64,000 bases of DNA from Paenibacillus ottowii (GTDB lineage Bacteria; Bacillota; Bacilli; Paenibacillales; Paenibacillaceae), in contig NZ_VIJZ01000005.1 in the NCBI RefSeq assembly GCF_006874425.1, positions 1 through 64,000 of the forward strand, read 5' to 3'. The translations under genes and the position numbers were made by a program. The notes beneath the pieces are model-generated. The model had not been told where the DNA came from and ran no database searches. It saw only the letters and a program-made list of their open reading frames with translations. Numbering within the stretch: the first letter of the stretch is position 1; each line of letters opens with the position of its first letter. Positions 1-64,000 of this stretch are shown in pieces.

Positions 1-80
1 CCCAAGCAAACGCAATCGGCGGGTAAAGCGCCCGTTAGATTCTGAAACGTATAAAGAGCGACACTTAATTGAATGCTTTT

Positions 81-356
81 TCAACAAAGTAAAAAACTAT
101 CGACGCTTGGCCACTCGCTATGAAAAACAGCGAACATGTTCATGGCTTTTTTGACGCTGCTTTCAATTCGTTTATGGCTCAAATAGGTTTGCGTACAGGC
201 CCTAGCAAAATTCCAACCAATTGTTCCAACTAACATATAAATATAAAATTCGAAATAAAGACCTATTAAATTACTTATAAGTAGATAAAAAGAATAGATC
301 ACAAAGAAAAGCAGCCAGCCTTTAATTCCATTCATACTATTCTGAGATAATTGCAT
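81..356 (-). CDS. DUF2569-like small membrane protein (probably truncated), cassette 1
   Basis: This 91-residue protein starts at an ATG preceded by AAGGAGCC. The opening NGIKGWLLFF is typical of DUF2569 membrane proteins and is followed by a long hydrophobic stretch (about residues 10-50) that can span the membrane once or twice. DUF2569 proteins are usually about 140-170 residues with four membrane segments, so this copy looks shortened; its last 20 residues are not membrane-like. The family has no settled function. It is the leftmost cargo gene of the cassette array: GTTAGATTCTGAAAC at 34-48 and GTTTCAGATAAC at 399-410 flank it as an imperfect inverted repeat. Family call moderate, integrity doubtful. 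Confidence 0.45.
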   Translation of the reverse strand: MQLSQNSMNGIKGWLLFFVIYSFYLLISNLIGLYFEFYIYMLVGTIGWNFARACTQTYLSHKRIESSVKKAMNMFAVFHSEWPSVDSFLLC

Positions 357-398
357 TATTGGCTCCTTAATTTTTGTCTTTTATTTCATTGAGCATTG

Positions 399-568
399 GT
401 TTCAGATAACGTTCCTATATTCACGAACCCTCACACCTTAAGAGACGAAGTCCCGACCGCGACGCGGTTAGGTGGTGCAGGGTTGTTCGCTTGAGTCCGC
501 TTCCCTGTTTATCTCCTCTAGCGAACCAAGGGATGAATTAACCGCAGCGTGAATACGATGTTATCAGA
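399..568. repeat. Structured cassette repeat, copy 1
   Basis: This is one of four related intergenic elements. The outer arms are TAACGTTCCTATATTCACG at 407-425 and GCAGCGTGAATACGATGTTA at 544-563, which pair with each other. Inside are stem P1 (AACCCT 426-431 with AGGGTT 479-484), stem P2 (GTTCGC 485-490 with GCGAAC 521-526), the conserved ACCAAGG at 525-531, and a weak third stem. The element's right end, GTTATCAGA, is the reverse complement of TCTGATAAC at 1531-1539, so the gene between them is bracketed by an inverted repeat. Confidence 0.75.
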
Positions 569-685
569 TTCCGGCACTTCATTGAATAACATTCAAATGG
601 TTTTAATATTTTTTTCCAGCAACGCGGTAAGCTCAAATCTTCGATAATTTTGGGTTTGTCCGGATCTCCTGTGCCAAAGATAATT

Positions 686-1507
686 CTACCAAGCTCCCAA
701 TCCATTAAAATCTTGTTTACTAATTTTGTTACCTGTGTTCTTACGCTTGTTTTTTTTAAAAATAGAGAGCGAGTCCTCGAAATTATCACATATATAATGA
801 AGTGTATTATTTTTACATCGGTGCAAGCTCCCGGAATATATCATGTCATCCTTCAGAAATATTGTAATTGCCAATGAGGGCTGCATTGGGTTTATATATA
901 TCGTGCAGATAGAATCTTGCTTCCACGAGGTACTGCTCAATTTCTTAGTTACATTACTATTAATAGTATTACTATAACTACTATTGCAGCATGGACAGTA
1001 TTCAATCTCTAGTGGACTATCGACCAATAACAACTGTATTTCCTTACCAACCCAAACAATCTCTTCGAGGACTTTATCCAATAATAAATCCATAGGGCCT
1101 CCTAATAAATGAAATACACGTTCAAATTCAATTTTTTCGTCATCCCATTGAAAAATTAATCTTAATGAATGGATTCTATCATAGTCCCCATAAGTATTTA
1201 ATACTGCAAAAACTTTTGGGTTCTTTTGTGAAGCTTCTTTTACAAAGGCTTCCCAAGAACGCTTATACTCTCGAATTTCAACTTCTGTTAATTCAAGATG
1301 ATTAGGTTCGTTATATGCTTGTGGTCTATGGTGTAGATCGTGATCCTTTACACAGAGAACAGCCAGATTTTCCTCAACTGTATTAGAATTATCACCATCA
1401 ACGTGATGGAAATGAACACCTAGTCCTCTCTTTTTACAAACACAACAGACACCTACGTTTTTTTGAATCAGTATCTCCTTTAGTTTTGGATTCGGAGATA
1501 CTCTCAT
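686..1507 (-). CDS. HNH endonuclease domain protein, cassette 2
   Basis: The protein has 273 residues; its ATG follows GGGGAGCC. An HNH nuclease domain occupies residues 1-60, with a CxxC zinc pair, the HFHHVDGDNSN core, an NLAVLC segment and a final DHDLHHR, all as expected for a functional metal-dependent nuclease. Residues 60-250 are not recognised; they include a second CPCC pair near residue 167. The C-terminus may be wrong. An A8 tract (T8 on the plus strand near 740-748) lies before the last 23 codons, and the +1 frame continues in protein-like sequence to the stop at 538. The gene sits between repeats 1 and 2. It could be a defence nuclease or a homing-type enzyme; nothing in the sequence decides which. 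Confidence 0.72.
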   Translation of the reverse strand: MRVSPNPKLKEILIQKNVGVCCVCKKRGLGVHFHHVDGDNSNTVEENLAVLCVKDHDLHHRPQAYNEPNHLELTEVEIREYKRSWEAFVKEASQKNPKVFAVLNTYGDYDRIHSLRLIFQWDDEKIEFERVFHLLGGPMDLLLDKVLEEIVWVGKEIQLLLVDSPLEIEYCPCCNSSYSNTINSNVTKKLSSTSWKQDSICTIYINPMQPSLAITIFLKDDMIYSGSLHRCKNNTLHYICDNFEDSLSIFKKNKRKNTGNKISKQDFNGLGAW

Positions 1508-1530
1508 TTAGGCTCCCCTTTTTGCTGGTT

Positions 1531-1650
1531 TCTGATAACGTTCCTGTATTCATGAACCCCGAAGGGGTTGTCTGCTGAAATGCTTCCCTGAAATCCTTCT
1601 CGCAGACCAAGGCTCCAAAGGAGCCGCTGCTTGAATATTATGTTATGTGA
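1531..1650. repeat. Structured cassette repeat, copy 2
   Basis: It has the same architecture as copy 1. The closing arms are TAACGTTCCTGTATTCATG (1536-1554) and GCTGCTTGAATATTATGTTA (1626-1645). Stem P1 is AACCCC-GAA-GGGGTT (1555-1569), stem P2 is GTCTGC (1570-1575) with GCAGAC (1602-1607), then comes ACCAAGG, then stem P3 GGCTCC-AAA-GGAGCC (1611-1625). The right end GTTATGTGA (1642-1650) matches the reverse complement of TCACATAAC at 2220-2228, which bounds the next cassette. Confidence 0.8.
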
Positions 1651-1682
1651 TGCGACATCTTCTTCGAACTTTCTATCTACAA

Positions 1683-2194
1683 TTATTTATGGATTTGAAC
1701 CTTGATTTTAGAAACTTGTTTATCTATTAAATTATAGATTTTTTCGATTTCATCTTCTTTGATCTTATTTTTTACCAATTCATTTTTAATTTCTTGTTGA
1801 AGTTCAATTAACGCTTCAAGTTTCAATGTTATATACCAGCCTGTCCATTCCGTAACTAGGCTATCATCAAAGCATTCGCCATTGGTATAAAAGAACATTC
1901 TATAATAACCTATTCTCTCTTTTTTTTGTAGTAAATGTCTAACGTAGATATAACCTGCTGGGAATAGTGACTGTCTACAATCTGATAATCGGAATGAAAA
2001 ATAGTTTTATACTCAATTGTATCTATTGAAGGCTTAATATCTTCTAGATTCAATTCATCAAAAAACAAACTAATTTCTTCTGGAGATTCTTTCATGTAGT
2101 TATTGAATGTAACCCAAAAACCCTCTAAGGTTCTATCCATAATTTTATGTGTATCAATCCAGCTCTCTAGCGCTAAATTATCCAATTGAATCAT
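1683..2194 (-). pseudogene. Hypothetical protein split by a frameshift at an A8 tract, cassette 3
   Basis: Two minus-strand frames abut: 2194-1910 (94 residues, ATG after AAAGGATGG) and 1898-1683 (71 residues). On the coding strand the first frame ends AAA AAA AAG AGA GAA TAG. Reading one base back after the A tract gives KERIGYYRMFFYTNGE and runs into the second frame without a stop, making one protein of about 170 residues that is acidic first and lysine/glutamate-helical later. The tract contains A AAA AAG in the zero frame, a known bacterial -1 slippery heptamer. It may therefore be a homopolymer mutation, a sequencing error, or frameshifted translation. No family recognised. Confidence 0.5.
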
Positions 2195-2219
2195 CCATCC
2201 TTTAAAATCTTATGTGATT

Positions 2220-2317
2220 TCACATAACATTTCTGTATTCATGACCCAACAAATGGGTGTCCGGCGAATGCCGGACCAAGGGCGTATGCCCGCAGCGTGA
2301 ATATTATATTAGGCCTC
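2220..2317. repeat. Structured cassette repeat, copy 3
   Basis: This is the most compact copy. The closing arms are TAACATTTCTGTATTCATG (2225-2243) and GCAGCGTGAATATTATATTA (2292-2311). Stems are P1 ACCCA/TGGGT (2244-2248, 2254-2258), P2 GTCCGGC-GAAT-GCCGGAC (2259-2276), ACCAAGG, and P3 GGGC-GTAT-GCCC (2280-2291). The left boundary lies in a local palindrome, TTATGTGA-TT-TCACATAA (2210-2227). The right boundary ATTAGGCCTC (2308-2317) pairs with GAGG...GCCTAAC near 2997-3010. Confidence 0.8.
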
Positions 2318-2469
2318 AATGAATTACTTACAAAAATCTTTCAAATAATATTTACTTACCTTGCTAGAAAAATCGATTAGTGTCCCTATAGATTCTTTAA
2401 TACTTATTATTAACTCTGCTACAGGCAACTCCTGTTCTAACTTGAGTTCATTAGAAGAAAATAATGACC

Positions 2470-2967
2470 TTAATAAAATTGTATTCTTACGTGCTCTGCA
2501 AACAAAAACCTTTGATCTTTTTCTTCATAAAATACAATTTCATTACTCACCTCTTCTAAAGCTTCTGAAAGTTCATTCCTTTGAGGTTTAGAGTAGTGAT
2601 AAGTTATGTTTCTTGTGTTTGATAATTTTTGCAACAAATCTGCTTTTTCGCCATTTCTAAATAGTAGTTTAAGAATCTTATATATCTGGATTATATGCTC
2701 GGGTAAAGAATCAATATATATTCTTACTTCTTCTAATTTCTCAGACTCTTCTAAATAGAAAATAGCTTCTCTTAGGGAGGCAGTGAGAATTTTAAGAATA
2801 GATGGTGCTTCTGAAATCAAGTACGAAAGCTCGTCTGAACTTTTGAATAATTTTTTCTTTAGAAAAATAAAAGCGTTATGTATGATTGCCAATCCAACTA
2901 CCCACTTAGCAACAGCATTATCACTTGGAAAAACCTCGTTCATGCGGATAAGAGCATATTCCATCAT
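2470..2967 (-). CDS. HEPN-like helical protein, cassette 4
   Basis: The protein has 165 residues; two adjacent ATGs follow AAAGGGGAC. It is predicted all-helical from its heptad-like hydrophobic pattern. Residues around 118-125 read NTRNITYHY, matching the R-N-x3-H signature of HEPN-domain ribonucleases, and an acidic helical region follows as in many HEPN proteins. HEPN proteins often act in abortive infection or as toxins, or as regulatory partners. It lies between repeat copies 3 and 4, and no nucleotidyltransferase partner is adjacent. The HEPN call rests on one motif and the helical character, so it is tentative. Confidence 0.45.
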   Translation of the reverse strand: MMEYALIRMNEVFPSDNAVAKWVVGLAIIHNAFIFLKKKLFKSSDELSYLISEAPSILKILTASLREAIFYLEESEKLEEVRIYIDSLPEHIIQIYKILKLLFRNGEKADLLQKLSNTRNITYHYSKPQRNELSEALEEVSNEIVFYEEKDQRFLFAEHVRIQFY

Positions 2968-3000
2968 TGTAGTCCCCTTTATTTACTCTCTACTACGAGG

Positions 3001-3090
3001 TTTCGCCTAACGTCTAGTTTATATACTTCGTAGATACCACACATCTTGTATGATATCAGAACTACGTATATGATAATCCATATTGTTACA
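3001..3090. repeat. Divergent cassette repeat, copy 4
   Basis: GCCTAAC at 3004-3010 closes cassette 4 by pairing with TTAGGC at 2309-2314. The body differs from copies 1-3 but keeps the layout: TAACGTCTAGTTTATATAC with GTATATGATAATCC...GTTA as outer arms, then TTCGTAG with CTACG inside. A decayed or distant member of the same repeat family. Confidence 0.45.
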
Positions 3091-3663
3091 TTTACGAAGA
3101 AATAATTGGCGAGCAAGAAATATCTCTGCTAATGGTGAAAGAGCAGGCATTGTAATAGAATTAGAGCACACTCAACTGAAATGCTGAAACAAAAGGAAGG
3201 CCTTTCTCCATCCCCTAGGGAATTAGACTACTCCTCATATCCATAATAACTAATTTAAAAAAATCCATTTTTGAAAATATTAATTCTAGTATTTTACAAT
3301 CTGTATCATAGTATATCACAACTTGTTCCAGATACGAAGACAAGAATAGAGAAAAAACAGCCCCTGAACTGACCTTTTGTTAGACTTCACTAACAAAGTA
3401 GGTACAGTTTAATGTCTGGGCTGTTCTTTCGCATGTACTCCAAATATGCAGGATGGATTTCGAAGAGGCATTTATGCAGACAACCCTTTTGGGATTCGTA
3501 AATACAGGAAGCGAGAAGAAGCTCAGTGAGAATTTAATTAAAGAATCATGTACTAAATAAAGTGAAATGATGCCTTATGATTGCAGGATAGATGGTATTC
3601 TTTACTCATTTCATTTAGTGTATTTGAGGTGGCTTCGAGTGTCCAATTTGGATCAGGGGGTCT
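3091..3663. other. Gene-poor stretch with remnants
   Basis: No convincing gene is present. A 35-codon plus-strand reading frame (3453-3560, starting MDFEEAFMQTT) lacks a good ribosome binding site and any homologue I recognise. A large nested hairpin lies at 3356-3425 and is listed separately. The rest is AT-rich and looks like decayed sequence between the cassette array and the lanthipeptide cluster. Confidence 0.4.
3356..3425. repeat. Three-layer nested hairpin, terminator- or MITE-like
   Basis: Three stems nest around one loop: AACAGCCC with GGGCTGTT (outer), AACTGACC with GGTACAGTT (middle), and TTTGTTAG-acttca-CTAACAAA (inner). The middle and inner arms resemble two insertion-sequence ends facing each other. 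A bidirectional terminator is the other reading. Confidence 0.5.
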
Positions 3664-3989
3664 TTAAAGAAATCTATCTTTAATATGTTCTTTAACTCTT
3701 AAACAAGCATTCTTATAACCTTCACTTCTCATATTGTCCGAAAGAAAAATCATTTCAATTATTGGATCACTTGGTTCAAACTCGTATGCTTTTGACAGCA
3801 TGTTTTCCCTATGCTATCCCAATACTCATAGTCTCCAAAATGAAGAGGAGACAAGGTGATCATGTAACCGAAAATCAATATAACCTGTGTTTCTATCGAG
3901 AAATTACGTATACCTTCTTCTGTAACTTCGCTTAATGTCATTTCAATCAATTCATAATCGTTATCATTAACCCTCTGAGTAACAAACAA
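3664..3989 (-). pseudogene. Fragment of an unrecognised gene, 5' truncated and frameshifted
   Basis: A frame starting at a TTG (3989) runs 67 residues to DYEYWDSIG, then shifts at GGGAAAAC. The next frame continues as ENMLSKAYEFEPSDP and ends HIKDRFL at 3664. Joined, they give about 108 residues of acidic, soluble, protein-like sequence. There is an upstream in-frame stop and no ribosome binding site, so the 5' end is missing. It recalls small immunity-type proteins in length and composition, but no family can be named. Confidence 0.5.
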
Positions 3990-4135
3990 ATATCCCTAGA
4001 TTCGACACTAAAATACAAAGATATAAAACCTAAATTCAAGCATATATTCAAATCATAGTTACCTTTATCCCAAACCTTTTTTCGTTGACAAAAGGCTTGA
4101 TAATTTTTTGGAGGTTTGGCAGATAGATGCCTATT

Positions 4136-4864
4136 TCATTTGCATTTGTTCATGCCTGCAAGTGTTACTGCGGCAAGTCCAACGCAAAATAGTAAACTAA
4201 TGCAACTAAGCATGACCTGAGTTGTCGATGCTTCATAGTAGCCAGATATGGTAAATACAGCTGTAATAGGATATAAAGCTTTTAGGGTATTTGACGTACT
4301 TGCAAATAGTCCAATAAAAGAATAAAATTCAGTGATAACTAACGCAATCCAATATCCCTTTTTCATGTATGATACCAAAGCAATAATAGGTGAGATTGCA
4401 AGAAATATACATATACCATCTAAAAAATAAGCTTTCAAAAAATTCATGACCATCCCTATGGATAAATCAGAAAAATGTAAAGTTGCTTCAGCGAAAAATG
4501 TTATAGCAAAGAGTAACAAGTAAAAAAGAATACTATATACAAGGGTTATAATCATTTTTGCGATTGTCAACTTTGCTTCATTCACGGGGATAAGTCGAAG
4601 TGAATCGATTATATGCTCCTGTTCTTCACGACAAATCATGTAACTACCTAAGAGAGCAATTACCGCTGGAAGAACGAAAAATGTTGCCAGTGGTTGAGCC
4701 ACCGCCATATACCAACCTATAGTATCTATATCTCGAACACCGTCATTGTCTGTTAATCCGGATAAAAAAACAATAACTGCTACCATAACCGTCGCAAAAA
4801 TTGCAATCCAAACAAAACTTAACCGGCGAATCTTTTGATGTTCCGCCCAAAGTAATGTTCGCAT
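4136..4864 (-). CDS. lanG: Lantibiotic immunity ABC transporter permease LanG
   Basis: This is an integral membrane permease of about 242 residues with six hydrophobic segments. The N-terminus MRTLLWAEHQKIRR and the ABC-2/BcrB-like layout match LanG/LanE immunity permeases. The chosen ATG (4864) follows GAGGTGG. It lies right after lanE, whose stop overlaps its ribosome binding site. With LanE and LanF it should form the complex that expels mature lantibiotic from the membrane of the producer. LanE and LanG are told apart mainly by gene order. No second immunity gene (a LanI lipoprotein) is visible. Confidence 0.8.
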   Translation of the reverse strand: MRTLLWAEHQKIRRLSFVWIAIFATVMVAVIVFLSGLTDNDGVRDIDTIGWYMAVAQPLATFFVLPAVIALLGSYMICREEQEHIIDSLRLIPVNEAKLTIAKMIITLVYSILFYLLLFAITFFAEATLHFSDLSIGMVMNFLKAYFLDGICIFLAISPIIALVSYMKKGYWIALVITEFYSFIGLFASTSNTLKALYPITAVFTISGYYEASTTQVMLSCISLLFCVGLAAVTLAGMNKCK

Positions 4865-4874
4865 TATTACCACC

Positions 4875-5618
4875 TCACTTTCTTCTTGCTAATGCAACGT
4901 TTGCAAGGAGTACAGATACAATCCCCCAGACAAAAATGCTAAGGAACGCCAAGGGTATGCTAATTACCTGTGTATAGTTCAGTCCTGGAATATCTCCGTT
5001 TCGAGCAACGATTACTGCCATGCTGGATAACGGATGTATATACATATTTATCGACACTATAATAGAACCAAGAAAAGTATAAACTAGTGTTATAGCAACT
5101 GGAAGAATATATCCTTTTTGCGTTGTAGCAATTGCCAAAATCGGCAGCATTGCAAAAGCTGTAATAACACCAATCTCCAAACACTTTCTTATCAAAAACA
5201 AAACGTTTTGCCAATCAAATGCGATATCTCCGAGAAGTATACTAAATATAACGGAACCTACAGCTGTAACTAACATGAAGCAAACAGAATAAATCAAAAC
5301 TACAAAAAATTTACTAAAAAAATATCTCATTTTGCTGACAGGCACAATCCAAAGTTGTTTAAGCATATCGTATTGATTTTCATTGTACATTAGCATTGTG
5401 CTTAATATTCCTAAAACAACAGGTAAGACAATAAAAAGTGTAAGTCCGAACGCTGACCATTTATAAAACTGTACAGGGTCACCGCCTGTATCCCACGCAT
5501 ATTTAAATAATAAGTACGCTAGGAATGGCATGATGAGAGCTGAAAACATCATAATCCACACAAATGTTCTGCGTCGTAACTTAAGAAATTCTATTTGAAT
5601 AAGTTTAAGCAATGCCAT
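4875..5618 (-). CDS. lanE: Lantibiotic immunity ABC transporter permease LanE
   Basis: This 247-residue membrane protein has six predicted transmembrane segments and a charged N-terminus (IQIEFLKLRRRTFVW) typical of LanE/MutE-type ABC-2 permeases. Its ATG lies inside the 3' end of lanF (14-base overlap), so the two are translationally coupled. Together with LanG it forms the membrane channel of the self-protection transporter driven by LanF. Confidence 0.82.
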   Translation of the reverse strand: MALLKLIQIEFLKLRRRTFVWIMMFSALIMPFLAYLLFKYAWDTGGDPVQFYKWSAFGLTLFIVLPVVLGILSTMLMYNENQYDMLKQLWIVPVSKMRYFFSKFFVVLIYSVCFMLVTAVGSVIFSILLGDIAFDWQNVLFLIRKCLEIGVITAFAMLPILAIATTQKGYILPVAITLVYTFLGSIIVSINMYIHPLSSMAVIVARNGDIPGLNYTQVISIPLAFLSIFVWGIVSVLLANVALARRK

Positions 5619-6528
5619 CTCCTCCCGTAATTTTCCTGAAATAGTCCTCTAAAGTATCATTACAAAGCTGAGAACTAATAACCAACACATCTCCCAATAT
5701 TAGTGCCTTATTAACAGAAGCCATATCCAGAGAATTATTATAGATTTGCAACGTATGATCGTCTTTCACAGAATAACTTTTCAAACCGAATTGACGTTCC
5801 AAGATCAAGCTAGCTTTAGCAGCATCAGAAACTTGAAGTAGAATGTACTTACCATTTTTTCGTTTAAGTTCCTCCATACTATTTTCTTCTAACAGAATAC
5901 CCTTGTCGATAATTCCAATATCATCAGCAAGCAATGAAATTTCCGAAAGAATATGGCTGGAAATAAGAATTGTTTTCCCACGTTCAACACTCAAACTCTT
6001 AATAAAATCCCTGACTTCTGCTATACCTATAGGGTCCAGACCGTTTGTAGGTTCATCTAAAATCAATAGTTCAGGGTCATGCAAAATAGCATTAGCAATA
6101 CCCAGACGTTGTTTCATACCGAGAGAATACTCACCGAACAGCTTCTTATCCTTATACGGTAATCTTACAACTTCCAATGCATTCTTCACAGCGTTAGGAG
6201 CAGATGTACCACGCAGTTTTGCAAAAATGTTCAAATTTTCTGTTCCAGTTAAGTTTGGATAGAATCCGGGCGTTTCGATAATCGCTCCAATTCTGGGATA
6301 TAGCTGCTTTTCTCTACCTTTAATGTTCTTACCAAATACGTCTACCTCACCGGAAGAGGTAGACGTTAACCCTAAGATCATTTTCATAATTGTCGTTTTA
6401 CCGGCGCCATTACGACCGAGCAATCCGTAAATACGTCCTTTTTTTACATGGATATTTACATTATTTACAGCTTTCTGATCCTTATAGATTTTAGTAAGTT
6501 GTTTAGTTTCTATGGTATACTTTGTCAT
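5605..6528 (-). CDS. lanF: Lantibiotic immunity ABC transporter ATP-binding protein LanF
   Basis: The protein has 307 residues; its ATG follows AAAGGAGG. All ABC ATPase motifs are present: Walker A GRNGAGKT (about residues 38-45), signature YSLGMKQR (about 135), Walker B LLILDEPTNGLDP (about 155) and the SSH switch histidine. Where most ABC ATPases carry a Q-loop glutamine the sequence reads IIETPGFYP, the E-loop variant known from lantibiotic immunity ATPases such as NisF/SpaF. It is of the BcrA/LanF type. A triple direct repeat lies in its promoter region, consistent with control by the neighbouring response regulator. Confidence 0.88.
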   Translation of the reverse strand: MTKYTIETKQLTKIYKDQKAVNNVNIHVKKGRIYGLLGRNGAGKTTIMKMILGLTSTSSGEVDVFGKNIKGREKQLYPRIGAIIETPGFYPNLTGTENLNIFAKLRGTSAPNAVKNALEVVRLPYKDKKLFGEYSLGMKQRLGIANAILHDPELLILDEPTNGLDPIGIAEVRDFIKSLSVERGKTILISSHILSEISLLADDIGIIDKGILLEENSMEELKRKNGKYILLQVSDAAKASLILERQFGLKSYSVKDDHTLQIYNNSLDMASVNKALILGDVLVISSQLCNDTLEDYFRKITGGDGIA

Positions 6529-6561
6529 ATGAATACCTCCTTTATTTAAAGTTTATCAAAC

Positions 6562-6591
6562 AAATCTTGCCAAAATCTTGCCGAAATCTTG
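6562..6591 (-). promoter_or_regulatory. Triple CAAGATTT direct repeat upstream of lanF (likely LanR operator)
   Basis: On the minus strand CAAGATTT occurs three times, at 6591-6584, 6580-6573 and 6569-6562, exactly 11 bases apart, with GGCAAGATTT in the last two. It ends 33 bases before the lanF ATG, with an AT-rich -10-like GATAAAC between. Helically phased direct repeats are the usual target of OmpR-family regulators, the class of the neighbouring regulator. Direct sequence observation; binding is inferred. Confidence 0.6.
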
Positions 6592-6626
6592 TTTGTTTCT
6601 TGCTAATAAAAAAGCTTTCAAAAATA

Positions 6627-7550
6627 TTAAAGAGCTTTCGGAAGTTTTACTATAAACGTCGTACCACCAGATAATAAATTTTGAGCATTAATTGTTCCTT
6701 TATGTAGATGGACAAGTTCTCTAACAATAGCAAGCCCTAAACCATTTCCGTTAGTCGAACGTGATTCATCACTTTGATACAGTCTATCAAATATATGTGG
6801 CAGGTCATTAGGAGAAATCCCTTTTCCATTATCACTTATCTGAACCATAACGTTTTGTTCATTTCCGCTTATTTGTAGATCAATTCTAGTCCCGTCACTA
6901 TGTGCAATAGCATTTTGAATTAAATTATTAACAATTCTTATATAAGCATTTGGATCTAATCGGATAAAGCATTCTTTGTCAGAAATATCAATATTATATT
7001 CAAAATGCTTTTCCTCAAAGGTTGGTATCCAATTTACCAAGATATCACGAGTGAATTCGTTTATATCATGTTCTTCCAGTTTAAACACTTGCTCTTTAGC
7101 ATCAAGTTTGACCCAATCAAATAAAACTTCAACAAACCCCTTCAAATGATGTGCTTTATTTAAAGCGATTTCAAGATATTCTTCTTTTTCTTTGCCTGTA
7201 ACAAACTTCTCTTGAATTGCTTCTAAATAGCCAACTAAAGAAGTTAAAGGTGTTCTTACATCATGGGATAAACTCGTCATAAGTCGCTTATAAGCCTGTT
7301 CGGATTGCTTTAACTGTATGAGTTGAGTTTGACTATTCATTGCTATATCATTTATGGAATAACAAATTGTTTTAGTGATATCATTTTCATTTACCAAAAT
7401 ACGACGATTCCAATTTCCTTTTTTTATATCGGCTAAAGAATCTTCAATAATTGAAAGTTGTTCAGAAACCTTATACAGTTTTGTTACCAAATAAATGATA
7501 ACAATAAGACAAAAAACTAGAGCCATAAGTAGAATATAGATCCATTCCAT
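6627..7550 (-). CDS. lanK: Sensor histidine kinase LanK
   Basis: The protein has 307 residues. One N-terminal membrane segment (residues 3-23) is followed by a HAMP-like linker, an HisKA H-box SLSHDVRTPLTSL (phosphorylatable His near residue 97) and an HATPase domain with N (NLIQNAIAHS), G1 (DNGKGI), F (IFDRLYQ) and G2 (GNGLGLAI) boxes. It lacks a sizeable extracellular sensor loop, unlike NisK/SpaK. Its ribosome binding site, AAGGAGG, lies inside the end of the regulator gene 7 bases upstream, so both are co-translated. It probably senses the lantibiotic or membrane stress and controls lanFEG and perhaps lanA. Confidence 0.82.
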   Translation of the reverse strand: MEWIYILLMALVFCLIVIIYLVTKLYKVSEQLSIIEDSLADIKKGNWNRRILVNENDITKTICYSINDIAMNSQTQLIQLKQSEQAYKRLMTSLSHDVRTPLTSLVGYLEAIQEKFVTGKEKEEYLEIALNKAHHLKGFVEVLFDWVKLDAKEQVFKLEEHDINEFTRDILVNWIPTFEEKHFEYNIDISDKECFIRLDPNAYIRIVNNLIQNAIAHSDGTRIDLQISGNEQNVMVQISDNGKGISPNDLPHIFDRLYQSDESRSTNGNGLGLAIVRELVHLHKGTINAQNLLSGGTTFIVKLPKAL

Positions 7551-7556
7551 AATTAA

Positions 7557-8255
7557 TTAAGCCTCCTTATTAAAACGATAACCTACTCCATGTACCGTTA
7601 TAATATAAAATGGCTGTTCTGAATTGGGTTCTATTTTCTTTCTCAACTTACTTATAAAGGACATAATATTATTGTCATCAAAAGAATAATCATCTTTCCA
7701 AACTTGTGTATAGATTTGTTTCTTCGTAAACACACGACCCTTATTCGAAGCTAAAAATACTAATAAATCAAATTCCTTGCCTGTTAAATCAATTAGCTTG
7801 TCCTCAACATGAACAGTTCTTATTTCTTTATCAATAACAATTCCTTTAAAGGTAAGAATGCTTACAGAATCCCCAGAATTAAAAGTAGTATATCTTCTAA
7901 TCAAAGATTGCACTCTAGCAATGAGTTCCTTGATACTGAACGGTTTTGTTAAATAGTCATCTGCTCCAAGGCTAAGACCTGTTACCTTATCCGGCTCACT
8001 TCCTTTAGCTGTCAGCATAAGTACGGGTACATTACTATATTTTCTTATTTCAGATAATACTTGAAAACCGTCCATATTAGGTAACATTACATCCAAAATA
8101 ATTAGGGAATAAGAGTCGTTTTCATTCATGACTTGAAGTAATCCTGTTTGCCCGTTATACGCTATATCGGCTTCTAGGTTTACTTGTGATACGCATTTTT
8201 TTACTAATGAGCACAATTCCATATCATCATCTATTATGAGTATCCTATTTGTCAT
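7557..8255 (-). CDS. lanR: OmpR-family response regulator LanR
   Basis: The protein has 232 residues; its ATG follows AAAGGGGCG. The receiver domain (1-115) has the acidic pocket IDDD, the phospho-acceptor in LDVMLP (Asp near 55) and the conserved Lys in LTKPFS. A C-terminal winged helix (about 130-228) of the OmpR/PhoB type follows, ending in VHGVGYRF. Such regulators bind direct repeats, and a triple 11-base repeat lies before lanF. It forms a pair with the kinase immediately downstream. Confidence 0.85.
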   Translation of the reverse strand: MTNRILIIDDDMELCSLVKKCVSQVNLEADIAYNGQTGLLQVMNENDSYSLIILDVMLPNMDGFQVLSEIRKYSNVPVLMLTAKGSEPDKVTGLSLGADDYLTKPFSIKELIARVQSLIRRYTTFNSGDSVSILTFKGIVIDKEIRTVHVEDKLIDLTGKEFDLLVFLASNKGRVFTKKQIYTQVWKDDYSFDDNNIMSFISKLRKKIEPNSEQPFYIITVHGVGYRFNKEA

Positions 8256-8651
8256 AAGGTTTCTTCGCCCCTTTTTTTTCTTTCAAACTAAGTGCAGCTG
8301 ATTTAACATACTATTTTTCAAAGCTTATATATATCTATGCTTTCCTGAACCTGCAACATTCTTATATTCGTTATCAAAAATTATCCGACACAGGAGATTA
8401 GTTAGTACCATGAAGTCCCTTGCGGAAGAGTTAATATCACTACTATTCAAACCTAAGAATTTTCTCAAAACGTCTTTGTATCCATGAAACAACCCAGCCT
8501 TAGATAGCTCTTATCTTTGGGTGGGCCGTTTGTTGCCTGATCTTATTCCATTATTTTATATATTTAACTGAGAAACAAAAATACAAATTTCAATCCAATC
8601 CTAATTACAGAATAAAAAGGATCAGCGTTTAATGTTATGCCAAAAATACCA
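8256..8651. other. Gap between lanC and lanR with an imperfect hairpin
   Basis: About 400 bases separate lanC's stop from lanR. At 8488-8534 an imperfect hairpin (AACAACCCAGCC against GGGTGGGCC...TTGTT) may end lanBTC transcription. A 25-codon plus-strand frame (8410-8487, MKSLAEELISLLF) with a poorly spaced AGGAG looks like a gene remnant. The rest is AT-rich and should hold the lanRK promoter, which I could not place confidently. Confidence 0.35.
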
Positions 8652-9923
8652 TTATAGCAAGAATATAGAATCCCATTGTGTTTTAACAGGTCTATAACAA
8701 GACAGTAGTGTTAGAATCACTCCACTAGTTCCATTTAACAGCCCTATCTCGTCTTTATTGACCAATTTTCCTTTATCAAATTCTGTGTCTTTAAAACCCA
8801 GTGAATTTTGGTCATCGTATGAATTTAGTATATATTCAAATATTCCTGCATACATTTCTTTAAAATATATATCATCCGTATATTCATAAAATTTTCTAGC
8901 TAAACAACATATTCCTGAAAGACCGTGACAAAACGTAGGAGATACGACGTCACGTAATCTCTTTAGAGACAACTTCATACTTTGTATTGCCAAATTACGC
9001 ATTTCATTATCATTTAATATCCTTGAAGCTATCAATAGTGAATATGCAACTCCTGGTGTTCCATAACACCAGGCATCTCTTGACTGTACCGGTTTATCTC
9101 CATCAAATCCTATTATTTTTTGAGTTTCCCAAAAAAGTTCATCACCAATTTTCACACAGCCATCAGAGATATAATTTGATAAACACTTTATAGCCTCAAG
9201 CTGATCCTCAAAATATATTCCTGACTCATAGGACTTTGATAACACTAAAAGTATTCCAGGTATCCCATGAGATACTCCAAAATTTACATACCGAACCTTA
9301 GGATCATTTGCTAAATGGAACAGTTGACTATGATCTGACCTAATCGCAAATTTTGGAATTCCACTTTCATCTGTATTACAGATACTTGTTAAATACTGCA
9401 AAATAGACAGCAGTGTATTTTTAACTTTAGTTTCAGATTTAAAATTTATTAAATAATTAGCTGTACCAGCTAATCCATACATAATATCATATGAAAATTC
9501 GTTAAATGGTACACTTTTATACTCTGATATATTTTTGTCAGCTATACTCACAATATATTCGTTCAAATTCTCAATGAATTTTTGATAGTACTCACCATTA
9601 TTAGACATACAATTTGCTGCAAAACCTACGCCGCATAACCCATCAAATAGAGAAATATCCCCTGTACTGATCTTCCCAAGTTCATAATTTACTATCTCTA
9701 AATATTTATGGGCAGCTGTATCAAACCCACAGTTTGGAAAATTTAATTCAAGCTCAGAAAATAAAATACATAAAGCTGGATATGAAACTGCAACTGAGGT
9801 ACTTTTGTATTCTACGGCCTTAGAGCCTAAAATATGTTGAACAAACTCTACATCTGACAATTTTTTTGCTAAAGTTATGATTAAATTGTCTATTTCATGT
9901 TTTTTTTGCTCCAATTTATCCAT
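8652..9923 (-). CDS. lanC: Lanthionine cyclase LanC
   Basis: The protein has about 423 residues. The ATG at 9923 is chosen because GGAGGGG lies just before it and it overlaps the end of lanT (ATGGATAA). LanC enzymes are zinc proteins that add cysteine thiols to dehydrated Ser/Thr to make (methyl)lanthionine rings. The expected repeats and zinc ligands are visible: NFGVSHGIPG (His), DAWCYGTPGV (Cys) and FCHGLSGI (Cys-His), plus LNGTSGV near the C-terminus. It belongs to the lanBTC operon and works with LanB and LanT at the membrane. Confidence 0.92.
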   Translation of the reverse strand: MDKLEQKKHEIDNLIITLAKKLSDVEFVQHILGSKAVEYKSTSVAVSYPALCILFSELELNFPNCGFDTAAHKYLEIVNYELGKISTGDISLFDGLCGVGFAANCMSNNGEYYQKFIENLNEYIVSIADKNISEYKSVPFNEFSYDIMYGLAGTANYLINFKSETKVKNTLLSILQYLTSICNTDESGIPKFAIRSDHSQLFHLANDPKVRYVNFGVSHGIPGILLVLSKSYESGIYFEDQLEAIKCLSNYISDGCVKIGDELFWETQKIIGFDGDKPVQSRDAWCYGTPGVAYSLLIASRILNDNEMRNLAIQSMKLSLKRLRDVVSPTFCHGLSGICCLARKFYEYTDDIYFKEMYAGIFEYILNSYDDQNSLGFKDTEFDKGKLVNKDEIGLLNGTSGVILTLLSCYRPVKTQWDSIFLL

Positions 9924-11730
9924 ATTCCCCTCCATTTGACATGACATTAAATTCTAAATTATATATTTCCTCATAAGATGGGCAGACCCTCAATAATTCT
10001 TCATGTGTGCCTTCTGCCACTATTCTTCCTTCATCTAAATAAATTATTTTATCGGCTAACAGTACATGTGAAATTTTGTGAGAAATGAATATACCTATAT
10101 TATTTTCAGTTAATTCAAAAAATGTATTCATAATCTTTTTCTCACCTATTTTATCAAGTGCTGCATCAGGTTCATCCAAAATATACAATTGCGCATCTCT
10201 TAAAAAGCATCGTGCTAGTGCAACCCTCTGCCACTGTCCACCAGAAAGCTGAATTCCATCTGAAAACCATTTTCCTAATTGCTGATTTAAATCTGAGGAA
10301 AGGAAATCAACATCAGCCTTCTTTAGAGATTTTATTATTTGAGAATCATTTTCAATTTCATCAATATTCCCGAACCCAACATTATCTCTAACTGGGAGTT
10401 CAAACTTACAGTAATCCTGAAATAATATACCTGTTAGTTTGTGCAGACTTTCCATATCGATATTATTTAGTGAAACTCCATTGATCTTAATCATGTCATC
10501 ATCGACTAAATAATATCCCATTAATAATTTTACTAATGTACTTTTCCCTGAGCCGTTTCTTCCAAAAATAGCAACTCTTTCACCTTTCTTAATTTTCAAA
10601 TTTATATTTTTAAGAGCTTTTTTATTTGCATTAGGGTAACTGAAATTCAAATTATTTATTTGAATTTCAGTTATATGACTAAGTTTTTTCGTTTCTTCAC
10701 TTCTATTATTCGACTTTAATTTATTATCACTTAAAAAGCCTATCAATTTAGACATGTACAAACTATTTTGATTTATGCTGTAAATAATATTCATTATATT
10801 GTTAAAATTATCAAACACCATACCGATAACCCTGAGAAGCGCAACTGCACTACCTATTAAGATTTTCCCACTAACTACTGTTATGATTATTAATACCATA
10901 AGTGCTGCCATACACAATTGATTAACAAAATCAAATACAGTTGAAATAATCAAACGTATTTTGGAATTATACAAATTCTCATTAATTACACTTTTCTTTA
11001 ATTTATTATGCCGATCTATAATATGCTTGGCTAAGTTAAAAATCTTAACTTCTTTGAATGACTGATCCTTAGTAAGCAAAAATTCATAATACCAAATGCT
11101 TCTAGCTTTTTTGGAGTTCCTTTCTTCCGTTTGGAATTCTCTTTTGTTTATTGATAAATTGAATATTGAAAAAAGCAAAACAGGAGTAATAATAAGTAAT
11201 ACAGATAGAGGCTGCCATATTATTACCATAAAAATGGACGAAAGTATGGTCGTTATTGCAGTAATCATTGCCAATATTGAAGTGAAAATACTATATGGTC
11301 TAAAACCAATTTGTTGTTGAATATGCTGCAATTGATCCTGTACTTCAGAATTTTCAAATTCCTCTAAAGACATACTCGCACATTTGTTCATCAACCGATT
11401 AAACAATTCAAAATCTAACAGGTATTGATATTTTGCAAACAAAAAATCTTTTATGCTCGAAATGACATCTATTAAAAAACTAATTCCAATATAAACTGCT
11501 AATATTTTTAATGAATCATTAAAGTCCATACTTGAAACTGTATTTATCAAAATACCGAAAACGTTTACAGAAACTACAGGAACAATACCAGCAATAATAT
11601 TTATTATTATGCTAAAAACAAATATTGTCTTATTAGCTTGAAAGAAAATTTTAATAGCTTTTGGTATCACCTTCAGAGATGAAAACAATTCTTTCATCTC
11701 CGAAATAGTTAATAGTTTAAATTTTTGCAT
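9916..11730 (-). CDS. lanT: Lantibiotic ABC exporter LanT
   Basis: This 604-residue half-transporter has an N-terminal membrane domain (about residues 30-320, five to six segments) followed by an ATPase domain with Walker A FGRNGSGKST, signature LSGGQWQRVALAR and Walker B LYILDEPDAALD. It has no N-terminal C39 peptidase, as usual for class I (NisT/SpaT) exporters that release the modified peptide with leader still attached. Its ATG overlaps the lanB stop by 14 bases and its stop overlaps lanC, showing tight translational coupling. Confidence 0.92.
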   Translation of the reverse strand: MQKFKLLTISEMKELFSSLKVIPKAIKIFFQANKTIFVFSIIINIIAGIVPVVSVNVFGILINTVSSMDFNDSLKILAVYIGISFLIDVISSIKDFLFAKYQYLLDFELFNRLMNKCASMSLEEFENSEVQDQLQHIQQQIGFRPYSIFTSILAMITAITTILSSIFMVIIWQPLSVLLIITPVLLFSIFNLSINKREFQTEERNSKKARSIWYYEFLLTKDQSFKEVKIFNLAKHIIDRHNKLKKSVINENLYNSKIRLIISTVFDFVNQLCMAALMVLIIITVVSGKILIGSAVALLRVIGMVFDNFNNIMNIIYSINQNSLYMSKLIGFLSDNKLKSNNRSEETKKLSHITEIQINNLNFSYPNANKKALKNINLKIKKGERVAIFGRNGSGKSTLVKLLMGYYLVDDDMIKINGVSLNNIDMESLHKLTGILFQDYCKFELPVRDNVGFGNIDEIENDSQIIKSLKKADVDFLSSDLNQQLGKWFSDGIQLSGGQWQRVALARCFLRDAQLYILDEPDAALDKIGEKKIMNTFFELTENNIGIFISHKISHVLLADKIIYLDEGRIVAEGTHEELLRVCPSYEEIYNLEFNVMSNGGEYG

Positions 11731-14700
11731 TCACTTTACCTTCCAATATTCCTGTTTTTTTGTTTCTATGGTAGACACTATAAAATATATGCCTAGATAA
11801 TGTTCTCATTTTTCTTTCAAATTCGACATTTGGTCCAAACAATCTATTCATATGCATATGCAAAATACTATCAAGGATACTAAATTTAACATTTTTACTT
11901 TCCGGATAAAATTTTTCTATTCCTTCTAAATATGTTTCCATCGATGCACTTTTTATCAGCAGTATCCTAAAAATGAAATCAATTTCTGGAGTCAACTTCT
12001 CTCCAGATAAAAATTTTATTACAAAATCAAGATAAGAATTCTTATTTTTTTTAAATTCATCTTGTTCTTCTTGATCAAGCTTAATATGCTTTTGACAATT
12101 AAGAAAAATAAATATCTCATCTAAGCTCAATCCAAATCTTTTCACATGGAAAAATATGCTTATTACAGCTAAAAGTTCATCTGATATTTTTACATTATTA
12201 TTGTTTTTCTCGTAAATAATTGATTGAATTGCTATGCTATCTTTGTGAAATACCTCATGAGCATAATCCATCAAATCATATCCGCCATACCTTTCTAATT
12301 CTAGATCATAGCAGTCAATACTATATTTGGATATAATTGAATTTTTAATGAGTTGGCTAAAAATGTTTAAAAGCTTGGGCTGAACCATAAGCAGCCGATT
12401 ATAATCAGCTTTTATTCTCAATCGCAAATGCAAGTCTGGGTCTTTATATTGAATAAAAAAGTAGCTATCTATTTCTTTATTTTCAAGTAATTGCTGCAAA
12501 GGGGTGAATAAAGCATCACCTAATAAATAATCTATATTTTCTCCAACTCCATAAATTTTAAAATAAAGCCATTCATCCAGCGGAACTTTAATTCTACTAT
12601 TTCCAAAATTTTCAGATATCTCAAAGTCATCAATACTTGATTCAACTTCTGAAACTGAAATTAAAGGTATAACCAGTTCACAACAATAAGAATTATCATT
12701 ATGTTTAACTGGATGTTCTACTTCAACATTATATTTTTCTAATACAATTTCAGATTTAATAAGCATTTTTTGTAGTACTGACAAACATCTGTCCTCTTCA
12801 AGATTTAACAATAATTTTTGATCAGCTTCTACAACATTTATCCAACGAGAAATATTTCTACTTTCCAAGTGCTCTCTCAGTTTAATTTTAAATTCATCAA
12901 AACTGAAGTGGGCAGGTAAATCTAAATCATCTATCTTTAATATCCATTTTTCTTGCTCTAGTATAAAGTTCTTATATCGAATTGTTGGAAGATAAGCAAA
13001 TTTTTCAAGCAAGTACTGCCAAGGTTTATTATAAAATTTGATTCCATCAGAAGAAATATCATCAATAAATCTTAATATTTCAGGTTTTAATTGTGGATTA
13101 AACATATTCGTTGAGGTCGGAATTATAATTTTGTTATCAATTGCGGATTTTAAATAGAATTTATTGTTTTTAATACCGACTAAAATCTCATTTAATTTTA
13201 GCTTACGCGTATTATTTTTAGAATTCGTCGTTCCAAAACTTGTTTCATATGTGGAACCGTGCATATTTCTAATAACATTTGCAGTAACCAAACTATCTGG
13301 TAGAAAAGTGAATTCACAAGATTTATATTTATCATTGGAATCGTATACTGCATTGATTTTTTTATAGAAATCAATTGGGTCCTTCATTAGATGAGAGAAC
13401 CTACCAAAAGATTTCCCTGCAAAAGTTGAACCAAAGATATTGCTTAGATGAAATATATCGTTCCCATTTTCTTTGGTATAATTAAAGTAAATTTCCATAG
13501 ATTTTGGCAACAATTCTTCATCTAAATCTTCAGACATAAGTTTCTTGATATCTGCGTCTTTTATTTCAATTTCTTGGTTAAATCTTATAGATTCTATATA
13601 CTTTCTTTCAAAGAATCTAACCCATGGATTTATATATTCTCCTAAGCTATTAAAAGTTCTAGTGTTAGCAGAAGGAAAACCTAATCCCAAATCTGGATCA
13701 ACGAGTTCAGTTAAAGGGACGCACATAGATAGACCATATTTTTCTATAAATCTATTTTTATAATCATTTAATTTATCAAATGATTCATTAACATTAAATT
13801 GTAAAAATAGATTAATGAGCTCATTTATTTTCTTGATATCATTTTTATTTAAATTACATTCTTTATATTCAAAAGATGAATCAACAGTTAAATAATTTTT
13901 TGAAGGATGTACTTCCTTCATGCTGTGAAAAACATTAGTTAAGCAGCTTATCTTATCACTTTTATCTCCATTAGTATAATCTTCAATGTGCTTTTGTATA
14001 GAAATCAAAGTGTCAGCATTTATATCATATTGTTTAAGCTTATAAATAAAATACTCTAATTGGTTATTTACTGTTAACGGTGGGCGAAGATCAGAAATTA
14101 AGTATTCTTCTTTTATTAAAGATTGAACATATTCATGTAAAATAGATTGATCCATGCCAGGATATGCTTCTTCAAGTTTTTCTACAATTTCAACATAACT
14201 CAAATAGTCATTTGATATTTTAAAAATAATTTCAAGCGGTTTGGTATAATTTACAGTTTTTTTGTTGATTTTTTCCTTATCTTTGTTTTTTGTACATCCA
14301 AATAAAATTGCTTTGTTTCTGTGAATTGCAACACCTTCATTTGGCGTGTATTTAAGTTCTTTTAAATACTTAGCTTCATACATAAAAACCACTTCAAATA
14401 ACCAATTAGAATCTACCAAAGGTTTTCGTTGTATGTCTGTTCCACTTAATTCAAACGAAGTTTCTCCAGAATTAATATTCCCAAATGCAACAGCAGAAAA
14501 CAAACCAAACGGAGTACACCTGGAACAGTTTCTGCTGAAATATTTATATAGAGAATTTAATAAATAATTTGTATCTCTCACTTCACTTCCTTTTTCATAA
14601 TGCCTCATAAACTCATATAAATCATGACTTGCCACCAATATAGCTTCATCAAATTGTTTCTTGTAATAAGGAAAATCCAATAATGGTATAGTATTTTCTT

Positions 14701-14797
14701 GATTGTCTGCACTATTAATATTGTCTACTAACAAATTAATTGGTAGACTTGGAACCCTTATCATAAATGAACCTATATCTTTAAATAAATGTTTCAT
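11717..14797 (-). CDS. lanB: Lantibiotic dehydratase LanB
   Basis: The 1026 residues match the length of full class I LanB enzymes such as NisB and SpaB. Residues 1-700 form the glutamylation part, with FMIRVPSLPIN at the start and the SRNCSRCTPFGLFSAVAFG motif near 90-110. Residues about 720-1010 form the elimination (SpaB C-terminal) domain with WLYFKIYG and FFIQYKDPDLHLRLRIK. The enzyme uses glutamyl-tRNA to glutamylate Ser/Thr of the precursor and then eliminates glutamate to give Dha/Dhb. The ATG follows AGGAAGG. Unusually, lanA is about 1 kb upstream rather than adjacent, so lanB may need its own promoter. Confidence 0.93.
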   Translation of the reverse strand: MKHLFKDIGSFMIRVPSLPINLLVDNINSADNQENTIPLLDFPYYKKQFDEAILVASHDLYEFMRHYEKGSEVRDTNYLLNSLYKYFSRNCSRCTPFGLFSAVAFGNINSGETSFELSGTDIQRKPLVDSNWLFEVVFMYEAKYLKELKYTPNEGVAIHRNKAILFGCTKNKDKEKINKKTVNYTKPLEIIFKISNDYLSYVEIVEKLEEAYPGMDQSILHEYVQSLIKEEYLISDLRPPLTVNNQLEYFIYKLKQYDINADTLISIQKHIEDYTNGDKSDKISCLTNVFHSMKEVHPSKNYLTVDSSFEYKECNLNKNDIKKINELINLFLQFNVNESFDKLNDYKNRFIEKYGLSMCVPLTELVDPDLGLGFPSANTRTFNSLGEYINPWVRFFERKYIESIRFNQEIEIKDADIKKLMSEDLDEELLPKSMEIYFNYTKENGNDIFHLSNIFGSTFAGKSFGRFSHLMKDPIDFYKKINAVYDSNDKYKSCEFTFLPDSLVTANVIRNMHGSTYETSFGTTNSKNNTRKLKLNEILVGIKNNKFYLKSAIDNKIIIPTSTNMFNPQLKPEILRFIDDISSDGIKFYNKPWQYLLEKFAYLPTIRYKNFILEQEKWILKIDDLDLPAHFSFDEFKIKLREHLESRNISRWINVVEADQKLLLNLEEDRCLSVLQKMLIKSEIVLEKYNVEVEHPVKHNDNSYCCELVIPLISVSEVESSIDDFEISENFGNSRIKVPLDEWLYFKIYGVGENIDYLLGDALFTPLQQLLENKEIDSYFFIQYKDPDLHLRLRIKADYNRLLMVQPKLLNIFSQLIKNSIISKYSIDCYDLELERYGGYDLMDYAHEVFHKDSIAIQSIIYEKNNNNVKISDELLAVISIFFHVKRFGLSLDEIFIFLNCQKHIKLDQEEQDEFKKNKNSYLDFVIKFLSGEKLTPEIDFIFRILLIKSASMETYLEGIEKFYPESKNVKFSILDSILHMHMNRLFGPNVEFERKMRTLSRHIFYSVYHRNKKTGILEGKVNAKI

Positions 14798-14915
14798 ATT
14801 TTACCCACACCTTCCTCGATTTACTTTTGCATGTGGATTATCGATCTCCGGAACATGAAATGAACTCTCTGAAAACATTCTCGTCGGTAAATTCCAGAAG
14901 TAATTCTGCTTACCC

Positions 14916-15350
14916 TTGTTTATGAATCTCCTGAAAAGGTATCCAGATCATGTTAGTTTGGAAGAAGTTTTGTTAAGTGCAGCCGTCCTCCCATGTTGTA
15001 CAGATGATCAAACAAAGCTTCGAGACTGCGAAAGGTTGCGACAAATATATACTGCTATAGATCGATATCGATGCTTCTTATCCGTTCCATCCTTGGAGTG
15101 GCTGAATGCATGCTTCCGTTGTTTGCCAAGCTCACATGCATATGGTGACAAAAACCAAATCGAACGTAACATTCTCCTGCAAAAAAAGCCGGGACGTGCC
15201 CGACCACCGAAAAATGCTAAATGTTCCTACCACAAAATTTTAATCAGAATTCCGTTTCATGCTGGTGATGAATTAGAATCACAATTTGGCCAGCACGTAT
15301 GTAAGCTCGGCAGCTGCTTAAATCGTCCGCTTTTTACAGCCATCGTTTGA
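14916..15350 (+). CDS. Unrecognised plus-strand ORF inserted between lanA and lanB
   Basis: A 144-residue frame from a TTG, basic in its second half (KKPGRARPPKNAK), on the opposite strand to the lan genes. No family is recognised and there is no clear ribosome binding site. Its TGA overlaps the TTG start of the next frame (TTGA), which looks like translational coupling or one gene broken by a frameshift. Less AT-rich than lanB. It is probably the remains of an inserted gene, possibly from a mobile element. Confidence 0.35.
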   Translation: MFMNLLKRYPDHVSLEEVLLSAAVLPCCTDDQTKLRDCERLRQIYTAIDRYRCFLSVPSLEWLNACFRCLPSSHAYGDKNQIERNILLQKKPGRARPPKNAKCSYHKILIRIPFHAGDELESQFGQHVCKLGSCLNRPLFTAIV

Positions 15351-15643
15351 AAAGTGAGTCTAAGGTTCAGGAAATGAAGCAAGTTATCCCACGCTTCCGG
15401 TTACATCTTTTGGTGTTAGCCCATGTCGAAATTAAAGTAGTTTTTGAGAAATCAAGAAACGCAACGCCCAAAGTCGTAACAAACGAACAAGAACGTCAGC
15501 GGATGCAGAAAATGATTCAGCGATTGATGAATTTGTCATGTGCCAGTATATTCCGATGGGAATTCCCCTACTCGCCCCTTACAGTCTTTAGCCGCTCAAT
15601 TTATAAAAGTCCATTTTCTACTTATTTTCATAAAAATAATTAA
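15347..15643 (+). CDS. Second unrecognised plus-strand ORF, coupled to the previous one
   Basis: A 98-residue frame overlapping the preceding frame by 4 bases. The first 65 residues are basic and helical (KVVTNEQERQRMQKMIQRL); the last 30 look like read-through into AT-rich DNA. Probably part of the same decayed insert. No function assigned. Confidence 0.3.
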   Translation: MKSESKVQEMKQVIPRFRLHLLVLAHVEIKVVFEKSRNATPKVVTNEQERQRMQKMIQRLMNLSCASIFRWEFPYSPLTVFSRSIYKSPFSTYFHKNN

Positions 15644-15775
15644 ATTCAAACAGGATATGTTCTATGATAATTGAAAATTCTTTGATTCTTTGGCTTCTTA
15701 GAGCTATAGAATTTTTCCCCGTTCATTAGATCATCAACTGTATATTTTAAACTATAATCACTCGCCAATTACTTT

Positions 15776-15828
15776 CTAAAAACATAAACGCCATGCATTC
15801 AAGCGTTTGCTTAAATGCATGGACGTTT
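15776..15828 (-). terminator. Hairpin terminator or attenuator after lanA
   Basis: AAACGCCATGCATT (15786-15799) pairs with AATGCATGGACGTTT (15814-15828), a nearly perfect 13-14 bp stem. On the minus strand it lies 8 bases after the lanA stop and is followed by GTTTTTAG. Such partial terminators after lanA usually let the precursor be made in excess over LanB. Confidence 0.75.
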
Positions 15829-15835
15829 ACATTAT

Positions 15836-16009
15836 TTAACCGCACAACCATGTATTTGTGCAATTTCTTGTCAAACCGCACTCACTTGTTCCACATGTGC
15901 TGCCTGTGTTACATCCTGGCGTGCAATATGCAACACTTGTAACTTGTGGTTTAACATCCTTATCAGTACTCTTTGCAATCTTAAGATTCAAATCAAAATC
16001 TTTATTCAT
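15836..16009 (-). CDS. lanA: Class I lanthipeptide precursor LanA with five TxxC units
   Basis: The protein has 57 residues; its ATG at 16009 is preceded by GAAGGGAGGG. The leader (1-22) carries the class I FNLD-type box as FDLNL at residues 5-9 and ends in KPQ, like subtilin's TPQ, so cleavage is expected after Gln22. The core of 35 residues opens VTSVAYCTPGC, matching the ring A/B segment of nisin and subtilin that grips lipid II pyrophosphate. After that come TGSC, TSEC, TRNC and TWLC, so Thr-x-x-Cys recurs at core positions 8-11, 13-16, 19-22, 25-28 and 31-34, the last four at exactly six-residue steps. Six cysteines and eleven Ser/Thr are present. Ring A would be Ser3-Cys7. The nearby lanBTC genes support a modified lantibiotic. 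I know no described peptide with this pattern. Confidence 0.93.
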   Translation of the reverse strand: MNKDFDLNLKIAKSTDKDVKPQVTSVAYCTPGCNTGSTCGTSECGLTRNCTNTWLCG

Positions 16010-16506
16010 AGATTTACCCTCCCTTCGATTTTTAGATTTTTTAACTTAAGTAAAATAACTTCTTGCTGCCATATATGGTAATGGTGAAATTAATCACTCT
16101 ATCACCCAAAACAAAAGAGCGCATAAAAAGGAATAAATAAGAAAATATCACTTTTCTATACCAAATTTACTGTAAATGTTGATATCCCTTTATTTTGAAT
16201 GAAATATATTAAAAATGTTTATTTTGTTTTTCTAAAGCAATAATATACCAATCATATAGTTTGTGCAACATTTTTTAACACAAAAAACCAAGATTTGTAA
16301 TAAAATGTGACAATTTTGCAACAACTGTGAGTGAACGCCTGTTTATTATGTAAGTATCTCAACTTTCTCACCTGGAAAATGAACTTAAACCCTTGAGCTC
16401 GTAAGAAGAATTCAATAGATTTACTTGTATTGACAAAAAACACCTCGCTTGTTTGGTATCATGGAAGTACGACTAACCATGCCAACAAGAAAGGTGTGTA
16501 ACTCTA
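16010..16506. other. lanA upstream region and probable IS left end
   Basis: AT-rich sequence carries the lanA promoter region on the minus strand (TTGGGTG near 16104-16110 and TATAT near 16074-16078 are only weak matches). The CAAGATTT repeats found before lanF are absent. From about 16260 the sequence probably belongs to the left end of the transposase remnant that follows. No other gene seen. Confidence 0.4.
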
Positions 16507-16799
16507 TGTTACAACAACATTCCCTGTCTGAACAGTCTCGTTTTTCCAAACTTTTTGCCACGCTTCGCATCGAGAAAGCTCTACGAAACGCAGGTATTTC
16601 CAAATCGTTCGGTCTTTCAAGTCTAGCCATCTTTCGGATCGTATTCTCGCTGATCTTCAAAGAAAAAAACTGGTTTCGTCTTTTGGAGAGTGACCAGGGA
16701 GCATATCTTCCAGGTAAAGATGTCGTTTACTTGCCCAGTTCCTCCATCACATCCACCACAGAAACAAAAGAAGAGCCCGATTATTTTATTAAGAAATAA
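16507..16799 (+). pseudogene. IS4-type transposase, N-terminal remnant
   Basis: The ATG at 16507 follows AAGAAAGGTGTG. About 77 residues look like the N-terminus of an IS4-family DDE transposase (EKALRNAGISKSFG, then FKEKNWFRLLES and LPGKDVVY). The homology then stops abruptly and 20 unrelated residues follow before the stop; the whole DDE catalytic part is missing. It shows past mobile-element activity right beside lanA. Confidence 0.65.
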
Positions 16800-16811
16800 G
16801 GATAAGCCGCT

Positions 16812-16839
16812 AAAAAGCCCGCGCTGAACGCGGGCTTTG
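16812..16839. terminator. Rho-independent terminator
   Basis: AAAAAGCCCGCG-ctgaa-CGCGGGCTTT is a strong GC stem with T runs in both directions. It ends the chemoreceptor gene on the minus strand. Confidence 0.85.
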
Positions 16840-16871
16840 CTGCATATTAGTCAAAATCATGCCTATACTTG

Positions 16872-18935
16872 CTACTCCACCTTAAACTGTTTTAATTCGT
16901 CTTGAAGCCTATTGGACAATTGGTTTAATTGTTTGGATAGTTCAGCAACCTGTTCGAAGCTCTCCAATTGTTCCTGCGTGCTGGCGCTGACCTCTTCGGT
17001 TGAAGCGGAATTCTCTTCTGTGGTGGAAGAGATGATTTCCAGCGCCTGCAAAATCTCATCTTTGTGCTTGTGGACTTTGGAGGTGTTGGTGCTGATCTGG
17101 ATCATTCGTGATTTCAAATCTTCCAAATCCTTGTTAATGCTAAAGAACACTTGCTTCGTGTCCTCTACCGATCTCGCATTTTCTTCTGCAATTTTCAGAC
17201 CGTGAACGGTATGCTCAACCGATACGCTGGTTTTTTCCTCAATCACACGGACCTTCTTGTAGATTTCCTGTGTCGCCAGCGCCGTCTGCTCAGCCAGCTT
17301 GCGAACCTCTCCGGCAACCACAGCAAACCCTTTGCCCTGTTCTCCTGCACGCGCAGCTTCAATAGAAGCATTGAGCGCCAGCAGGTTGGTCTGTGTTGCA
17401 ATTTGGTTGACCGTATCCACAATGCCTGAAATCTCGTGACGGCTCAGATCGATATCCTGAATAATAGCCGACATCGCCTGTGTGGAATTATGATTTTCTT
17501 CGGCCCATTTGGATAGCTGGTCTACTACTGCAAGCCCTTGCCCGCTTTGCTCGGCCGAAGTTTGTACCATCGATTCGATGGCTTTGGTATCATTGGCAAT
17601 TTCGTCAATTTGGCCGGATAAGGCTCCGGTTTTTTGTAAAATGTTATCCGTCTCGATGGACTGGTAGTTCGTCGCATTGGCAATTTCATTAATTGCTGTC
17701 GCAGTATCGTTCATCGTGATTGCGGTTCTGGAAGAAATGGATTGCAAATCGTGAGAAGACTGATTCAAGACTTGAGCTGAATTTCCCACCATTTGGAGCA
17801 TGCCTTGAATTTTTTGAACCATATTGTAAACCCCTTGAGAAATTTGCCCGATTTCGTTATAGGAATTCGTATCAAACTGAACGGTCAAATCGCCATTTTC
17901 AATCAGCTTGATTTTGGCGAGCAATTTCGGAATGGATCTCAGCAAGTAACGGAGCGTTATATAACAAATTATAACCAGCAGGATGGTGGCTGCGGCAAAA
18001 CCGCCAATCGTAATCCAGGTAAAGGTTCTTAATTCTGAAAGCGCCTCTTGTTCAGAAATGGTTAAGCCTACGGACCATCCCGTATCTTTACTGGTTGCGT
18101 ACCCGATATAGCGACGTTCGCCATTATCATTAATTAGCTGTACTCCAGACTCGCCAGCAACCATTTTCTTACCGATCTCGCCAAGATCACCTGTGCTTTC
18201 GTTAATCTTTTCTTTCAGCACTTTATTTTGATCAGGGTGATACAAAATATCACCTGTTTTGGATGCAAGAATCGAATAGCCCGTGCTTCCAAGCGAATAG
18301 CTTTGCATAACAGCAGGAATGTCTTTGAAAGCAATATCGACAGCAGCAAATCCGATTAATTGGTTACTGCTGTCTTTGATTGGATAGAAAATGCCCATGA
18401 CCACATTCCCCGTATTGACGTCCTTATAGGGTTCTGAGTAGTATAAACCGTCCGCTTCAACAGCTGGCTTGAAGTATGGGCGTGTATGGATATCGAAATC
18501 CGGCTTGGAAGCAGCACCATCATTCTGAAGAAAGAAGCCTTTGCCATGTATCCCTGCAATCCAGGCGTCGGCAAAAGATGGCTCTTCCTTGACAATGGCT
18601 GCCAGAGTCGCTTCAGTTTCCGCAGCATGTGGGGAAGTTTTCACCGTCTCTGCTGATTCGGTGGTTTCTATATATTGTCTAAACAAAGTGTTCGTTGACA
18701 TTTGTTTGACTAGCGAGCCCTTTTCCTTAAATAACGCGTCAAATTGACTGACAGTGGCCTGCGTCTTGGTTTGGAGCATGGCCTCTTGCTGCTTGACAAG
18801 CATGCTTTGCGTGCTCGCATACATGAACGTCCCCAAGGTTGCAAAGACGACAACGATAATAACTAACAAGACCATGGCCAATGTATTGGCGATGCTGGAT
18901 GATCTGAATACGCGCTTCTTCATATTTTGTGACAT
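16872..18935 (-). CDS. Methyl-accepting chemotaxis protein, double-Cache type
   Basis: The protein has 687 residues; its ATG follows GGGGAGATGG. A membrane segment (about 18-42) is followed by an extracellular Cache-type ligand domain (about 45-295, with [16 protein letters not shown] and FAAVDI), a second membrane segment (about 300-325), a HAMP domain and a long signalling coiled coil with the conserved hairpin tip [20 protein letters not shown]. It should sense small molecules outside the cell and control CheA. The ligand cannot be read from the sequence. It is monocistronic, ending at a strong terminator. Confidence 0.9.
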
Positions 18936-19221
18936 GCTGCCATCTCCCCGAGGAATATTGAGCGAAAAGCTCTTAGATAATATGTCGGAAGTTTGCAGCT
19001 GTTTTAATAGGTTTTTAGTATTTACAATTTAAGGTTTTGCTATCTGATTCCTCATAGATTTCCTCCCAACCTGTTCGGTAACTCTAGCAAAAGATTAGGG
19101 TAGCACAAAGAGCCTCCGTCAGGCGTAGGCTCCTTACTAAAAGCTATGTATGAGAACGCAGGGTTATGCAGACTTAAAGTGTACGAGCGATCAGTAAGCT
19201 CACCCCCTTTATTCTCTGTCG

Positions 19222-19761
19222 TTAACCTAGCTTCATCGTTGTAATACATGTATCGTCTTTCTCATATGTAGAGAATTCCGTTTGGGCCGTTTTACCTTCA
19301 TGATTCACGCTAATGCGGTAGGTTTTGTCCCTTGGCAGCCATAGATCAATAAAACCATTGGGTTGTGATTTCATAGCAGCATTCTCCATAATGACATTCC
19401 CTTCGGAGTCGTGAACGGTCACATTGAACTCTCCATTTTTTATTTCGCCTTGGCAGCCGGTTAGACTATGAGTTGCACAAGGGTGCGTCTGGTCTACATA
19501 TGGCGCTATCGAAACAAAAAACTCGTTGTCAGGCAAATCATAAGTTATGGGTTGTGTATGGTCTCCATTAACAATTAACTGACTGGAATTAATGGAAGCG
19601 GATTGGGCTGTTGCCTTGCCTGCGCTGAAATCATGCACCAATTGCTTGATATCTGTTGTCCCGAGCCTGTCCGCTCCTTCTTTTTGCATATTTCCTGCAA
19701 TCAGGTATGTGCCCAATGCTGCAACAACCAACCCTGATGCGACCAAGATTCCTTTTTTCAT
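19222..19761 (-). CDS. cueP: CueP-family copper-binding protein
   Basis: The protein has 179 residues; its ATG follows AAGGAGATG. An uncleaved-looking N-terminal membrane anchor (5-22, no lipobox) holds an extracytoplasmic domain. The family cysteine pattern is present: HPCATHSLTGC near 92-102 and DTCITTM near the C-terminus. CueP proteins of Salmonella bind and reduce copper in the periplasm; in a Gram-positive cell this would work on the outer membrane face. A perfect 9-bp inverted repeat spans its promoter. No copper ATPase is adjacent. A weak hairpin (GAGCCT...AGGCTC, 19112-19135) may end it. Confidence 0.85.
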   Translation of the reverse strand: MKKGILVASGLVVAALGTYLIAGNMQKEGADRLGTTDIKQLVHDFSAGKATAQSASINSSQLIVNGDHTQPITYDLPDNEFFVSIAPYVDQTHPCATHSLTGCQGEIKNGEFNVTVHDSEGNVIMENAAMKSQPNGFIDLWLPRDKTYRISVNHEGKTAQTEFSTYEKDDTCITTMKLG

Positions 19762-19776
19762 CTGGAGTTCATCTCC

Positions 19777-19823
19777 TTGTCCGTTTTAAATCATTATAAT
19801 AGAGAACGCGCCGTAACGGACAA
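19777..19823 (-). promoter_or_regulatory. cueP promoter with flanking inverted repeat
   Basis: On the minus strand a perfect TATAAT -10 lies in TATTATAATG (19794-19803). TTGTCCGTT at 19777-19785 and AACGGACAA at 19815-19823 form a perfect 9-bp inverted repeat around it, 29 bases apart. This could be a repressor or metal-sensor operator; the regulator is not in the window. Confidence 0.5.
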
Positions 19824-20042
19824 AATTCGGCACTAAAGTCACCAGATATTCACATCTTTGCTTGTTTATTCAGACGTATTGGCATCACATTAGACCCAGA
19901 AGCAAAACAACATAGACAGCATGGAGTAATGCAAAATACTGAAGTGCCCTCTGCAACTACGAGGTTATGAATAGATTATATCCTACTATAAATATGCTAC
20001 AATTTCAGAGTAGAACGAACATAATGATAGGGAGGCATAACG

Positions 20043-20612
20043 TTGAGTATTAGTCTAGTTAAAGGACAGAAGGTAGACCTAACCAAAAATAATCCACATT
20101 TATCCGTGCTAAAAGTAGGGCTTGGCTGGGACCCTATGAGGGGCAGATCCATGGATATTGATGCGTCAGCACTGCTTCTTGATGAGAACGGCAAGCTGAC
20201 TCAGACGAAAAACCTAGTATATTTCGGAAATAAAAATAGCCCTTGCGGGGCCGTCGTACATAGTGGTGACAACTTGACAGGACATGGGGACGGTGATGAT
20301 GAAGTCATTACCGTATCCCTCCAACAACTACCACCTGAAGTGCATAGAGTCGTATTTATAGTGAATATATTCCGTTTTTTTAGTTTTGGTAGACGTAAGG
20401 ATTTCAGTATGGTGGACAATGCTTATATTCGAGTATTGGATGCGTCGCAAGATGAAGAGATTCTCCGATACAACTTGACAGAGGACTATAAAGGGATGTG
20501 TAGCATCCGTGTAGGTGAAGTCTACCGCTATGGAGGAGAGTGGAAATTCGGTGCCATTGGGGAAGGAAGCACCATTACCTCCCTGAATGAGCTTGTCAAA
20601 ACGTATGAATAA
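20043..20612 (+). CDS. TerD-family stress protein
   Basis: The protein has 189 residues; a TTG start (20043) follows AGGGAGG with good spacing. It has the TerD fold: MSISLVKGQKVDLTK at the N-terminus, LGWDP, the DIDASALLL strand and the calcium-binding-type GDNLTGHGDGDDE. TerD proteins bind calcium and belong to tellurite, phage and general envelope stress systems. Here a single copy stands alone, without the usual terZABCDE partners, so its process is unclear. It ends at a strong terminator. Confidence 0.88.
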   Translation: MSISLVKGQKVDLTKNNPHLSVLKVGLGWDPMRGRSMDIDASALLLDENGKLTQTKNLVYFGNKNSPCGAVVHSGDNLTGHGDGDDEVITVSLQQLPPEVHRVVFIVNIFRFFSFGRRKDFSMVDNAYIRVLDASQDEEILRYNLTEDYKGMCSIRVGEVYRYGGEWKFGAIGEGSTITSLNELVKTYE

Positions 20613-20630
20613 GTATTTTTGGTGTTAAGG

Positions 20631-20657
20631 AAAAACCCACGTCTGACGTGGGTTTTT
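20631..20657. terminator. Bidirectional rho-independent terminator
   Basis: AAAAACCCACGTC-t-GACGTGGGTTTTT is a perfect inverted repeat shared by the converging terD-type gene and the minus-strand gene that ends inside it. Confidence 0.9.
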
Positions 20658-21576
20658 ACGCTAACTCTCCTATAGTCACCTGATACAGCAGAGAACCTTC
20701 TCGGAGCAGCAGGCGGTCTTTTCTGAAATCCTGTTCGTGCGGCTGAAGGAACTCTTGCTCGTCATTTAAAAATCGAATGTGTTGTCCTTTGCTTAAGCTG
20801 CCTGGCTTTACATTCTTTTTCAAGACATATTGTCCGTTCTTTCCATACCCGCCGTCGAACAAAAAGTGAACCCCATCTGTAGCCACCCCGGAGCAGCCGG
20901 AAATCCTCGGATTCATAAACGTAAAATTCGTACGGTCGCTACCGGAAATATGTCCTAATGAAAAGTCTGAATAGTAGTAAAACCAGATTTCCTGTTCGCT
21001 AACCACGTTCAAAGCATAGCAATCATGAATGTCTGCCGCTTGGTTTTCATATATTTTGTGTCCTTCTTTATTCCAGGCGACAAGGCCGGAGGACCCCACA
21101 GGATCATTCCAACCATAATTTCCGAATATACCTTCATCAAAATAACTGGTCCAGATCGTACCTTCTCCTGTAACCTGAACACTCTGAATACCGTCTCCAA
21201 GTAGTAGTTCATTCACGGTACGGCCTTCATAGTCAATGATTTTACCATTTAAATCGTATTGGTCGGGTCCATAATAATGACACCGCGCTCCGACGAGCAG
21301 TAGATGATGATGTAGAGGCTGTACATAATGATAGTTAAACTGCTGCCCCTCCACACATACTTCTTCAATGTGATCGTCTATAATGAGTATCTTGTAAGTA
21401 CGTCTCTCTTTAAGAGAGGCAGGCGGGAACATCCCCCGCACTCGTTCTGGGACTTTATCAATTAGCAAAATATACACGCGTCTATCAGGGCCAAATTGGG
21501 TCGAAACGATCTCAAACCCTTTCATATAATTGGAAATATCAGCAAATGAATGAAGCTGTTTATCTAGATGTGACAA
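20656..21576 (-). CDS. Hypothetical protein, beta-propeller-like
   Basis: The protein has 306 residues; a TTG start follows GAGGAGG. It is soluble with no signal peptide. Repeated beta-rich blocks are visible, with phrases such as GEGTIWTSYFDEGIFGNYGW and ISGCSGVATDGVHFLFDGG suggesting a propeller or similar repeat fold. I know no function. It opens the run of small soluble proteins that fills the next 14 kb. Confidence 0.6.
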   Translation of the reverse strand: MSHLDKQLHSFADISNYMKGFEIVSTQFGPDRRVYILLIDKVPERVRGMFPPASLKERRTYKILIIDDHIEEVCVEGQQFNYHYVQPLHHHLLLVGARCHYYGPDQYDLNGKIIDYEGRTVNELLLGDGIQSVQVTGEGTIWTSYFDEGIFGNYGWNDPVGSSGLVAWNKEGHKIYENQAADIHDCYALNVVSEQEIWFYYYSDFSLGHISGSDRTNFTFMNPRISGCSGVATDGVHFLFDGGYGKNGQYVLKKNVKPGSLSKGQHIRFLNDEQEFLQPHEQDFRKDRLLLREGSLLYQVTIGELA

Positions 21577-21733
21577 TGTAGTTCCTCCTCTAAAAGATCA
21601 GTAAAGTGAAGTATGATTTGTAGTTGACTTCATTTTGTCATAACGACATGCAATTGAGGAGGGTGGAAGTATGGCGATATGGATAGTAACCCTTAGAAAT
21701 GAGGCATCGGCAAAAATATAGTGAACAAAAAAA

Positions 21734-21772
21734 CAAGCTGGACCTGCTTCATCATAAAAGCAACCCAGCTTG
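21734..21772 (-). terminator. Rho-independent terminator
   Basis: CAAGCTGG (21734-21741) pairs with CCAGCTTG (21765-21772); on the minus strand TTTTTTTG follows. It ends the ADP-ribosylglycohydrolase gene. Confidence 0.8.
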
Positions 21773-21790
21773 ATGTTTATGGATATTCCC

Positions 21791-22729
21791 TTAAAGTGTC
21801 TGGCCCTTGTCGGCTTTCTGCCATAAAGCCTCAGTCAGCTCATCGATCGTCTCCTTCATCGCCAGCTTCTCGCGCCAGTGACTCGGGATACTGCTTAGCC
21901 CGTAATAAGCTCCTGCAATTTGCCCATACACCGCCCCAGTCGTATCGGCGTCATCCCCCAAATTTACAGCCAGCAGTGCCCCCTCTTCAAATGAAGCCGA
22001 ATGGTGAAATGCCCACAGCGCAGCCTCAAGGGAACGAATGACGTAACCAGTTCCTTGTATTTCAGGCGGCTCCTTAACCTTGTAAGATCCCTGAATGATT
22101 TCTTTAATGGCTGCCGAATAAGCTGGCTGTTCCTGCCGCCACTTATAGCAAACGTCGGATGATAACATGGATTCTTTGTCCGCTCCCCGCAGACCTGCCA
22201 CAAGAATGGAAGCAAGCACAGCACAGGCCTCCACACTTTCGGCTGCCCCATGAGTAGTTCGCGAGCTCAGTTCAGCGTACCTCACGGCCTCTTCCGGGAG
22301 GTTCGCATAGGCCATGGCAACAGGTGCGAGCCTCATAATCGAGCCATTACCGGCAGTCATGGGGTCAACGGACCCACTATACGGCTCTCCAGTGGCCTCG
22401 AAGCGATGCAGTGCTGCTCTCGTCGCACCACCGATATCAAAGCACGTTCCCGTACTACTCATATATCCCAGGTGGTACCAATTCGTGTAACGGCGCATTT
22501 GGTCTGCTGGATCAAAGCTATCTTTTTGCACCATACTCTCACCCAAACAGAGCGCCATAGACGTATCGTCCGTCCACTGCCCCGCCTTCAATCCAAATAC
22601 ACCGCCGCCTACAATATCCGTTACAGGTTCAAACGTGCCTGGACTGCTAAATTCTACTGTGGTTCCCAAAGCATCACCCACAGCCAGTCCAACCAGGCAT
22701 CCCAAAAAACGGTCCTTGATCAGTGTCAT
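21791..22729 (-). CDS. ADP-ribosylglycohydrolase family protein
   Basis: The protein has about 312 residues from the ATG at 22729, which follows AAAGGAG; an upstream in-frame start lacks one. ADP-ribosylglycohydrolases remove ADP-ribose from proteins or small molecules using two magnesium ions. The ligand motifs are present: GLAVGDALG near the start, GQWTDDTSMAL, GNGSIMRLAP, TTHG, and NLGDDADTTGAVYGQIAGAYYG near the C-terminus. With no nitrogenase or DraT gene nearby, a DraG role is not supported; reversal of ADP-ribosylating toxins or tRNA/DNA repair-type roles are possible. Confidence 0.88.
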   Translation of the reverse strand: MTLIKDRFLGCLVGLAVGDALGTTVEFSSPGTFEPVTDIVGGGVFGLKAGQWTDDTSMALCLGESMVQKDSFDPADQMRRYTNWYHLGYMSSTGTCFDIGGATRAALHRFEATGEPYSGSVDPMTAGNGSIMRLAPVAMAYANLPEEAVRYAELSSRTTHGAAESVEACAVLASILVAGLRGADKESMLSSDVCYKWRQEQPAYSAAIKEIIQGSYKVKEPPEIQGTGYVIRSLEAALWAFHHSASFEEGALLAVNLGDDADTTGAVYGQIAGAYYGLSSIPSHWREKLAMKETIDELTEALWQKADKGQTL

Positions 22730-22814
22730 TTTGATGTAAACTCCTTTAATAGTTGTTATAGCTAATGCATATTTCCCCATACACCTAGGAGGGAAGAAAG
22801 TCCGATACCGTCGT

Positions 22815-23903
22815 TTATTCGTAGCTTAAGGCTGTACAACGGCTATCCGATTTCAATTCAACGAAAATTCCTGCCTCATGATGGTAAATGAGTGGAAATC
22901 GCTCCGTATCTACATGTTCCCGCACACCGCTTGAAAGCCGCCATACCTGAAGCGGGGCCCCTTTTCCCCATAAGAATAATCGGTCGCCGCAAACGGCCAT
23001 ATCGGCTTGGGGATATGGATAAATCCCGTCTTCTTCAGGCTTACAATTTAGAGGCGGGATCGCAGGAAGCACACGTCGGTACCCAGGCTGAGTCATATCG
23101 AATAGGACAACCGCCGGTTCCACTCCTTCCTCTCCCCAATCTTCCTCCTCCAGTAAATCGGCATCCATCTGTCCCCATACCGCCAATGTATCGGGTCCTG
23201 TCCAGCATACTGGCCCATCCCAATCTATGGTTTGCCAAAGATGGCGAACTGACGAACCATTCTCCGATTCCCATGGGTTCAGCAGCCAATCCGATAAGGA
23301 CCAAGTTCGAACCACTCCTAAGGGAGCCCATATCCATCCCGTATCCGCAATCCACTTTCCCTCTGGAGAAGCCAGCAGCCTCCCATGAAAATAATCTAGA
23401 TAATGCTCATCTTTACTTTCATTGTTATAAATAGGGGTTGGTCTTGATGCCAAAAGCATTCCGGTTTCTACATCCGTCAAATCCAAACGATTCCATTCCG
23501 TTCCGTGAACAAGGATACATGCACCGTCTTGATGTACAAATGCCAGGGGAAACATACTTTTATCATAGTGGTATTCGTCCCGTGATAATTGCATTTTTTC
23601 TTGAGCATGGACTAAATCATACACTGCCGCATGTCGTCCAAATCGATTGGAGATCGCCGCGTACTTGCCATCAGGACTAGTCACCATTTGGACAGGTTGC
23701 AGAGGATTAAAATCAGGGATACAAATATGTGTACATAATTCTGCGCTGCCAGAGCGAAGTTCTAGTCTCCACAGTTCTGCCTGTGTGTTCAATGCCAGCA
23801 AGGTTATGCTTCCCTGAGAGCCACCTTTTACAGGATGAATGGCCGTAAGACGTCCGATAGTCTGTGGTAAATCGGGTAAAGAAACGTGATGAAATGGCAT
23901 CAT
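22815..23903 (-). CDS. Hypothetical WD40-like propeller protein
   Basis: The protein has 362 residues; its start overlaps the upstream gene's stop by 4 bases, so the two form a coupled pair. Beta-strand repeats with SPDGKYAAISN, SPEGKWIADTGW and VWRLSSG recall WD40 or bacterial propeller units. It is cytosolic and tryptophan-rich. It has no catalytic motif and no known function; a protein-interaction scaffold is likely. Confidence 0.6.
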   Translation of the reverse strand: MMPFHHVSLPDLPQTIGRLTAIHPVKGGSQGSITLLALNTQAELWRLELRSGSAELCTHICIPDFNPLQPVQMVTSPDGKYAAISNRFGRHAAVYDLVHAQEKMQLSRDEYHYDKSMFPLAFVHQDGACILVHGTEWNRLDLTDVETGMLLASRPTPIYNNESKDEHYLDYFHGRLLASPEGKWIADTGWIWAPLGVVRTWSLSDWLLNPWESENGSSVRHLWQTIDWDGPVCWTGPDTLAVWGQMDADLLEEEDWGEEGVEPAVVLFDMTQPGYRRVLPAIPPLNCKPEEDGIYPYPQADMAVCGDRLFLWGKGAPLQVWRLSSGVREHVDTERFPLIYHHEAGIFVELKSDSRCTALSYE

Positions 23904-24895
23904 TTAACCCCTTTTAATCTGGATAAATAATAATTTATACCCGTATTTGTGAAGCTGGATTTATCGACAAAAAATCTGAGTTCAAGCAATGCAGATAATA
24001 CTTTCATAAAAACTCCCGGTTTTTTCTTGCAAAAACATTTAAAATATGTAATTTCGCTAGGATTACTTTTGAGAACAAAATAGGAATAATTCATCCAGAT
24101 CATAGTGGAGATGAACTGCTCTGTTGGAGATTGATGCTCATTGATACAGTCGATCAGAACCTCTAATACCCTATTTTTATTAGAGTTATAGGCTTGTATA
24201 AACATCGTTGCTTCTGCAAACGGCTTGTTAAAATCGTCATACGGAAAATCATACACATCATGACTGCCCAGGATGAAGTTCACCAACTGACCTTGCAAAA
24301 TTTTTATTTTTCCTAGCGCTGCCCGGGTATCCATATCCATCTCATTTTTGTTAATATGCTCATGCAAAATGTCAATTAGAATGTGCAAATCATACTGCTG
24401 TGCGTCTTCCATACTGTACATCAGCTTATTATTTTCAATCGTTAGACGATCATAAATATCATCCCCTAAACCCAGTTCAAATAAGAGCTGGTGAAGAAAA
24501 AATAGCCTGTCCTGAGTAAGCGAGAATTCATTGCCTCCCTCTGCTAGATGTGAAACTTGATATTGATAATAAACACAACATAAATTTTTCCGGCTATAAG
24601 CAGCATCTTTATGTATATCAAAAACGTTAAACATGAGCGATAGCAATCGAATCAGACGTTCAGCATCCGTTATGCTTAGAATGGGATGATCCATTTTTGT
24701 AAATAGCGACCTGTCAAACAGATCGTGCCATCGCACTAAAGAAATATGATCCTGCTCGTTTATATTCAGAGTTAATACTCTTAAATTTTGCTCTTGATCA
24801 GGATAGGAATAAAATAGATATTCATGATCTGCATCAGAAATACGCTCATTAAAATAGGCTCTTAATTTGTAATCGTATATTTTAGAAAATGACAT
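23900..24895 (-). CDS. Hypothetical soluble protein
   Basis: The protein has about 331 residues from the ATG at 24895, directly after AGGAGGAGAGAA. It is mostly helical with many Asp/His/Tyr and no membrane segment or recognised motif. It is translationally coupled to the propeller protein downstream (4-base overlap), so the two may act together. Confidence 0.55.
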   Translation of the reverse strand: MSFSKIYDYKLRAYFNERISDADHEYLFYSYPDQEQNLRVLTLNINEQDHISLVRWHDLFDRSLFTKMDHPILSITDAERLIRLLSLMFNVFDIHKDAAYSRKNLCCVYYQYQVSHLAEGGNEFSLTQDRLFFLHQLLFELGLGDDIYDRLTIENNKLMYSMEDAQQYDLHILIDILHEHINKNEMDMDTRAALGKIKILQGQLVNFILGSHDVYDFPYDDFNKPFAEATMFIQAYNSNKNRVLEVLIDCINEHQSPTEQFISTMIWMNYSYFVLKSNPSEITYFKCFCKKKPGVFMKVLSALLELRFFVDKSSFTNTGINYYLSRLKGVK

Positions 24896-25111
24896 TTCTC
24901 TCCTCCTTGCATAGCAAGCCAAACTTCATGTTGAACCTGGCATCACACATTAATCCGAACTCCTATATTGTAAAATTAATCTGGATCGACTGGCAAGGCG
25001 GCATAAATACAGAAACATATGTTCTTCCTTTCTATATTATGATATCTTTATGCTAGGAATGAAACGTTATGACGAAGATCATAGCCTACGATTAGAAAGG
25101 AATGAACACCT

Positions 25112-25762
25112 ATGAAACAGCTAAGCGAAGCTCTGACCCGGTTTGTACAACAACAAAACCTGTATAATGCAACCTACGGGCTGTTCCAAGACCACGACAT
25201 CCAGCCCCGGACGGAGAACCTGACAGATTGCTGGGACAACCGCATACCTATATCCCCTGAGCTTGAGTACCTATATAGCCATTATGAAATGATCGATGCT
25301 AAGGCAGCGGGAACACACAAATTAAAAAATGCAGCCGTTGAAATCGGGGATGCTGCTGTTCTCTTTTTTGTCGCACCAGAACATTTATATCGCCAGCAGC
25401 TGGGCTATCGCTTCATTACATCTGGAGAGCTTGTTCATGAGTCATCTTCATGGCCATCCCATCATGTTGTAATTGCCACGTTTAATGATGATCCAGTCAT
25501 TGTCGATACTAGTGCACCCGGTTCGCCTGTATATGCTGCAATTGAAGGTGGGGCAGCGCAGCAAGTTGCTGACTCTTTAGCTAACTTCTTTATTGCTCTT
25601 TCCATCCTGATTGAAGGTGCCTGTACCTTTAAGGGAGAATTGATAGATGAAGATACATACGAACCCAAAGCAGCATATATCGAGCACGTAAAACCATTGC
25701 TGCATCATTTGTTGAGCGAAAACCAAACCACGTATTTGCTGAATTACCTATCCTTTTGTTAG
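25112..25762 (+). CDS. SUKH/SMI1-KNR4-like protein, possible immunity protein
   Basis: The protein has 216 residues; its ATG follows GAAAGGAATG. The order of segments resembles SUKH-superfamily domains: ISPELEYLYSHYEMIDAK, a central FFVAPEHLYRQQLGYRF, then HHVVIATFNDDPVIVDTS and a C-terminal helical tail. SUKH proteins are frequent immunity proteins of polymorphic toxins and contact systems. No toxin gene is adjacent. The family call is by pattern only. Confidence 0.5.
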   Translation: MKQLSEALTRFVQQQNLYNATYGLFQDHDIQPRTENLTDCWDNRIPISPELEYLYSHYEMIDAKAAGTHKLKNAAVEIGDAAVLFFVAPEHLYRQQLGYRFITSGELVHESSSWPSHHVVIATFNDDPVIVDTSAPGSPVYAAIEGGAAQQVADSLANFFIALSILIEGACTFKGELIDEDTYEPKAAYIEHVKPLLHHLLSENQTTYLLNYLSFC

Positions 25763-25795
25763 AAAGCTATTGGTTAAAGAGAGGTGAGGCTTTTT

Positions 25796-26365
25796 ATGAT
25801 CTATATCGCATTACTGCGGGGCATCAATGTCGGCGGCAACAACAAGATCGAGATGAAGAAGCTCAAGCAAACGTTTGAACATGCAGGTATGGGGCATGTG
25901 ACGACTTATATTAATTCTGGAAACATTATTTTTTCCAGTCAGGAGCGGCCCAACCAGGAGCTATCGCTCGTACTGGAACAGGCGATTCTGGAGGATTTTA
26001 GCTTACCTATCCGCGTCATCGTCCGTAATATGAAGGAGATTCAGAGCATTATGGAGGCCCTGCCGAATGAATGGGCTAATGATACACAGATGAAAAGTGA
26101 TGTAATGTTTCTGTGGGATGAAATTAACGATATTTCCGTTCTGGACAAGCTTCCCTTGAAACCGGGAATTGGGCATGTCATCTATACGACCGGGGCCGTT
26201 CTGTTTTCTGTCAGCAAGGAACAAGTCACAAAAAGCGGGTTAACGAAATTAGTCGGCACCAAGCTGTATCAGCAAATGACGGTGCGGAATGTGAACACAG
26301 CACGCCAGATTTATAAGCTGATGCAATTGGCTGAACAGGAAGAGTTGCAGGATACGAGCTCCTGA
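25796..26365 (+). CDS. DUF1697 family protein
   Basis: The protein has 189 residues from the ATG at 25796, preceded by AGAGAGGTGAGG. The N-terminus IYIALLRGINVGGNNKI and TYINSGNIIFSS are diagnostic of DUF1697; the C-terminal TVRNVNT also fits. The function of the family is not established. It is close behind the SUKH-like gene (33 bases) and probably co-transcribed. Confidence 0.88.
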   Translation: MIYIALLRGINVGGNNKIEMKKLKQTFEHAGMGHVTTYINSGNIIFSSQERPNQELSLVLEQAILEDFSLPIRVIVRNMKEIQSIMEALPNEWANDTQMKSDVMFLWDEINDISVLDKLPLKPGIGHVIYTTGAVLFSVSKEQVTKSGLTKLVGTKLYQQMTVRNVNTARQIYKLMQLAEQEELQDTSS

Positions 26366-26558
26366 CGGTAGTCGTGATTAAATAGGGATAGGCAAGATCA
26401 AAAACTCGCCAAAACTCATTAAAAAAATTATCTATATAAATCAACAATTTCTGATACTATAGGCATAGAGATTTTGCTAAACTGGAAGGATTCTCAGACG
26501 AAGAGGGACACCTATCATAAGCATGAACTAAACACTGAATAATGGGAGAAAAAACACT

Positions 26559-27143
26559 GTGACAAACCTACAAAATCAAAAACAAGTATATATAATCCAC
26601 GGCTACACAGCTTCGCCAACAGATCATTGGTTTCCTTGGTTACAAGATAAATTACAGGAAGACGGGGTTTCGGTAAATATACTAGATATGCCCAACTCGC
26701 AAGCCCCCAAACTTAATGAGTGGATTGAGCACCTATTGCAAAATATTAAAGCCCTACATAAAGACACCTATTTTATTGGTCATAGCTTGGGTTGTGTATC
26801 CATATTAAGATACCTGCAGCAAGTCAACATCCCGGAACCACTAGGTGGCGCCGTTTTCGTTTCCGGTTTTACTGACCCAGTGCCAAGCCTGCCTTCATTA
26901 GATGAATTTACAAATGACCATTTAGATCATCAGCAGATCACGGATTCGCTAAAAGCGCGTGCAGTTATAGCTTCAAAGGACGACGCAATTGTCCCCTTTG
27001 CACTTAGTAAGAAACTAGCGGAAGATGTTCAGGCTGATTTTCACGAATTAGATCATGGAGGGCATTTTTTACAAAGTGACGGCTTTACCACTTTACCGAT
27101 CGTCTATCAAGTTTTAATAGAAATGATGAATGAAAATAAGTAG
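26559..27143 (+). CDS. RBBP9/YdeN-type serine hydrolase
   Basis: The protein has 194 residues with a GTG start after GGGAG. It is a small alpha/beta hydrolase: IIHGYTASPTDHWFPWL at the start, nucleophile elbow GHSLGC (Ser near 73), acid in SKDDAIVPF and His in DHGGHF. These match the RBBP9/YdeN esterase family. The natural substrate is not known. It is monocistronic, with its own terminator. Confidence 0.85.
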   Translation: MTNLQNQKQVYIIHGYTASPTDHWFPWLQDKLQEDGVSVNILDMPNSQAPKLNEWIEHLLQNIKALHKDTYFIGHSLGCVSILRYLQQVNIPEPLGGAVFVSGFTDPVPSLPSLDEFTNDHLDHQQITDSLKARAVIASKDDAIVPFALSKKLAEDVQADFHELDHGGHFLQSDGFTTLPIVYQVLIEMMNENK

Positions 27144-27148
27144 CGTTA

Positions 27149-27197
27149 AAAACCCGCAAGATAGACCTGGCAAAAAGGGTCCAGCTTGCGGGTTTTA
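27149..27197 (+). terminator. Rho-independent terminator
   Basis: AAAACCCGCAAG (27149-27160) pairs with CTTGCGGGTTTT (27185-27196), ending the serine hydrolase gene. Confidence 0.85.
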
Positions 27198-27250
27198 CAT
27201 TTCCCCACTGGATGAATTAGGAAGAATAAAGCGTATGTTAAGTCAAGATA

Positions 27251-27790
27251 TCAATATAAAGCCCATTTTTCTGTACACAGCTCAATAAAAGAATGAGCAA
27301 CCTGTTCACATTCGTCATATCCCAGACTACCAGAATGAGCAAAAAGAATGGGATATTCGTTATTTCTTTTTTCCTCTCTCATATCAAACATATAGTGGTT
27401 TCCGCACCCATCCATCGCAAACGACACGGCACCTGGCATATACTCTGGCAGTTCGTAGGCAAGGTTCATTTCTCTCAAATCTTCGGTATCGAAAAACTGA
27501 AAATAACGTTCTCCATTTTGAAATTCGCCGCCGTTAGAGTATTTCAGGAATTCTATGTAACGATCAGGAAATTGTCCTTGAGGCAAGTGCCAGCTAACAG
27601 GATCTAGCGGTTTATATTGATCATAAAATGGAGACGATTTCGGAAAAGGGTTCACTTGTCTTTGTTGGATTTCGTGAATCTCCTGCTCCGATAGCTTGAT
27701 ATTCCATGTCTTCAAGAAAGTCGCGATTTGTTCAGCCGTTGCTTCCGGACATTTTACAAACTGTTGCTCAAAGCGAATACTCCACATCAT
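27251..27790 (-). CDS. SMI1/KNR4 (SUKH-1) family protein
   Basis: The protein has about 179 residues from the ATG at 27790, chosen because GGGAGGGTGG lies just before it; an in-frame extension overlaps the gene upstream. SUKH-1 hallmarks are visible: LPQGQFPDRYIEFLKYSNGG, FFDTEDLREMN, and MDGCGNHYMFDM. In bacteria this domain is mainly an immunity protein against secreted toxins. It follows another immunity-like gene by 25 bases. Confidence 0.8.
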   Translation of the reverse strand: MMWSIRFEQQFVKCPEATAEQIATFLKTWNIKLSEQEIHEIQQRQVNPFPKSSPFYDQYKPLDPVSWHLPQGQFPDRYIEFLKYSNGGEFQNGERYFQFFDTEDLREMNLAYELPEYMPGAVSFAMDGCGNHYMFDMREEKRNNEYPILFAHSGSLGYDECEQVAHSFIELCTEKWALY

Positions 27791-27815
27791 AACCACCCTC
27801 CCTACCTTGGTGTCT

Positions 27816-28265
27816 CTAAGAGTTGTTATTTCTACCTTCCCTATCTTTTTCAACCCATTCAGCCAAACTTTCATGAGGTTGAAGGTTCTCACGTTTATAG
27901 TAATAAACAGTTTTGAGCTCGTAATCCCAGCTTTCCGCAGCAATAAAAAATCGGGTGCCAAACGTTTGATCTTCCATACAAATCACAGGCCCCTCATGAA
28001 ATCCGTAAGAGACGGTTTTTAATAATTCCAATTCCTTGTCATTCGCCAGTCTAAAGCACTCAATTGAAAACACACCGCCTGGACAGGAAAGGAACGAGAC
28101 CTCGTAAAATGTGATCTCTATGTTGTGATAATAGCTAAAGTCAAAGCTCCCTGCTAGTACCAGCTTGGGGCGACTTGTATAATCATAAATGTAAAAATGA
28201 TCAATGTTATTTTGAGAAAGTATTGCATTCAGTTGCATCAGTTTGGATGGAATGGAATGATTCAT
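27816..28265 (-). CDS. Hypothetical protein, immunity-like
   Basis: The protein has 149 residues; its ATG follows GGAGAGGAGG. It is soluble, alpha/beta, rich in Tyr/Phe, and contains SIECFRLANDKELELLK and FFIAAESWDYELKTVYYY. No family can be named. Its size, acidity and place beside SUKH and DUF2625 genes suggest an immunity protein. Confidence 0.6.
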   Translation of the reverse strand: MNHSIPSKLMQLNAILSQNNIDHFYIYDYTSRPKLVLAGSFDFSYYHNIEITFYEVSFLSCPGGVFSIECFRLANDKELELLKTVSYGFHEGPVICMEDQTFGTRFFIAAESWDYELKTVYYYKRENLQPHESLAEWVEKDREGRNNNS

Positions 28266-28293
28266 GATCTACGCCTCCTCTCCTTTAGCGGGG

Positions 28294-28953
28294 TTAGCCC
28301 CTATCTATTACCGTCTGCCACGCTTCTGTTACATTTATAGGAGATTTATGGCTGGTCTCTCCGCCACCTTCCTGAGTCCATAGCGGTGGATAATAAGCAA
28401 ATACCTCTCCTGGCTGAAGTTGCTCCATATCCGCCTGCCAACCATTCCAGCGGAATGTCTGGTAGAATAAGCTCAAATCTCCCTCAGCCAACCAATTCAA
28501 GAAACCGGAATAGGCCAGCTCTGTGGATTCCCACTCCAATGTATCCGGTGCAAAATAATAGATATGGCCGCTGCGTCCAAACTTCCCTGTGTCCAGCCCA
28601 AAGAAGCCACCTGCTGCATCATAGGCTACAATCAGCATTCCCTCAAGTGCAGAAACGCTTGCTGGCTCTTGCAGCCCATTCCACGAAGTCAAGCTACCGT
28701 AAATTCCGGCCCCGCCTGCACCCAGTAAAGTGATCCACCCGTGATCAAATATGATCCCGCCTGTTTCATAGGCCACCGTTCCCAAGTACGATTTTGTACT
28801 CACCTGCAAACGGTAGAGCGTATCTACTCTCGCAGATTCCGATTCTGCCGATACAATGCGATATGGATTATCCCCTTCTTGCAGAATATTTTTGACCTCT
28901 TCCCATGCATGGTTGTCCTGATCCACCAGCTCATCAACCGTTAACGTACGCAT
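28294..28953 (-). CDS. DUF2625 family protein
   Basis: The protein has about 219 residues from the ATG at 28953, spaced 7 bases from AGGGG. Family features are clear: a starting VDELVDQDNHAWEEVK, TGGIIFDHGWITLLGAG, a central AYDAAGGFFGLD, YYFAPDTLEWE and FYQTFRWNGW. DUF2625 proteins are uncharacterised, but often lie in toxin-immunity loci. 36 bases separate it from the upstream gene, so they likely share a transcript. Confidence 0.85.
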   Translation of the reverse strand: MRTLTVDELVDQDNHAWEEVKNILQEGDNPYRIVSAESESARVDTLYRLQVSTKSYLGTVAYETGGIIFDHGWITLLGAGGAGIYGSLTSWNGLQEPASVSALEGMLIVAYDAAGGFFGLDTGKFGRSGHIYYFAPDTLEWESTELAYSGFLNWLAEGDLSLFYQTFRWNGWQADMEQLQPGEVFAYYPPLWTQEGGGETSHKSPINVTEAWQTVIDRG

Positions 28954-28988
28954 GTTCATTCCCCTTCCTGTATTTCAATGTCCATCTT

Positions 28989-29507
28989 TCAACCCGTGAA
29001 CTGATTTTTGAAAACCTGCGTTTGCTCTAGAATCACCCACTGATTCTGCTCGTCGTACCCTTGTACAATCGCTGTGACCTCATGTCTTGGATACATCCAC
29101 TCGGATGGGGTCTTTTCCGCATATGAATGGGTGTCTGCCAATCCGACTGCATTGTGCTGGAAAATATGAATAAGTGTGCCATGTGGGAAAAAGGCTTCAA
29201 TATACCCCTTTACCTTAGTCCCAACGGGTAGTGCATTTTTGATTTGCTGCCATTCCTTGTTGAAAGTGCGAAGATTGTTGGACCAGACTTCTTCAAACTC
29301 TTTTTTTGTGATTTTCGTATAATAAGGCTCTGTATCATCAATCGCTTTCTCGGCCAACAAGAAATGATACTGCTCATGCTTGCGATTAGAAGCAATATAC
29401 GTACCGTCATCCTGGATAACAATTTGCCGATAAGCTACGCCATCTGAATCTATTTCAAAGTACCAGGTTCCCATGCCTGGTTCCGGACAATCTTTAAGAT
29501 ATTTCAT
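28989..29507 (-). CDS. Hypothetical protein
   Basis: The protein has 172 residues; its ATG follows AGGAGGTACGA. The N-terminal half (CPEPGMGTWYFEID...RQIVIQDDGTYIAS) is beta-rich. The C-terminal half (VGTKVKGYIEAFFPHGTLIHI...VTAIVQGYDEQNQWVILEQ) looks like an OB/S1-like barrel. The function is unknown. It is part of the co-directional run of immunity-like genes from 30.7 to 27.3 kb. Confidence 0.6.
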   Translation of the reverse strand: MKYLKDCPEPGMGTWYFEIDSDGVAYRQIVIQDDGTYIASNRKHEQYHFLLAEKAIDDTEPYYTKITKKEFEEVWSNNLRTFNKEWQQIKNALPVGTKVKGYIEAFFPHGTLIHIFQHNAVGLADTHSYAEKTPSEWMYPRHEVTAIVQGYDEQNQWVILEQTQVFKNQFTG

Positions 29508-29537
29508 TCGTACCTCCTAAAAGGATGTATAACCGTG

Positions 29538-30737
29538 TCATTTCATCTTTCTTTTTCCGCTATAGATTCTTGTCAAATATGCGAGATATTCCGAACGCGT
29601 CAGTCCTCCTGTTTGGCGATTGAACTCATCGTACGAAATGTCTTCCGGGAATCCGAATTCGGCCAGTGCTTTTCGGCGCTCTTCCCGATACAACGGGTTA
29701 TCCAGCGTGTGGTGCCACTCCCGCTCTTCCCAAGGACCAAAACAGTCTGCAATGACACCTGAATATACACCGTTATTTAACAATTCGCGCGAAGACTTGA
29801 ACACTGTCTTCCCTTCCGGTTTGGAAATTGTGCCCGTTCCCCAGGAGAGTCTATATATTCTTTCTTTACTGCTATCTATGCTACTGCCGTAACCAATCGG
29901 AAACACAATATCCTCTTCCGCCAACGATTTATGCCCTATCCGCTCGTAGGACCCTCGCATAAAGGAATCATCCATGACAATCCAGGTTGTATCCGATAAC
30001 GGGGCGGCCGTGATGGATTCCAAAGTTATTGAACGGTCACGACTTGTACACAAATACGGACGTACGAATAAAGGCATCGTCATGACACTGTTCCATATGC
30101 TCTCCTTTGCAAACAGCTGATCCTTTTGCATTTGGCGCAGATCACCGACGACCAGTACATAGCCATCTGTAAAAAGGTCTATTTCCACGCGGAAGATGTC
30201 TCCCGGAATGGTTTTATAACGCAGGTTTTTCATATGCTTCAATCGTTCCAGCTTACGATCATAGTCGTTAGGCACAAGCGACGGGTAACGTTGAAGCCAA
30301 TCGATGATCTCTTCTTTACTATGTAAATGCTCACATCCAGTGATGGGCAATCTTACGCCAGTTTTGCTATTCACAGCAGTAACATAACTAATAGGACGAT
30401 CTCTTCGGATGCCTGCTGAAAAGGACACACCTTCTGCTGTGATGCTCGAAACACTTGTATAATTCAGTTTTTTCTCTTTGCCACGAGCCGTTTTAGGCAG
30501 AACAAATACCCGATCACGGGTAAAAATCTCTACATCCGCTTCTCCATAAGCATCCTCAGTGGAAGAAATTCGCTTGCGAATAACATCTCCATCCATACAA
30601 ATAAAATATCCTTCTTTAATTTCTACCACGTCCCAATGCTCCTCCAGTGTCTCCAGCCCGAAGTAGGGTCGTAACGCGTTGGTTAACCAACTATTCATCT
30701 GCTCCTCCTGTTCCGAGTACCATTCAGTAGACTTCAT
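29538..30737 (-). CDS. Hypothetical protein with Imm26-like domain
   Basis: The protein has 399 residues. The middle (about 175-290) contains KTIPGDIFRVEIDLFTDGY and following strands resembling the Imm26 immunity domain. The N-terminal 170 residues and the C-terminal 110 (ending FNRQTGGLTRSEYLAYL) are unassigned; the tail resembles short motifs at the ends of other Imm26-type proteins. The ATG has only a weak ribosome binding site (GGAATAAC). Head of the immunity-like gene run. Confidence 0.55.
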   Translation of the reverse strand: MKSTEWYSEQEEQMNSWLTNALRPYFGLETLEEHWDVVEIKEGYFICMDGDVIRKRISSTEDAYGEADVEIFTRDRVFVLPKTARGKEKKLNYTSVSSITAEGVSFSAGIRRDRPISYVTAVNSKTGVRLPITGCEHLHSKEEIIDWLQRYPSLVPNDYDRKLERLKHMKNLRYKTIPGDIFRVEIDLFTDGYVLVVGDLRQMQKDQLFAKESIWNSVMTMPLFVRPYLCTSRDRSITLESITAAPLSDTTWIVMDDSFMRGSYERIGHKSLAEEDIVFPIGYGSSIDSSKERIYRLSWGTGTISKPEGKTVFKSSRELLNNGVYSGVIADCFGPWEEREWHHTLDNPLYREERRKALAEFGFPEDISYDEFNRQTGGLTRSEYLAYLTRIYSGKRKMK

Positions 30738-30788
30738 CTCTGTTATTCCAAAAATTATAACATAATACGGCGTGCAACTCGTTTATTC

Positions 30789-31790
30789 CTATACTGTTCC
30801 AGCTTGAGCCAACTCCTCCTGAATCCAGCTACTGCTGGTAGACAGTTGCAGCAAGTCGTCCGCAATCTGTTTGACCTGTTCTTGCAGCACGTGTGGCTGA
30901 TCGGTTCCTTCCAGAAAACGACTTAAAAAATGAAGAAATACGTCTACCTTTCTAAGCAGCATTAACACAGGCAAAGCATCAATCTCAGCGTGGCTCAAAC
31001 GAACCTGGCGGCAGAAGCCTCGGCAAAACTCACGAACAGCTGTCGTCTCCTCCAGTTGTCCCAAAAATCCTGATAAGATGACCGCCGGCTCCATCACCCG
31101 AACGTCTAGCGTGCAAAATTCAAAATCAAGCAGTGCAGCGACCTGGCTAGGATCGGAGTCTTTTACCAATAAATTGGAAGCATTCAAATCACCATGTACA
31201 AGCTGATGCGGCAACTCTTCCAATGCATGAAGTGAATCTGTTATCTCTTCACATGCTTTTCCTATCAGACGCAGTTCCTTATGTAGATCTTGAAAATGCT
31301 CCGATGGGTTGAAACAGAAACCTTGTACCGTTTCTAGGTTACATAATGGATAGGATTGCTGCAAAGCATAATAAGGACGATAGACTGGGATCATACCAAG
31401 TTTGAATGTTGCAAGCAAAGCAGATAGTTCACCAGCAGCCTCGCCAAAAGAATAGGCAAAGCTTGCATCCTGCTCGGTTGGAGATATGCCTTCTATGTAT
31501 TCGAACAGACACACATATTTGCCCCTTTCCTCCTCAACCTGTGCAAGTGTCTCTCCTGTAATCGTTCGGATTGGCATTGGAACCCTGAATGATAGAGAAC
31601 GCCTGCTCAGCTCCTGCAAAACCGCATGCTCAAATTCGATTTTGTTCCGATCCCTGTGCGTATCGTAGATGCGTAGTACCCCACTTCGCCCACCATTCTT
31701 AACAAAATACGTCGTGTTGTTCCAGCCTCCAGCTCGTCTCTGCAATGTTCCATTCCACTCTGGCCAGTTTCGTCTTAGTATCGCTTCCAA
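30789..31790 (-). CDS. Aminoglycoside phosphotransferase-fold kinase
   Basis: The protein has 333 residues; a TTG start follows GGGGAGAACC. It has a kinase-like APH fold: an N-lobe with VLRIYDTHRDR, the catalytic loop HGDLNASNLLV (Asp near 195) and the metal-binding LLDFEFCTLD. Such proteins phosphorylate antibiotics, homoserine, choline or other small molecules. Sequence alone does not give the substrate, and resistance should not be assumed. Confidence 0.8.
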   Translation of the reverse strand: MEAILRRNWPEWNGTLQRRAGGWNNTTYFVKNGGRSGVLRIYDTHRDRNKIEFEHAVLQELSRRSLSFRVPMPIRTITGETLAQVEEERGKYVCLFEYIEGISPTEQDASFAYSFGEAAGELSALLATFKLGMIPVYRPYYALQQSYPLCNLETVQGFCFNPSEHFQDLHKELRLIGKACEEITDSLHALEELPHQLVHGDLNASNLLVKDSDPSQVAALLDFEFCTLDVRVMEPAVILSGFLGQLEETTAVREFCRGFCRQVRLSHAEIDALPVLMLLRKVDVFLHFLSRFLEGTDQPHVLQEQVKQIADDLLQLSTSSSWIQEELAQAGTV

Positions 31791-31968
31791 GGTTCTCCCC
31801 CCTGTACATCCTAGCTTATGAATTTGCAGCTATTATAACAAATAGAGTCACCCATTAGAATTGGACGTCTATCCCATTTGGCACACTCCTCTCACAAAAG
31901 GAAATCGCTTGTTTTTTGTACATATGGATTGTAGTATTAAGCCGATCAGTGAAAGGAGAATTACAGTA

Positions 31969-32973
31969 ATGGAAACGAACTACAAAAACCTGCTGGATCA
32001 GATGATGGCACCCTATGATGAAATGCTGCAGAGTCTAATAAGTGATCACACCGATTTTTCGAAGGTTGACTATTTGGAGCAACACAGTGAGGAATATGGA
32101 AAAAGTGATGCCAATTATACCAATCGTTTGAAGGTGCTTTTGGCTTTGTATAATCGTGAGGATCGAGATTCCCCGCATTACGAACCGATTGTGAGAAGAC
32201 TGCTCGTTAATGAGATTATAGACAGGGAAACGAACAGTTTTCAGGGGATTGGCGATGCTCTATACTACGCCGTTTTTTTACTGCAAAAATATGAGCGTGA
32301 GCAGGACCAAGTTTTGTTCCAGCAGGCCAAGAAAGCCAATTTCGATACATACGCCGGGTTTGACCCTGAGTTGATTTTGGAAACATATTTGTTCAGCAAA
32401 GATTCAGCTGATCTTGAAGATTGCATCAATATCGCGAGTGAACTCGGGGAAGATGTATACCTATCTTTATTTATTGATTTGTGGATCAGAGAGCAGACGG
32501 ATTGGGACAAAGAAAATTTGCGGACACTCGTTTATCATGAGAGATGGCGCAACCATGCAGAAGGTGAAATTGAAGCTCTCAAAAAGCTGGCCGAAATGGA
32601 GAAAATAGAAGAAAATTCCAGTAACTACTGTTCTACTGCATCCAGCTTGGCAGAAAAGCTCATTGAAACAGGACAATGGGATGAAGCTCGGGAAACGATG
32701 GCAACCATCATTCCGCTTATTACGAAGGAAAAAGAATGGTTCCTGTACGGACTTGGCCGCAATATAATTACAGCCTGTATCCACATCATCATGCATTTTG
32801 GAGCAAAAAGCCGACAGGCTACTTCGTTATGGCAAACGATAAAAGGGGTTCTTCAACCTGCCGCTAACAATATGGGGACCATTCAATATCAGCTTGCTAT
32901 ATCCGTTAGCAAATTTATGGGTGATACCAAATTGGAGCAAAAGTTACTCAGGATTCAGAAGCACCGTCAATAA
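31969..32973 (+). CDS. Hypothetical helical-repeat protein
   Basis: The protein has 334 residues from the ATG at 31969, which follows GAAAGGAG; longer starts have none. It is strongly acidic and helical throughout, with repeating pairs of helices (AEMEKIEEN..., SLAEKLIETGQWDEARETM) like TPR or HEAT proteins. It has no catalytic motif and is probably a protein-interaction scaffold. It is the only plus-strand gene in this part and faces the next cluster tail-to-tail. Confidence 0.55.
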   Translation: METNYKNLLDQMMAPYDEMLQSLISDHTDFSKVDYLEQHSEEYGKSDANYTNRLKVLLALYNREDRDSPHYEPIVRRLLVNEIIDRETNSFQGIGDALYYAVFLLQKYEREQDQVLFQQAKKANFDTYAGFDPELILETYLFSKDSADLEDCINIASELGEDVYLSLFIDLWIREQTDWDKENLRTLVYHERWRNHAEGEIEALKKLAEMEKIEENSSNYCSTASSLAEKLIETGQWDEARETMATIIPLITKEKEWFLYGLGRNIITACIHIIMHFGAKSRQATSLWQTIKGVLQPAANNMGTIQYQLAISVSKFMGDTKLEQKLLRIQKHRQ

Positions 32974-33101
32974 TCCAGTTGCCATAAGGAGCCTGTCGCA
33001 TGCAATGTAAAGAACGAGGCATTTGACCCAGCGGCTCGCTTTCCAGTTGCCCCTCGAAGCGAGGGGCAGCGAAAATACGGATTGCAGTGCATTGCCTTCC
33101 T

Positions 33102-33509
33102 CTACAGATTTCCGGTCACGATAATACCATCTGCTTGCTTCAAATGCGCTCTGACCCATGCTGTAAAGGAATCGATAAATATGCGTAATTCTGGCTCCTT
33201 GGCAGGCCAAGCATCCAATTCTGTTAATATTTCATGCCATACCGACGCCTGAATCGGATTATCCCAGCAAGGATCAAAGGCCTCATACGTTTCCCCCGTA
33301 TCAGGATCGACAAGTGGATATTTGGACTTTAACGCAGACAGCACGATATCAAAGTCATCTGCGTAAATAAAGAGCATCTCTTCCAGCTTTGGCTCATCTA
33401 TATCCCCATAGCGCAGCGGTTCAAAGGTATATCCAATATTGGCTCGTGGTCCCTTATAGCGATAGATTAGTGTCTCAATCTCTTTTTTGTCCTTCTTACT
33501 CAATCTCAC
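33102..33509 (-). CDS. Hypothetical small protein
   Basis: The protein has 135 residues, starting at GTG 33509 or TTG 33503 behind AAGGAGTGG. It is acidic and soluble, with DPDTGETYEAFDPCWDNPIQ and a helical C-terminus. Unrecognised. It follows the next upstream gene by 16 bases, forming a pair. Confidence 0.55.
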   Translation of the reverse strand: MRLSKKDKKEIETLIYRYKGPRANIGYTFEPLRYGDIDEPKLEEMLFIYADDFDIVLSALKSKYPLVDPDTGETYEAFDPCWDNPIQASVWHEILTELDAWPAKEPELRIFIDSFTAWVRAHLKQADGIIVTGNL

Positions 33510-33525
33510 CCACTCCTTTCTTCGG

Positions 33526-33852
33526 CTATAACTCGAACCAATCCGCAGCGCATTTCTCTTCTTCCAGCACCCTGCACATTCCTTCCCTCAACCTCATCGC
33601 ATCTTCACCCCCGATATGAAATAGACAATAGATATAAGGTTCATTGTCTTCTAACCCTTCAATATTTCTTGCCTCTTCCACTGAAATCTGGAGCGCTTCA
33701 GGCCAATCAGAATTATTTTGAAACAGGACAAAGCCATCCTCATCCCTTTGCATCCGATATCCGTCAATCCCAGGCAATGCTTCAGCTAAGCGTTCCATTA
33801 GTGCTTTAATATCCTTAACATCTGCGACCTTAATTCCATACTCCCACCCCAT
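33526..33852 (-). CDS. Hypothetical small protein
   Basis: The protein has about 108 residues; the ATG at 33852 has the best spacing from GGAGG. It is a very acidic alpha/beta protein with MGWEYGIKVADVKDIKALM and YIYCLFHIGGEDAMRL. No family recognised. Likely co-transcribed with the 135-residue protein and, upstream, the CbrC-like gene. Confidence 0.55.
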   Translation of the reverse strand: MGWEYGIKVADVKDIKALMERLAEALPGIDGYRMQRDEDGFVLFQNNSDWPEALQISVEEARNIEGLEDNEPYIYCLFHIGGEDAMRLREGMCRVLEEEKCAADWFEL

Positions 33853-33946
33853 CTGCATTCCTCCAATTTTATGAACTCCTCCTTAATTAGGACCACCCCT
33901 AAATCGGGTTTCACTTTCTCATTCACCTCAGAAAATTCACTTGGGT

Positions 33947-34780
33947 TCAGTCATAGTCCGCATATAAGAGGTATTCCTTACAATGGCTGCATTGAAATAA
34001 ATAGCCTCGGAATGATCCGTCACGTTCCATGCTTTCCTGCATTCGGTTCTTAGCTTCTTCTTCATGACCCAAAGACAAAATAGGCATAAACATCAGGTTG
34101 ACATCATTTTCTATCCCTCTACTGACAAGCTCCTTCCAGCCCACAAAATCTATAAAAACACAGTAGTCATCGCAGTGATCCAGCCACGCGGCGGTCTGTC
34201 CTGCCTCATAACCGGGAGTCCGATGCAGTAGCTCATCCAGTTTTGCTTCCTCTAGTTGTGCACAGCAAGCAGGATCATGAAATGTTCCCTGTAGCATGCT
34301 CGCAGCGCTGCCATTCGCAATACACCAAGGACAGATCGCCTCATATGAAATTACTGTATAAAAGGGACCTGAGTACCAGATATCAGTCTGCCGTCCACAA
34401 CAGGAACACGTTTTTAAAAAGCCTGATTTAAAGACCTGAGTACGTACAGGGTCTTGATGATAAGTAAACACAGGGAGATCGGGAGTTTTCTTGCGCCTCG
34501 CTGCTTTGATTAAAGGCTTAATCACCGGCGGTCGAATCGGGCTATCAATCATCCCTTGAATACTCCACTGTTTCTTCAAATCTGCTTTACTTTTCCGATT
34601 CATGACAGACATAAAAATCTCTAGTGCCTCTTCGTATTGATGCAGATGAAGATATAACTCTGTTAAAATTCTGGCAGCCTGCTCGCTTCCTAGGTCCTCA
34701 AGCTCTTCCTTCAATTGGTACATGGCTTGGATAGCCTCGGGACTGGGTGCATACAAGCTGTGTTTTTTGTTTAAAGCCAC
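33947..34780 (-). CDS. CbrC-family (UPF0167) protein
   Basis: The protein has 277 residues with a GTG start and a weak ribosome binding site. Residues about 125-250 carry the CbrC pattern: CSCCGRQTDIWYSGPFY, ICPWCIANGSAA, then RTPGYEAGQTAAWLDHCDDYC, with cysteine pairs that probably bind zinc. E. coli CbrC raises tolerance to colicin E2, and the family is common near bacteriocin and toxin genes. The N-terminal 100 residues look like helical repeats. It fits the immunity-rich neighbourhood. Confidence 0.8.
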   Translation of the reverse strand: MALNKKHSLYAPSPEAIQAMYQLKEELEDLGSEQAARILTELYLHLHQYEEALEIFMSVMNRKSKADLKKQWSIQGMIDSPIRPPVIKPLIKAARRKKTPDLPVFTYHQDPVRTQVFKSGFLKTCSCCGRQTDIWYSGPFYTVISYEAICPWCIANGSAASMLQGTFHDPACCAQLEEAKLDELLHRTPGYEAGQTAAWLDHCDDYCVFIDFVGWKELVSRGIENDVNLMFMPILSLGHEEEAKNRMQESMERDGSFRGYLFQCSHCKEYLLYADYD

Positions 34781-34860
34781 CCATTTTTGCTAGATGTCCA
34801 CAAGCTCTTCACTTCCTTCTGATTTTCCTGAAATTTCTTATAACTTATTATAATAGATAT

Positions 34861-34890
34861 AGGCTTCCGGAGAGTATACCCCGGAAGCCT
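34861..34890. terminator. Perfect hairpin, probable terminator
   Basis: AGGCTTCCGG and CCGGAAGCCT form a perfect 10-bp stem with a 10-base loop, placed between the MFS remnant and the CbrC-like gene. The T runs on either side are weak. Confidence 0.6.
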
Positions 34891-34916
34891 ATGGATTCAT
34901 CTAACCACTCTTTTAT

Positions 34917-35888
34917 TTACTTAGCCTTCTGAGCCACAGGCTTACGATTTTCGTTTCTTTTTCTAACGCCCAACATAAGAACAGCCATAACAGCAACCAA
35001 GGCTGCTATAAGCGTAAAGGGAATATATTTGTCCACTCGATACAAGGTGGTCGTCAAAATAGGAGCAATGATCGCGGAAATTCCCTGTACCGCAGCTACC
35101 AGCCCCGCCGCTCCCCCTTGCTGTTCCTGACTGACTGCAAGCGAAGCACCTGCCATAAATCCGGGCATCAGTAAGCCCGTACCTATGCCAAACATAAAGA
35201 ATGCTGCATAGTAAACAACCAAGCTGGCTGAAATCAGAAATGATACCATTCCAGCAATCAGAAATAGAGAACCGAGCAAAATCATCGGCTTAGGCTGCCA
35301 TTTAAGCCACTTCATCTGGATGATCTGCACAATCAACATCGCTGCCCCGGAGAACATAAGTCCAAAGGAAACGACTCTTGCCGTTTCGTTGGATGTAAGA
35401 CCTAACTGATCTTGAAAATAAAAACCACCTATAACCTGAATCGTCACAATACTTATCATTGTAACTAAACCCACAAACAAATACATTCTTAGTCCTGGAA
35501 GGAGGGGGTTAATTCTAGCGGGTTTTTGCTGAATAACGGGCTGGGCAGCCGGAATCGCCAGCAGAGACACCACGAATGCGACAGCGGCAATGACAATCCC
35601 AAAATATAAGGGCCATAACAGCCCTATTAGAGTAAAAGCACCTGCAATCGCGGGACCAAAAACCAGACCAAGCCCATTGGCCGCACTAATAATAGCCATC
35701 CCACTCCCACGCTCTTCTCCTTCCGTTACATCCCCCATGTAAGCTTGATTCGATGACAATACCGCTGGGATAAAACCGCCTATTAAGCCGCGCGTAACAA
35801 TCAGCAGGATTAACAGCAGCCCCCCACTGAGCCAACCATTTAATCCTGCAAATAGAGTAAGCGTAAATAACAAGCAGCTTACACACAT
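34917..35888 (-). pseudogene. MFS efflux transporter, 5' truncated
   Basis: This 323-residue frame has about ten hydrophobic segments. Full drug-efflux MFS proteins have about 400 residues and twelve segments, with the RxGR loop near residue 70. Here the frame starts inside the third segment, no ribosome binding site precedes the ATG, and an in-frame TAG lies 18 bases before it. The N-terminal two segments are therefore lost. The rest resembles TetA-like exporters. Probably non-functional. Confidence 0.7.
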
Positions 35889-36230
35889 ATCTATAGATTT
35901 TCTCTATGCAGAAGTATACGGGGCATGCTAAGAAACTACTGCCTGCATACGGAAAAAATTGCGGTTAAACGGATTAAATTTAGCATATAAAACAGCAACC
36001 AGGCTTCAGGACTGTAAAGGTAGTCTGCATTCAACCAATGAACGCCGTCGATTATTCACCCCCCCTATATCGTTGTTAGATGAACTTTATTGTTCTCTTC
36101 ATCGCTGACTATATGAGAGAGCTTAATTTCCTAGCATGATATTACGATATATGATGTAAAGTCTTGTATGCTTTTGAACTACTATAGTAATGGATTGAGT
36201 CTGTACATCGATGTCTAAGGGGGAATCGCA
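35889..36230. other. Intergenic stretch
   Basis: About 340 bases between the truncated transporter and the chemoreceptor. It contains the promoter region of the chemoreceptor, but no match I would defend. No missing part of the transporter is recognisable here. Confidence 0.4.
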
Positions 36231-37991
36231 GTGAAAACAAAGATAGGATCAAACATGAAGGTGAGATCACTAAGAACGAAGTTAACCATAATGTGCTTGA
36301 TTATTTTAATTGTACCTACTTTCGTGATTGGAAGCAGTTCTTATTTTGTTTCCAAGAATGAAATGAATGAATCAGGCAAAGTGGCACTTAAGAATAGTGT
36401 GCAAATGGTAATTGGTATGATTAGTTTCCTCAATGGGCAAGTCGAAGCCGGTAATTTAACATTGGAGGAAGCACAGGAAAAACTGCGCATCGAGCTCCTC
36501 GGTGTAAAAGATGCTAATAATAAAAGACCGATAAAGATTAAATATACAGTAGGTAAAACAGGTTATCCGTGGGCAGTCAACCAAGATGCCGTTTCAGTGA
36601 TGAACCCTTCAAATGAAGGTCAGAATTTAATGAATGCCGTGTCGGAAGACGGTGTGCAAGTGGGAAAAGAGTTTGTAGAAGTCGGTACAAACGGCGGGGG
36701 ATTCGTCACTTACAAATGGGCTTTACCTGGTACAGATCAAGTGGAAACGAAAATTTCTTATGTTGAAAAGGATCCTTATTGGGGATGGATCATCGGTTCT
36801 GGAGCATATTTTAACGAATTTAACAGCGGAGCGACCAAAGTCCTTTATATTGTCCTGATTATTACGACTGTTGCGGTTATTCTGGGAGCAATTATCGTAG
36901 GCTTTGTTTCGGGACGTTTTACGAAGCCTATCATCATGATTGCAAAGCGGCTTAACGCAGTTGCGGACGGTGATTTAACGGTCGAAGAAGTCAAAATTCG
37001 TTCAAAAGATGAGATCGGCGAGCTTGCACAGGACTTCAATCATATGATTAAAAATATTAGATTTTTGATCGGTGAGGTAAACCTGTCCACAAAGCAGGTC
37101 GCTGCTTCCTCGAAAGAATTGACCCTTGGAGCAGAACACACGGGGCAAGCAACCGAGCATATCACCGTCGCAATTCAGGAATCGGCGGCTGGTGCAAAGG
37201 AGCAGCAGTTGATGCTCCAGAAGACAACCAGCTCGCTTGAGGAAATTTCAATAGGTATGCAGCGGATCACAGACAGCTCCTTGACCATCGCTGAATCGTC
37301 TGCAGACGCGATGGAAATGGCGAGCCTTGGCGGTACTGCTGTACAACATACAGTGAAGCAAATGGACCTGATTAACCATTCCGTCAATGAAACCGATGCG
37401 GTTATGAGGATGCTGGATGAACGCACTCAACAGATCGACACGATGCTGCATGCCATTACGGATATCGCACAGCAGACCAATCTGCTTGCCTTAAATGCTT
37501 CGATTGAGGCTGCCCGTGCAGGCGAAGAAGGTCGCGGTTTCTCCGTAGTTGCTTCAGAGGTGAGAAAGCTGGCCGAACAATCGAACCAATCTTCCGGGCA
37601 GATTTCCGAGTTGATTCAGAATATGCGCAAAGATATGGAGCATTCGCTTAAGACCATGGAACGCGTAAAACAGGATGTCGACTCTGGCATTAAAATTGCC
37701 AATGAGACAGAGCAGCAGTTTAACAAAATTGTGGCATCCACCAATCATATTGCACAGCAAACGGAAGAGCTCTCGAGCATCACGCAGCAAATAACCGCAA
37801 GTGTCCAGGAAATTTCGGCGAGCGGAGAGAACGTATCCAGTCTGGCACTCCAAGCGGCAGACAACTCGCAGAATATTGCAGCGTCTGCAGAAGAGCAGCT
37901 GGCTTCAATGCAGCAGATCACCGGCCTGGCAACGACCTTGTCAGATATGTCACAGAAATTACAGGAACTAACGGTCAAATTCAAATACTAG
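36231..37991 (+). CDS. Methyl-accepting chemotaxis protein, single-Cache type
   Basis: The protein has 586 residues; a GTG start follows AAGGGGG. A membrane segment (about 18-40) is followed by an sCache_2-type sensor (about 45-200, with [12 protein letters not shown] and [13 protein letters not shown]), a second membrane segment (about 205-230), HAMP, and a signalling coiled coil whose tip reads [22 protein letters not shown]. sCache sensors often bind small organic acids. It is monocistronic with a terminator. Confidence 0.9.
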
Positions 37992-38042
37992 CGGATTAAG
38001 TTTCTCCAGAACATCACGCTAAACTGTTATTTATATTTATGA

Positions 38043-38074
38043 GGTCAACCAGTTCTTTGGGGTTGGCCCTTTTT
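38043..38074 (+). terminator. Rho-independent terminator
   Basis: GGTCAACC pairs with GGTTGGCC, followed by TTTTT, about 55 bases after the chemoreceptor stop. Confidence 0.8.
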
Positions 38075-38256
38075 GCATTTGTTCTGAGGAGACGATTTGA
38101 ATTGGACACGGTTATAGTTGATTTGGTTCAGAATTGGTTCAGAGACATTTAGTATAGTAATTCGGTAGTGTAAGAAAATCATATTAGAAGGTTAGTCATC
38201 ATGGAGGATCTTAGTAAGCTCATCGTGACACCGGAAAAAACTTATGGAGGAAGTTT

Positions 38257-39822
38257 ATGAGTAAATTCAAGTCTTTTTGTTTAACTTATCTTGCTGTTAT
38301 CGTCTTATTGGGGACCTGGACATGGAGCTTTTCCGAGAGTGCCGTGTATGCAACCTCTTCACCAGTATCTAGTGTAACGGACGCTGTGTATGCTACTGAA
38401 ACTACGGTAACGAGTTGGACAAATCCTTCTAACCAAGGTCAATCTGTAACGTTTAGCATCAAAACCATCTCAACCCCACAAATTTCAAAAGATTTAACCG
38501 GAACAGTTACCCTTATGGACGGTACGGATATACTAGATACGCTGACGATGAGGCCAAATGGCATTGCGAATGGATATGCCACCGCGACCTACACTACAAG
38601 CGATTTAAGTGTGGGAAGTCACCCGATTACGGCTATATACAGTGGGGATGCCCGATTTACCCCCAGTACATCTGAGCCATACATTCAGGTCGTAAATGCG
38701 TCTTCACCTTCACCTACTCCTACACTGCGACCTACAGTAACTACAGTGTTGAGTGAGCTGAATCCGTCTAATCACGGTCAAGAAGTAAGGTTTAGCGTGA
38801 GGACAACCTCGAACCCTCAAACTTCGGGCGATTTAACTGGAACGGTCATCCTAATGGACGGCACGAATATATTAGATACGCTGACGATGGAGCCGGTGGG
38901 CATTTCGAATGGATATGCTAATGCATACTATACTACAAGCGACTTGAGTGTAGGAAGCCACTCGATTACTGCTATATACAGTGGAGATGCTCGATTCGCA
39001 CCGAGTACATCTGAAGCGTATATACAGGTTGTAAATGAAGATACAGGTACTGGAAATACGGGCGGAACTGGTACTACTAGCAGTAAAAAAGATAAGAAGG
39101 ATAGTACAGATAGCAGTGAGTCTATTGCTTCCAGCGAAACAACCACACCTTTATCGCCATCGACTTTACCGACAGATTTACCGACTCCGGAAATCACGCC
39201 AGTAGAGCAATCAGAGGTGGTGCATGAGAAATATATAACGGGTTATCAGGATGGTACATTCCGACCCGACCAATCGATTACGCGGGCTGAAACCGCTGCG
39301 ATGATGGCTAGAATTATGAAGCTGGAGACAAAAGAAAATACAACGACTTACAAAGATGTACCTGGCACGTATTGGGCAAAAGATTCGATTATAGCACTCA
39401 CGACACAGCACCTCATGAATGGATATTCAGATGGAACATTTCACCCAGAGCAACCCATTACCCGTGCTGAAATGGCAGCAATAATCGCATCCTGGAAGCA
39501 GCTTAAAGGAACGCAAACCGCAGCGTCTCCTTATACCGATATCGAAAAGCATTGGGCAAGAGATTCCATTGTAGCGCTAGCTAATGCAGGATGGATTACC
39601 GGTTATAACGACAACAGCTTCCAACCGAATAAATATATAACAAGAGTAGAAACTGTTACAATTTTGAACACGATCTTAAAACGTGGGCCTCTGGAAGGAA
39701 CAATTCAGGCTACGTGGAAGGATGTACCAGCAAATTACTGGGCATTTAGAAATATTGAAGAAGCGTCTCGTCCCCATACTTCAACCATCAATTTAGAGGG
39801 TACAGAAACTTTTGTAAAATAA
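38257..39822 (+). CDS. Secreted Ig-like/SLH cell-surface protein
   Basis: The protein has 521 residues; its ATG follows GGAGGAAG. A signal peptide (cleavage after about residue 33) leads into two bacterial Ig-like repeats (about 45-145 and 165-265) that are about 70 percent alike, both with DLTGTV, DLSVGSH and TAIYSGDARF. A low-complexity Ser/Thr/Pro linker follows, then three S-layer homology repeats (ITGYQDGTFRPDQSITRAE, MNGYSDGTFHPEQPITRAE and ITGYNDNSFQPNKYITRVE). SLH domains anchor proteins to pyruvylated cell-wall polymer. A structural or adhesive role is likely; no enzyme domain is present. A 19-codon frame overlaps its start. Confidence 0.88.
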   Translation: MSKFKSFCLTYLAVIVLLGTWTWSFSESAVYATSSPVSSVTDAVYATETTVTSWTNPSNQGQSVTFSIKTISTPQISKDLTGTVTLMDGTDILDTLTMRPNGIANGYATATYTTSDLSVGSHPITAIYSGDARFTPSTSEPYIQVVNASSPSPTPTLRPTVTTVLSELNPSNHGQEVRFSVRTTSNPQTSGDLTGTVILMDGTNILDTLTMEPVGISNGYANAYYTTSDLSVGSHSITAIYSGDARFAPSTSEAYIQVVNEDTGTGNTGGTGTTSSKKDKKDSTDSSESIASSETTTPLSPSTLPTDLPTPEITPVEQSEVVHEKYITGYQDGTFRPDQSITRAETAAMMARIMKLETKENTTTYKDVPGTYWAKDSIIALTTQHLMNGYSDGTFHPEQPITRAEMAAIIASWKQLKGTQTAASPYTDIEKHWARDSIVALANAGWITGYNDNSFQPNKYITRVETVTILNTILKRGPLEGTIQATWKDVPANYWAFRNIEEASRPHTSTINLEGTETFVK

Positions 39823-39832
39823 GCATCACATA

Positions 39833-39871
39833 AAAAAGCTGGAATCCTATCTATATAGGCTCCAGCTTTTT
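39833..39871. terminator. Rho-independent terminator
   Basis: AAAAAAGCTGGA pairs with TCCAGCTTTTT; an inner CCTAT/ATAGG extends the stem. It serves the SLH gene and possibly the AraC remnant. Confidence 0.85.
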
Positions 39872-39909
39872 GCTTACTTGATATTTTGGGGAATGGTCAC
39901 AAAAGAAAT

Positions 39910-40688
39910 TTAAAATGCTTTCTTCAAGGACGATGGTTTCACTCCGTATTCCCGGAAAAATTGCTCTGAAAAGGCACTCACATTGCTGTATCCTACAGCC
40001 AGCGCAGCTTCTGTCAACTTTCTGACATCTTCTTTAGATAAGCCTTCGGGCATGGAGGTTAAATCAAATAATTGAATCATAAATCGATTTAAAATCTCCA
40101 GTGCTGCTGCTTCCATTAATAAATGCGATCTATGCACACTTTTCAAGTCTTTGATCAAATGTTCAATCATCACTATACTTCGGTGATCCAGTTCAAAACC
40201 AAGGTGATGGAATGCAGCACCCTTCAGAATTTGATTAAATTCAATAGCTGCCTGGTGACGAGCCGCCAACTGTGAAGCCGCATAATTAAACAACGAAACA
40301 GGAATGCCAAGTGCAAATGATCGGTATTGTTCGTTAACTGGAGGATGGAAACGTGCTTTGAAATCCTGTAAAAAAATAAGAGCACCCTGTCCCATCGGGA
40401 GTGTATAATCCAGACCGGATATATTACATTTCGTCGTCCCGAAAGTGCAAATTGAAGTTTAATCATTTGTCCTTTGGAAGCAAAATACGTCGGGTACGGC
40501 TCGTGATATTGAATGTGCGAATAGACAATCTCGATTCCGCTGTAAGTTGTAACTCGGTAGATATATCCGTTATCCGCTTCCGGTAACATCATATACGTAT
40601 GCTCATTTTGTTTTCTAAACGGAGTTTTTTCTAAGTAATGCTGATATATTAATGATAACGCATTTGAATTCACAAGCGCACACCTCAA
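39910..40688 (-). pseudogene. AraC-family regulator, frameshifted and with a deleted HTH
   Basis: Two frames make up one decayed gene. The first (40688-40396 region) carries an AraC N-terminal domain (TYMMLPEADNGYIYRVT...LSGRRN); a one-base loss near 40430 shifts into the second frame, which continues ISGLDYTLPMGQGALIFL. At the C-terminus the first helix-turn-helix is missing: SMPEGLSKEDVRKL jumps to TEAALAVGYSNVSAFSEQFF. It therefore has two separate lesions. Regulators of this type in Bacillales often control siderophore genes, and a Fur-like box lies at its promoter. Confidence 0.75.
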
Positions 40689-40716
40689 ATGTTTTCATTC
40701 ATTCTGATGATTCAAA

Positions 40717-40731
40717 TGAGAATCGTTATCA
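40717..40731. promoter_or_regulatory. Fur-like box
   Basis: TGAGAATCGTTATCA matches the 7-1-7 Fur consensus (TGATAATNATTATCA) at 12 of 14 positions and continues into a palindromic flank. It lies about 30 bases upstream of the AraC remnant's start, pointing to former iron control. Confidence 0.65.
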
Positions 40732-40803
40732 TTAATATTAACCGAATTTGAATGGTTTGACCAGACTTATTGGAGTATGCTGTAGAGATGTTCGGGGAAT
40801 CTA

Positions 40804-41199
40804 CTAATCCCAATCCATATAAAACGTTGCCTTCAATTTACCCTTTTCACATGCTGGGCAGCTTAAATGAACATGCGCATTGTTCTCAATGTGTTCCTGT
40901 TCCATAACACTCGCGCATTTAGGACAAGCATAAGAAATTTTATAATGTGATGAGTCCGATATCATCTCAATAAACAGTTCATTGCGGATGTCCTGACAGA
41001 CCGGACATACATATATCGCGTCATAAGCATCATATCTCGTCGAAGGGTTGCCTGTGAATTCTTCTATGCACCGCTTAAGGGCAGCATCCTGCACAAATGA
41101 AGCAATAGATTCCAAACTCATATATGAAAAACCGAATCCCACAAATATGTTCTTAGTAAAAACACAGGTATCACAATCCAGCTTGTACGCTTCCCCCAT
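40804..41199 (-). CDS. Zinc-ribbon protein, hypothetical
   Basis: The protein has 131 residues; its ATG follows GGAGGGATAAAC. Three CxxC pairs (CDTC near 9, CPVC near 64, CPKC near 92) and a final CPAC near 114 suggest two zinc ribbons. It may bind nucleic acid or protein. It is not recognised as a named family and has no operon partner. Confidence 0.65.
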   Translation of the reverse strand: MGEAYKLDCDTCVFTKNIFVGFGFSYMSLESIASFVQDAALKRCIEEFTGNPSTRYDAYDAIYVCPVCQDIRNELFIEMISDSSHYKISYACPKCASVMEQEHIENNAHVHLSCPACEKGKLKATFYMDWD

Positions 41200-41314
41200 G
41201 TTTATCCCTCCACATCACTCATTCTTTTTATAATAAAAAGCCCGCCGTAAGAGACAGGCTAGGCTAATTAGCTCTAAGGCGCGTCGGCTCTTATTCCCTT
41301 TATTAAGCCTCTAT

Positions 41315-42298
41315 CTATTTCTCTACAAGACTTGCTGAATGTGTAACCCGGTTTCTCCCACCACTCTTGGAGGCATACAGAGCCAAATCTGCTTGATGAA
41401 CGATCGATTGTTCCGTATCCGCTTGCGTGACCGTTGCCACACCAATACTCACAGTAATGCTGTATTCTTCCCAATCCCTTGAAGCCGTCATGGTGCGGTA
41501 TCTTTCGGCTGTACGAATAGCTTCCTGTTGATCGTTGCCGGGAAGGATAATTACAAATTCCTCGCCACCGTAACGAGCGACAATATCCACGTCCCGTGAC
41601 AGGGATTGTAGTAATTCAGCCAGATGAGTAAGCACCAGGTCGCCCACCGGATGACCGTAAGTGTCGTTAATGCTTTTGAAATGATCAATATCAATGATCA
41701 GCAGGGAAAAGGGGATCCCTGTCTCCTGAAAGGAGGCTAGGCTAGCCAGTAACTGATCTTGAAAATATCTTCTATTCTTTAGCCCAGTTAACGGATCGGT
41801 TGACGCCATCGTTTCTAGCTGGAGATTGATCCTCACTAATTCCTGCTGCTTGATTTCATATTCTTCGTGCAACCGTTCAAGCTCCTGGTTGGCTTCATTC
41901 GTCGCCTGATATAATTCCTGAAGCTTGGTTTTGGTCTGTAGTATATCTTTTTCGTGTTCAATACGCTTACGCATCACAAGCACTACACAGTCAATCACTG
42001 CTTCTCCATTTCGTTCATGGCGAATTCCGTTTAGTAGTACAGGCATATCCTGTCGATCACTTGTGCGAAACGAAAAGTACATCTCATCGACACGCCCGTA
42101 CAACTGAATGTAGGGATAAAAATAAGTATGAAAAAATAGCTTGTTAGTAACAGACATGGTCATTTCAATCGGCCGTCCGAGCAATTGATCGCGTTCATAA
42201 AGAAGCATGTCCAACAAAGTTTGATTTACCGATTGTATGATCCCAGCATCCGAAATTGAAAAGTATCCACAGGGAGCTTTATCTAATTGAATATCCAT
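41315..42298 (-). CDS. PAS-GGDEF diguanylate cyclase
   Basis: The protein has about 327 residues; the ATG at 42298 is favoured by AAAGG upstream, with 42316 as alternative. A PAS domain (about 1-110) is followed by a coiled coil (about 115-160) and a GGDEF domain with DIDHFKSINDTYGH, an intact active site YGGEEF, and the inhibitory I-site RDVD exactly five residues before it. The enzyme should make cyclic di-GMP with product inhibition. It follows rsbQ by about 25 bases. In the known RsbQ-RsbP pair, RsbQ feeds a signal to a PAS domain; here the PAS output is a cyclase. Confidence 0.88.
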   Translation of the reverse strand: MDIQLDKAPCGYFSISDAGIIQSVNQTLLDMLLYERDQLLGRPIEMTMSVTNKLFFHTYFYPYIQLYGRVDEMYFSFRTSDRQDMPVLLNGIRHERNGEAVIDCVVLVMRKRIEHEKDILQTKTKLQELYQATNEANQELERLHEEYEIKQQELVRINLQLETMASTDPLTGLKNRRYFQDQLLASLASFQETGIPFSLLIIDIDHFKSINDTYGHPVGDLVLTHLAELLQSLSRDVDIVARYGGEEFVIILPGNDQQEAIRTAERYRTMTASRDWEEYSITVSIGVATVTQADTEQSIVHQADLALYASKSGGRNRVTHSASLVEK

Positions 42299-42322
42299 TG
42301 CATGACTGCCTTTCATACGATA

Positions 42323-43129
42323 TTACACACTGGCTAAATATTCTTTGATTAAATTGCTTGTTTCTCCTGGTTGGCTTAAATGAGGATAATGTCCCTTTGC
42401 TCTCATCTGCTGAAGTCTGCTATTTCTAAGATGGGCATGTAAATAATCCCCTACCTCAATTGGAGCAATACTATCGTCCGAGCACTGGAGAATAAGTGTA
42501 GGAACCGAAGCATGCTGAAGATCGAAACGGCAATCTGAAAAGAATGTAACCTCTGCGAATTGCCGTGCAATATGAGGATCTCTGGAGCAAAATGCCTTTT
42601 CCAATTCTTCGGTTAAGTCCTGTCGCTCGGGATTCTGCATAGCAATGGGCGCCATATAACTGGCCCAGCCAATAAAGTTCATTTGCATCATATCCAATAA
42701 TTCATCAATATCACTTTTATCGAAACCACCATAATAAGAAGGCAGGTCATTCACATAGCGTGGAGAAGGACCGAGCATGACAATGCGTTCAAAATATTGA
42801 GGGCTGCGGATGGAGGCGAGCATTCCGATCATGCTGCTAACGGAGTGTCCGACGAACATGGTATTTCTTAAGTCTAACGCTTCCATAATATCCAGCACAT
42901 CTTGGGCATACCCTTGCAAGTCACTGTATTTTTTCGAGTCATAATACTTTATTTGAGAATCTCCGGAACCTACGTAATCAAACAAGACGATTTGGTAGTT
43001 GTCGATAAAGCTAGGGACGATATAACGCCACATATCCTGGTCGCATCCAAAGCCGTGAGCAAACACAATCGTCTGGCTACCTGTGCCTAGCACTTTTACA
43101 TTATTACGTCGGAGAATATCAACGGTCAT
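42323..43129 (-). CDS. rsbQ: RsbQ-type alpha/beta hydrolase
   Basis: The protein has 268 residues; its ATG follows AGAGGTGATTC. It is a clear RsbQ relative: FAHGFGCDQDMWRYI, nucleophile elbow GHSVSSMIG (Ser near 97), YMAPIAMQNPERQDL, CSDDSIAP (Asp) and GHYPHLSQP (His). RsbQ of Bacillus is needed for energy-stress activation of sigma-B and makes a small molecule sensed by the PAS domain of RsbP. Here its neighbour is a PAS-GGDEF protein, not a PP2C phosphatase, so it probably acts in a c-di-GMP circuit. Confidence 0.88.
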   Translation of the reverse strand: MTVDILRRNNVKVLGTGSQTIVFAHGFGCDQDMWRYIVPSFIDNYQIVLFDYVGSGDSQIKYYDSKKYSDLQGYAQDVLDIMEALDLRNTMFVGHSVSSMIGMLASIRSPQYFERIVMLGPSPRYVNDLPSYYGGFDKSDIDELLDMMQMNFIGWASYMAPIAMQNPERQDLTEELEKAFCSRDPHIARQFAEVTFFSDCRFDLQHASVPTLILQCSDDSIAPIEVGDYLHAHLRNSRLQQMRAKGHYPHLSQPGETSNLIKEYLASV

Positions 43130-43215
43130 TGTGAATCACCTCTCTGAGGTAGTATCTGTTCTATGGCTTCTCTTGCCTATTATATCGGAAAAGTTTCGAT
43201 TATGGATAATGACTC

Positions 43216-43566
43216 TCATTCATAAATCCAGCGTTCAATGATCCCCTTTACTTTTCGCACATGTTGCTGTGACAAGGGACAAATAATAACTAATTCGTTT
43301 TTCCCATTCGTATCTAACCAATAGTGAACGTCATCTTCTTCATGATCCGTTTCATGAATGATTCTGATGGATTTATGATTTATTTTTGATTTAGCCGAAA
43401 AAATAGGGTTCATATCTATGATTTTCTGACCATTAGAATAGGTTGTGTTGTAATAAGGAATCACCCAGTTCTCCTTATCCTGATCTTGTACTACATTTAG
43501 AAACACACGCACCCAATAATCCTCTAGTTCTGTGTAACTCTGTTCATTTAACTCATTCAAATTCAT
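43216..43566 (-). CDS. Hypothetical small protein
   Basis: The protein has about 116 residues from the ATG at 43566 behind TTGGAG; an in-frame GTG at 43578 is the alternative. It is acidic and soluble, contains SIRIIHETDHEEDDVHYWLDTNG, and resembles immunity-sized proteins. Unrecognised family. Confidence 0.5.
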   Translation of the reverse strand: MNLNELNEQSYTELEDYWVRVFLNVVQDQDKENWVIPYYNTTYSNGQKIIDMNPIFSAKSKINHKSIRIIHETDHEEDDVHYWLDTNGKNELVIICPLSQQHVRKVKGIIERWIYE

Positions 43567-43603
43567 ACATGTATCCACTCCAAGTTATTTATCTCCATAA
43601 ACT

Positions 43604-43674
43604 AAAAAAAGTCCCGCCCTGTGATCTACATTACCATGACGGAATGCACAATTCACAGACCGAGACTTTTTTTA
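43604..43674. terminator. Long imperfect inverted repeat, bidirectional terminator
   Basis: AAAAAAAGTCCCG...CTGTGA at the left pairs with TCACAG...CGAGACTTTTTTT at the right, with runs of T on both strands. It ends the chemoreceptor stub. Confidence 0.65.
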
Positions 43675-43680
43675 AAATCT

Positions 43681-45625
<1,945 letters not shown>

Positions 45626-45650
45626 TTATTCCTCCTAAAATATTGGTAGT

Positions 45651-47665
<2,015 letters not shown>

Positions 47666-47683
47666 AAGGAGTTATTCAATTGG

Positions 47684-48511
47684 TCATTGAGTTACGCGCT
47701 GAATATGAATCGTTATATACAGTTTTTCTTCATCTGACAATACCGTGTCCAAGTATCTCTCAATCTTTAGCATACAGTTGTAGGCTTTTTTGTACTTTGC
47801 TTTCACTTGCCTTAATAGAAAATCATCTTCCAGTGCTAATTTTTTTTCTTTTTGAATTAATCGCTGAAAGAAAAACCTTAAATGCGTAATAAATCGTTCA
47901 TAGCTGGTCGATTGCTCATCCAGAGTAATATTGTAAGAATATTTAATAATATTTAAGATATCCTGTATTTTTTGAGTTTGTTGAGCAACATCAGCTACTT
48001 TATGGTAGGAGCTATTGACTTGAGCATTGATTAAATGAAGAGCTATGTTACCTGCCTCATCTTCAGACAATCGTTTACCTGTTTCCTCTTCAATAAAATC
48101 TAATGCTTTTAAGCCAACTCCGAATTCTTTAGGATAAAATTTTCTGATTTCCCAAATGAGCGGGTTCGCATTTTTGAACCCTTCATCAAACATTTTAAAT
48201 GCATTGTTCATGTGATCTGTAAGCGAAACATATACATAGTCACTCAGCTGTGCTTCCAATATGCTTTTTCCATATTCAATGATGTCATAGCATAACGAAA
48301 CATATTCTGTAGGAACATCCTCTAACAATAATTTAAATTTCTCGGAGGCATCTTTTTGTTTTAGGACAAAAACCTTTTCAATTAAATGCTCTTCTACTTG
48401 TTCCCCTGCATTCTTTTTAAAAGCAATTCCACGCCCCATAACAACAAATTCATGCCTTTTTGAATCTTTGGCTATTATGGCGTTATTATTAAATATCTTT
48501 GTTATGATCAT
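47684..48511 (-). CDS. licT: BglG/LicT-family transcription antiterminator
   Basis: The protein has 275 residues from the ATG at 48511, which gives the canonical MIITKIFNNNAI start and follows CAGGGGGC. It has an RNA-binding CAT domain (1-60) and two PTS regulation domains (about 70-170 and 175-275) with conserved histidines (LTDHMNNAFK, ITIHIQRV). When phosphorylated correctly by the PTS it binds the RAT hairpins and prevents termination. It has RAT leaders both before itself and before bglP. Confidence 0.93.
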   Translation of the reverse strand: MIITKIFNNNAIIAKDSKRHEFVVMGRGIAFKKNAGEQVEEHLIEKVFVLKQKDASEKFKLLLEDVPTEYVSLCYDIIEYGKSILEAQLSDYVYVSLTDHMNNAFKMFDEGFKNANPLIWEIRKFYPKEFGVGLKALDFIEEETGKRLSEDEAGNIALHLINAQVNSSYHKVADVAQQTQKIQDILNIIKYSYNITLDEQSTSYERFITHLRFFFQRLIQKEKKLALEDDFLLRQVKAKYKKAYNCMLKIERYLDTVLSDEEKLYITIHIQRVTQ

Positions 48512-48820
48512 TCTGGCTGCCCCCTGATCCCGCAATAATTTAAAAAAGGAATTAGATGCTGGGCGATATTTCAGATAGGTCACAAGACGGTAATAGCCGA
48601 TCAAACTTTCGCTGTAAACCAACCATAATGTGCAGATTTACAACCCTTACCTTGAAAGCGTATTCATAAAGAGAGATAAGCCCTACGTTTTCCCTTTAAC
48701 CAAGGTCCTACGACATTATTCTGGGCTGCTGTTTTGTTGGTCGACGTTATTACCATTGTTGTTCAGCACTTGTAAGGCTCATCATCACTCACCTTTCTGC
48801 GTTACTGCAAACCTGTATTC

Positions 48821-48895
48821 AAAAAGAAAAGGCAAAACCCAACACATGGAAATCCAGTTCCATGTCCCGGGTTTTGCCTTTTCAGTAACAATCCC
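48821..48895 (-). promoter_or_regulatory. Second RAT and terminator, licT leader
   Basis: On the minus strand GGGATTGTTACTG...AAAAGGCAAAACCC (48895-48869) is a RAT. It overlaps a terminator in which AAAAGGCAAAACCC pairs with GGGTTTTGCCTTTT (48839-48826), followed by TTTTT. licT therefore controls its own operon. Confidence 0.9.
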
Positions 48896-48901
48896 AAGAT
48901 C

Positions 48902-48950
48902 ATAATAACATCAAATTTAAGTTTTGCCAACAAAAATGTTTGCGCTTTCT
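48902..48950 (-). promoter_or_regulatory. bgl operon promoter with cre-like site
   Basis: TTGGCA (48930-48925), a 17-base spacer and TATTAT (48907-48902) form a good sigma-A promoter right before the RAT. TGTTTGCGCTTTCT at 48937-48950 matches a CcpA cre consensus at 12 of 14 positions just upstream of the -35, suggesting catabolite control. Confidence 0.65.
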
Positions 48951-48998
48951 TTTTTGGGGGCAGCACCTTGAATACGGCACATTGCCATGATAAAAATG

Positions 48999-50015
48999 TC
49001 AGCCGCCAATGTAGGACATGTTAATCTTTTTTCGGTTGTTTGCAGTCTGTTCAGTACGTTCATCGGAATACCGGTCTATGCGTTGCTCCCATACGGAAGT
49101 AACGGCATCGAGTAGTTCCTGATCATTCGCCCCGCCACGAAGCATCTGGCGCAAATCAAATCCGTCTGAAGCAAACAAACACGTATAAAACTTGCCATCC
49201 GAAGATAGACGGGCACGCGTGCAGGATGAGCAAAACGAATCAGAGACCGAGGTAATAAAGCCAACCTGCGCGTCGCTGTCTTTATAACGGTAACGTTTGG
49301 CCACTTCTCCAAAGTAATTCTGATCTATCGGCTCCAGCTCGTACGCATTCTTAAGTTGTTCAATAATCTCTTCTTTGGTAACTACCTTCTTGAAGCTCCA
49401 ACCGGTATCGTTACCTACATCCATAAACTCAATAAAACGAAGGGTTATTCCCTGCTCCTTAAAATAAGCAGCCATCGGCAAAATTTCAGAATCATTAACA
49501 CCTTTTTGAACTACCATATTGACCTTGATCTCAAAACCGATTTTTCTAGCATAATCAATCTGTTTCAAAATGAAAGCAGGCTTAATGCCTCGTCCATTCA
49601 TCCGCCCGAATAGTTCCGGGTTCAGAGCATCCACACTGACATTAAGGCGTCGCAGCCCTGCGTCATACAGGCGCTCTGCCTGTTGCCCTAATAGCAAGCC
49701 ATTTGTGGTCAACCCCATATCCTCCACGCCGTTGATCGACAAAATACGGGAAACAAGGTCGGAAAGATTGGGCCGCATTAATGGCTCACCGCCAGTGAGT
49801 CGGATTTTTTGGACCCCAAGGCCCACAAAGAGCTCCGTAAGTCGATGAATTTCTTCAAACGACAGGCATTCGCTTTTGGGAAGAAAGGCAAAGTCGTCAC
49901 CGAAAATTTCTTTTGGCATACAGTAGGAACAGCGAAAATTGCAACGGTCCGTCACGGATATACGTAAATCACGGATCGGACGCCGCAAAGAGTCTTTAAG
50001 TGGATGTGAACTCAT
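48999..50015 (-). CDS. moaA: GTP 3',8-cyclase MoaA
   Basis: The protein has 338 residues; its ATG follows GAAGGTGG. It is a radical SAM enzyme with CNFRCSYC (residues 27-34), the SAM motif TGGEP, a second iron-sulfur cluster ([14 protein letters not shown]...CLF) and a C-terminal GG. With MoaC it makes cyclic pyranopterin from GTP, the first step of molybdenum cofactor synthesis. It ends the cofactor genes that serve the nitrate reductase; moaC is not in the window. Confidence 0.95.
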
Positions 50016-50086
50016 GTGACCACCTTCTTTTTTTCATTAGCTGTAGTTGACGTTGCAGAAATGGACACATGACGAGCATTTTTTCA

Positions 50087-50320
50087 CTAGCCACCGCTGA
50101 CAGGCGGAATAAAAGCTGCGGTATCTCCATTCTGCAGTACATCTGTTGGCAACGCATATTCTTCATTTACTGCAACTCGTATAGACTCGATCGACATATC
50201 CCGATATTTGTCTGTGATCCAACTGCACAATTCTTCCACAGTTTGGCCTGCCAGGTCGGCCATTTCTTCGGATTTTCCCGTCACCTCACGGAGTCCTGCA
50301 AAATAGTACAGCTTAATCAT
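50087..50320 (-). CDS. moaD: Molybdopterin synthase sulfur carrier MoaD
   Basis: The 77 residues from the ATG at 50320 are a ubiquitin-fold protein (MIKLYYFAGLREVTG) ending in the required GG. The end is thiocarboxylated by a MoeB-type enzyme and passes sulfur to the pterin. The start overlaps the moaE stop by 8 bases (ATGATTAA). A longer upstream reading has no ribosome binding site and is just the overlap region. Confidence 0.93.
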   Translation of the reverse strand: MIKLYYFAGLREVTGKSEEMADLAGQTVEELCSWITDKYRDMSIESIRVAVNEEYALPTDVLQNGDTAAFIPPVSGG

Positions 50321-50756
50321 GACTGATTTCCCCCGGTTTTTTCTTTTGTTGTCCGACCCATTGCGTGCCGTCTTCCCAAATCTCTCGTTTCCAGATCGGA
50401 ACGATTTCCTTGATTCGTTCGATTGCATATTCATTCGCTTCATACGCATCCGAGCGGTGTGGTGATGAGACAGCAATGACAACCGCAATATCTCCAATGT
50501 GAAGCTCACCAATCCGATGCGCGATTGCTACTTTTGTTCCTTCCCATTTCTGTTCGATTTCGTGGCCAATTTCCGCAAGCTTTTTCTCGGCCATAGGTAC
50601 ATAAGCTTCGTAAGCTAGGGATAACGTCCGTACGCCTTGGGTCCACTCTCTTACATGCCCTGTAAATAAAGTCACTGCTCCTGCTTCCGGTCTTAAGACA
50701 TAGTCCGCATAGGTCTGTGGGAGAATGGGCTCCGTCACGATTTCAAATACACTCAT
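50313..50756 (-). CDS. moaE: Molybdopterin synthase large subunit MoaE
   Basis: The protein has 147 residues from the ATG at 50756, behind GGAAGGTGG. MoaE features: GAVTLFTGHVRE, LAYEAYVPMAEKKL, HRIGELHIGDIAVV, SPHRSDAYEANEY, and PIWKREIWEDGTQWVG with the active lysine pair. It combines with MoaD to make molybdopterin. Confidence 0.95.
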   Translation of the reverse strand: MSVFEIVTEPILPQTYADYVLRPEAGAVTLFTGHVREWTQGVRTLSLAYEAYVPMAEKKLAEIGHEIEQKWEGTKVAIAHRIGELHIGDIAVVIAVSSPHRSDAYEANEYAIERIKEIVPIWKREIWEDGTQWVGQQKKKPGEISHD

Positions 50757-50842
50757 TTTTTCCACCTTCCAGCCACACGGCACGCTACTTCCCTTTGAAA
50801 ATTCTATGAACTATTTCTATTTCTTAGATCTATATCTCTTGT

Positions 50843-51862
50843 TCAGCCGAACAACTGATGATATAACTTTTGGCCCCTGGCAACACTTCCGATCCCGTGA
50901 ATAAGGAGTCTTCCGTTTTTAAATAAAATCATTCGATGCTTAAAGGCATAAAATTCAACGAAATAAGGAGTCCTTTTGACATGTTCCGCCATAAGCCTAC
51001 CCATCTTCTCTGCATCGTCCAAAGTGATCGGACGATGAGGGTCTGGAAGAACCTGAACCACATCCCGCCCGCACAGCGCAGCATACGCCGAGCGATGGGG
51101 TGCTGTCAGTGCAGGAAATACGGGCTGTTCCCCACAGGTTGGACAATCCGGATTATGGATACGGGAAATCCCTATGTCCATTTGCGTATTCTCCCATAGA
51201 TCAAATAGATGAACCTTGCTGCGCATCTGATCACGTTTGCCGCTCAGCCACTTCATGGCTTCTGCACTTTGGAGGGCTGCCGTCACTTGGACTGCGGGCG
51301 AAATGATTCCAGCCGTATCGCAGGTCTGATTGATTGCTGGCAGCGAGGGCAGAAGGCAGCGAAAACAAGCCGACTTGCCCGGCACGAACGGAAAAACAAC
51401 GCCTGTGCTTCCAACACAGGCGCCGTAAATCCATGGAATTTCAGCCTTTAGTGCAGCATCGTTTATAAGCAGCCGGGTTTCAAAATTGTCCGTTGCATCC
51501 ATCAGCAATGTGCTTTTACCAGCAAGCTCTTGAGCAAGCCCGGCATCCAGACTGTCGAGATAGGTATACAAGCGCACGTCTTCTCGTATCGCCTTCAACC
51601 TTTTTTCAGCAGCCGTTACCTTGGGGAGCATTTGTGCAGCATCCTGCTCCGTGAATAACTGCTGGCGTTGCAGATTCGACGTCTCCACATAATCACGGTC
51701 AACCAGGTGAATCTCTCCGACGCCCGCTCTTACTAATGTTTCAGCGATGGCGGAGCCTAGTGCCCCGCAGCCGATAATGGTAACAATAGCTTCAGACAGA
51801 TTACGTTGTCCTTCACTGCCGATGGGTCTAAATAAAATCTGTCTTGAATAACGTTCCTTCAT
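50843..51862 (-). CDS. moeB: MoeB/ThiF-type sulfur-carrier adenylyltransferase
   Basis: The protein has about 339 residues; the ATG at 51862 is behind GGGGGAC. A Rossmann E1-like domain (GCGALGSAIAETLVRAGVG, then DRDYVETSNLQRQ and DATDNFETR) and zinc-binding cysteine pairs (CFRCL and CPTC) identify it. It adenylates the GG end of MoaD (or ThiS). No rhodanese domain; the C-terminal 80 residues are a MoaD-independent extension I do not recognise. Linked to moaE, so MoeB is preferred over ThiF. Confidence 0.87.
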   Translation of the reverse strand: MKERYSRQILFRPIGSEGQRNLSEAIVTIIGCGALGSAIAETLVRAGVGEIHLVDRDYVETSNLQRQQLFTEQDAAQMLPKVTAAEKRLKAIREDVRLYTYLDSLDAGLAQELAGKSTLLMDATDNFETRLLINDAALKAEIPWIYGACVGSTGVVFPFVPGKSACFRCLLPSLPAINQTCDTAGIISPAVQVTAALQSAEAMKWLSGKRDQMRSKVHLFDLWENTQMDIGISRIHNPDCPTCGEQPVFPALTAPHRSAYAALCGRDVVQVLPDPHRPITLDDAEKMGRLMAEHVKRTPYFVEFYAFKHRMILFKNGRLLIHGIGSVARGQKLYHQLFG

Positions 51863-51970
51863 CACAATGTCCCCCTAACGTTGAAGAGCGATCGTTAACT
51901 TTGTGCTTATTCCTGTGGCTCTCGCTAGAAACGTTAAAGGTGCCTTTATAATTTCTTCACTCTTAATGCT

Positions 51971-53167
51971 TTACTGCTGAAATTCCTTTTGTTTCTCAAA
52001 GCGGTTCTGCTCGGCAGCTACAGGGAAACGTGCTTGATAATATAGCCATATGACGAGAATCAGGCTAGCCAGTGCCACTTGGGAGAGCAGCATGAACCCA
52101 ATGGAATATTGGCCAGTAGCGGCATGAATCGTCGATAGCAAGATCGGAGGGAAAAAGCCACCCAGGCCACCCATCATGGATACAATTCCGTTCACTATGC
52201 CTGCCTGTTTATTAAAATAAAATGGAACTAGTTTGAAAATGACACCGTTCCCGATTCCTGCACTCACAGCGATAGCCAAGCACCCTACGGTATACAAGGT
52301 GATGTCTGGTGAAAAAGCCAGAAGAATCGCAGCAACCGTATACACAGCAAACGTACCTACCAGCAGGAACAAGGGCTGAAAACGATCCGCCAGCCAGCCA
52401 CCGATTGGACGGAAGAATGTAGCAATCGCGATAAAGCCTGCTGTGCGCATCCCTGCATCCACTTTATCCAGTTCAAAGTTCGATACGAGGAAATTCGGTA
52501 GATACACCGTAAAAGCTACAAATGAGCCAAACGTAATAAAATAAAAGAGTGAGAAAAACCAAAGCTTTTCATTTTTGTAAACCCCTTTGATTTGCTCCAT
52601 AATGGGGGTTTTGACTTTAGTTTCATGACGGTCCCCAAAGAAGAAATTCAAAACGATAAAAACAAGCAACAAGATAAGATACAGCTTAACTGTAAGTGCC
52701 CATCCTACCTGCGTCGCTACAATCGGAGCGGAGAAGGTCGTTACCGCTGTCCCCAGGTTGCCCACACCATACATCCCATTGACAAAGCCATGTCTTTCCT
52801 TCGGATAATACTTAGGCAACGAAGTCACCCCAACCGAGAACACCGCTCCCCCAATTCCAAGGAACAAGCCACCGATAATTAAATCCATCATCGTAGAAGC
52901 TTCACTGATATAGTAGACCGGAAACAAAAGCAACACAAAGCTAACGAGAAAAACGATTCTTGCCCCGAAAATATTGGCATAATAACCAAGCGGAATGCGC
53001 AGAATCGATCCAAGCACGACCGGAATCGCCGTAACCATAGCCAATTTTCCGGGTGGAATAGCAATATCCTCCGTAATGAACGGCATGAGAGATGAAATGA
53101 TAACCCATACCATAAATCCAAGAATCAGGTTCAATGTTTGTAGTGGCAACTGCATTTTTCTAATCAT
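51971..53167 (-). CDS. narK: Nitrate/nitrite transporter NarK
   Basis: The protein has 398 residues; its ATG follows AAGGTGAG. It is an MFS protein with 12 membrane segments. The nitrate signature GVGNLGTAVTTFSAP is present, as is a matching GIVSMMGGLGGFFPP in the second half. It imports nitrate and probably exports nitrite. A pair of NreC-type palindromes lies in its promoter. Confidence 0.92.
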   Translation of the reverse strand: MIRKMQLPLQTLNLILGFMVWVIISSLMPFITEDIAIPPGKLAMVTAIPVVLGSILRIPLGYYANIFGARIVFLVSFVLLLFPVYYISEASTMMDLIIGGLFLGIGGAVFSVGVTSLPKYYPKERHGFVNGMYGVGNLGTAVTTFSAPIVATQVGWALTVKLYLILLLVFIVLNFFFGDRHETKVKTPIMEQIKGVYKNEKLWFFSLFYFITFGSFVAFTVYLPNFLVSNFELDKVDAGMRTAGFIAIATFFRPIGGWLADRFQPLFLLVGTFAVYTVAAILLAFSPDITLYTVGCLAIAVSAGIGNGVIFKLVPFYFNKQAGIVNGIVSMMGGLGGFFPPILLSTIHAATGQYSIGFMLLSQVALASLILVIWLYYQARFPVAAEQNRFEKQKEFQQ

Positions 53168-53255
53168 TTAACTCACCTTTTCAACTTTATTCTGTCGAAT
53201 GTTTGATTTGTATTTTTCTGTTCCCATTGTAGCCGCTAGCCCTTCCTTTCGAATA

Positions 53256-53291
53256 TAGGGGACTCCCCTTTCCCGGTCAGGGGAGTCCCTG
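53256..53291 (-). promoter_or_regulatory. Tandem NreC/NarL-type boxes upstream of narK
   Basis: TAGGGGACTCCCCT (53256-53269) and CAGGGGAGTCCCTG (53278-53291) are two palindromes of the form AGGGN4CCCT, 22 bases apart centre to centre, on the same face of the DNA. The known NreC target is TAGGGN4CCCTA. They lie between the nreC terminator and narK. Confidence 0.75.
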
Positions 53292-53296
53292 AAAAT

Positions 53297-53326
53297 AAAA
53301 AAAGCCGCTTCTCGTAAGAAGCTGCT
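53297..53326 (-). terminator. Rho-independent terminator after nreC
   Basis: AGCAGCTTCT pairs with AGAAGCGGCT on the minus strand, followed by TTTTTTT. It separates the nar-nre operon from narK. Confidence 0.85.
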
Positions 53327-53375
53327 TGATTTATTCTAGCTGTATTATTGGATTAAAAATAATTTTCTTCATCAA

Positions 53376-54026
53376 CTAAAAATCCAGCATTTTTTTCTTT
53401 AAAGCATATTGGACCAGTTCAGGCCGGCTTTTTAAATTTAATTTCTCCATGATTTTAGCTTTGTTCGCTTCCACGGTCTTGACAGAGATGAACAACTTTT
53501 CGGCAACCTCCTTGTTACCGTATCCCTTTGCGACCAGAGGGAGAATCTCCAGCTCACGCTTGGACAGGATCTCATACGGATCCTCTGTTTGTGATGTTGT
53601 GTCTTTTTTGATGAACTCACGCACGAGAGAAGTGGCCATTTTAGGATGGATATACGTCCCGCCCCCATGAATGGTGCGTATGGCAAGCAATAGCTCCTCA
53701 TCGGGTGCATTTTTCAAAACATACCCTGAAGCACCGTTCTTCAAAATATGAAATAGATATTCTTCGTCGTCATGCATGGTCAAAATCAGAATTTTAGTGT
53801 CAGGGTGGTCTTCTTTAATTTTGCCTGTGGCAATCAATCCACTTTCGCCTGGCGGCATACTAAGGTCCATAATGAGAATATCCGGCTTATGCTTAGCTAC
53901 CATAGTATACGCTTCAATACCGTCTGCAGCTGTCCCGACAACCTCCATATCCGATTGGAAGTTGAGGATCATGGAAAATCCGCTTCGTACAATGGCATGG
54001 TCATCCGCTAATACAATTTTGATCAA
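53376..54026 (-). CDS. nreC: NarL/FixJ-type response regulator NreC
   Basis: The protein has about 216 residues; the TTG start at 54026 is chosen because GAGGAGG lies 9 bases upstream, right at the nreB stop, and it gives the normal receiver start [16 protein letters not shown]. The phospho-acceptor is in [13 protein letters not shown] and the C-terminus is a LuxR helix-turn-helix ([25 protein letters not shown]...[12 protein letters not shown]). It activates nitrate reductase and transporter genes when NreB is active. Confidence 0.93.
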
Positions 54027-54030
54027 GTTT

Positions 54031-55095
54031 CTATTCCTCCTCATGTCCAATCGGAATTTGTAAAAAGACTTTGGTGCCTTGACCGACATTCGAAAGGACG
54101 CCAAAACTTCCGCCTACCAGCTCTGCCCGCTCCTGCATACCATACAAGCCAAGTCCCGTTCCAATAGGCTTGCCTCCCTTTTCAAAGCCAATCCCATTAT
54201 CCTCTACAGTCAAACGAAGGGAATGTTCATGCTCGGACAAAGAAACTTTAATGGTATCGACCTGTGCATACTTCAACGCATTAAGCACAGCTTCCTGGCA
54301 GACACGGTATATGACTGTTTCTTTTTCACTTCCATACCGCTTTTGGGGAAGATCAGACACAAACTCAACCACTAGACCAAAGCTTTGCTCGATCCGCTTA
54401 AAGTGAGAGCGGAAGGCCGCTTCAAGCCCAAAATCATCAAGGGTGGCCGGGCGAAGTTCCACAGACAGGTTACGGATATCATCCAATAATCGGGTCATGG
54501 ATGCTTCCGTCTGCTTCATGTTTTTAATGAGCTGCTCATCATTCGTCATGTATTTTAGCACTCGTAGTTCAACAACCGCGCTCATCAATTCCTGGGCGAC
54601 ACTGTCGTGCAGTTCCCTGGAAAGCCGTTTTCGCTCATTTTCCTGTGCTTCAATGACATGCTTCATCATTTTGTTTTGATATAATTTTTCCTGTGTCTGA
54701 AATTGCGGGGTCAAGTCTCTCAGCATCAGCACCCGGATTCCATTTGTAGAATCAACGGTGTGAAAAGAAGCGGCATAGGGAACCATGCCATTGCTTTTGG
54801 TTTCCAAATAGACTTGAAAAGAAGCAAATTTGTCGGATTCAGGCACATTGAAATAACAGTCAAGGCAGGTGCGGGGCTCTGTGTCGCTTGTATAACCCCT
54901 GCATGTTCCGCATAAAGCCTTGTCCTGTCCTTCATAGAGTTGAATGAGAACGTCATCGCCTACAATCTCCTCAGCCGCCGGGTTCATGGCTAGGGTTTTC
55001 CCTTCCCTATCAAAAAAGAAGATAGCTTCTGTGCTGTTCTCAAACATCTTCACCATTAGCGCACTCAAAGAGTCTGTCCCTATAGACAATGTCAA
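54031..55095 (-). CDS. nreB: Oxygen-sensing histidine kinase NreB
   Basis: The protein has 354 residues with a TTG start, GGAAGGAAG upstream, at the nreA stop. A PAS domain (about 10-130) carries the four cysteines CGTC and CLDC of the oxygen-labile [4Fe-4S] cluster. A HisKA_3 segment ([15 protein letters not shown], phospho-His near 168) and an HATPase domain with DNGIGF and TGLGLYGM follow. It is cytoplasmic. Without oxygen the intact cluster lets it phosphorylate NreC. Confidence 0.95.
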
Positions 55096-55096
55096 T

Positions 55097-55549
55097 TCAG
55101 ATCACTTCCTTCCCGTTCAACTCTCCAAATCCCTCATGTGCCAAGGTTTCCAAATCACGCATCATGGCTTCGGTCATCCGTTGTTCTTCTCGAAATCCAC
55201 CCAATAGTACGCCCGCGACGCGAGCATCGTTCCACAAAGGCACAGCCCCGAGACTCTTGAGCTTTTCGGATTGAACGATTGGATAATTAAATAGGTTCTC
55301 TGCCCCAACATATTGATGAACAGATGGAATAAAGACAGATTTCCCGGTTTTAAACACGACTCCTGCTATGCCTTTTCCAGATTGCAGCACAATCCGCTTA
55401 AATCGATCATTTAAATTGCCAGCGGCATTTTTCCATTTAATGACGTACTGATATTCGGCTGGTTCAACCAGAGCAAGTGCCATAAAATCATAACCGAAAT
55501 GTTCGCGTATTCGCTCAAGCTCCCTTTGATAATCCATCTTATTATTCAT
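55097..55549 (-). CDS. nreA: Nitrate-sensing GAF protein NreA
   Basis: The protein has 150 residues; the ATG at 55549 (or GTG one codon earlier) follows AGGAGAGAG. It has a single GAF domain with GKGIAGVVFKTGKSVFIP and GAVPLWNDARVAGVLLGG. Known NreA binds nitrate and restrains NreB in its absence. The gene order nreA-nreB-nreC is that of staphylococci. Confidence 0.92.
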   Translation of the reverse strand: MNNKMDYQRELERIREHFGYDFMALALVEPAEYQYVIKWKNAAGNLNDRFKRIVLQSGKGIAGVVFKTGKSVFIPSVHQYVGAENLFNYPIVQSEKLKSLGAVPLWNDARVAGVLLGGFREEQRMTEAMMRDLETLAHEGFGELNGKEVI

Positions 55550-55565
55550 CACTCTCTCCTAATAA

Positions 55566-55600
55566 AACTAGGAAAGAAGGCAGGGCCCGCTTTCCTAGTT
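55566..55600 (-). terminator. Hairpin after narI
   Basis: AACTAGGAAAG pairs with CTTTCCTAGTT, followed by TTAT on the minus strand. It overlaps the narI stop codon and may make nreABC expression partial or independent. Confidence 0.65.
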
Positions 55601-56278
55601 CGTTTTATGTCTTCTGTACAGGATATAACTTCTGCGTACATAATTCAACGGAACGCTCCATACATGTACAAGCCGGGTAAACGGCCAGAATGCAAAAATC
55701 GCAAAACCCATAAGTACATGTAGCTTGAAAGAGATCGGTACATCTCTCATCAGTGTCGGGTCGACACGGAATATGAACAGACCACGGAACCAGATTGAGA
55801 TCGTCTCCCGATAATCGAATTCAGGCTGTACCGCATTCGTTACAAGAGTTGCAAACATCCCTAGGCATACAAGAGCTAATAGCAATACGTTTACAATTAA
55901 ATCAGAAGCTGTGCTTAAACGGCGCACATTACGAATTGTAAACCGTCGCGAGGTAAGTATCAACATCCCAAGGAACGTCATAGCTCCAAATATTCCACCA
56001 ATATAGACTGCTCCAATGTGGTATAGATGATCGTTTACACCCAGCGCATGCATCCACGTTTTGGGTATACCCAGACCAGACACGTGACCGAAAATAACTG
56101 GAATGATCCCCAGGTGGAATAAGAGACTGCCTATCATCAATTGTTTCTTTTCAATAAATTCACTTGATTTTGCCGTCCAATTGAACTGGTCCGTTCTATA
56201 ACGGAAGATATGACCTACGATAAAAATGACCACGCACATATAAGGGAAAATGACCCATAAAAATTGTTCCAACATCAT
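55595..56278 (-). CDS. narI: Nitrate reductase gamma subunit NarI
   Basis: The protein has 227 residues from the ATG at 56278, which overlaps the narJ stop (ATGA). It is a membrane cytochrome b with five hydrophobic segments and haem-ligand histidines (FIVGHIFRYR, LLFHLGIIPVIFGHVSG, KLHVLMGFAIFAFWPFTRLVH). It takes electrons from menaquinol and hands them to NarH. Confidence 0.95.
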   Translation of the reverse strand: MMLEQFLWVIFPYMCVVIFIVGHIFRYRTDQFNWTAKSSEFIEKKQLMIGSLLFHLGIIPVIFGHVSGLGIPKTWMHALGVNDHLYHIGAVYIGGIFGAMTFLGMLILTSRRFTIRNVRRLSTASDLIVNVLLLALVCLGMFATLVTNAVQPEFDYRETISIWFRGLFIFRVDPTLMRDVPISFKLHVLMGFAIFAFWPFTRLVHVWSVPLNYVRRSYILYRRHKTN

Positions 56279-56841
56279 AGCGTGGCCGCCTCCTGTTCTA
56301 CGCAAGCTTTAAGCGTTTCGCGCAGTCCCTTGATCAGATGAAAATACGGACTTTCCATTTTTTCCAGTGCCTTAAGCAAATGATAGGTGCCGTCCTCCAG
56401 AATCGCGATCGGCATGCGGAAGTTTTCTGTCGTCTTTGCATCCTGCACCCATTCGGCGGCATACAGAAATTCACACATGAGCGGCAGATAATCAGGCAGC
56501 TCTCCATCTGGCATTTCAAGACCATACATTTCATAGAGGACCTTTAATTTGACCAGCATTTGTCCTCTTTCTTTTGCATCTTCAAACTTGAAGTAAGTCA
56601 TATATAGTGCGCAATTTTTTTGAAAATCAAAAGTTTCGGTATACATTTCCTGGATCTCTTCCATACTAAACTCTTGCATCAGAGACCAGTACGTATGAGC
56701 ATGCGTATACGCAGGATGACTCTGATCAAAGGATGCTTCCAGAAAAGCTGGATGAAAATCCAGCTTTTCTGGGTACATGAGTTGTTGGGCGAAAAACCCG
56801 AATGAAGGCTTGAATTCATACAGTTTCGCTACATTAATCAC
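56275..56841 (-). CDS. narJ: Nitrate reductase assembly chaperone NarJ
   Basis: The protein has about 188 residues. GTG at 56841 is preferred: GGGGG is well spaced, it overlaps the narH stop by 8 bases, and the resulting length fits Gram-positive NarJ. An ATG at 56871 is the alternative. It is helical, with FFAQQLMYPEKLDFHPAF and DYLPLMCEFL. It assists cofactor insertion into NarG and is not part of the final enzyme. Confidence 0.88.
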   Translation of the reverse strand: MINVAKLYEFKPSFGFFAQQLMYPEKLDFHPAFLEASFDQSHPAYTHAHTYWSLMQEFSMEEIQEMYTETFDFQKNCALYMTYFKFEDAKERGQMLVKLKVLYEMYGLEMPDGELPDYLPLMCEFLYAAEWVQDAKTTENFRMPIAILEDGTYHLLKALEKMESPYFHLIKGLRETLKACVEQEAATL

Positions 56842-58423
56842 GCCAAATACCCCCGTAGAAGTTTTCTTCATACATTTGCTTGCCTGTTTTCGAAGGCTCT
56901 TCCATTCCTGTGGAGCTTCCCAGGCTACAACCGCTACAGCCAGCTCCTTGAACTCCACAACCATCCATATTCCCTAAGGTGTCACCGTATCCAGCAGCTC
57001 CCTGGGCGCGATATGGATTGGCATAACCCTCTTTATGCGACGTCGGAATGACGAAACGGTCCTCGTATTTGGCAATGGCCAGAAGCCGGTACATCTGTTC
57101 AGCCTGACGTGCTGTCATGCCAGTGCGTTCCAGACGACTTTCATCGAAAGATTGTCCTGTGGACTGGGCACGCATATAGGAGCGCATCATAGCCATCCGC
57201 TGCAGCGATTCCTTCACCGTCTGCGTGTCGCCCGCCGTCAACATATTGGCAAGATACTGAATTGGCGTGCGCATTTCTTCGATAGCTGGAAAGATCATAT
57301 CCGGATTCTCGATAGAATCTTTTCCTTCAAAGTAATTCATGATCGGACTAAGTGGTGGGACATACCAGACCATTGGCAGCGTGCGGTATTCCGGATGAAG
57401 CGGGAATGCCAGCTTATATTCAATAGCAAGCTTGTAGACTGGTGAATTCTGTGCTGCCTCAATCCAGTCTTGCGAGACGCCATCTTTTTTGGCCTGTGCA
57501 ATTACCGCCGGATCGCTTGGGTCCAGGAACAAATCACACTGTGCTTTGTACAGATCTTTCTCATCCTCTTTAGAAGCAGCCTCCTGCACCTTATCGGCGT
57601 CATACAATAGAACGCCAAGGTAACGAATTCGTCCAGTACATGTCTCGGAGCAGACGGTTGGCAACCCGGCTTCCACGCGCGGGAAGCAGAAGGTACATTT
57701 TTCTGCTTTGTTCGTCTGCCAGTTGAAGTACACTTTCTTGTATGGGCAACCCGTCATGCAATATCGCCAGCCGCGACATGCTTCCTGATCCACGAGCACG
57801 ATGCCATCCTCGTCCCGCTTGTACATGGCACCCGAAGGGCAAGATGCGACGCAGCTCGGATTCAGACAGTGCTCACAAAGCCGAGGGAGATACAGCATGA
57901 ACGACTTCTCGAAATTAAATTTAATCTCTTCTTCGATTTTCTGAATATTGGGATCAAGAGGCCCTGTCACATGGGTACCTGCCAAATCATCTTCCCAGTT
58001 TGGTCCCCAATTCAGATCCATTTTTTCGCCCGTTACAGCAGATTGTGCACGTGCTACCGGAGAATGCTTCTGCTCTTTAGCGTTGGTCAAATGTTCATAA
58101 TTGTAGGTCCAGGGCTCATAATAATCCTTCATTTCAGGCATATCGGGGTTGTAGAAAATTTTACCAAGTGCTATCTTGGATAGCTTGTTACCTGACTTCA
58201 GTTCAAGCTTCCCTTTGCGAAGCTGCCAGCCGCCCTTATACTGCTCCTGGTCTTCCCAACGCTTCGGATACCCAATACCTGGCTTGGTTTCCACGTTGTT
58301 AAACCACATATATTCCGCACCTTTGCGGTTGGTCCAAGTTGTTTTGCACGTCACGCTGCACGTATGGCAGCCAATACATTTATCCAGGTTCATGACCATG
58401 GCAATTTGAGCTTTAATTTTCAA
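56834..58423 (-). CDS. narH: Nitrate reductase beta subunit NarH
   Basis: The protein has 529 residues; the TTG start at 58423 follows GGAGG and overlaps narG. It is an iron-sulfur protein with four cysteine groups: CIGCHTCSVTC (residues 18-28), CEHCLNPSCVASC, CRGWRYCMTGCPYKK and CTFCFPRVEAGLPTVC. The tryptophan in the third group marks a [3Fe-4S] cluster. It carries electrons between NarI and NarG. The C-terminal 30 residues (GCGVQGAGCSGCSLG) are cysteine-rich and unusual. Confidence 0.95.
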   Translation of the reverse strand: MKIKAQIAMVMNLDKCIGCHTCSVTCKTTWTNRKGAEYMWFNNVETKPGIGYPKRWEDQEQYKGGWQLRKGKLELKSGNKLSKIALGKIFYNPDMPEMKDYYEPWTYNYEHLTNAKEQKHSPVARAQSAVTGEKMDLNWGPNWEDDLAGTHVTGPLDPNIQKIEEEIKFNFEKSFMLYLPRLCEHCLNPSCVASCPSGAMYKRDEDGIVLVDQEACRGWRYCMTGCPYKKVYFNWQTNKAEKCTFCFPRVEAGLPTVCSETCTGRIRYLGVLLYDADKVQEAASKEDEKDLYKAQCDLFLDPSDPAVIAQAKKDGVSQDWIEAAQNSPVYKLAIEYKLAFPLHPEYRTLPMVWYVPPLSPIMNYFEGKDSIENPDMIFPAIEEMRTPIQYLANMLTAGDTQTVKESLQRMAMMRSYMRAQSTGQSFDESRLERTGMTARQAEQMYRLLAIAKYEDRFVIPTSHKEGYANPYRAQGAAGYGDTLGNMDGCGVQGAGCSGCSLGSSTGMEEPSKTGKQMYEENFYGGIWRD

Positions 58424-61400
58424 GCCAGTTAACCTCCTTCATTTTGCGTACCGCTACGTATACATCGCGCTGGTTGCCAATCGGTCCGTAATAGTTGAAC
58501 CCGTAGCTAAGCTGAGCGTATCCGCCAACCATCTGGGTCGGTTTGAGATGAATTCTTGTTGGCGCATTATGACTGCCCCCGCGTGTTTCCGTGATTTCGG
58601 AGCCTGGCACTTGAATGTGCTTATCTTGAGCATGGTACATAAACATCGTCCCTCTTGGCATCCGGTGGCTGACAACTGCCCGGGCGGTAACGACACCGTT
58701 ACGGTTGTACACCTCTACCCAATCATTGTCGGCCAGATCGTGGGCTGCTGCGTCTTCGTTATTAATCCATACCGTTGGCCCTCCACGGAACAGCGTAAGC
58801 ATATGCTGGTTATCCTGATAAGTGGAGTGAATATTCCATTTCCCGTGTGGAGTCAGATAACGAAGCACCAGCGAATCCTGACCGCCCTTGATTTCCCGAT
58901 CACGCGTACCAAATACCATCGGTGGTAAAGTCGGTTTATAGATAGGCAGCGACTCTCCAAACTGCTGGAAGATTTCATGATCGATATAGAAATGCTGTCT
59001 GCCTGTCAAAGTCCGGAACGGAACGAGACGCTCAATATTCGTGGTAAATGGCGAGTAGCGACGTCCCTGTTTGTTAGAGCCACTGAATACCGGCGTCGGT
59101 ATAACTTCACGCGGCTGTGCTGTAATGCTTTGGAACGTTATTTTCTCGGCGGCGCGATCGGCTGAGATGTCCATCAGCTTCACCCCGTGATCCTTTTCCG
59201 CCTCTTCGTAGGCTTTTTGGGAGACACGACCATTGGTTGCCGACGACAGATGGAGAATCGTATCGGCCACTTGGCGAGCTGTCTGGATCTTCGGCAGTCC
59301 ATCTTTAATGGATTCATCGTAATAGACCCCGTTTAGCTTCTTCAATTCCTCATATTCCTCCGCTACCGAGAAGCTAACACCGTGCGCGCCCGTTTTTCCT
59401 GTAGCCAAATTAGGACCGAGCGAGACATACTTATCATAAATTTCCGTGTAATCGCGTTCTACGATACTGAAATTAGGCATAGTTCTACCCGGCACAGCAG
59501 CGACCTCACCCTTCGTCCAATCCTTGACAAGACCCATCGGCTGCGAAATTTCGCCTATAGAATCATGTCCAAGCGGTGCAGTTACAAGGTCTTTATATAT
59601 TCCTGGCAGATGTACTTTGGCCATATTCGAGAAGGTTTCAGATAACTGACGGTAAATATCCCAGTCTGAGCGGGATTCCCAAAGTGGGTTAACCGCAGGA
59701 TTAAATGGATGTACGAACGGATGCATGTCTGTCGAGGACAAATCCGTTTTCTCATACCAGGTTGCCGCCGGAAGTACGACATCCGCGTACAATGGCGTTG
59801 TAGTCATCCGGAAATCAAGCGCGACCATTAAATCAAGCTTTCCTTCTACATCTTCCCGCCAAATGATTTCCTCTGGCTTCTGATCTTCATTCGGCTGGGC
59901 CAGCAACGCGTCGGAAGCTCCGAGCAAATGCTTCATGAAATATTCCTGTCCCTTGGCCGAACTGGAAATGAGGTTGGACCGCCAAATAAAGAGTGAACGC
60001 GGGAAGTTCTCTGCTGCTCCTGGGTCTTCAATAGCGAAACGGGTCTTGCGCGATTTAATCTCTTCCACAGTGTGGTTGATGATTTCCTCGTTTGACTTCT
60101 TGCCTAATTGCGCTGCTTCTTCAGCGAATAGCAGGCTGTTTTTATTAAACTGCGGATAAGAAGGCATCCAACCCAACCGGGCAGCGAGTACATTGTAGTC
60201 CGCTGGATGTTGGTAACTGACATCTCCCGCAGTCGGTGATTTCAATGTGTCGGTGCCACTTTCTTCATAGCGCCACTGTTCTGTTGCAAAATAGAAGAAT
60301 GAAGTAGCATTTTGCAATCGAGCCGGTCCCTGCCAGTCTTTGGCAAAGGCAATCGTTGACCAACCTTCAATAGGACGGCACTTTTCTTGACCTACATAAT
60401 GCGCCCAGCCTCCGCCGTTAACACCTTGGGAAGCAGTCAGCACGACCAGGTTCAAGATGGAGCGATAAATGGTGTCACTGTTGAACCAGTGATTGATCCC
60501 CGCCCCCATAATGATCATGGAACGTCCTTGGGTATCGATGGCGTTCTGAGCAAATTCGCGAGCAACTTGCACGACAACTGATGCCTTGACTCCCGTGATC
60601 TTTTCCTGCCAGGCAGGCGTATAATGACAAGCTGCATCATAATAATCCTTTGCATTATGAGGGCTATCATTGCGAGCCACACCATACTGACTCATCATCA
60701 AGTCATATACGGTGGCTACGAAACGCTCTGTGCCATCAGCTAGACGTACTTTTTTCGCCGGTATGACACGTTTAAACGTTCCGTTACCTGCGTTATCAAA
60801 ATAAGGGAATACGATTTCTTCCCATTGCTCGTCATGACCTACCACCGTGAGCGCAGGCTCAACCTTTGTTCCGTCTTCCCGCTCCAGGATCAGATTCCAT
60901 TTCTTATCCTGCTCCCAGCGCTGTCCCATGGTACCGTTCGGAACCATCATTTCCCCTGCTACTTCATCGAATATGACCGGTTTCCAATCTGCATGCTGTG
61001 AAGCATCCCCCAGATCGCTGGCTCGCAGAAAACGTCCGCCTTTCCAGGCTCCTTCGTGGGGATCAAGCAGAATCATGAATGGCATATCTGTATATTGCTT
61101 GGCATAGTTAATGAACATGGGTTCCTGGCGTTCTTGATAGAACTCATCCAGAATGACATGCGTCATCGCCTGTGCCACAGCGGCGTCTGTACCTGGATTG
61201 GGTGCAAGCCAGTTGTCAGCGAACTTCACATTTTCCGCCAAATCCGGAGCCACGGATACAACCTTGGTTCCTTTATAGCGTACTTCCGTCATAAAGTGAG
61301 CATCTGGCGTCCGGGTAAGTGGTACATTCGATCCCCACATGATCAGATAACCTGCGTTGTACCAATCTGAGGATTCAGGTACGTCCGTTTGCTCACCCCA

Positions 61401-62087
61401 AATTTGAGGAGAAGCAGGCGGAAGATCGGCATACCAATCGTAAAAGCTCAACATCTCCCCACCAAGCAGAGAAATGAACCGAGCTCCCGAGGCGTAGCTA
61501 ATCATTGACATCGCCGGAATAGGGGTGAAGCCTGCAATCCGGTCAGGACCGTACTTGCGAATCGTGTAAATTAATTGCGCCGAAATCAGGTGCAGAACAT
61601 CATCCCAAGCCACACGAACATGCCCGCCTTTGCCGCGAGCCGATTTGTAGAGCTTGGCTTTCTCCGGATCTTCCACAATGCTGGCCCATGCGTCTACTGG
61701 GTTGCTATGCTCCTTGAGAGCAGCTTGCCAGAGTCGCAATAGCTTACCGCGCATATATGGGTATTTCACACGTAACGGGCTGTATTCATACCAGGAAAAT
61801 GAAGCTCCACGCGGGCATCCACGCGGCTCAAATTCCGGCATGTCCGGACCGCAGGAAGGATAATCAATTTGCTGATTTTCCCAAGTGATGATGCCGTTCT
61901 TTACAAAAACCTTCCAGCTACAGGAGCCAGTACAGTTAACACCATGCGTCGTGCGAATTACTTTGTCGTGAGACCAACGCTGGCGGTACACGTTTTCCCA
62001 TTCTCTATTTTTTTCTTCAAGGATTGACCAATTTCCGGAATAGCTCTCGATTGGTTTGAAGAAGTTGAGACTGTATTTCTTTTTCAT
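58413..62087 (-). CDS. narG: Respiratory nitrate reductase alpha subunit NarG
   Basis: The 1224 residues are the full family length. The ATG follows AAGGAGCG. The N-terminal [4Fe-4S] ligands (HGVNCTGSCSW then GCPRGASFSW), the molybdenum-aspartate region (YDWYADLPPASPQIWGEQTD), and pterin-binding segments including IMWGSNVPLTRTPDAH are all present; no signal peptide, so it faces the cytoplasm. It reduces nitrate to nitrite with the bis-MGD cofactor. First gene of narGHJI, with an NreC-like box upstream. Confidence 0.97.
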   Translation of the reverse strand: MKKKYSLNFFKPIESYSGNWSILEEKNREWENVYRQRWSHDKVIRTTHGVNCTGSCSWKVFVKNGIITWENQQIDYPSCGPDMPEFEPRGCPRGASFSWYEYSPLRVKYPYMRGKLLRLWQAALKEHSNPVDAWASIVEDPEKAKLYKSARGKGGHVRVAWDDVLHLISAQLIYTIRKYGPDRIAGFTPIPAMSMISYASGARFISLLGGEMLSFYDWYADLPPASPQIWGEQTDVPESSDWYNAGYLIMWGSNVPLTRTPDAHFMTEVRYKGTKVVSVAPDLAENVKFADNWLAPNPGTDAAVAQAMTHVILDEFYQERQEPMFINYAKQYTDMPFMILLDPHEGAWKGGRFLRASDLGDASQHADWKPVIFDEVAGEMMVPNGTMGQRWEQDKKWNLILEREDGTKVEPALTVVGHDEQWEEIVFPYFDNAGNGTFKRVIPAKKVRLADGTERFVATVYDLMMSQYGVARNDSPHNAKDYYDAACHYTPAWQEKITGVKASVVVQVAREFAQNAIDTQGRSMIIMGAGINHWFNSDTIYRSILNLVVLTASQGVNGGGWAHYVGQEKCRPIEGWSTIAFAKDWQGPARLQNATSFFYFATEQWRYEESGTDTLKSPTAGDVSYQHPADYNVLAARLGWMPSYPQFNKNSLLFAEEAAQLGKKSNEEIINHTVEEIKSRKTRFAIEDPGAAENFPRSLFIWRSNLISSSAKGQEYFMKHLLGASDALLAQPNEDQKPEEIIWREDVEGKLDLMVALDFRMTTTPLYADVVLPAATWYEKTDLSSTDMHPFVHPFNPAVNPLWESRSDWDIYRQLSETFSNMAKVHLPGIYKDLVTAPLGHDSIGEISQPMGLVKDWTKGEVAAVPGRTMPNFSIVERDYTEIYDKYVSLGPNLATGKTGAHGVSFSVAEEYEELKKLNGVYYDESIKDGLPKIQTARQVADTILHLSSATNGRVSQKAYEEAEKDHGVKLMDISADRAAEKITFQSITAQPREVIPTPVFSGSNKQGRRYSPFTTNIERLVPFRTLTGRQHFYIDHEIFQQFGESLPIYKPTLPPMVFGTRDREIKGGQDSLVLRYLTPHGKWNIHSTYQDNQHMLTLFRGGPTVWINNEDAAAHDLADNDWVEVYNRNGVVTARAVVSHRMPRGTMFMYHAQDKHIQVPGSEITETRGGSHNAPTRIHLKPTQMVGGYAQLSYGFNYYGPIGNQRDVYVAVRKMKEVNWLEN

Positions 62088-62191
62088 CGGTGATCAACGC
62101 TCCTTTTCAGAATGAATCAGTCCATCGCAAGCCCATGGAAAAGATTCATTCGCTTACTCTCATTATGAAATTCATTCATCTCTGTTCCCAT

Positions 62192-62216
62192 TAGGGAATG
62201 TCCTATAGCGCTATAG
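62192..62216 (-). promoter_or_regulatory. NreC-like box and adjacent palindrome upstream of narG
   Basis: TAGGGAATGTCCTA (62192-62205) matches TAGGGN4CCCTA at 9 of 10 positions. It is followed by the perfect palindrome CTATAGCGCTATAG (62203-62216). They lie 105-130 bases before narG, as expected for an activator. Confidence 0.65.
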
Positions 62217-62242
62217 AAAATCCCTCGTTCTATGGAATCATA

Positions 62243-62274
62243 CAAAAAAAGCCCCCTCTGTCAGAGGGAAGCTT
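62243..62274 (-). terminator. Rho-independent terminator after modB
   Basis: On the minus strand AAGCTTCCCTCTG pairs with CAGAGGGGGCTTT, followed by TTTTTG. It isolates the mod genes from narG. Confidence 0.8.
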
Positions 62275-62285
62275 GTATGAATAGA

Positions 62286-62963
62286 TTAATTGTTCTTTTG
62301 GCCTGTTAACAGGAGCATCATAAAGGAAATCAGTATAATAGAGCATGTCCAAGCCCAGGCCATGGGAAGATGACCAGCATCCACTGCAATATAGATGGCA
62401 GTCGGGATCGTTTGTGTTTTACCCGGAATATTCCCAGCAATCATCAGCGTAGCACCGAATTCGCCCAGTCCACGGGCAAAACCGAGTATAAAGGCCGCTT
62501 TAAAAGCAGGGAAGATCAACGGAAAGGTGATATAACGGAAGACCTGCCATTCATTTGCACCCATCGAGCGCCCTGCGCTCTCCAAATCCCTGTCCACTGA
62601 AGCGAATCCCATTCTCAGTGTCCGGTAGACGAGAGGAAAAGCCACAACTACCGCTGCCACAACCCCAGCCCACCATGAGAAAATAATAGGCTCGCCAAAC
62701 CATTGCTCCATCAACTGTCCAAACCAACTTTTTCGTCCGAGTAAGATTAACAGTAGAAACCCAACTACAGTCGGCGGGAGCACCAGAGGCAGCATAAGCA
62801 CAGTTTCAACGAGAGTTTTCCCTTTGAATAATCCTAACCGCGACATGGACCATGCCGAAAACAAACCTAATAGGATCACCAAAATACTGGATAACAGCGC
62901 AACCTGCAGCGATAATCGGATTGGAGGCCAATATTCGTTCCAATCTATAGCTTGCATACTCAC
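62286..62963 (-). CDS. modB: Molybdate ABC transporter permease ModB
   Basis: The protein has 225 residues, starting at a GTG that overlaps the modA stop. Five membrane segments and the permease EAA-type loop (DRDLESAGRSMGANEWQVFRYITFPLI) followed by GFARGLGEFGATLMIAGNIPGKTQT identify ModB/CysW-type permeases. With ModA it brings molybdate in for the nitrate reductase cofactor. No ModC ATPase gene follows; the next gene is narG. Confidence 0.92.
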   Translation of the reverse strand: MSMQAIDWNEYWPPIRLSLQVALLSSILVILLGLFSAWSMSRLGLFKGKTLVETVLMLPLVLPPTVVGFLLLILLGRKSWFGQLMEQWFGEPIIFSWWAGVVAAVVVAFPLVYRTLRMGFASVDRDLESAGRSMGANEWQVFRYITFPLIFPAFKAAFILGFARGLGEFGATLMIAGNIPGKTQTIPTAIYIAVDAGHLPMAWAWTCSIILISFMMLLLTGQKNN

Positions 62964-63811
62964 TTCGGTATGGTAAATCCATACTTAGCCATAATATTCA
63001 AAGATTCTTGCGATTGAAGGTATTCATAAAAGTTTTCGGCTTCTTGAATATGCTTGGAAGCTTTGACAATGCCGATAGGATACTCAACCGTAGAATAGGT
63101 TTTAGGATCGACCTCAAAGGCAATTTTCGCCTTTTGCGAAGTTAACGCATCTGTCTTATACACAAACCCCACATCAGCGTTACCTGTTTCTACGTATTGC
63201 AGCACTTGTCTAACATCTTTCGCCTGAACGAGCTTGTCCTGCAGCACATCCCAAAGCTTTACGTTTGTCAGTGCTTCCTGTGCATATTTGCCTGCAGGAA
63301 CACTTTCAGGAATACCGATTGCTACCTTTTTCACTTCGTTTTTCGTTAGATCCTTGATATTCGTGATGCTCATCGTCCCATCTGCAGGGACCACCGCTAC
63401 CAGCTCGTTCGTCAGCCATGTTTTTTGTTGATTGCTATCGATTAACTGCTGATCTACGAGCGACTTCATGTTTTTCTTTGAAGCAGACAAAAACAAGTCC
63501 GATGGTGCCCCTTGCTCAATCTGCTTTTCCAATGCACCGGAACCACCAAAGTTGAAATTCAATTTAATACCTTTATGGGATGATTCGTACAACGGCTGGA
63601 TTTCTTTGAGTGCATCTGTTAAGCTCGCAGCTGCGGAAATGGTCAGTTCAACAGTTTCAGCCTTTTTCGATGATTCCTGGCTGGAGACCTCGTTTTGAGT
63701 CGTGCTATTTCCACCTGAAGCTGGTTGTTGCCCCGCGCCGCATCCTGCAAGTACTAACACAATGGCAAAAATAAAAAAGAAGACCTGACTTTGTTTAATA
63801 ATTTTCTTCAT
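62960..63811 (-). CDS. modA: Molybdate-binding lipoprotein ModA
   Basis: The protein has 283 residues from the ATG at 63811. A lipoprotein signal ends in LAGC (Cys near residue 24). The binding core has ISAAASLTDALKEI, FNFGGSGALEKQIEQGAPSDLFLSA and VETGNADVGFVYKTDA, as in ModA. It captures molybdate outside the membrane for ModB. It overlaps modB by 4 bases. Confidence 0.93.
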   Translation of the reverse strand: MKKIIKQSQVFFFIFAIVLVLAGCGAGQQPASGGNSTTQNEVSSQESSKKAETVELTISAAASLTDALKEIQPLYESSHKGIKLNFNFGGSGALEKQIEQGAPSDLFLSASKKNMKSLVDQQLIDSNQQKTWLTNELVAVVPADGTMSITNIKDLTKNEVKKVAIGIPESVPAGKYAQEALTNVKLWDVLQDKLVQAKDVRQVLQYVETGNADVGFVYKTDALTSQKAKIAFEVDPKTYSTVEYPIGIVKASKHIQEAENFYEYLQSQESLNIMAKYGFTIPK

Positions 63812-63858
63812 GTTGGATCGGCTCCTTACGTTCTGCCTATCATAAGGGATAGGTTCCA

Positions 63859-64000
63859 TTATGAATGAAGTTGTGCCTGTTTGGTGCGTTCAACCAACGT
63901 ACAATTCTCAAGCAGAATATGATTATAAATGTCCGCTTCCAGGTCCTCCAAACGCTTCAATACAAGTCGGTGTGTACCACACGCTTCCTGTAGCGGCTCA
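63859..64000 (-). CDS. RIC/ScdA-type di-iron protein, C-terminal end (partial)
   Basis: The window ends inside this gene; only the last 46 or so codons are visible (THRLVLKRLEDLEADIYNHILLENCTLVERT). The L-E-x-D-x3-H-x3-E-N pattern is the final helix of the hemerythrin-like RIC/ScdA/YtfE family. These repair iron-sulfur clusters damaged by nitric oxide or oxidants, which fits next to a nitrate reductase. The stop is 48 bases before modA. Confidence 0.7.
   Translation of the reverse strand, partial: EPLQEACGTHRLVLKRLEDLEADIYNHILLENCTLVERTKQAQLHS

Follow-up and report, generated by a model that had tools for sequence, protein, structure and literature searches.

A gene on the minus strand of a Paenibacillus ottowii contig encodes the precursor of a class I lanthipeptide of the gallidermin/nisin family. 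The peptide is of a well-known lantibiotic kind, in an uncharacterised variant. Its gene cluster is intact and ordinary for class I, and the predicted topology of its core is unusual and common to a small group of precursors. We consider it probable that the product is a gallidermin/nisin-family class I lantibiotic with six uncrossed rings that binds lipid II. In the following, the window refers to the whole stretch of 64,000 nucleotides that was analysed, and the ladder subtype is defined by six Cys residues, each with a Ser or Thr at position -3 or -4, without overlap.

Precursor gene and biosynthetic cluster

The cluster comprises nine genes in the order lanA-B-T-C-R-K-F-E-G on one strand, and each of them is open:

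15836-16009, minus strand: lanA, class I lantibiotic precursor of 57 residues (reading of the open frame and family models)
about 16009-15944, minus strand: leader of lanA; about 15943-15839: core, if cut after Gln22
11717-14797, minus strand: lanB, Ser/Thr dehydratase (PF04738, 375.8 bits; PF14028, 150.5 bits)
9916-11730, minus strand: lanT, ABC exporter without an N-terminal peptidase domain
8652-9947, minus strand: lanC, thioether cyclase (PF05147, 196.1 bits)
7557-8255, minus strand: lanR, OmpR-type response regulator
6627-7550, minus strand: lanK, short histidine kinase whose single hydrophobic segment lies at the N-terminus
5605-6528, minus strand: lanF, immunity-type ABC ATPase (putative role)
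4875-5618, minus strand: lanE, ABC-2 membrane subunit (PF12730, 216 bits; putative immunity role, E/G naming tentative)
4136-4873, minus strand: lanG, ABC-2 membrane subunit (PF12730, 147.8 bits; putative immunity role, E/G naming tentative)

The assignment of lanA as a 57-residue lantibiotic precursor, already made in the sequence-only reading, was confirmed by the open reading frame at 16009-15836 and by three family models, all above their cut-offs, i.e. TIGR03731 (gallidermin/nisin; 52.4 bits, cut-off 29.3), NF038155 (25.6 bits, cut-off 20) and PF02052 (22.3 bits, cut-off 21). The encoded precursor consists of the leader MNKDFDLNLKIAKSTDKDVKPQ and the core VTSVAYCTPGCNTGSTCGTSECGLTRNCTNTWLCG; cleavage probably occurs after Gln22, which would release a core of 35 residues. 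Numbered from Val1, the core has Cys at positions 7, 11, 17, 22, 28 and 34, and its charged side chains are limited to Glu21 and Arg26, with no Lys. The calculated monoisotopic mass of the unmodified core is 3559.460 Da, and 6 to 11 dehydrations would reduce it to 3451.397-3361.344 Da. The start SVAYCTPGC fits SxxxCTP(G/S)C, given as the lipid II-binding start motif in the available part of PMC7268733. Ser3...Cys7 for ring A and Thr8-x-x-Cys11 are both present as originally read, and the original view of a nisin/gallidermin-family precursor with a putative lipid II-binding start (SxxxCTPGC) is supported.

Separate lanB and lanC genes beside lanA place the cluster in class I. LanB matches the solved structures of NisB (4wd9, E=1.8e-84, covering residues 45 to 1008 of 1026) and 9g04 (E=1.3e-161), and LanC those of 8byk (E=7.6e-71) and NisC (2g02, E=3.8e-21). 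The HG, CYG and CHG motifs, which have a catalytic role in LanC enzymes, align with 8byk. In LanT, the peptidase-ABC model TIGR01193 matches only from model position 148 and a Pfam peptidase family is absent. No maturation protease was identified in the cluster, and seven S8 peptidase matches were found elsewhere in the genome; for paenilan of P. polymyxa, the accessible text of PMC8960859 shows maturation by an S8 peptidase encoded outside the cluster.

The dedicated LanRK pair adjoining the biosynthetic genes could be taken as a hint that the peptide serves mainly as a signalling or autoinducing lanthipeptide and not as an antibiotic. We regard this as very improbable, because the cluster contains LanFEG-type immunity genes and the SxxxCTPGC start is kept in the window, in the genome G115 and in the Lacrimispora forms described below (the L002 form has CTGGC). 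Moreover, an extracellular sensor segment is absent from LanK by hydropathy, whereas NisK-type kinases have an extracellular sensor loop.

Relatives and non-coding elements

Within the genus, matches were found in three of 75 genomes, namely the own genome, G115 and one with a weak paenicidin-like match. The G115 core is identical to the window core at 31/35 residues, and all nine genes are kept at 83-96% identity (for lanG over the 51 residues inside the stretch that was read), with 86, 90 and 83% for LanB, LanT and LanC. A scan of contigs added six loci, titled Lacrimispora (three), Hungatella (one) and Paenibacillaceae bin (two), which have cores 29-31/35 identical to that of the window and carry lanA, B, T and C together in every case (6/6). 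In five of the six, LanB, LanT and LanC are 65-66, 73-74 and 67-68% identical to the window proteins. However, the DNA of the six loci is 91-98% identical among the pieces listed, except for one of 87.6% over 340 bases; thus, they represent one lineage, some titles look wrong, and the independent evidence is thin. The precursors of L009 and L010 are identical. Both loci are titled Paenibacillaceae bacterium and have 91-97% DNA identity to the Lacrimispora loci, so that their labels look wrong. In L011, a Lacrimispora chromosome, lanB (10331-13500) lies in three pieces with two frame changes, whereas its neighbours keep lanB whole, and the gene is therefore either broken or misassembled there.

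A second ladder-type precursor, VTSWFACTGGCLTGSNCGSSECGTVPCGKTTSKYC, is encoded in a separate cluster of the same genome (L002/L034/L051, G000:C38:116201-116368). Its LanB, LanT and LanC are 25, 33 and 24% identical to those of the window (the LanC sequence is truncated where the stretch that was read ends), which means that a second related precursor sits with quite different enzymes. The same genome also encodes a paenicidin-like precursor (L003/L047, G000:C32:367346-367483) without the final Cys of its relative L068 (SNIEAL versus SNIGALC).

In broader searches, TIGR03731 matched in 22 of 394 family genomes and the A1 profile, with an E-value limit of 0.01, in 33 of 388; among all these matches the ladder core occurs only in the own genome and in G115. 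The draws from the class (7/398 genomes matched, own included) and from the phylum (2/398, own included) gave no new ladder core, and the phylum match L053 is subtilin-like. Over all loci examined, the pattern scan found the ladder only in the window, G115, the Lacrimispora lineage and the L002-type sequences. On viral contigs, 60 stretches fit a pattern and none was confirmed as a relative. Weak matches came from 31 plasmid records, in each of which less than 80% of the query was covered. As a separate observation, the locus L052, with L038, L045, L046 and L048 (G545:C21:45196-45854), contains four near-identical tandem precursors of the gallidermin/mutacin type, ITSVSLCTPGCGDTGSFNSYCC, in one cluster.

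Four non-coding elements were recognised around lanA:

16017-16026, minus strand: ribosome-binding site GAAGGGAGGG upstream of lanA, read directly and conserved with G115
16084-16097, minus strand: 14-bp inverted repeat GTGATTAATTTCAC upstream of lanA
15776-15839, minus strand: strong hairpin directly 3' of lanA, with the stem core at 15822-15791
15187-15205, minus strand: terminator-like stem-loop with a T-run between lanA and lanB, sequence conserved in G115

The inverted repeat is a possible regulator site, since GTGATT[AC]ATTTCAC occurs in all four loci of the alignment (window, G115, L007 and L011; L006 and L008-L010 lay outside it). It is kept in L007 and L011, although the LanR-like protein of L007-L010 is only about 34-36% identical. 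The window, G115 and the six loci of the Lacrimispora lineage retain the hairpin sequence behind lanA apart from its loops, which have diverged, and in these eight loci (five distinct rows) all 78 of 78 stem cells are paired and 14 of 16 pairs never vary. No pair changed on both sides in this set, so that covariation does not prove the structure and the conservation could be one of sequence. The hairpin is likely a partial terminator or 3' stabiliser, which would set LanA above the level of the enzymes. Terminator-like sites number three in the region, compared with a mean of 1.4 in shuffles. Before lanB, the search for a T-box or another known RNA element returned two Rfam matches, both under their gathering scores. 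An open frame on the opposite strand (14916-15350) was also seen in the lanA-lanB spacer; it lacks a Pfam match, and part of the spacer is missing from G115.

This spacer measures 1,038 bases, i.e. 363 more than in G115, and holds a terminator-like site, which together with the split lanB of L011 could point to a silent or decayed cluster that makes no product. All nine genes of the window cluster are open, however, and their retention in G115 has already been mentioned. The codon differences between the two lanA genes (five synonymous and four non-synonymous in the core, four and five in the leader) also argue against decay, and we consider a silent or decayed cluster improbable.

Predicted ring topology

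The sequence-only reading had counted five Thr-x-x-Cys units in the core, the last four on a strict six-residue period. The recount gave four units, at 8-11, 19-22, 25-28 and 31-34. Residue 16 is Thr and the Cys follows at 17, so the unit placed at 13-16 is in fact Thr13-x-x-x-Cys17, and the distance of five residues between Cys17 and Cys22 breaks the period. Six-residue steps are found for Thr13/19/25/31 and for Cys22/28/34. Chance was estimated from 200,000 shuffles, either of core residues 12-35 or of the whole core. Shuffling residues 12-35 gave p=0.027 for at least three Thr-x-x-Cys units, p=0.009 for four Thr in a run with period 6 and p=0.0003 for both; with the whole core, at least four units had p=0.013 and the Thr run p=0.020. 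These results for the repeat are modest and were obtained post hoc. Ser/Thr at -3 or -4 of every Cys, in a chain free of overlaps, arose in 0.3% of the tail shuffles and in 0.009% of the whole-core shuffles. Among the seven ladder-type precursors extracted from loci, five have the four-Thr run, i.e. the window and four Lacrimispora sequences from one lineage. The run is missing in the other two, since G115 has Ser at 19 and the second precursor of the same genome loses the register. Hence, the conserved feature is the Ser/Thr-to-Cys spacing and not the period. The ladder idea is plausible at the sequence level, and it is supported better by the comparison than by the repeat.

To predict bridges, a rule was used that starts from the C-terminus and pairs each Cys with the closest unused Ser/Thr located three or more residues N-terminal to it; in the available part of PMC11251773 it is right for 92 and wrong for 8 of 100 known lanthipeptides. 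We ran the rule on 40 precursors, comprising 39 distinct sequences obtained with a leader-motif filter (40-80 residues, at least four Cys) and the peptide of Paenibacillus sp. APC 4171. The filter dropped L004, L005, L042, L043, L053, L075, L080 and four further stretches, which were read separately and include no ladder. For the window core, the rule predicts six uncrossed rings with spacings 4-3-4-3-3-3 and the code SCSCSCSCSCSC. Eight of the 40 precursors received this code, all of the window or the L002/APC 4171 type. It was absent from the remaining 32, of which 26 are predicted to have crossed rings and six to have four or five uncrossed rings with mixed spacings. The stricter test, demanding Ser/Thr at -3 or -4 without overlap, selected the same eight, including the window. 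The controls L012, L015 and L039, which we take to be subtilin-like and nisin-like precursors, received a crossed end. In a further control, the script applied to the geobacillin-like L040 reproduced the geobacillin I code printed in the accessible text of PMC11251773. The nisin/subtilin topology, with rings A, B and C followed by crossed D and E, is not what the rule predicts for the window core.

The rings would be Ser3-Cys7, Thr8-Cys11, Thr13-Cys17, Thr19-Cys22, Thr25-Cys28 and Thr31-Cys34. The linkers between them comprise 0, 1, 1, 2 and 2 residues; thus, 26 of the 35 core residues fall within the proposed rings. The original proposal of ring A followed by five Thr-x-x-Cys rings therefore stands insofar as all six Cys can be paired sequentially and without crossing, and fails for ring three, which is Thr13-x-x-x-Cys17. 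This ring starts with Thr13-Gly14, which is common to the precursors that we assume to be nisin-, subtilin- and geobacillin-like, and its spacing to the Cys is six in the nisin-like, five in the geobacillin-like and four in the window peptide. Accordingly, ring three is most readily understood as ring C in a shortened form, contrary to the earlier statement that only rings A and B were kept as in nisin and subtilin.

Judged from two sequence subtypes, ring five has the best-supported pairing and ring six the least certain one. Ring five shifts as a unit between them, from Thr25/Cys28 to Thr24/Cys27, with the spacing unchanged. Ring six can likewise be read as a shift from Thr31/Cys34 to Ser32/Cys35, but in the L002 subtype Thr residues at -5 and -4 of the last Cys accompany the Ser at -3, which makes this pairing the least certain. 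Alternative donors in the window core are Ser20 for Cys22 (a three-residue ring), Ser15 for Cys17 and Thr29 for Cys34. Consequently, a product of the same family could have at least one larger or crossed ring in its C-terminal half, for example Thr29-Cys34 or Ser20-Cys22, and come nearer to the nisin/paenicidin topology. Crossed rings are common in the family (26 of the 40 precursors by the rule), spare Ser/Thr donors exist at core residues 15, 16, 20 and 29, and the Thr at -5 in the L002 subtype makes a ring of the Thr29-Cys34 type compatible with the comparison. However, in 8/8 ladder-type precursors a Ser/Thr stands exactly three or four residues before every Cys, in an order free of overlaps, which is true for 0/32 of the others, and the Thr and Cys of ring five shift together. 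We therefore judge larger or crossed rings to be rather unlikely and retain six uncrossed rings as the preferred topology.

Proposed mode of action and known systems

According to the six-ring model, LanB would dehydrate Ser and Thr, LanC would then close the rings and LanT would export the peptide, whose leader would be removed, probably after Gln22, by a protease encoded elsewhere. LanFEG would provide self-protection and LanRK regulation. In the nisin family, lipid II is bound at its pyrophosphate by rings A and B. The corresponding SxxxCTPGC part of the window peptide would cage this pyrophosphate as in nisin and thereby block cell-wall synthesis, while the tail would form a row of small rings with linkers of 0-2 residues. 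It would lack a hinge of the nisin type, and its single Glu would be balanced by a single Arg. That the tail may be rod-like or very resistant to proteases, as suggested in the sequence-only reading, is speculative. Pore formation by nisin needs a cationic tail. It also needs a flexible hinge, as stated in the available part of PMC7721686. With neither of them, weaker pores are to be expected, and lipid II sequestration should outweigh pore formation. Most likely, the peptide is an antibacterial that binds lipid II and lacks three features of nisin, namely the hinge, the crossed D/E rings and a net charge of the side chains.

A more far-reaching scenario, for which we see a nearly even chance, is a lantibiotic lineage that binds lipid II and in which the part following rings A and B has been remodelled into a chain without a hinge, made of uncrossed rings of 4 and 5 residues (SC x 6) and with side chains of zero net charge. 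This lineage would be common to Paenibacillus-type bacteria and Lacrimispora via a transferred lanABTC unit and would kill without nisin-type pores. If the ladder is true, it offers a compact natural test of which nisin-type parts are needed, combining lipid II-caging rings with the loss of hinge, crossed rings and cationic tail, and the LanB/LanC pair could serve as a useful tool to introduce methyllanthionine rings of four residues in rows. In addition, the lineage is an example of one lantibiotic unit that occurs in two Gram-positive groups distant from each other.

The initial impression that no described peptide has this pattern holds for characterised peptides with this core in the open-access literature searched. 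It does not hold for the topology, which is not unique, because the predicted APC 4171 peptide and the second precursor of the same genome share it. Searches with the core strings and close variants led, among the matches listed, only to PMC11381294 with this APC 4171 peptide. The accessible parts of the reports on nisin-like peptides of gut and rumen (PMC10877564, PMC12506125, PMC13289728) gave no matching core, nor did those of PMC3091789, PMC6165006, PMC9118873, PMC7343975, PMC5100339 and PMC7268733. The string SCSCSCSC is absent from the text of PMC11251773, whose predicted topologies stand in a figure. CMB001 was rejected as a match, being subtilin-like in the available text of PMC7721686.

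In PMC11381294, as far as accessible, the APC 4171 lanthipeptide is a prediction of 57 residues with a table mass of 3317.95, and thus known by sequence and mass. It shares with the window peptide the leader type, SxxxCTPGC, the TG-x-x-C third ring, the CGSSECG middle and six Cys with predicted uncrossed 4-3-4-3-3-3 rings, and differs in the C-terminal third (TVPCGKTTSRLC versus LTRNCTNTWLCG); it resembles the second precursor of the same genome (L002). Its identification with paenilan was rejected, since the 24 + 26 residues of paenilan fit the 50-residue type (accessible text of PMC6429003). Like the window peptide, paenilan is a class I lantibiotic from Paenibacillus with no protease gene in its cluster (available part of PMC8960859), but its 24-residue leader and 26-residue core contrast with 57 residues and a 35-residue core here. 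The 50-residue precursors L029-L032, L061 and L064, which contain five Cys and for which a crossed end is predicted, would fit paenilan. The nearest solved precursor is 9g05_C of the gallidermin/nisin family (E=2.2e-05); the nearest solved LanB is found in 9g04/9g05 and the nearest solved LanC is 8byk. The geobacillin I / 9g05 precursor shares the CTPGCxTG start, whereas geobacillin I has seven rings with crossings, SCSCSCSSCSCSCC in the accessible text of PMC11251773, compared with six predicted uncrossed rings in the window core.

Paenicidin A is another Paenibacillus class I lantibiotic with six Cys, but it differs in its core start VLSIVACSSGC and its predicted crossed rings. For this comparison L023 was assumed to be the paenicidin A precursor. 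Nisin itself has five rings, with ring C at 13-19, a hinge and crossed D/E rings. The window peptide has in common with nisin and subtilin the FDLx-type leader box, rings A and B, the Thr13-Gly14 start of ring C and the LanB/LanC pathway. In contrast to both, its ring C is predicted at 13-17 instead of 13-19, it has no hinge and no crossed D/E rings, six predicted rings replace five, and its core contains no Lys and a single Arg.
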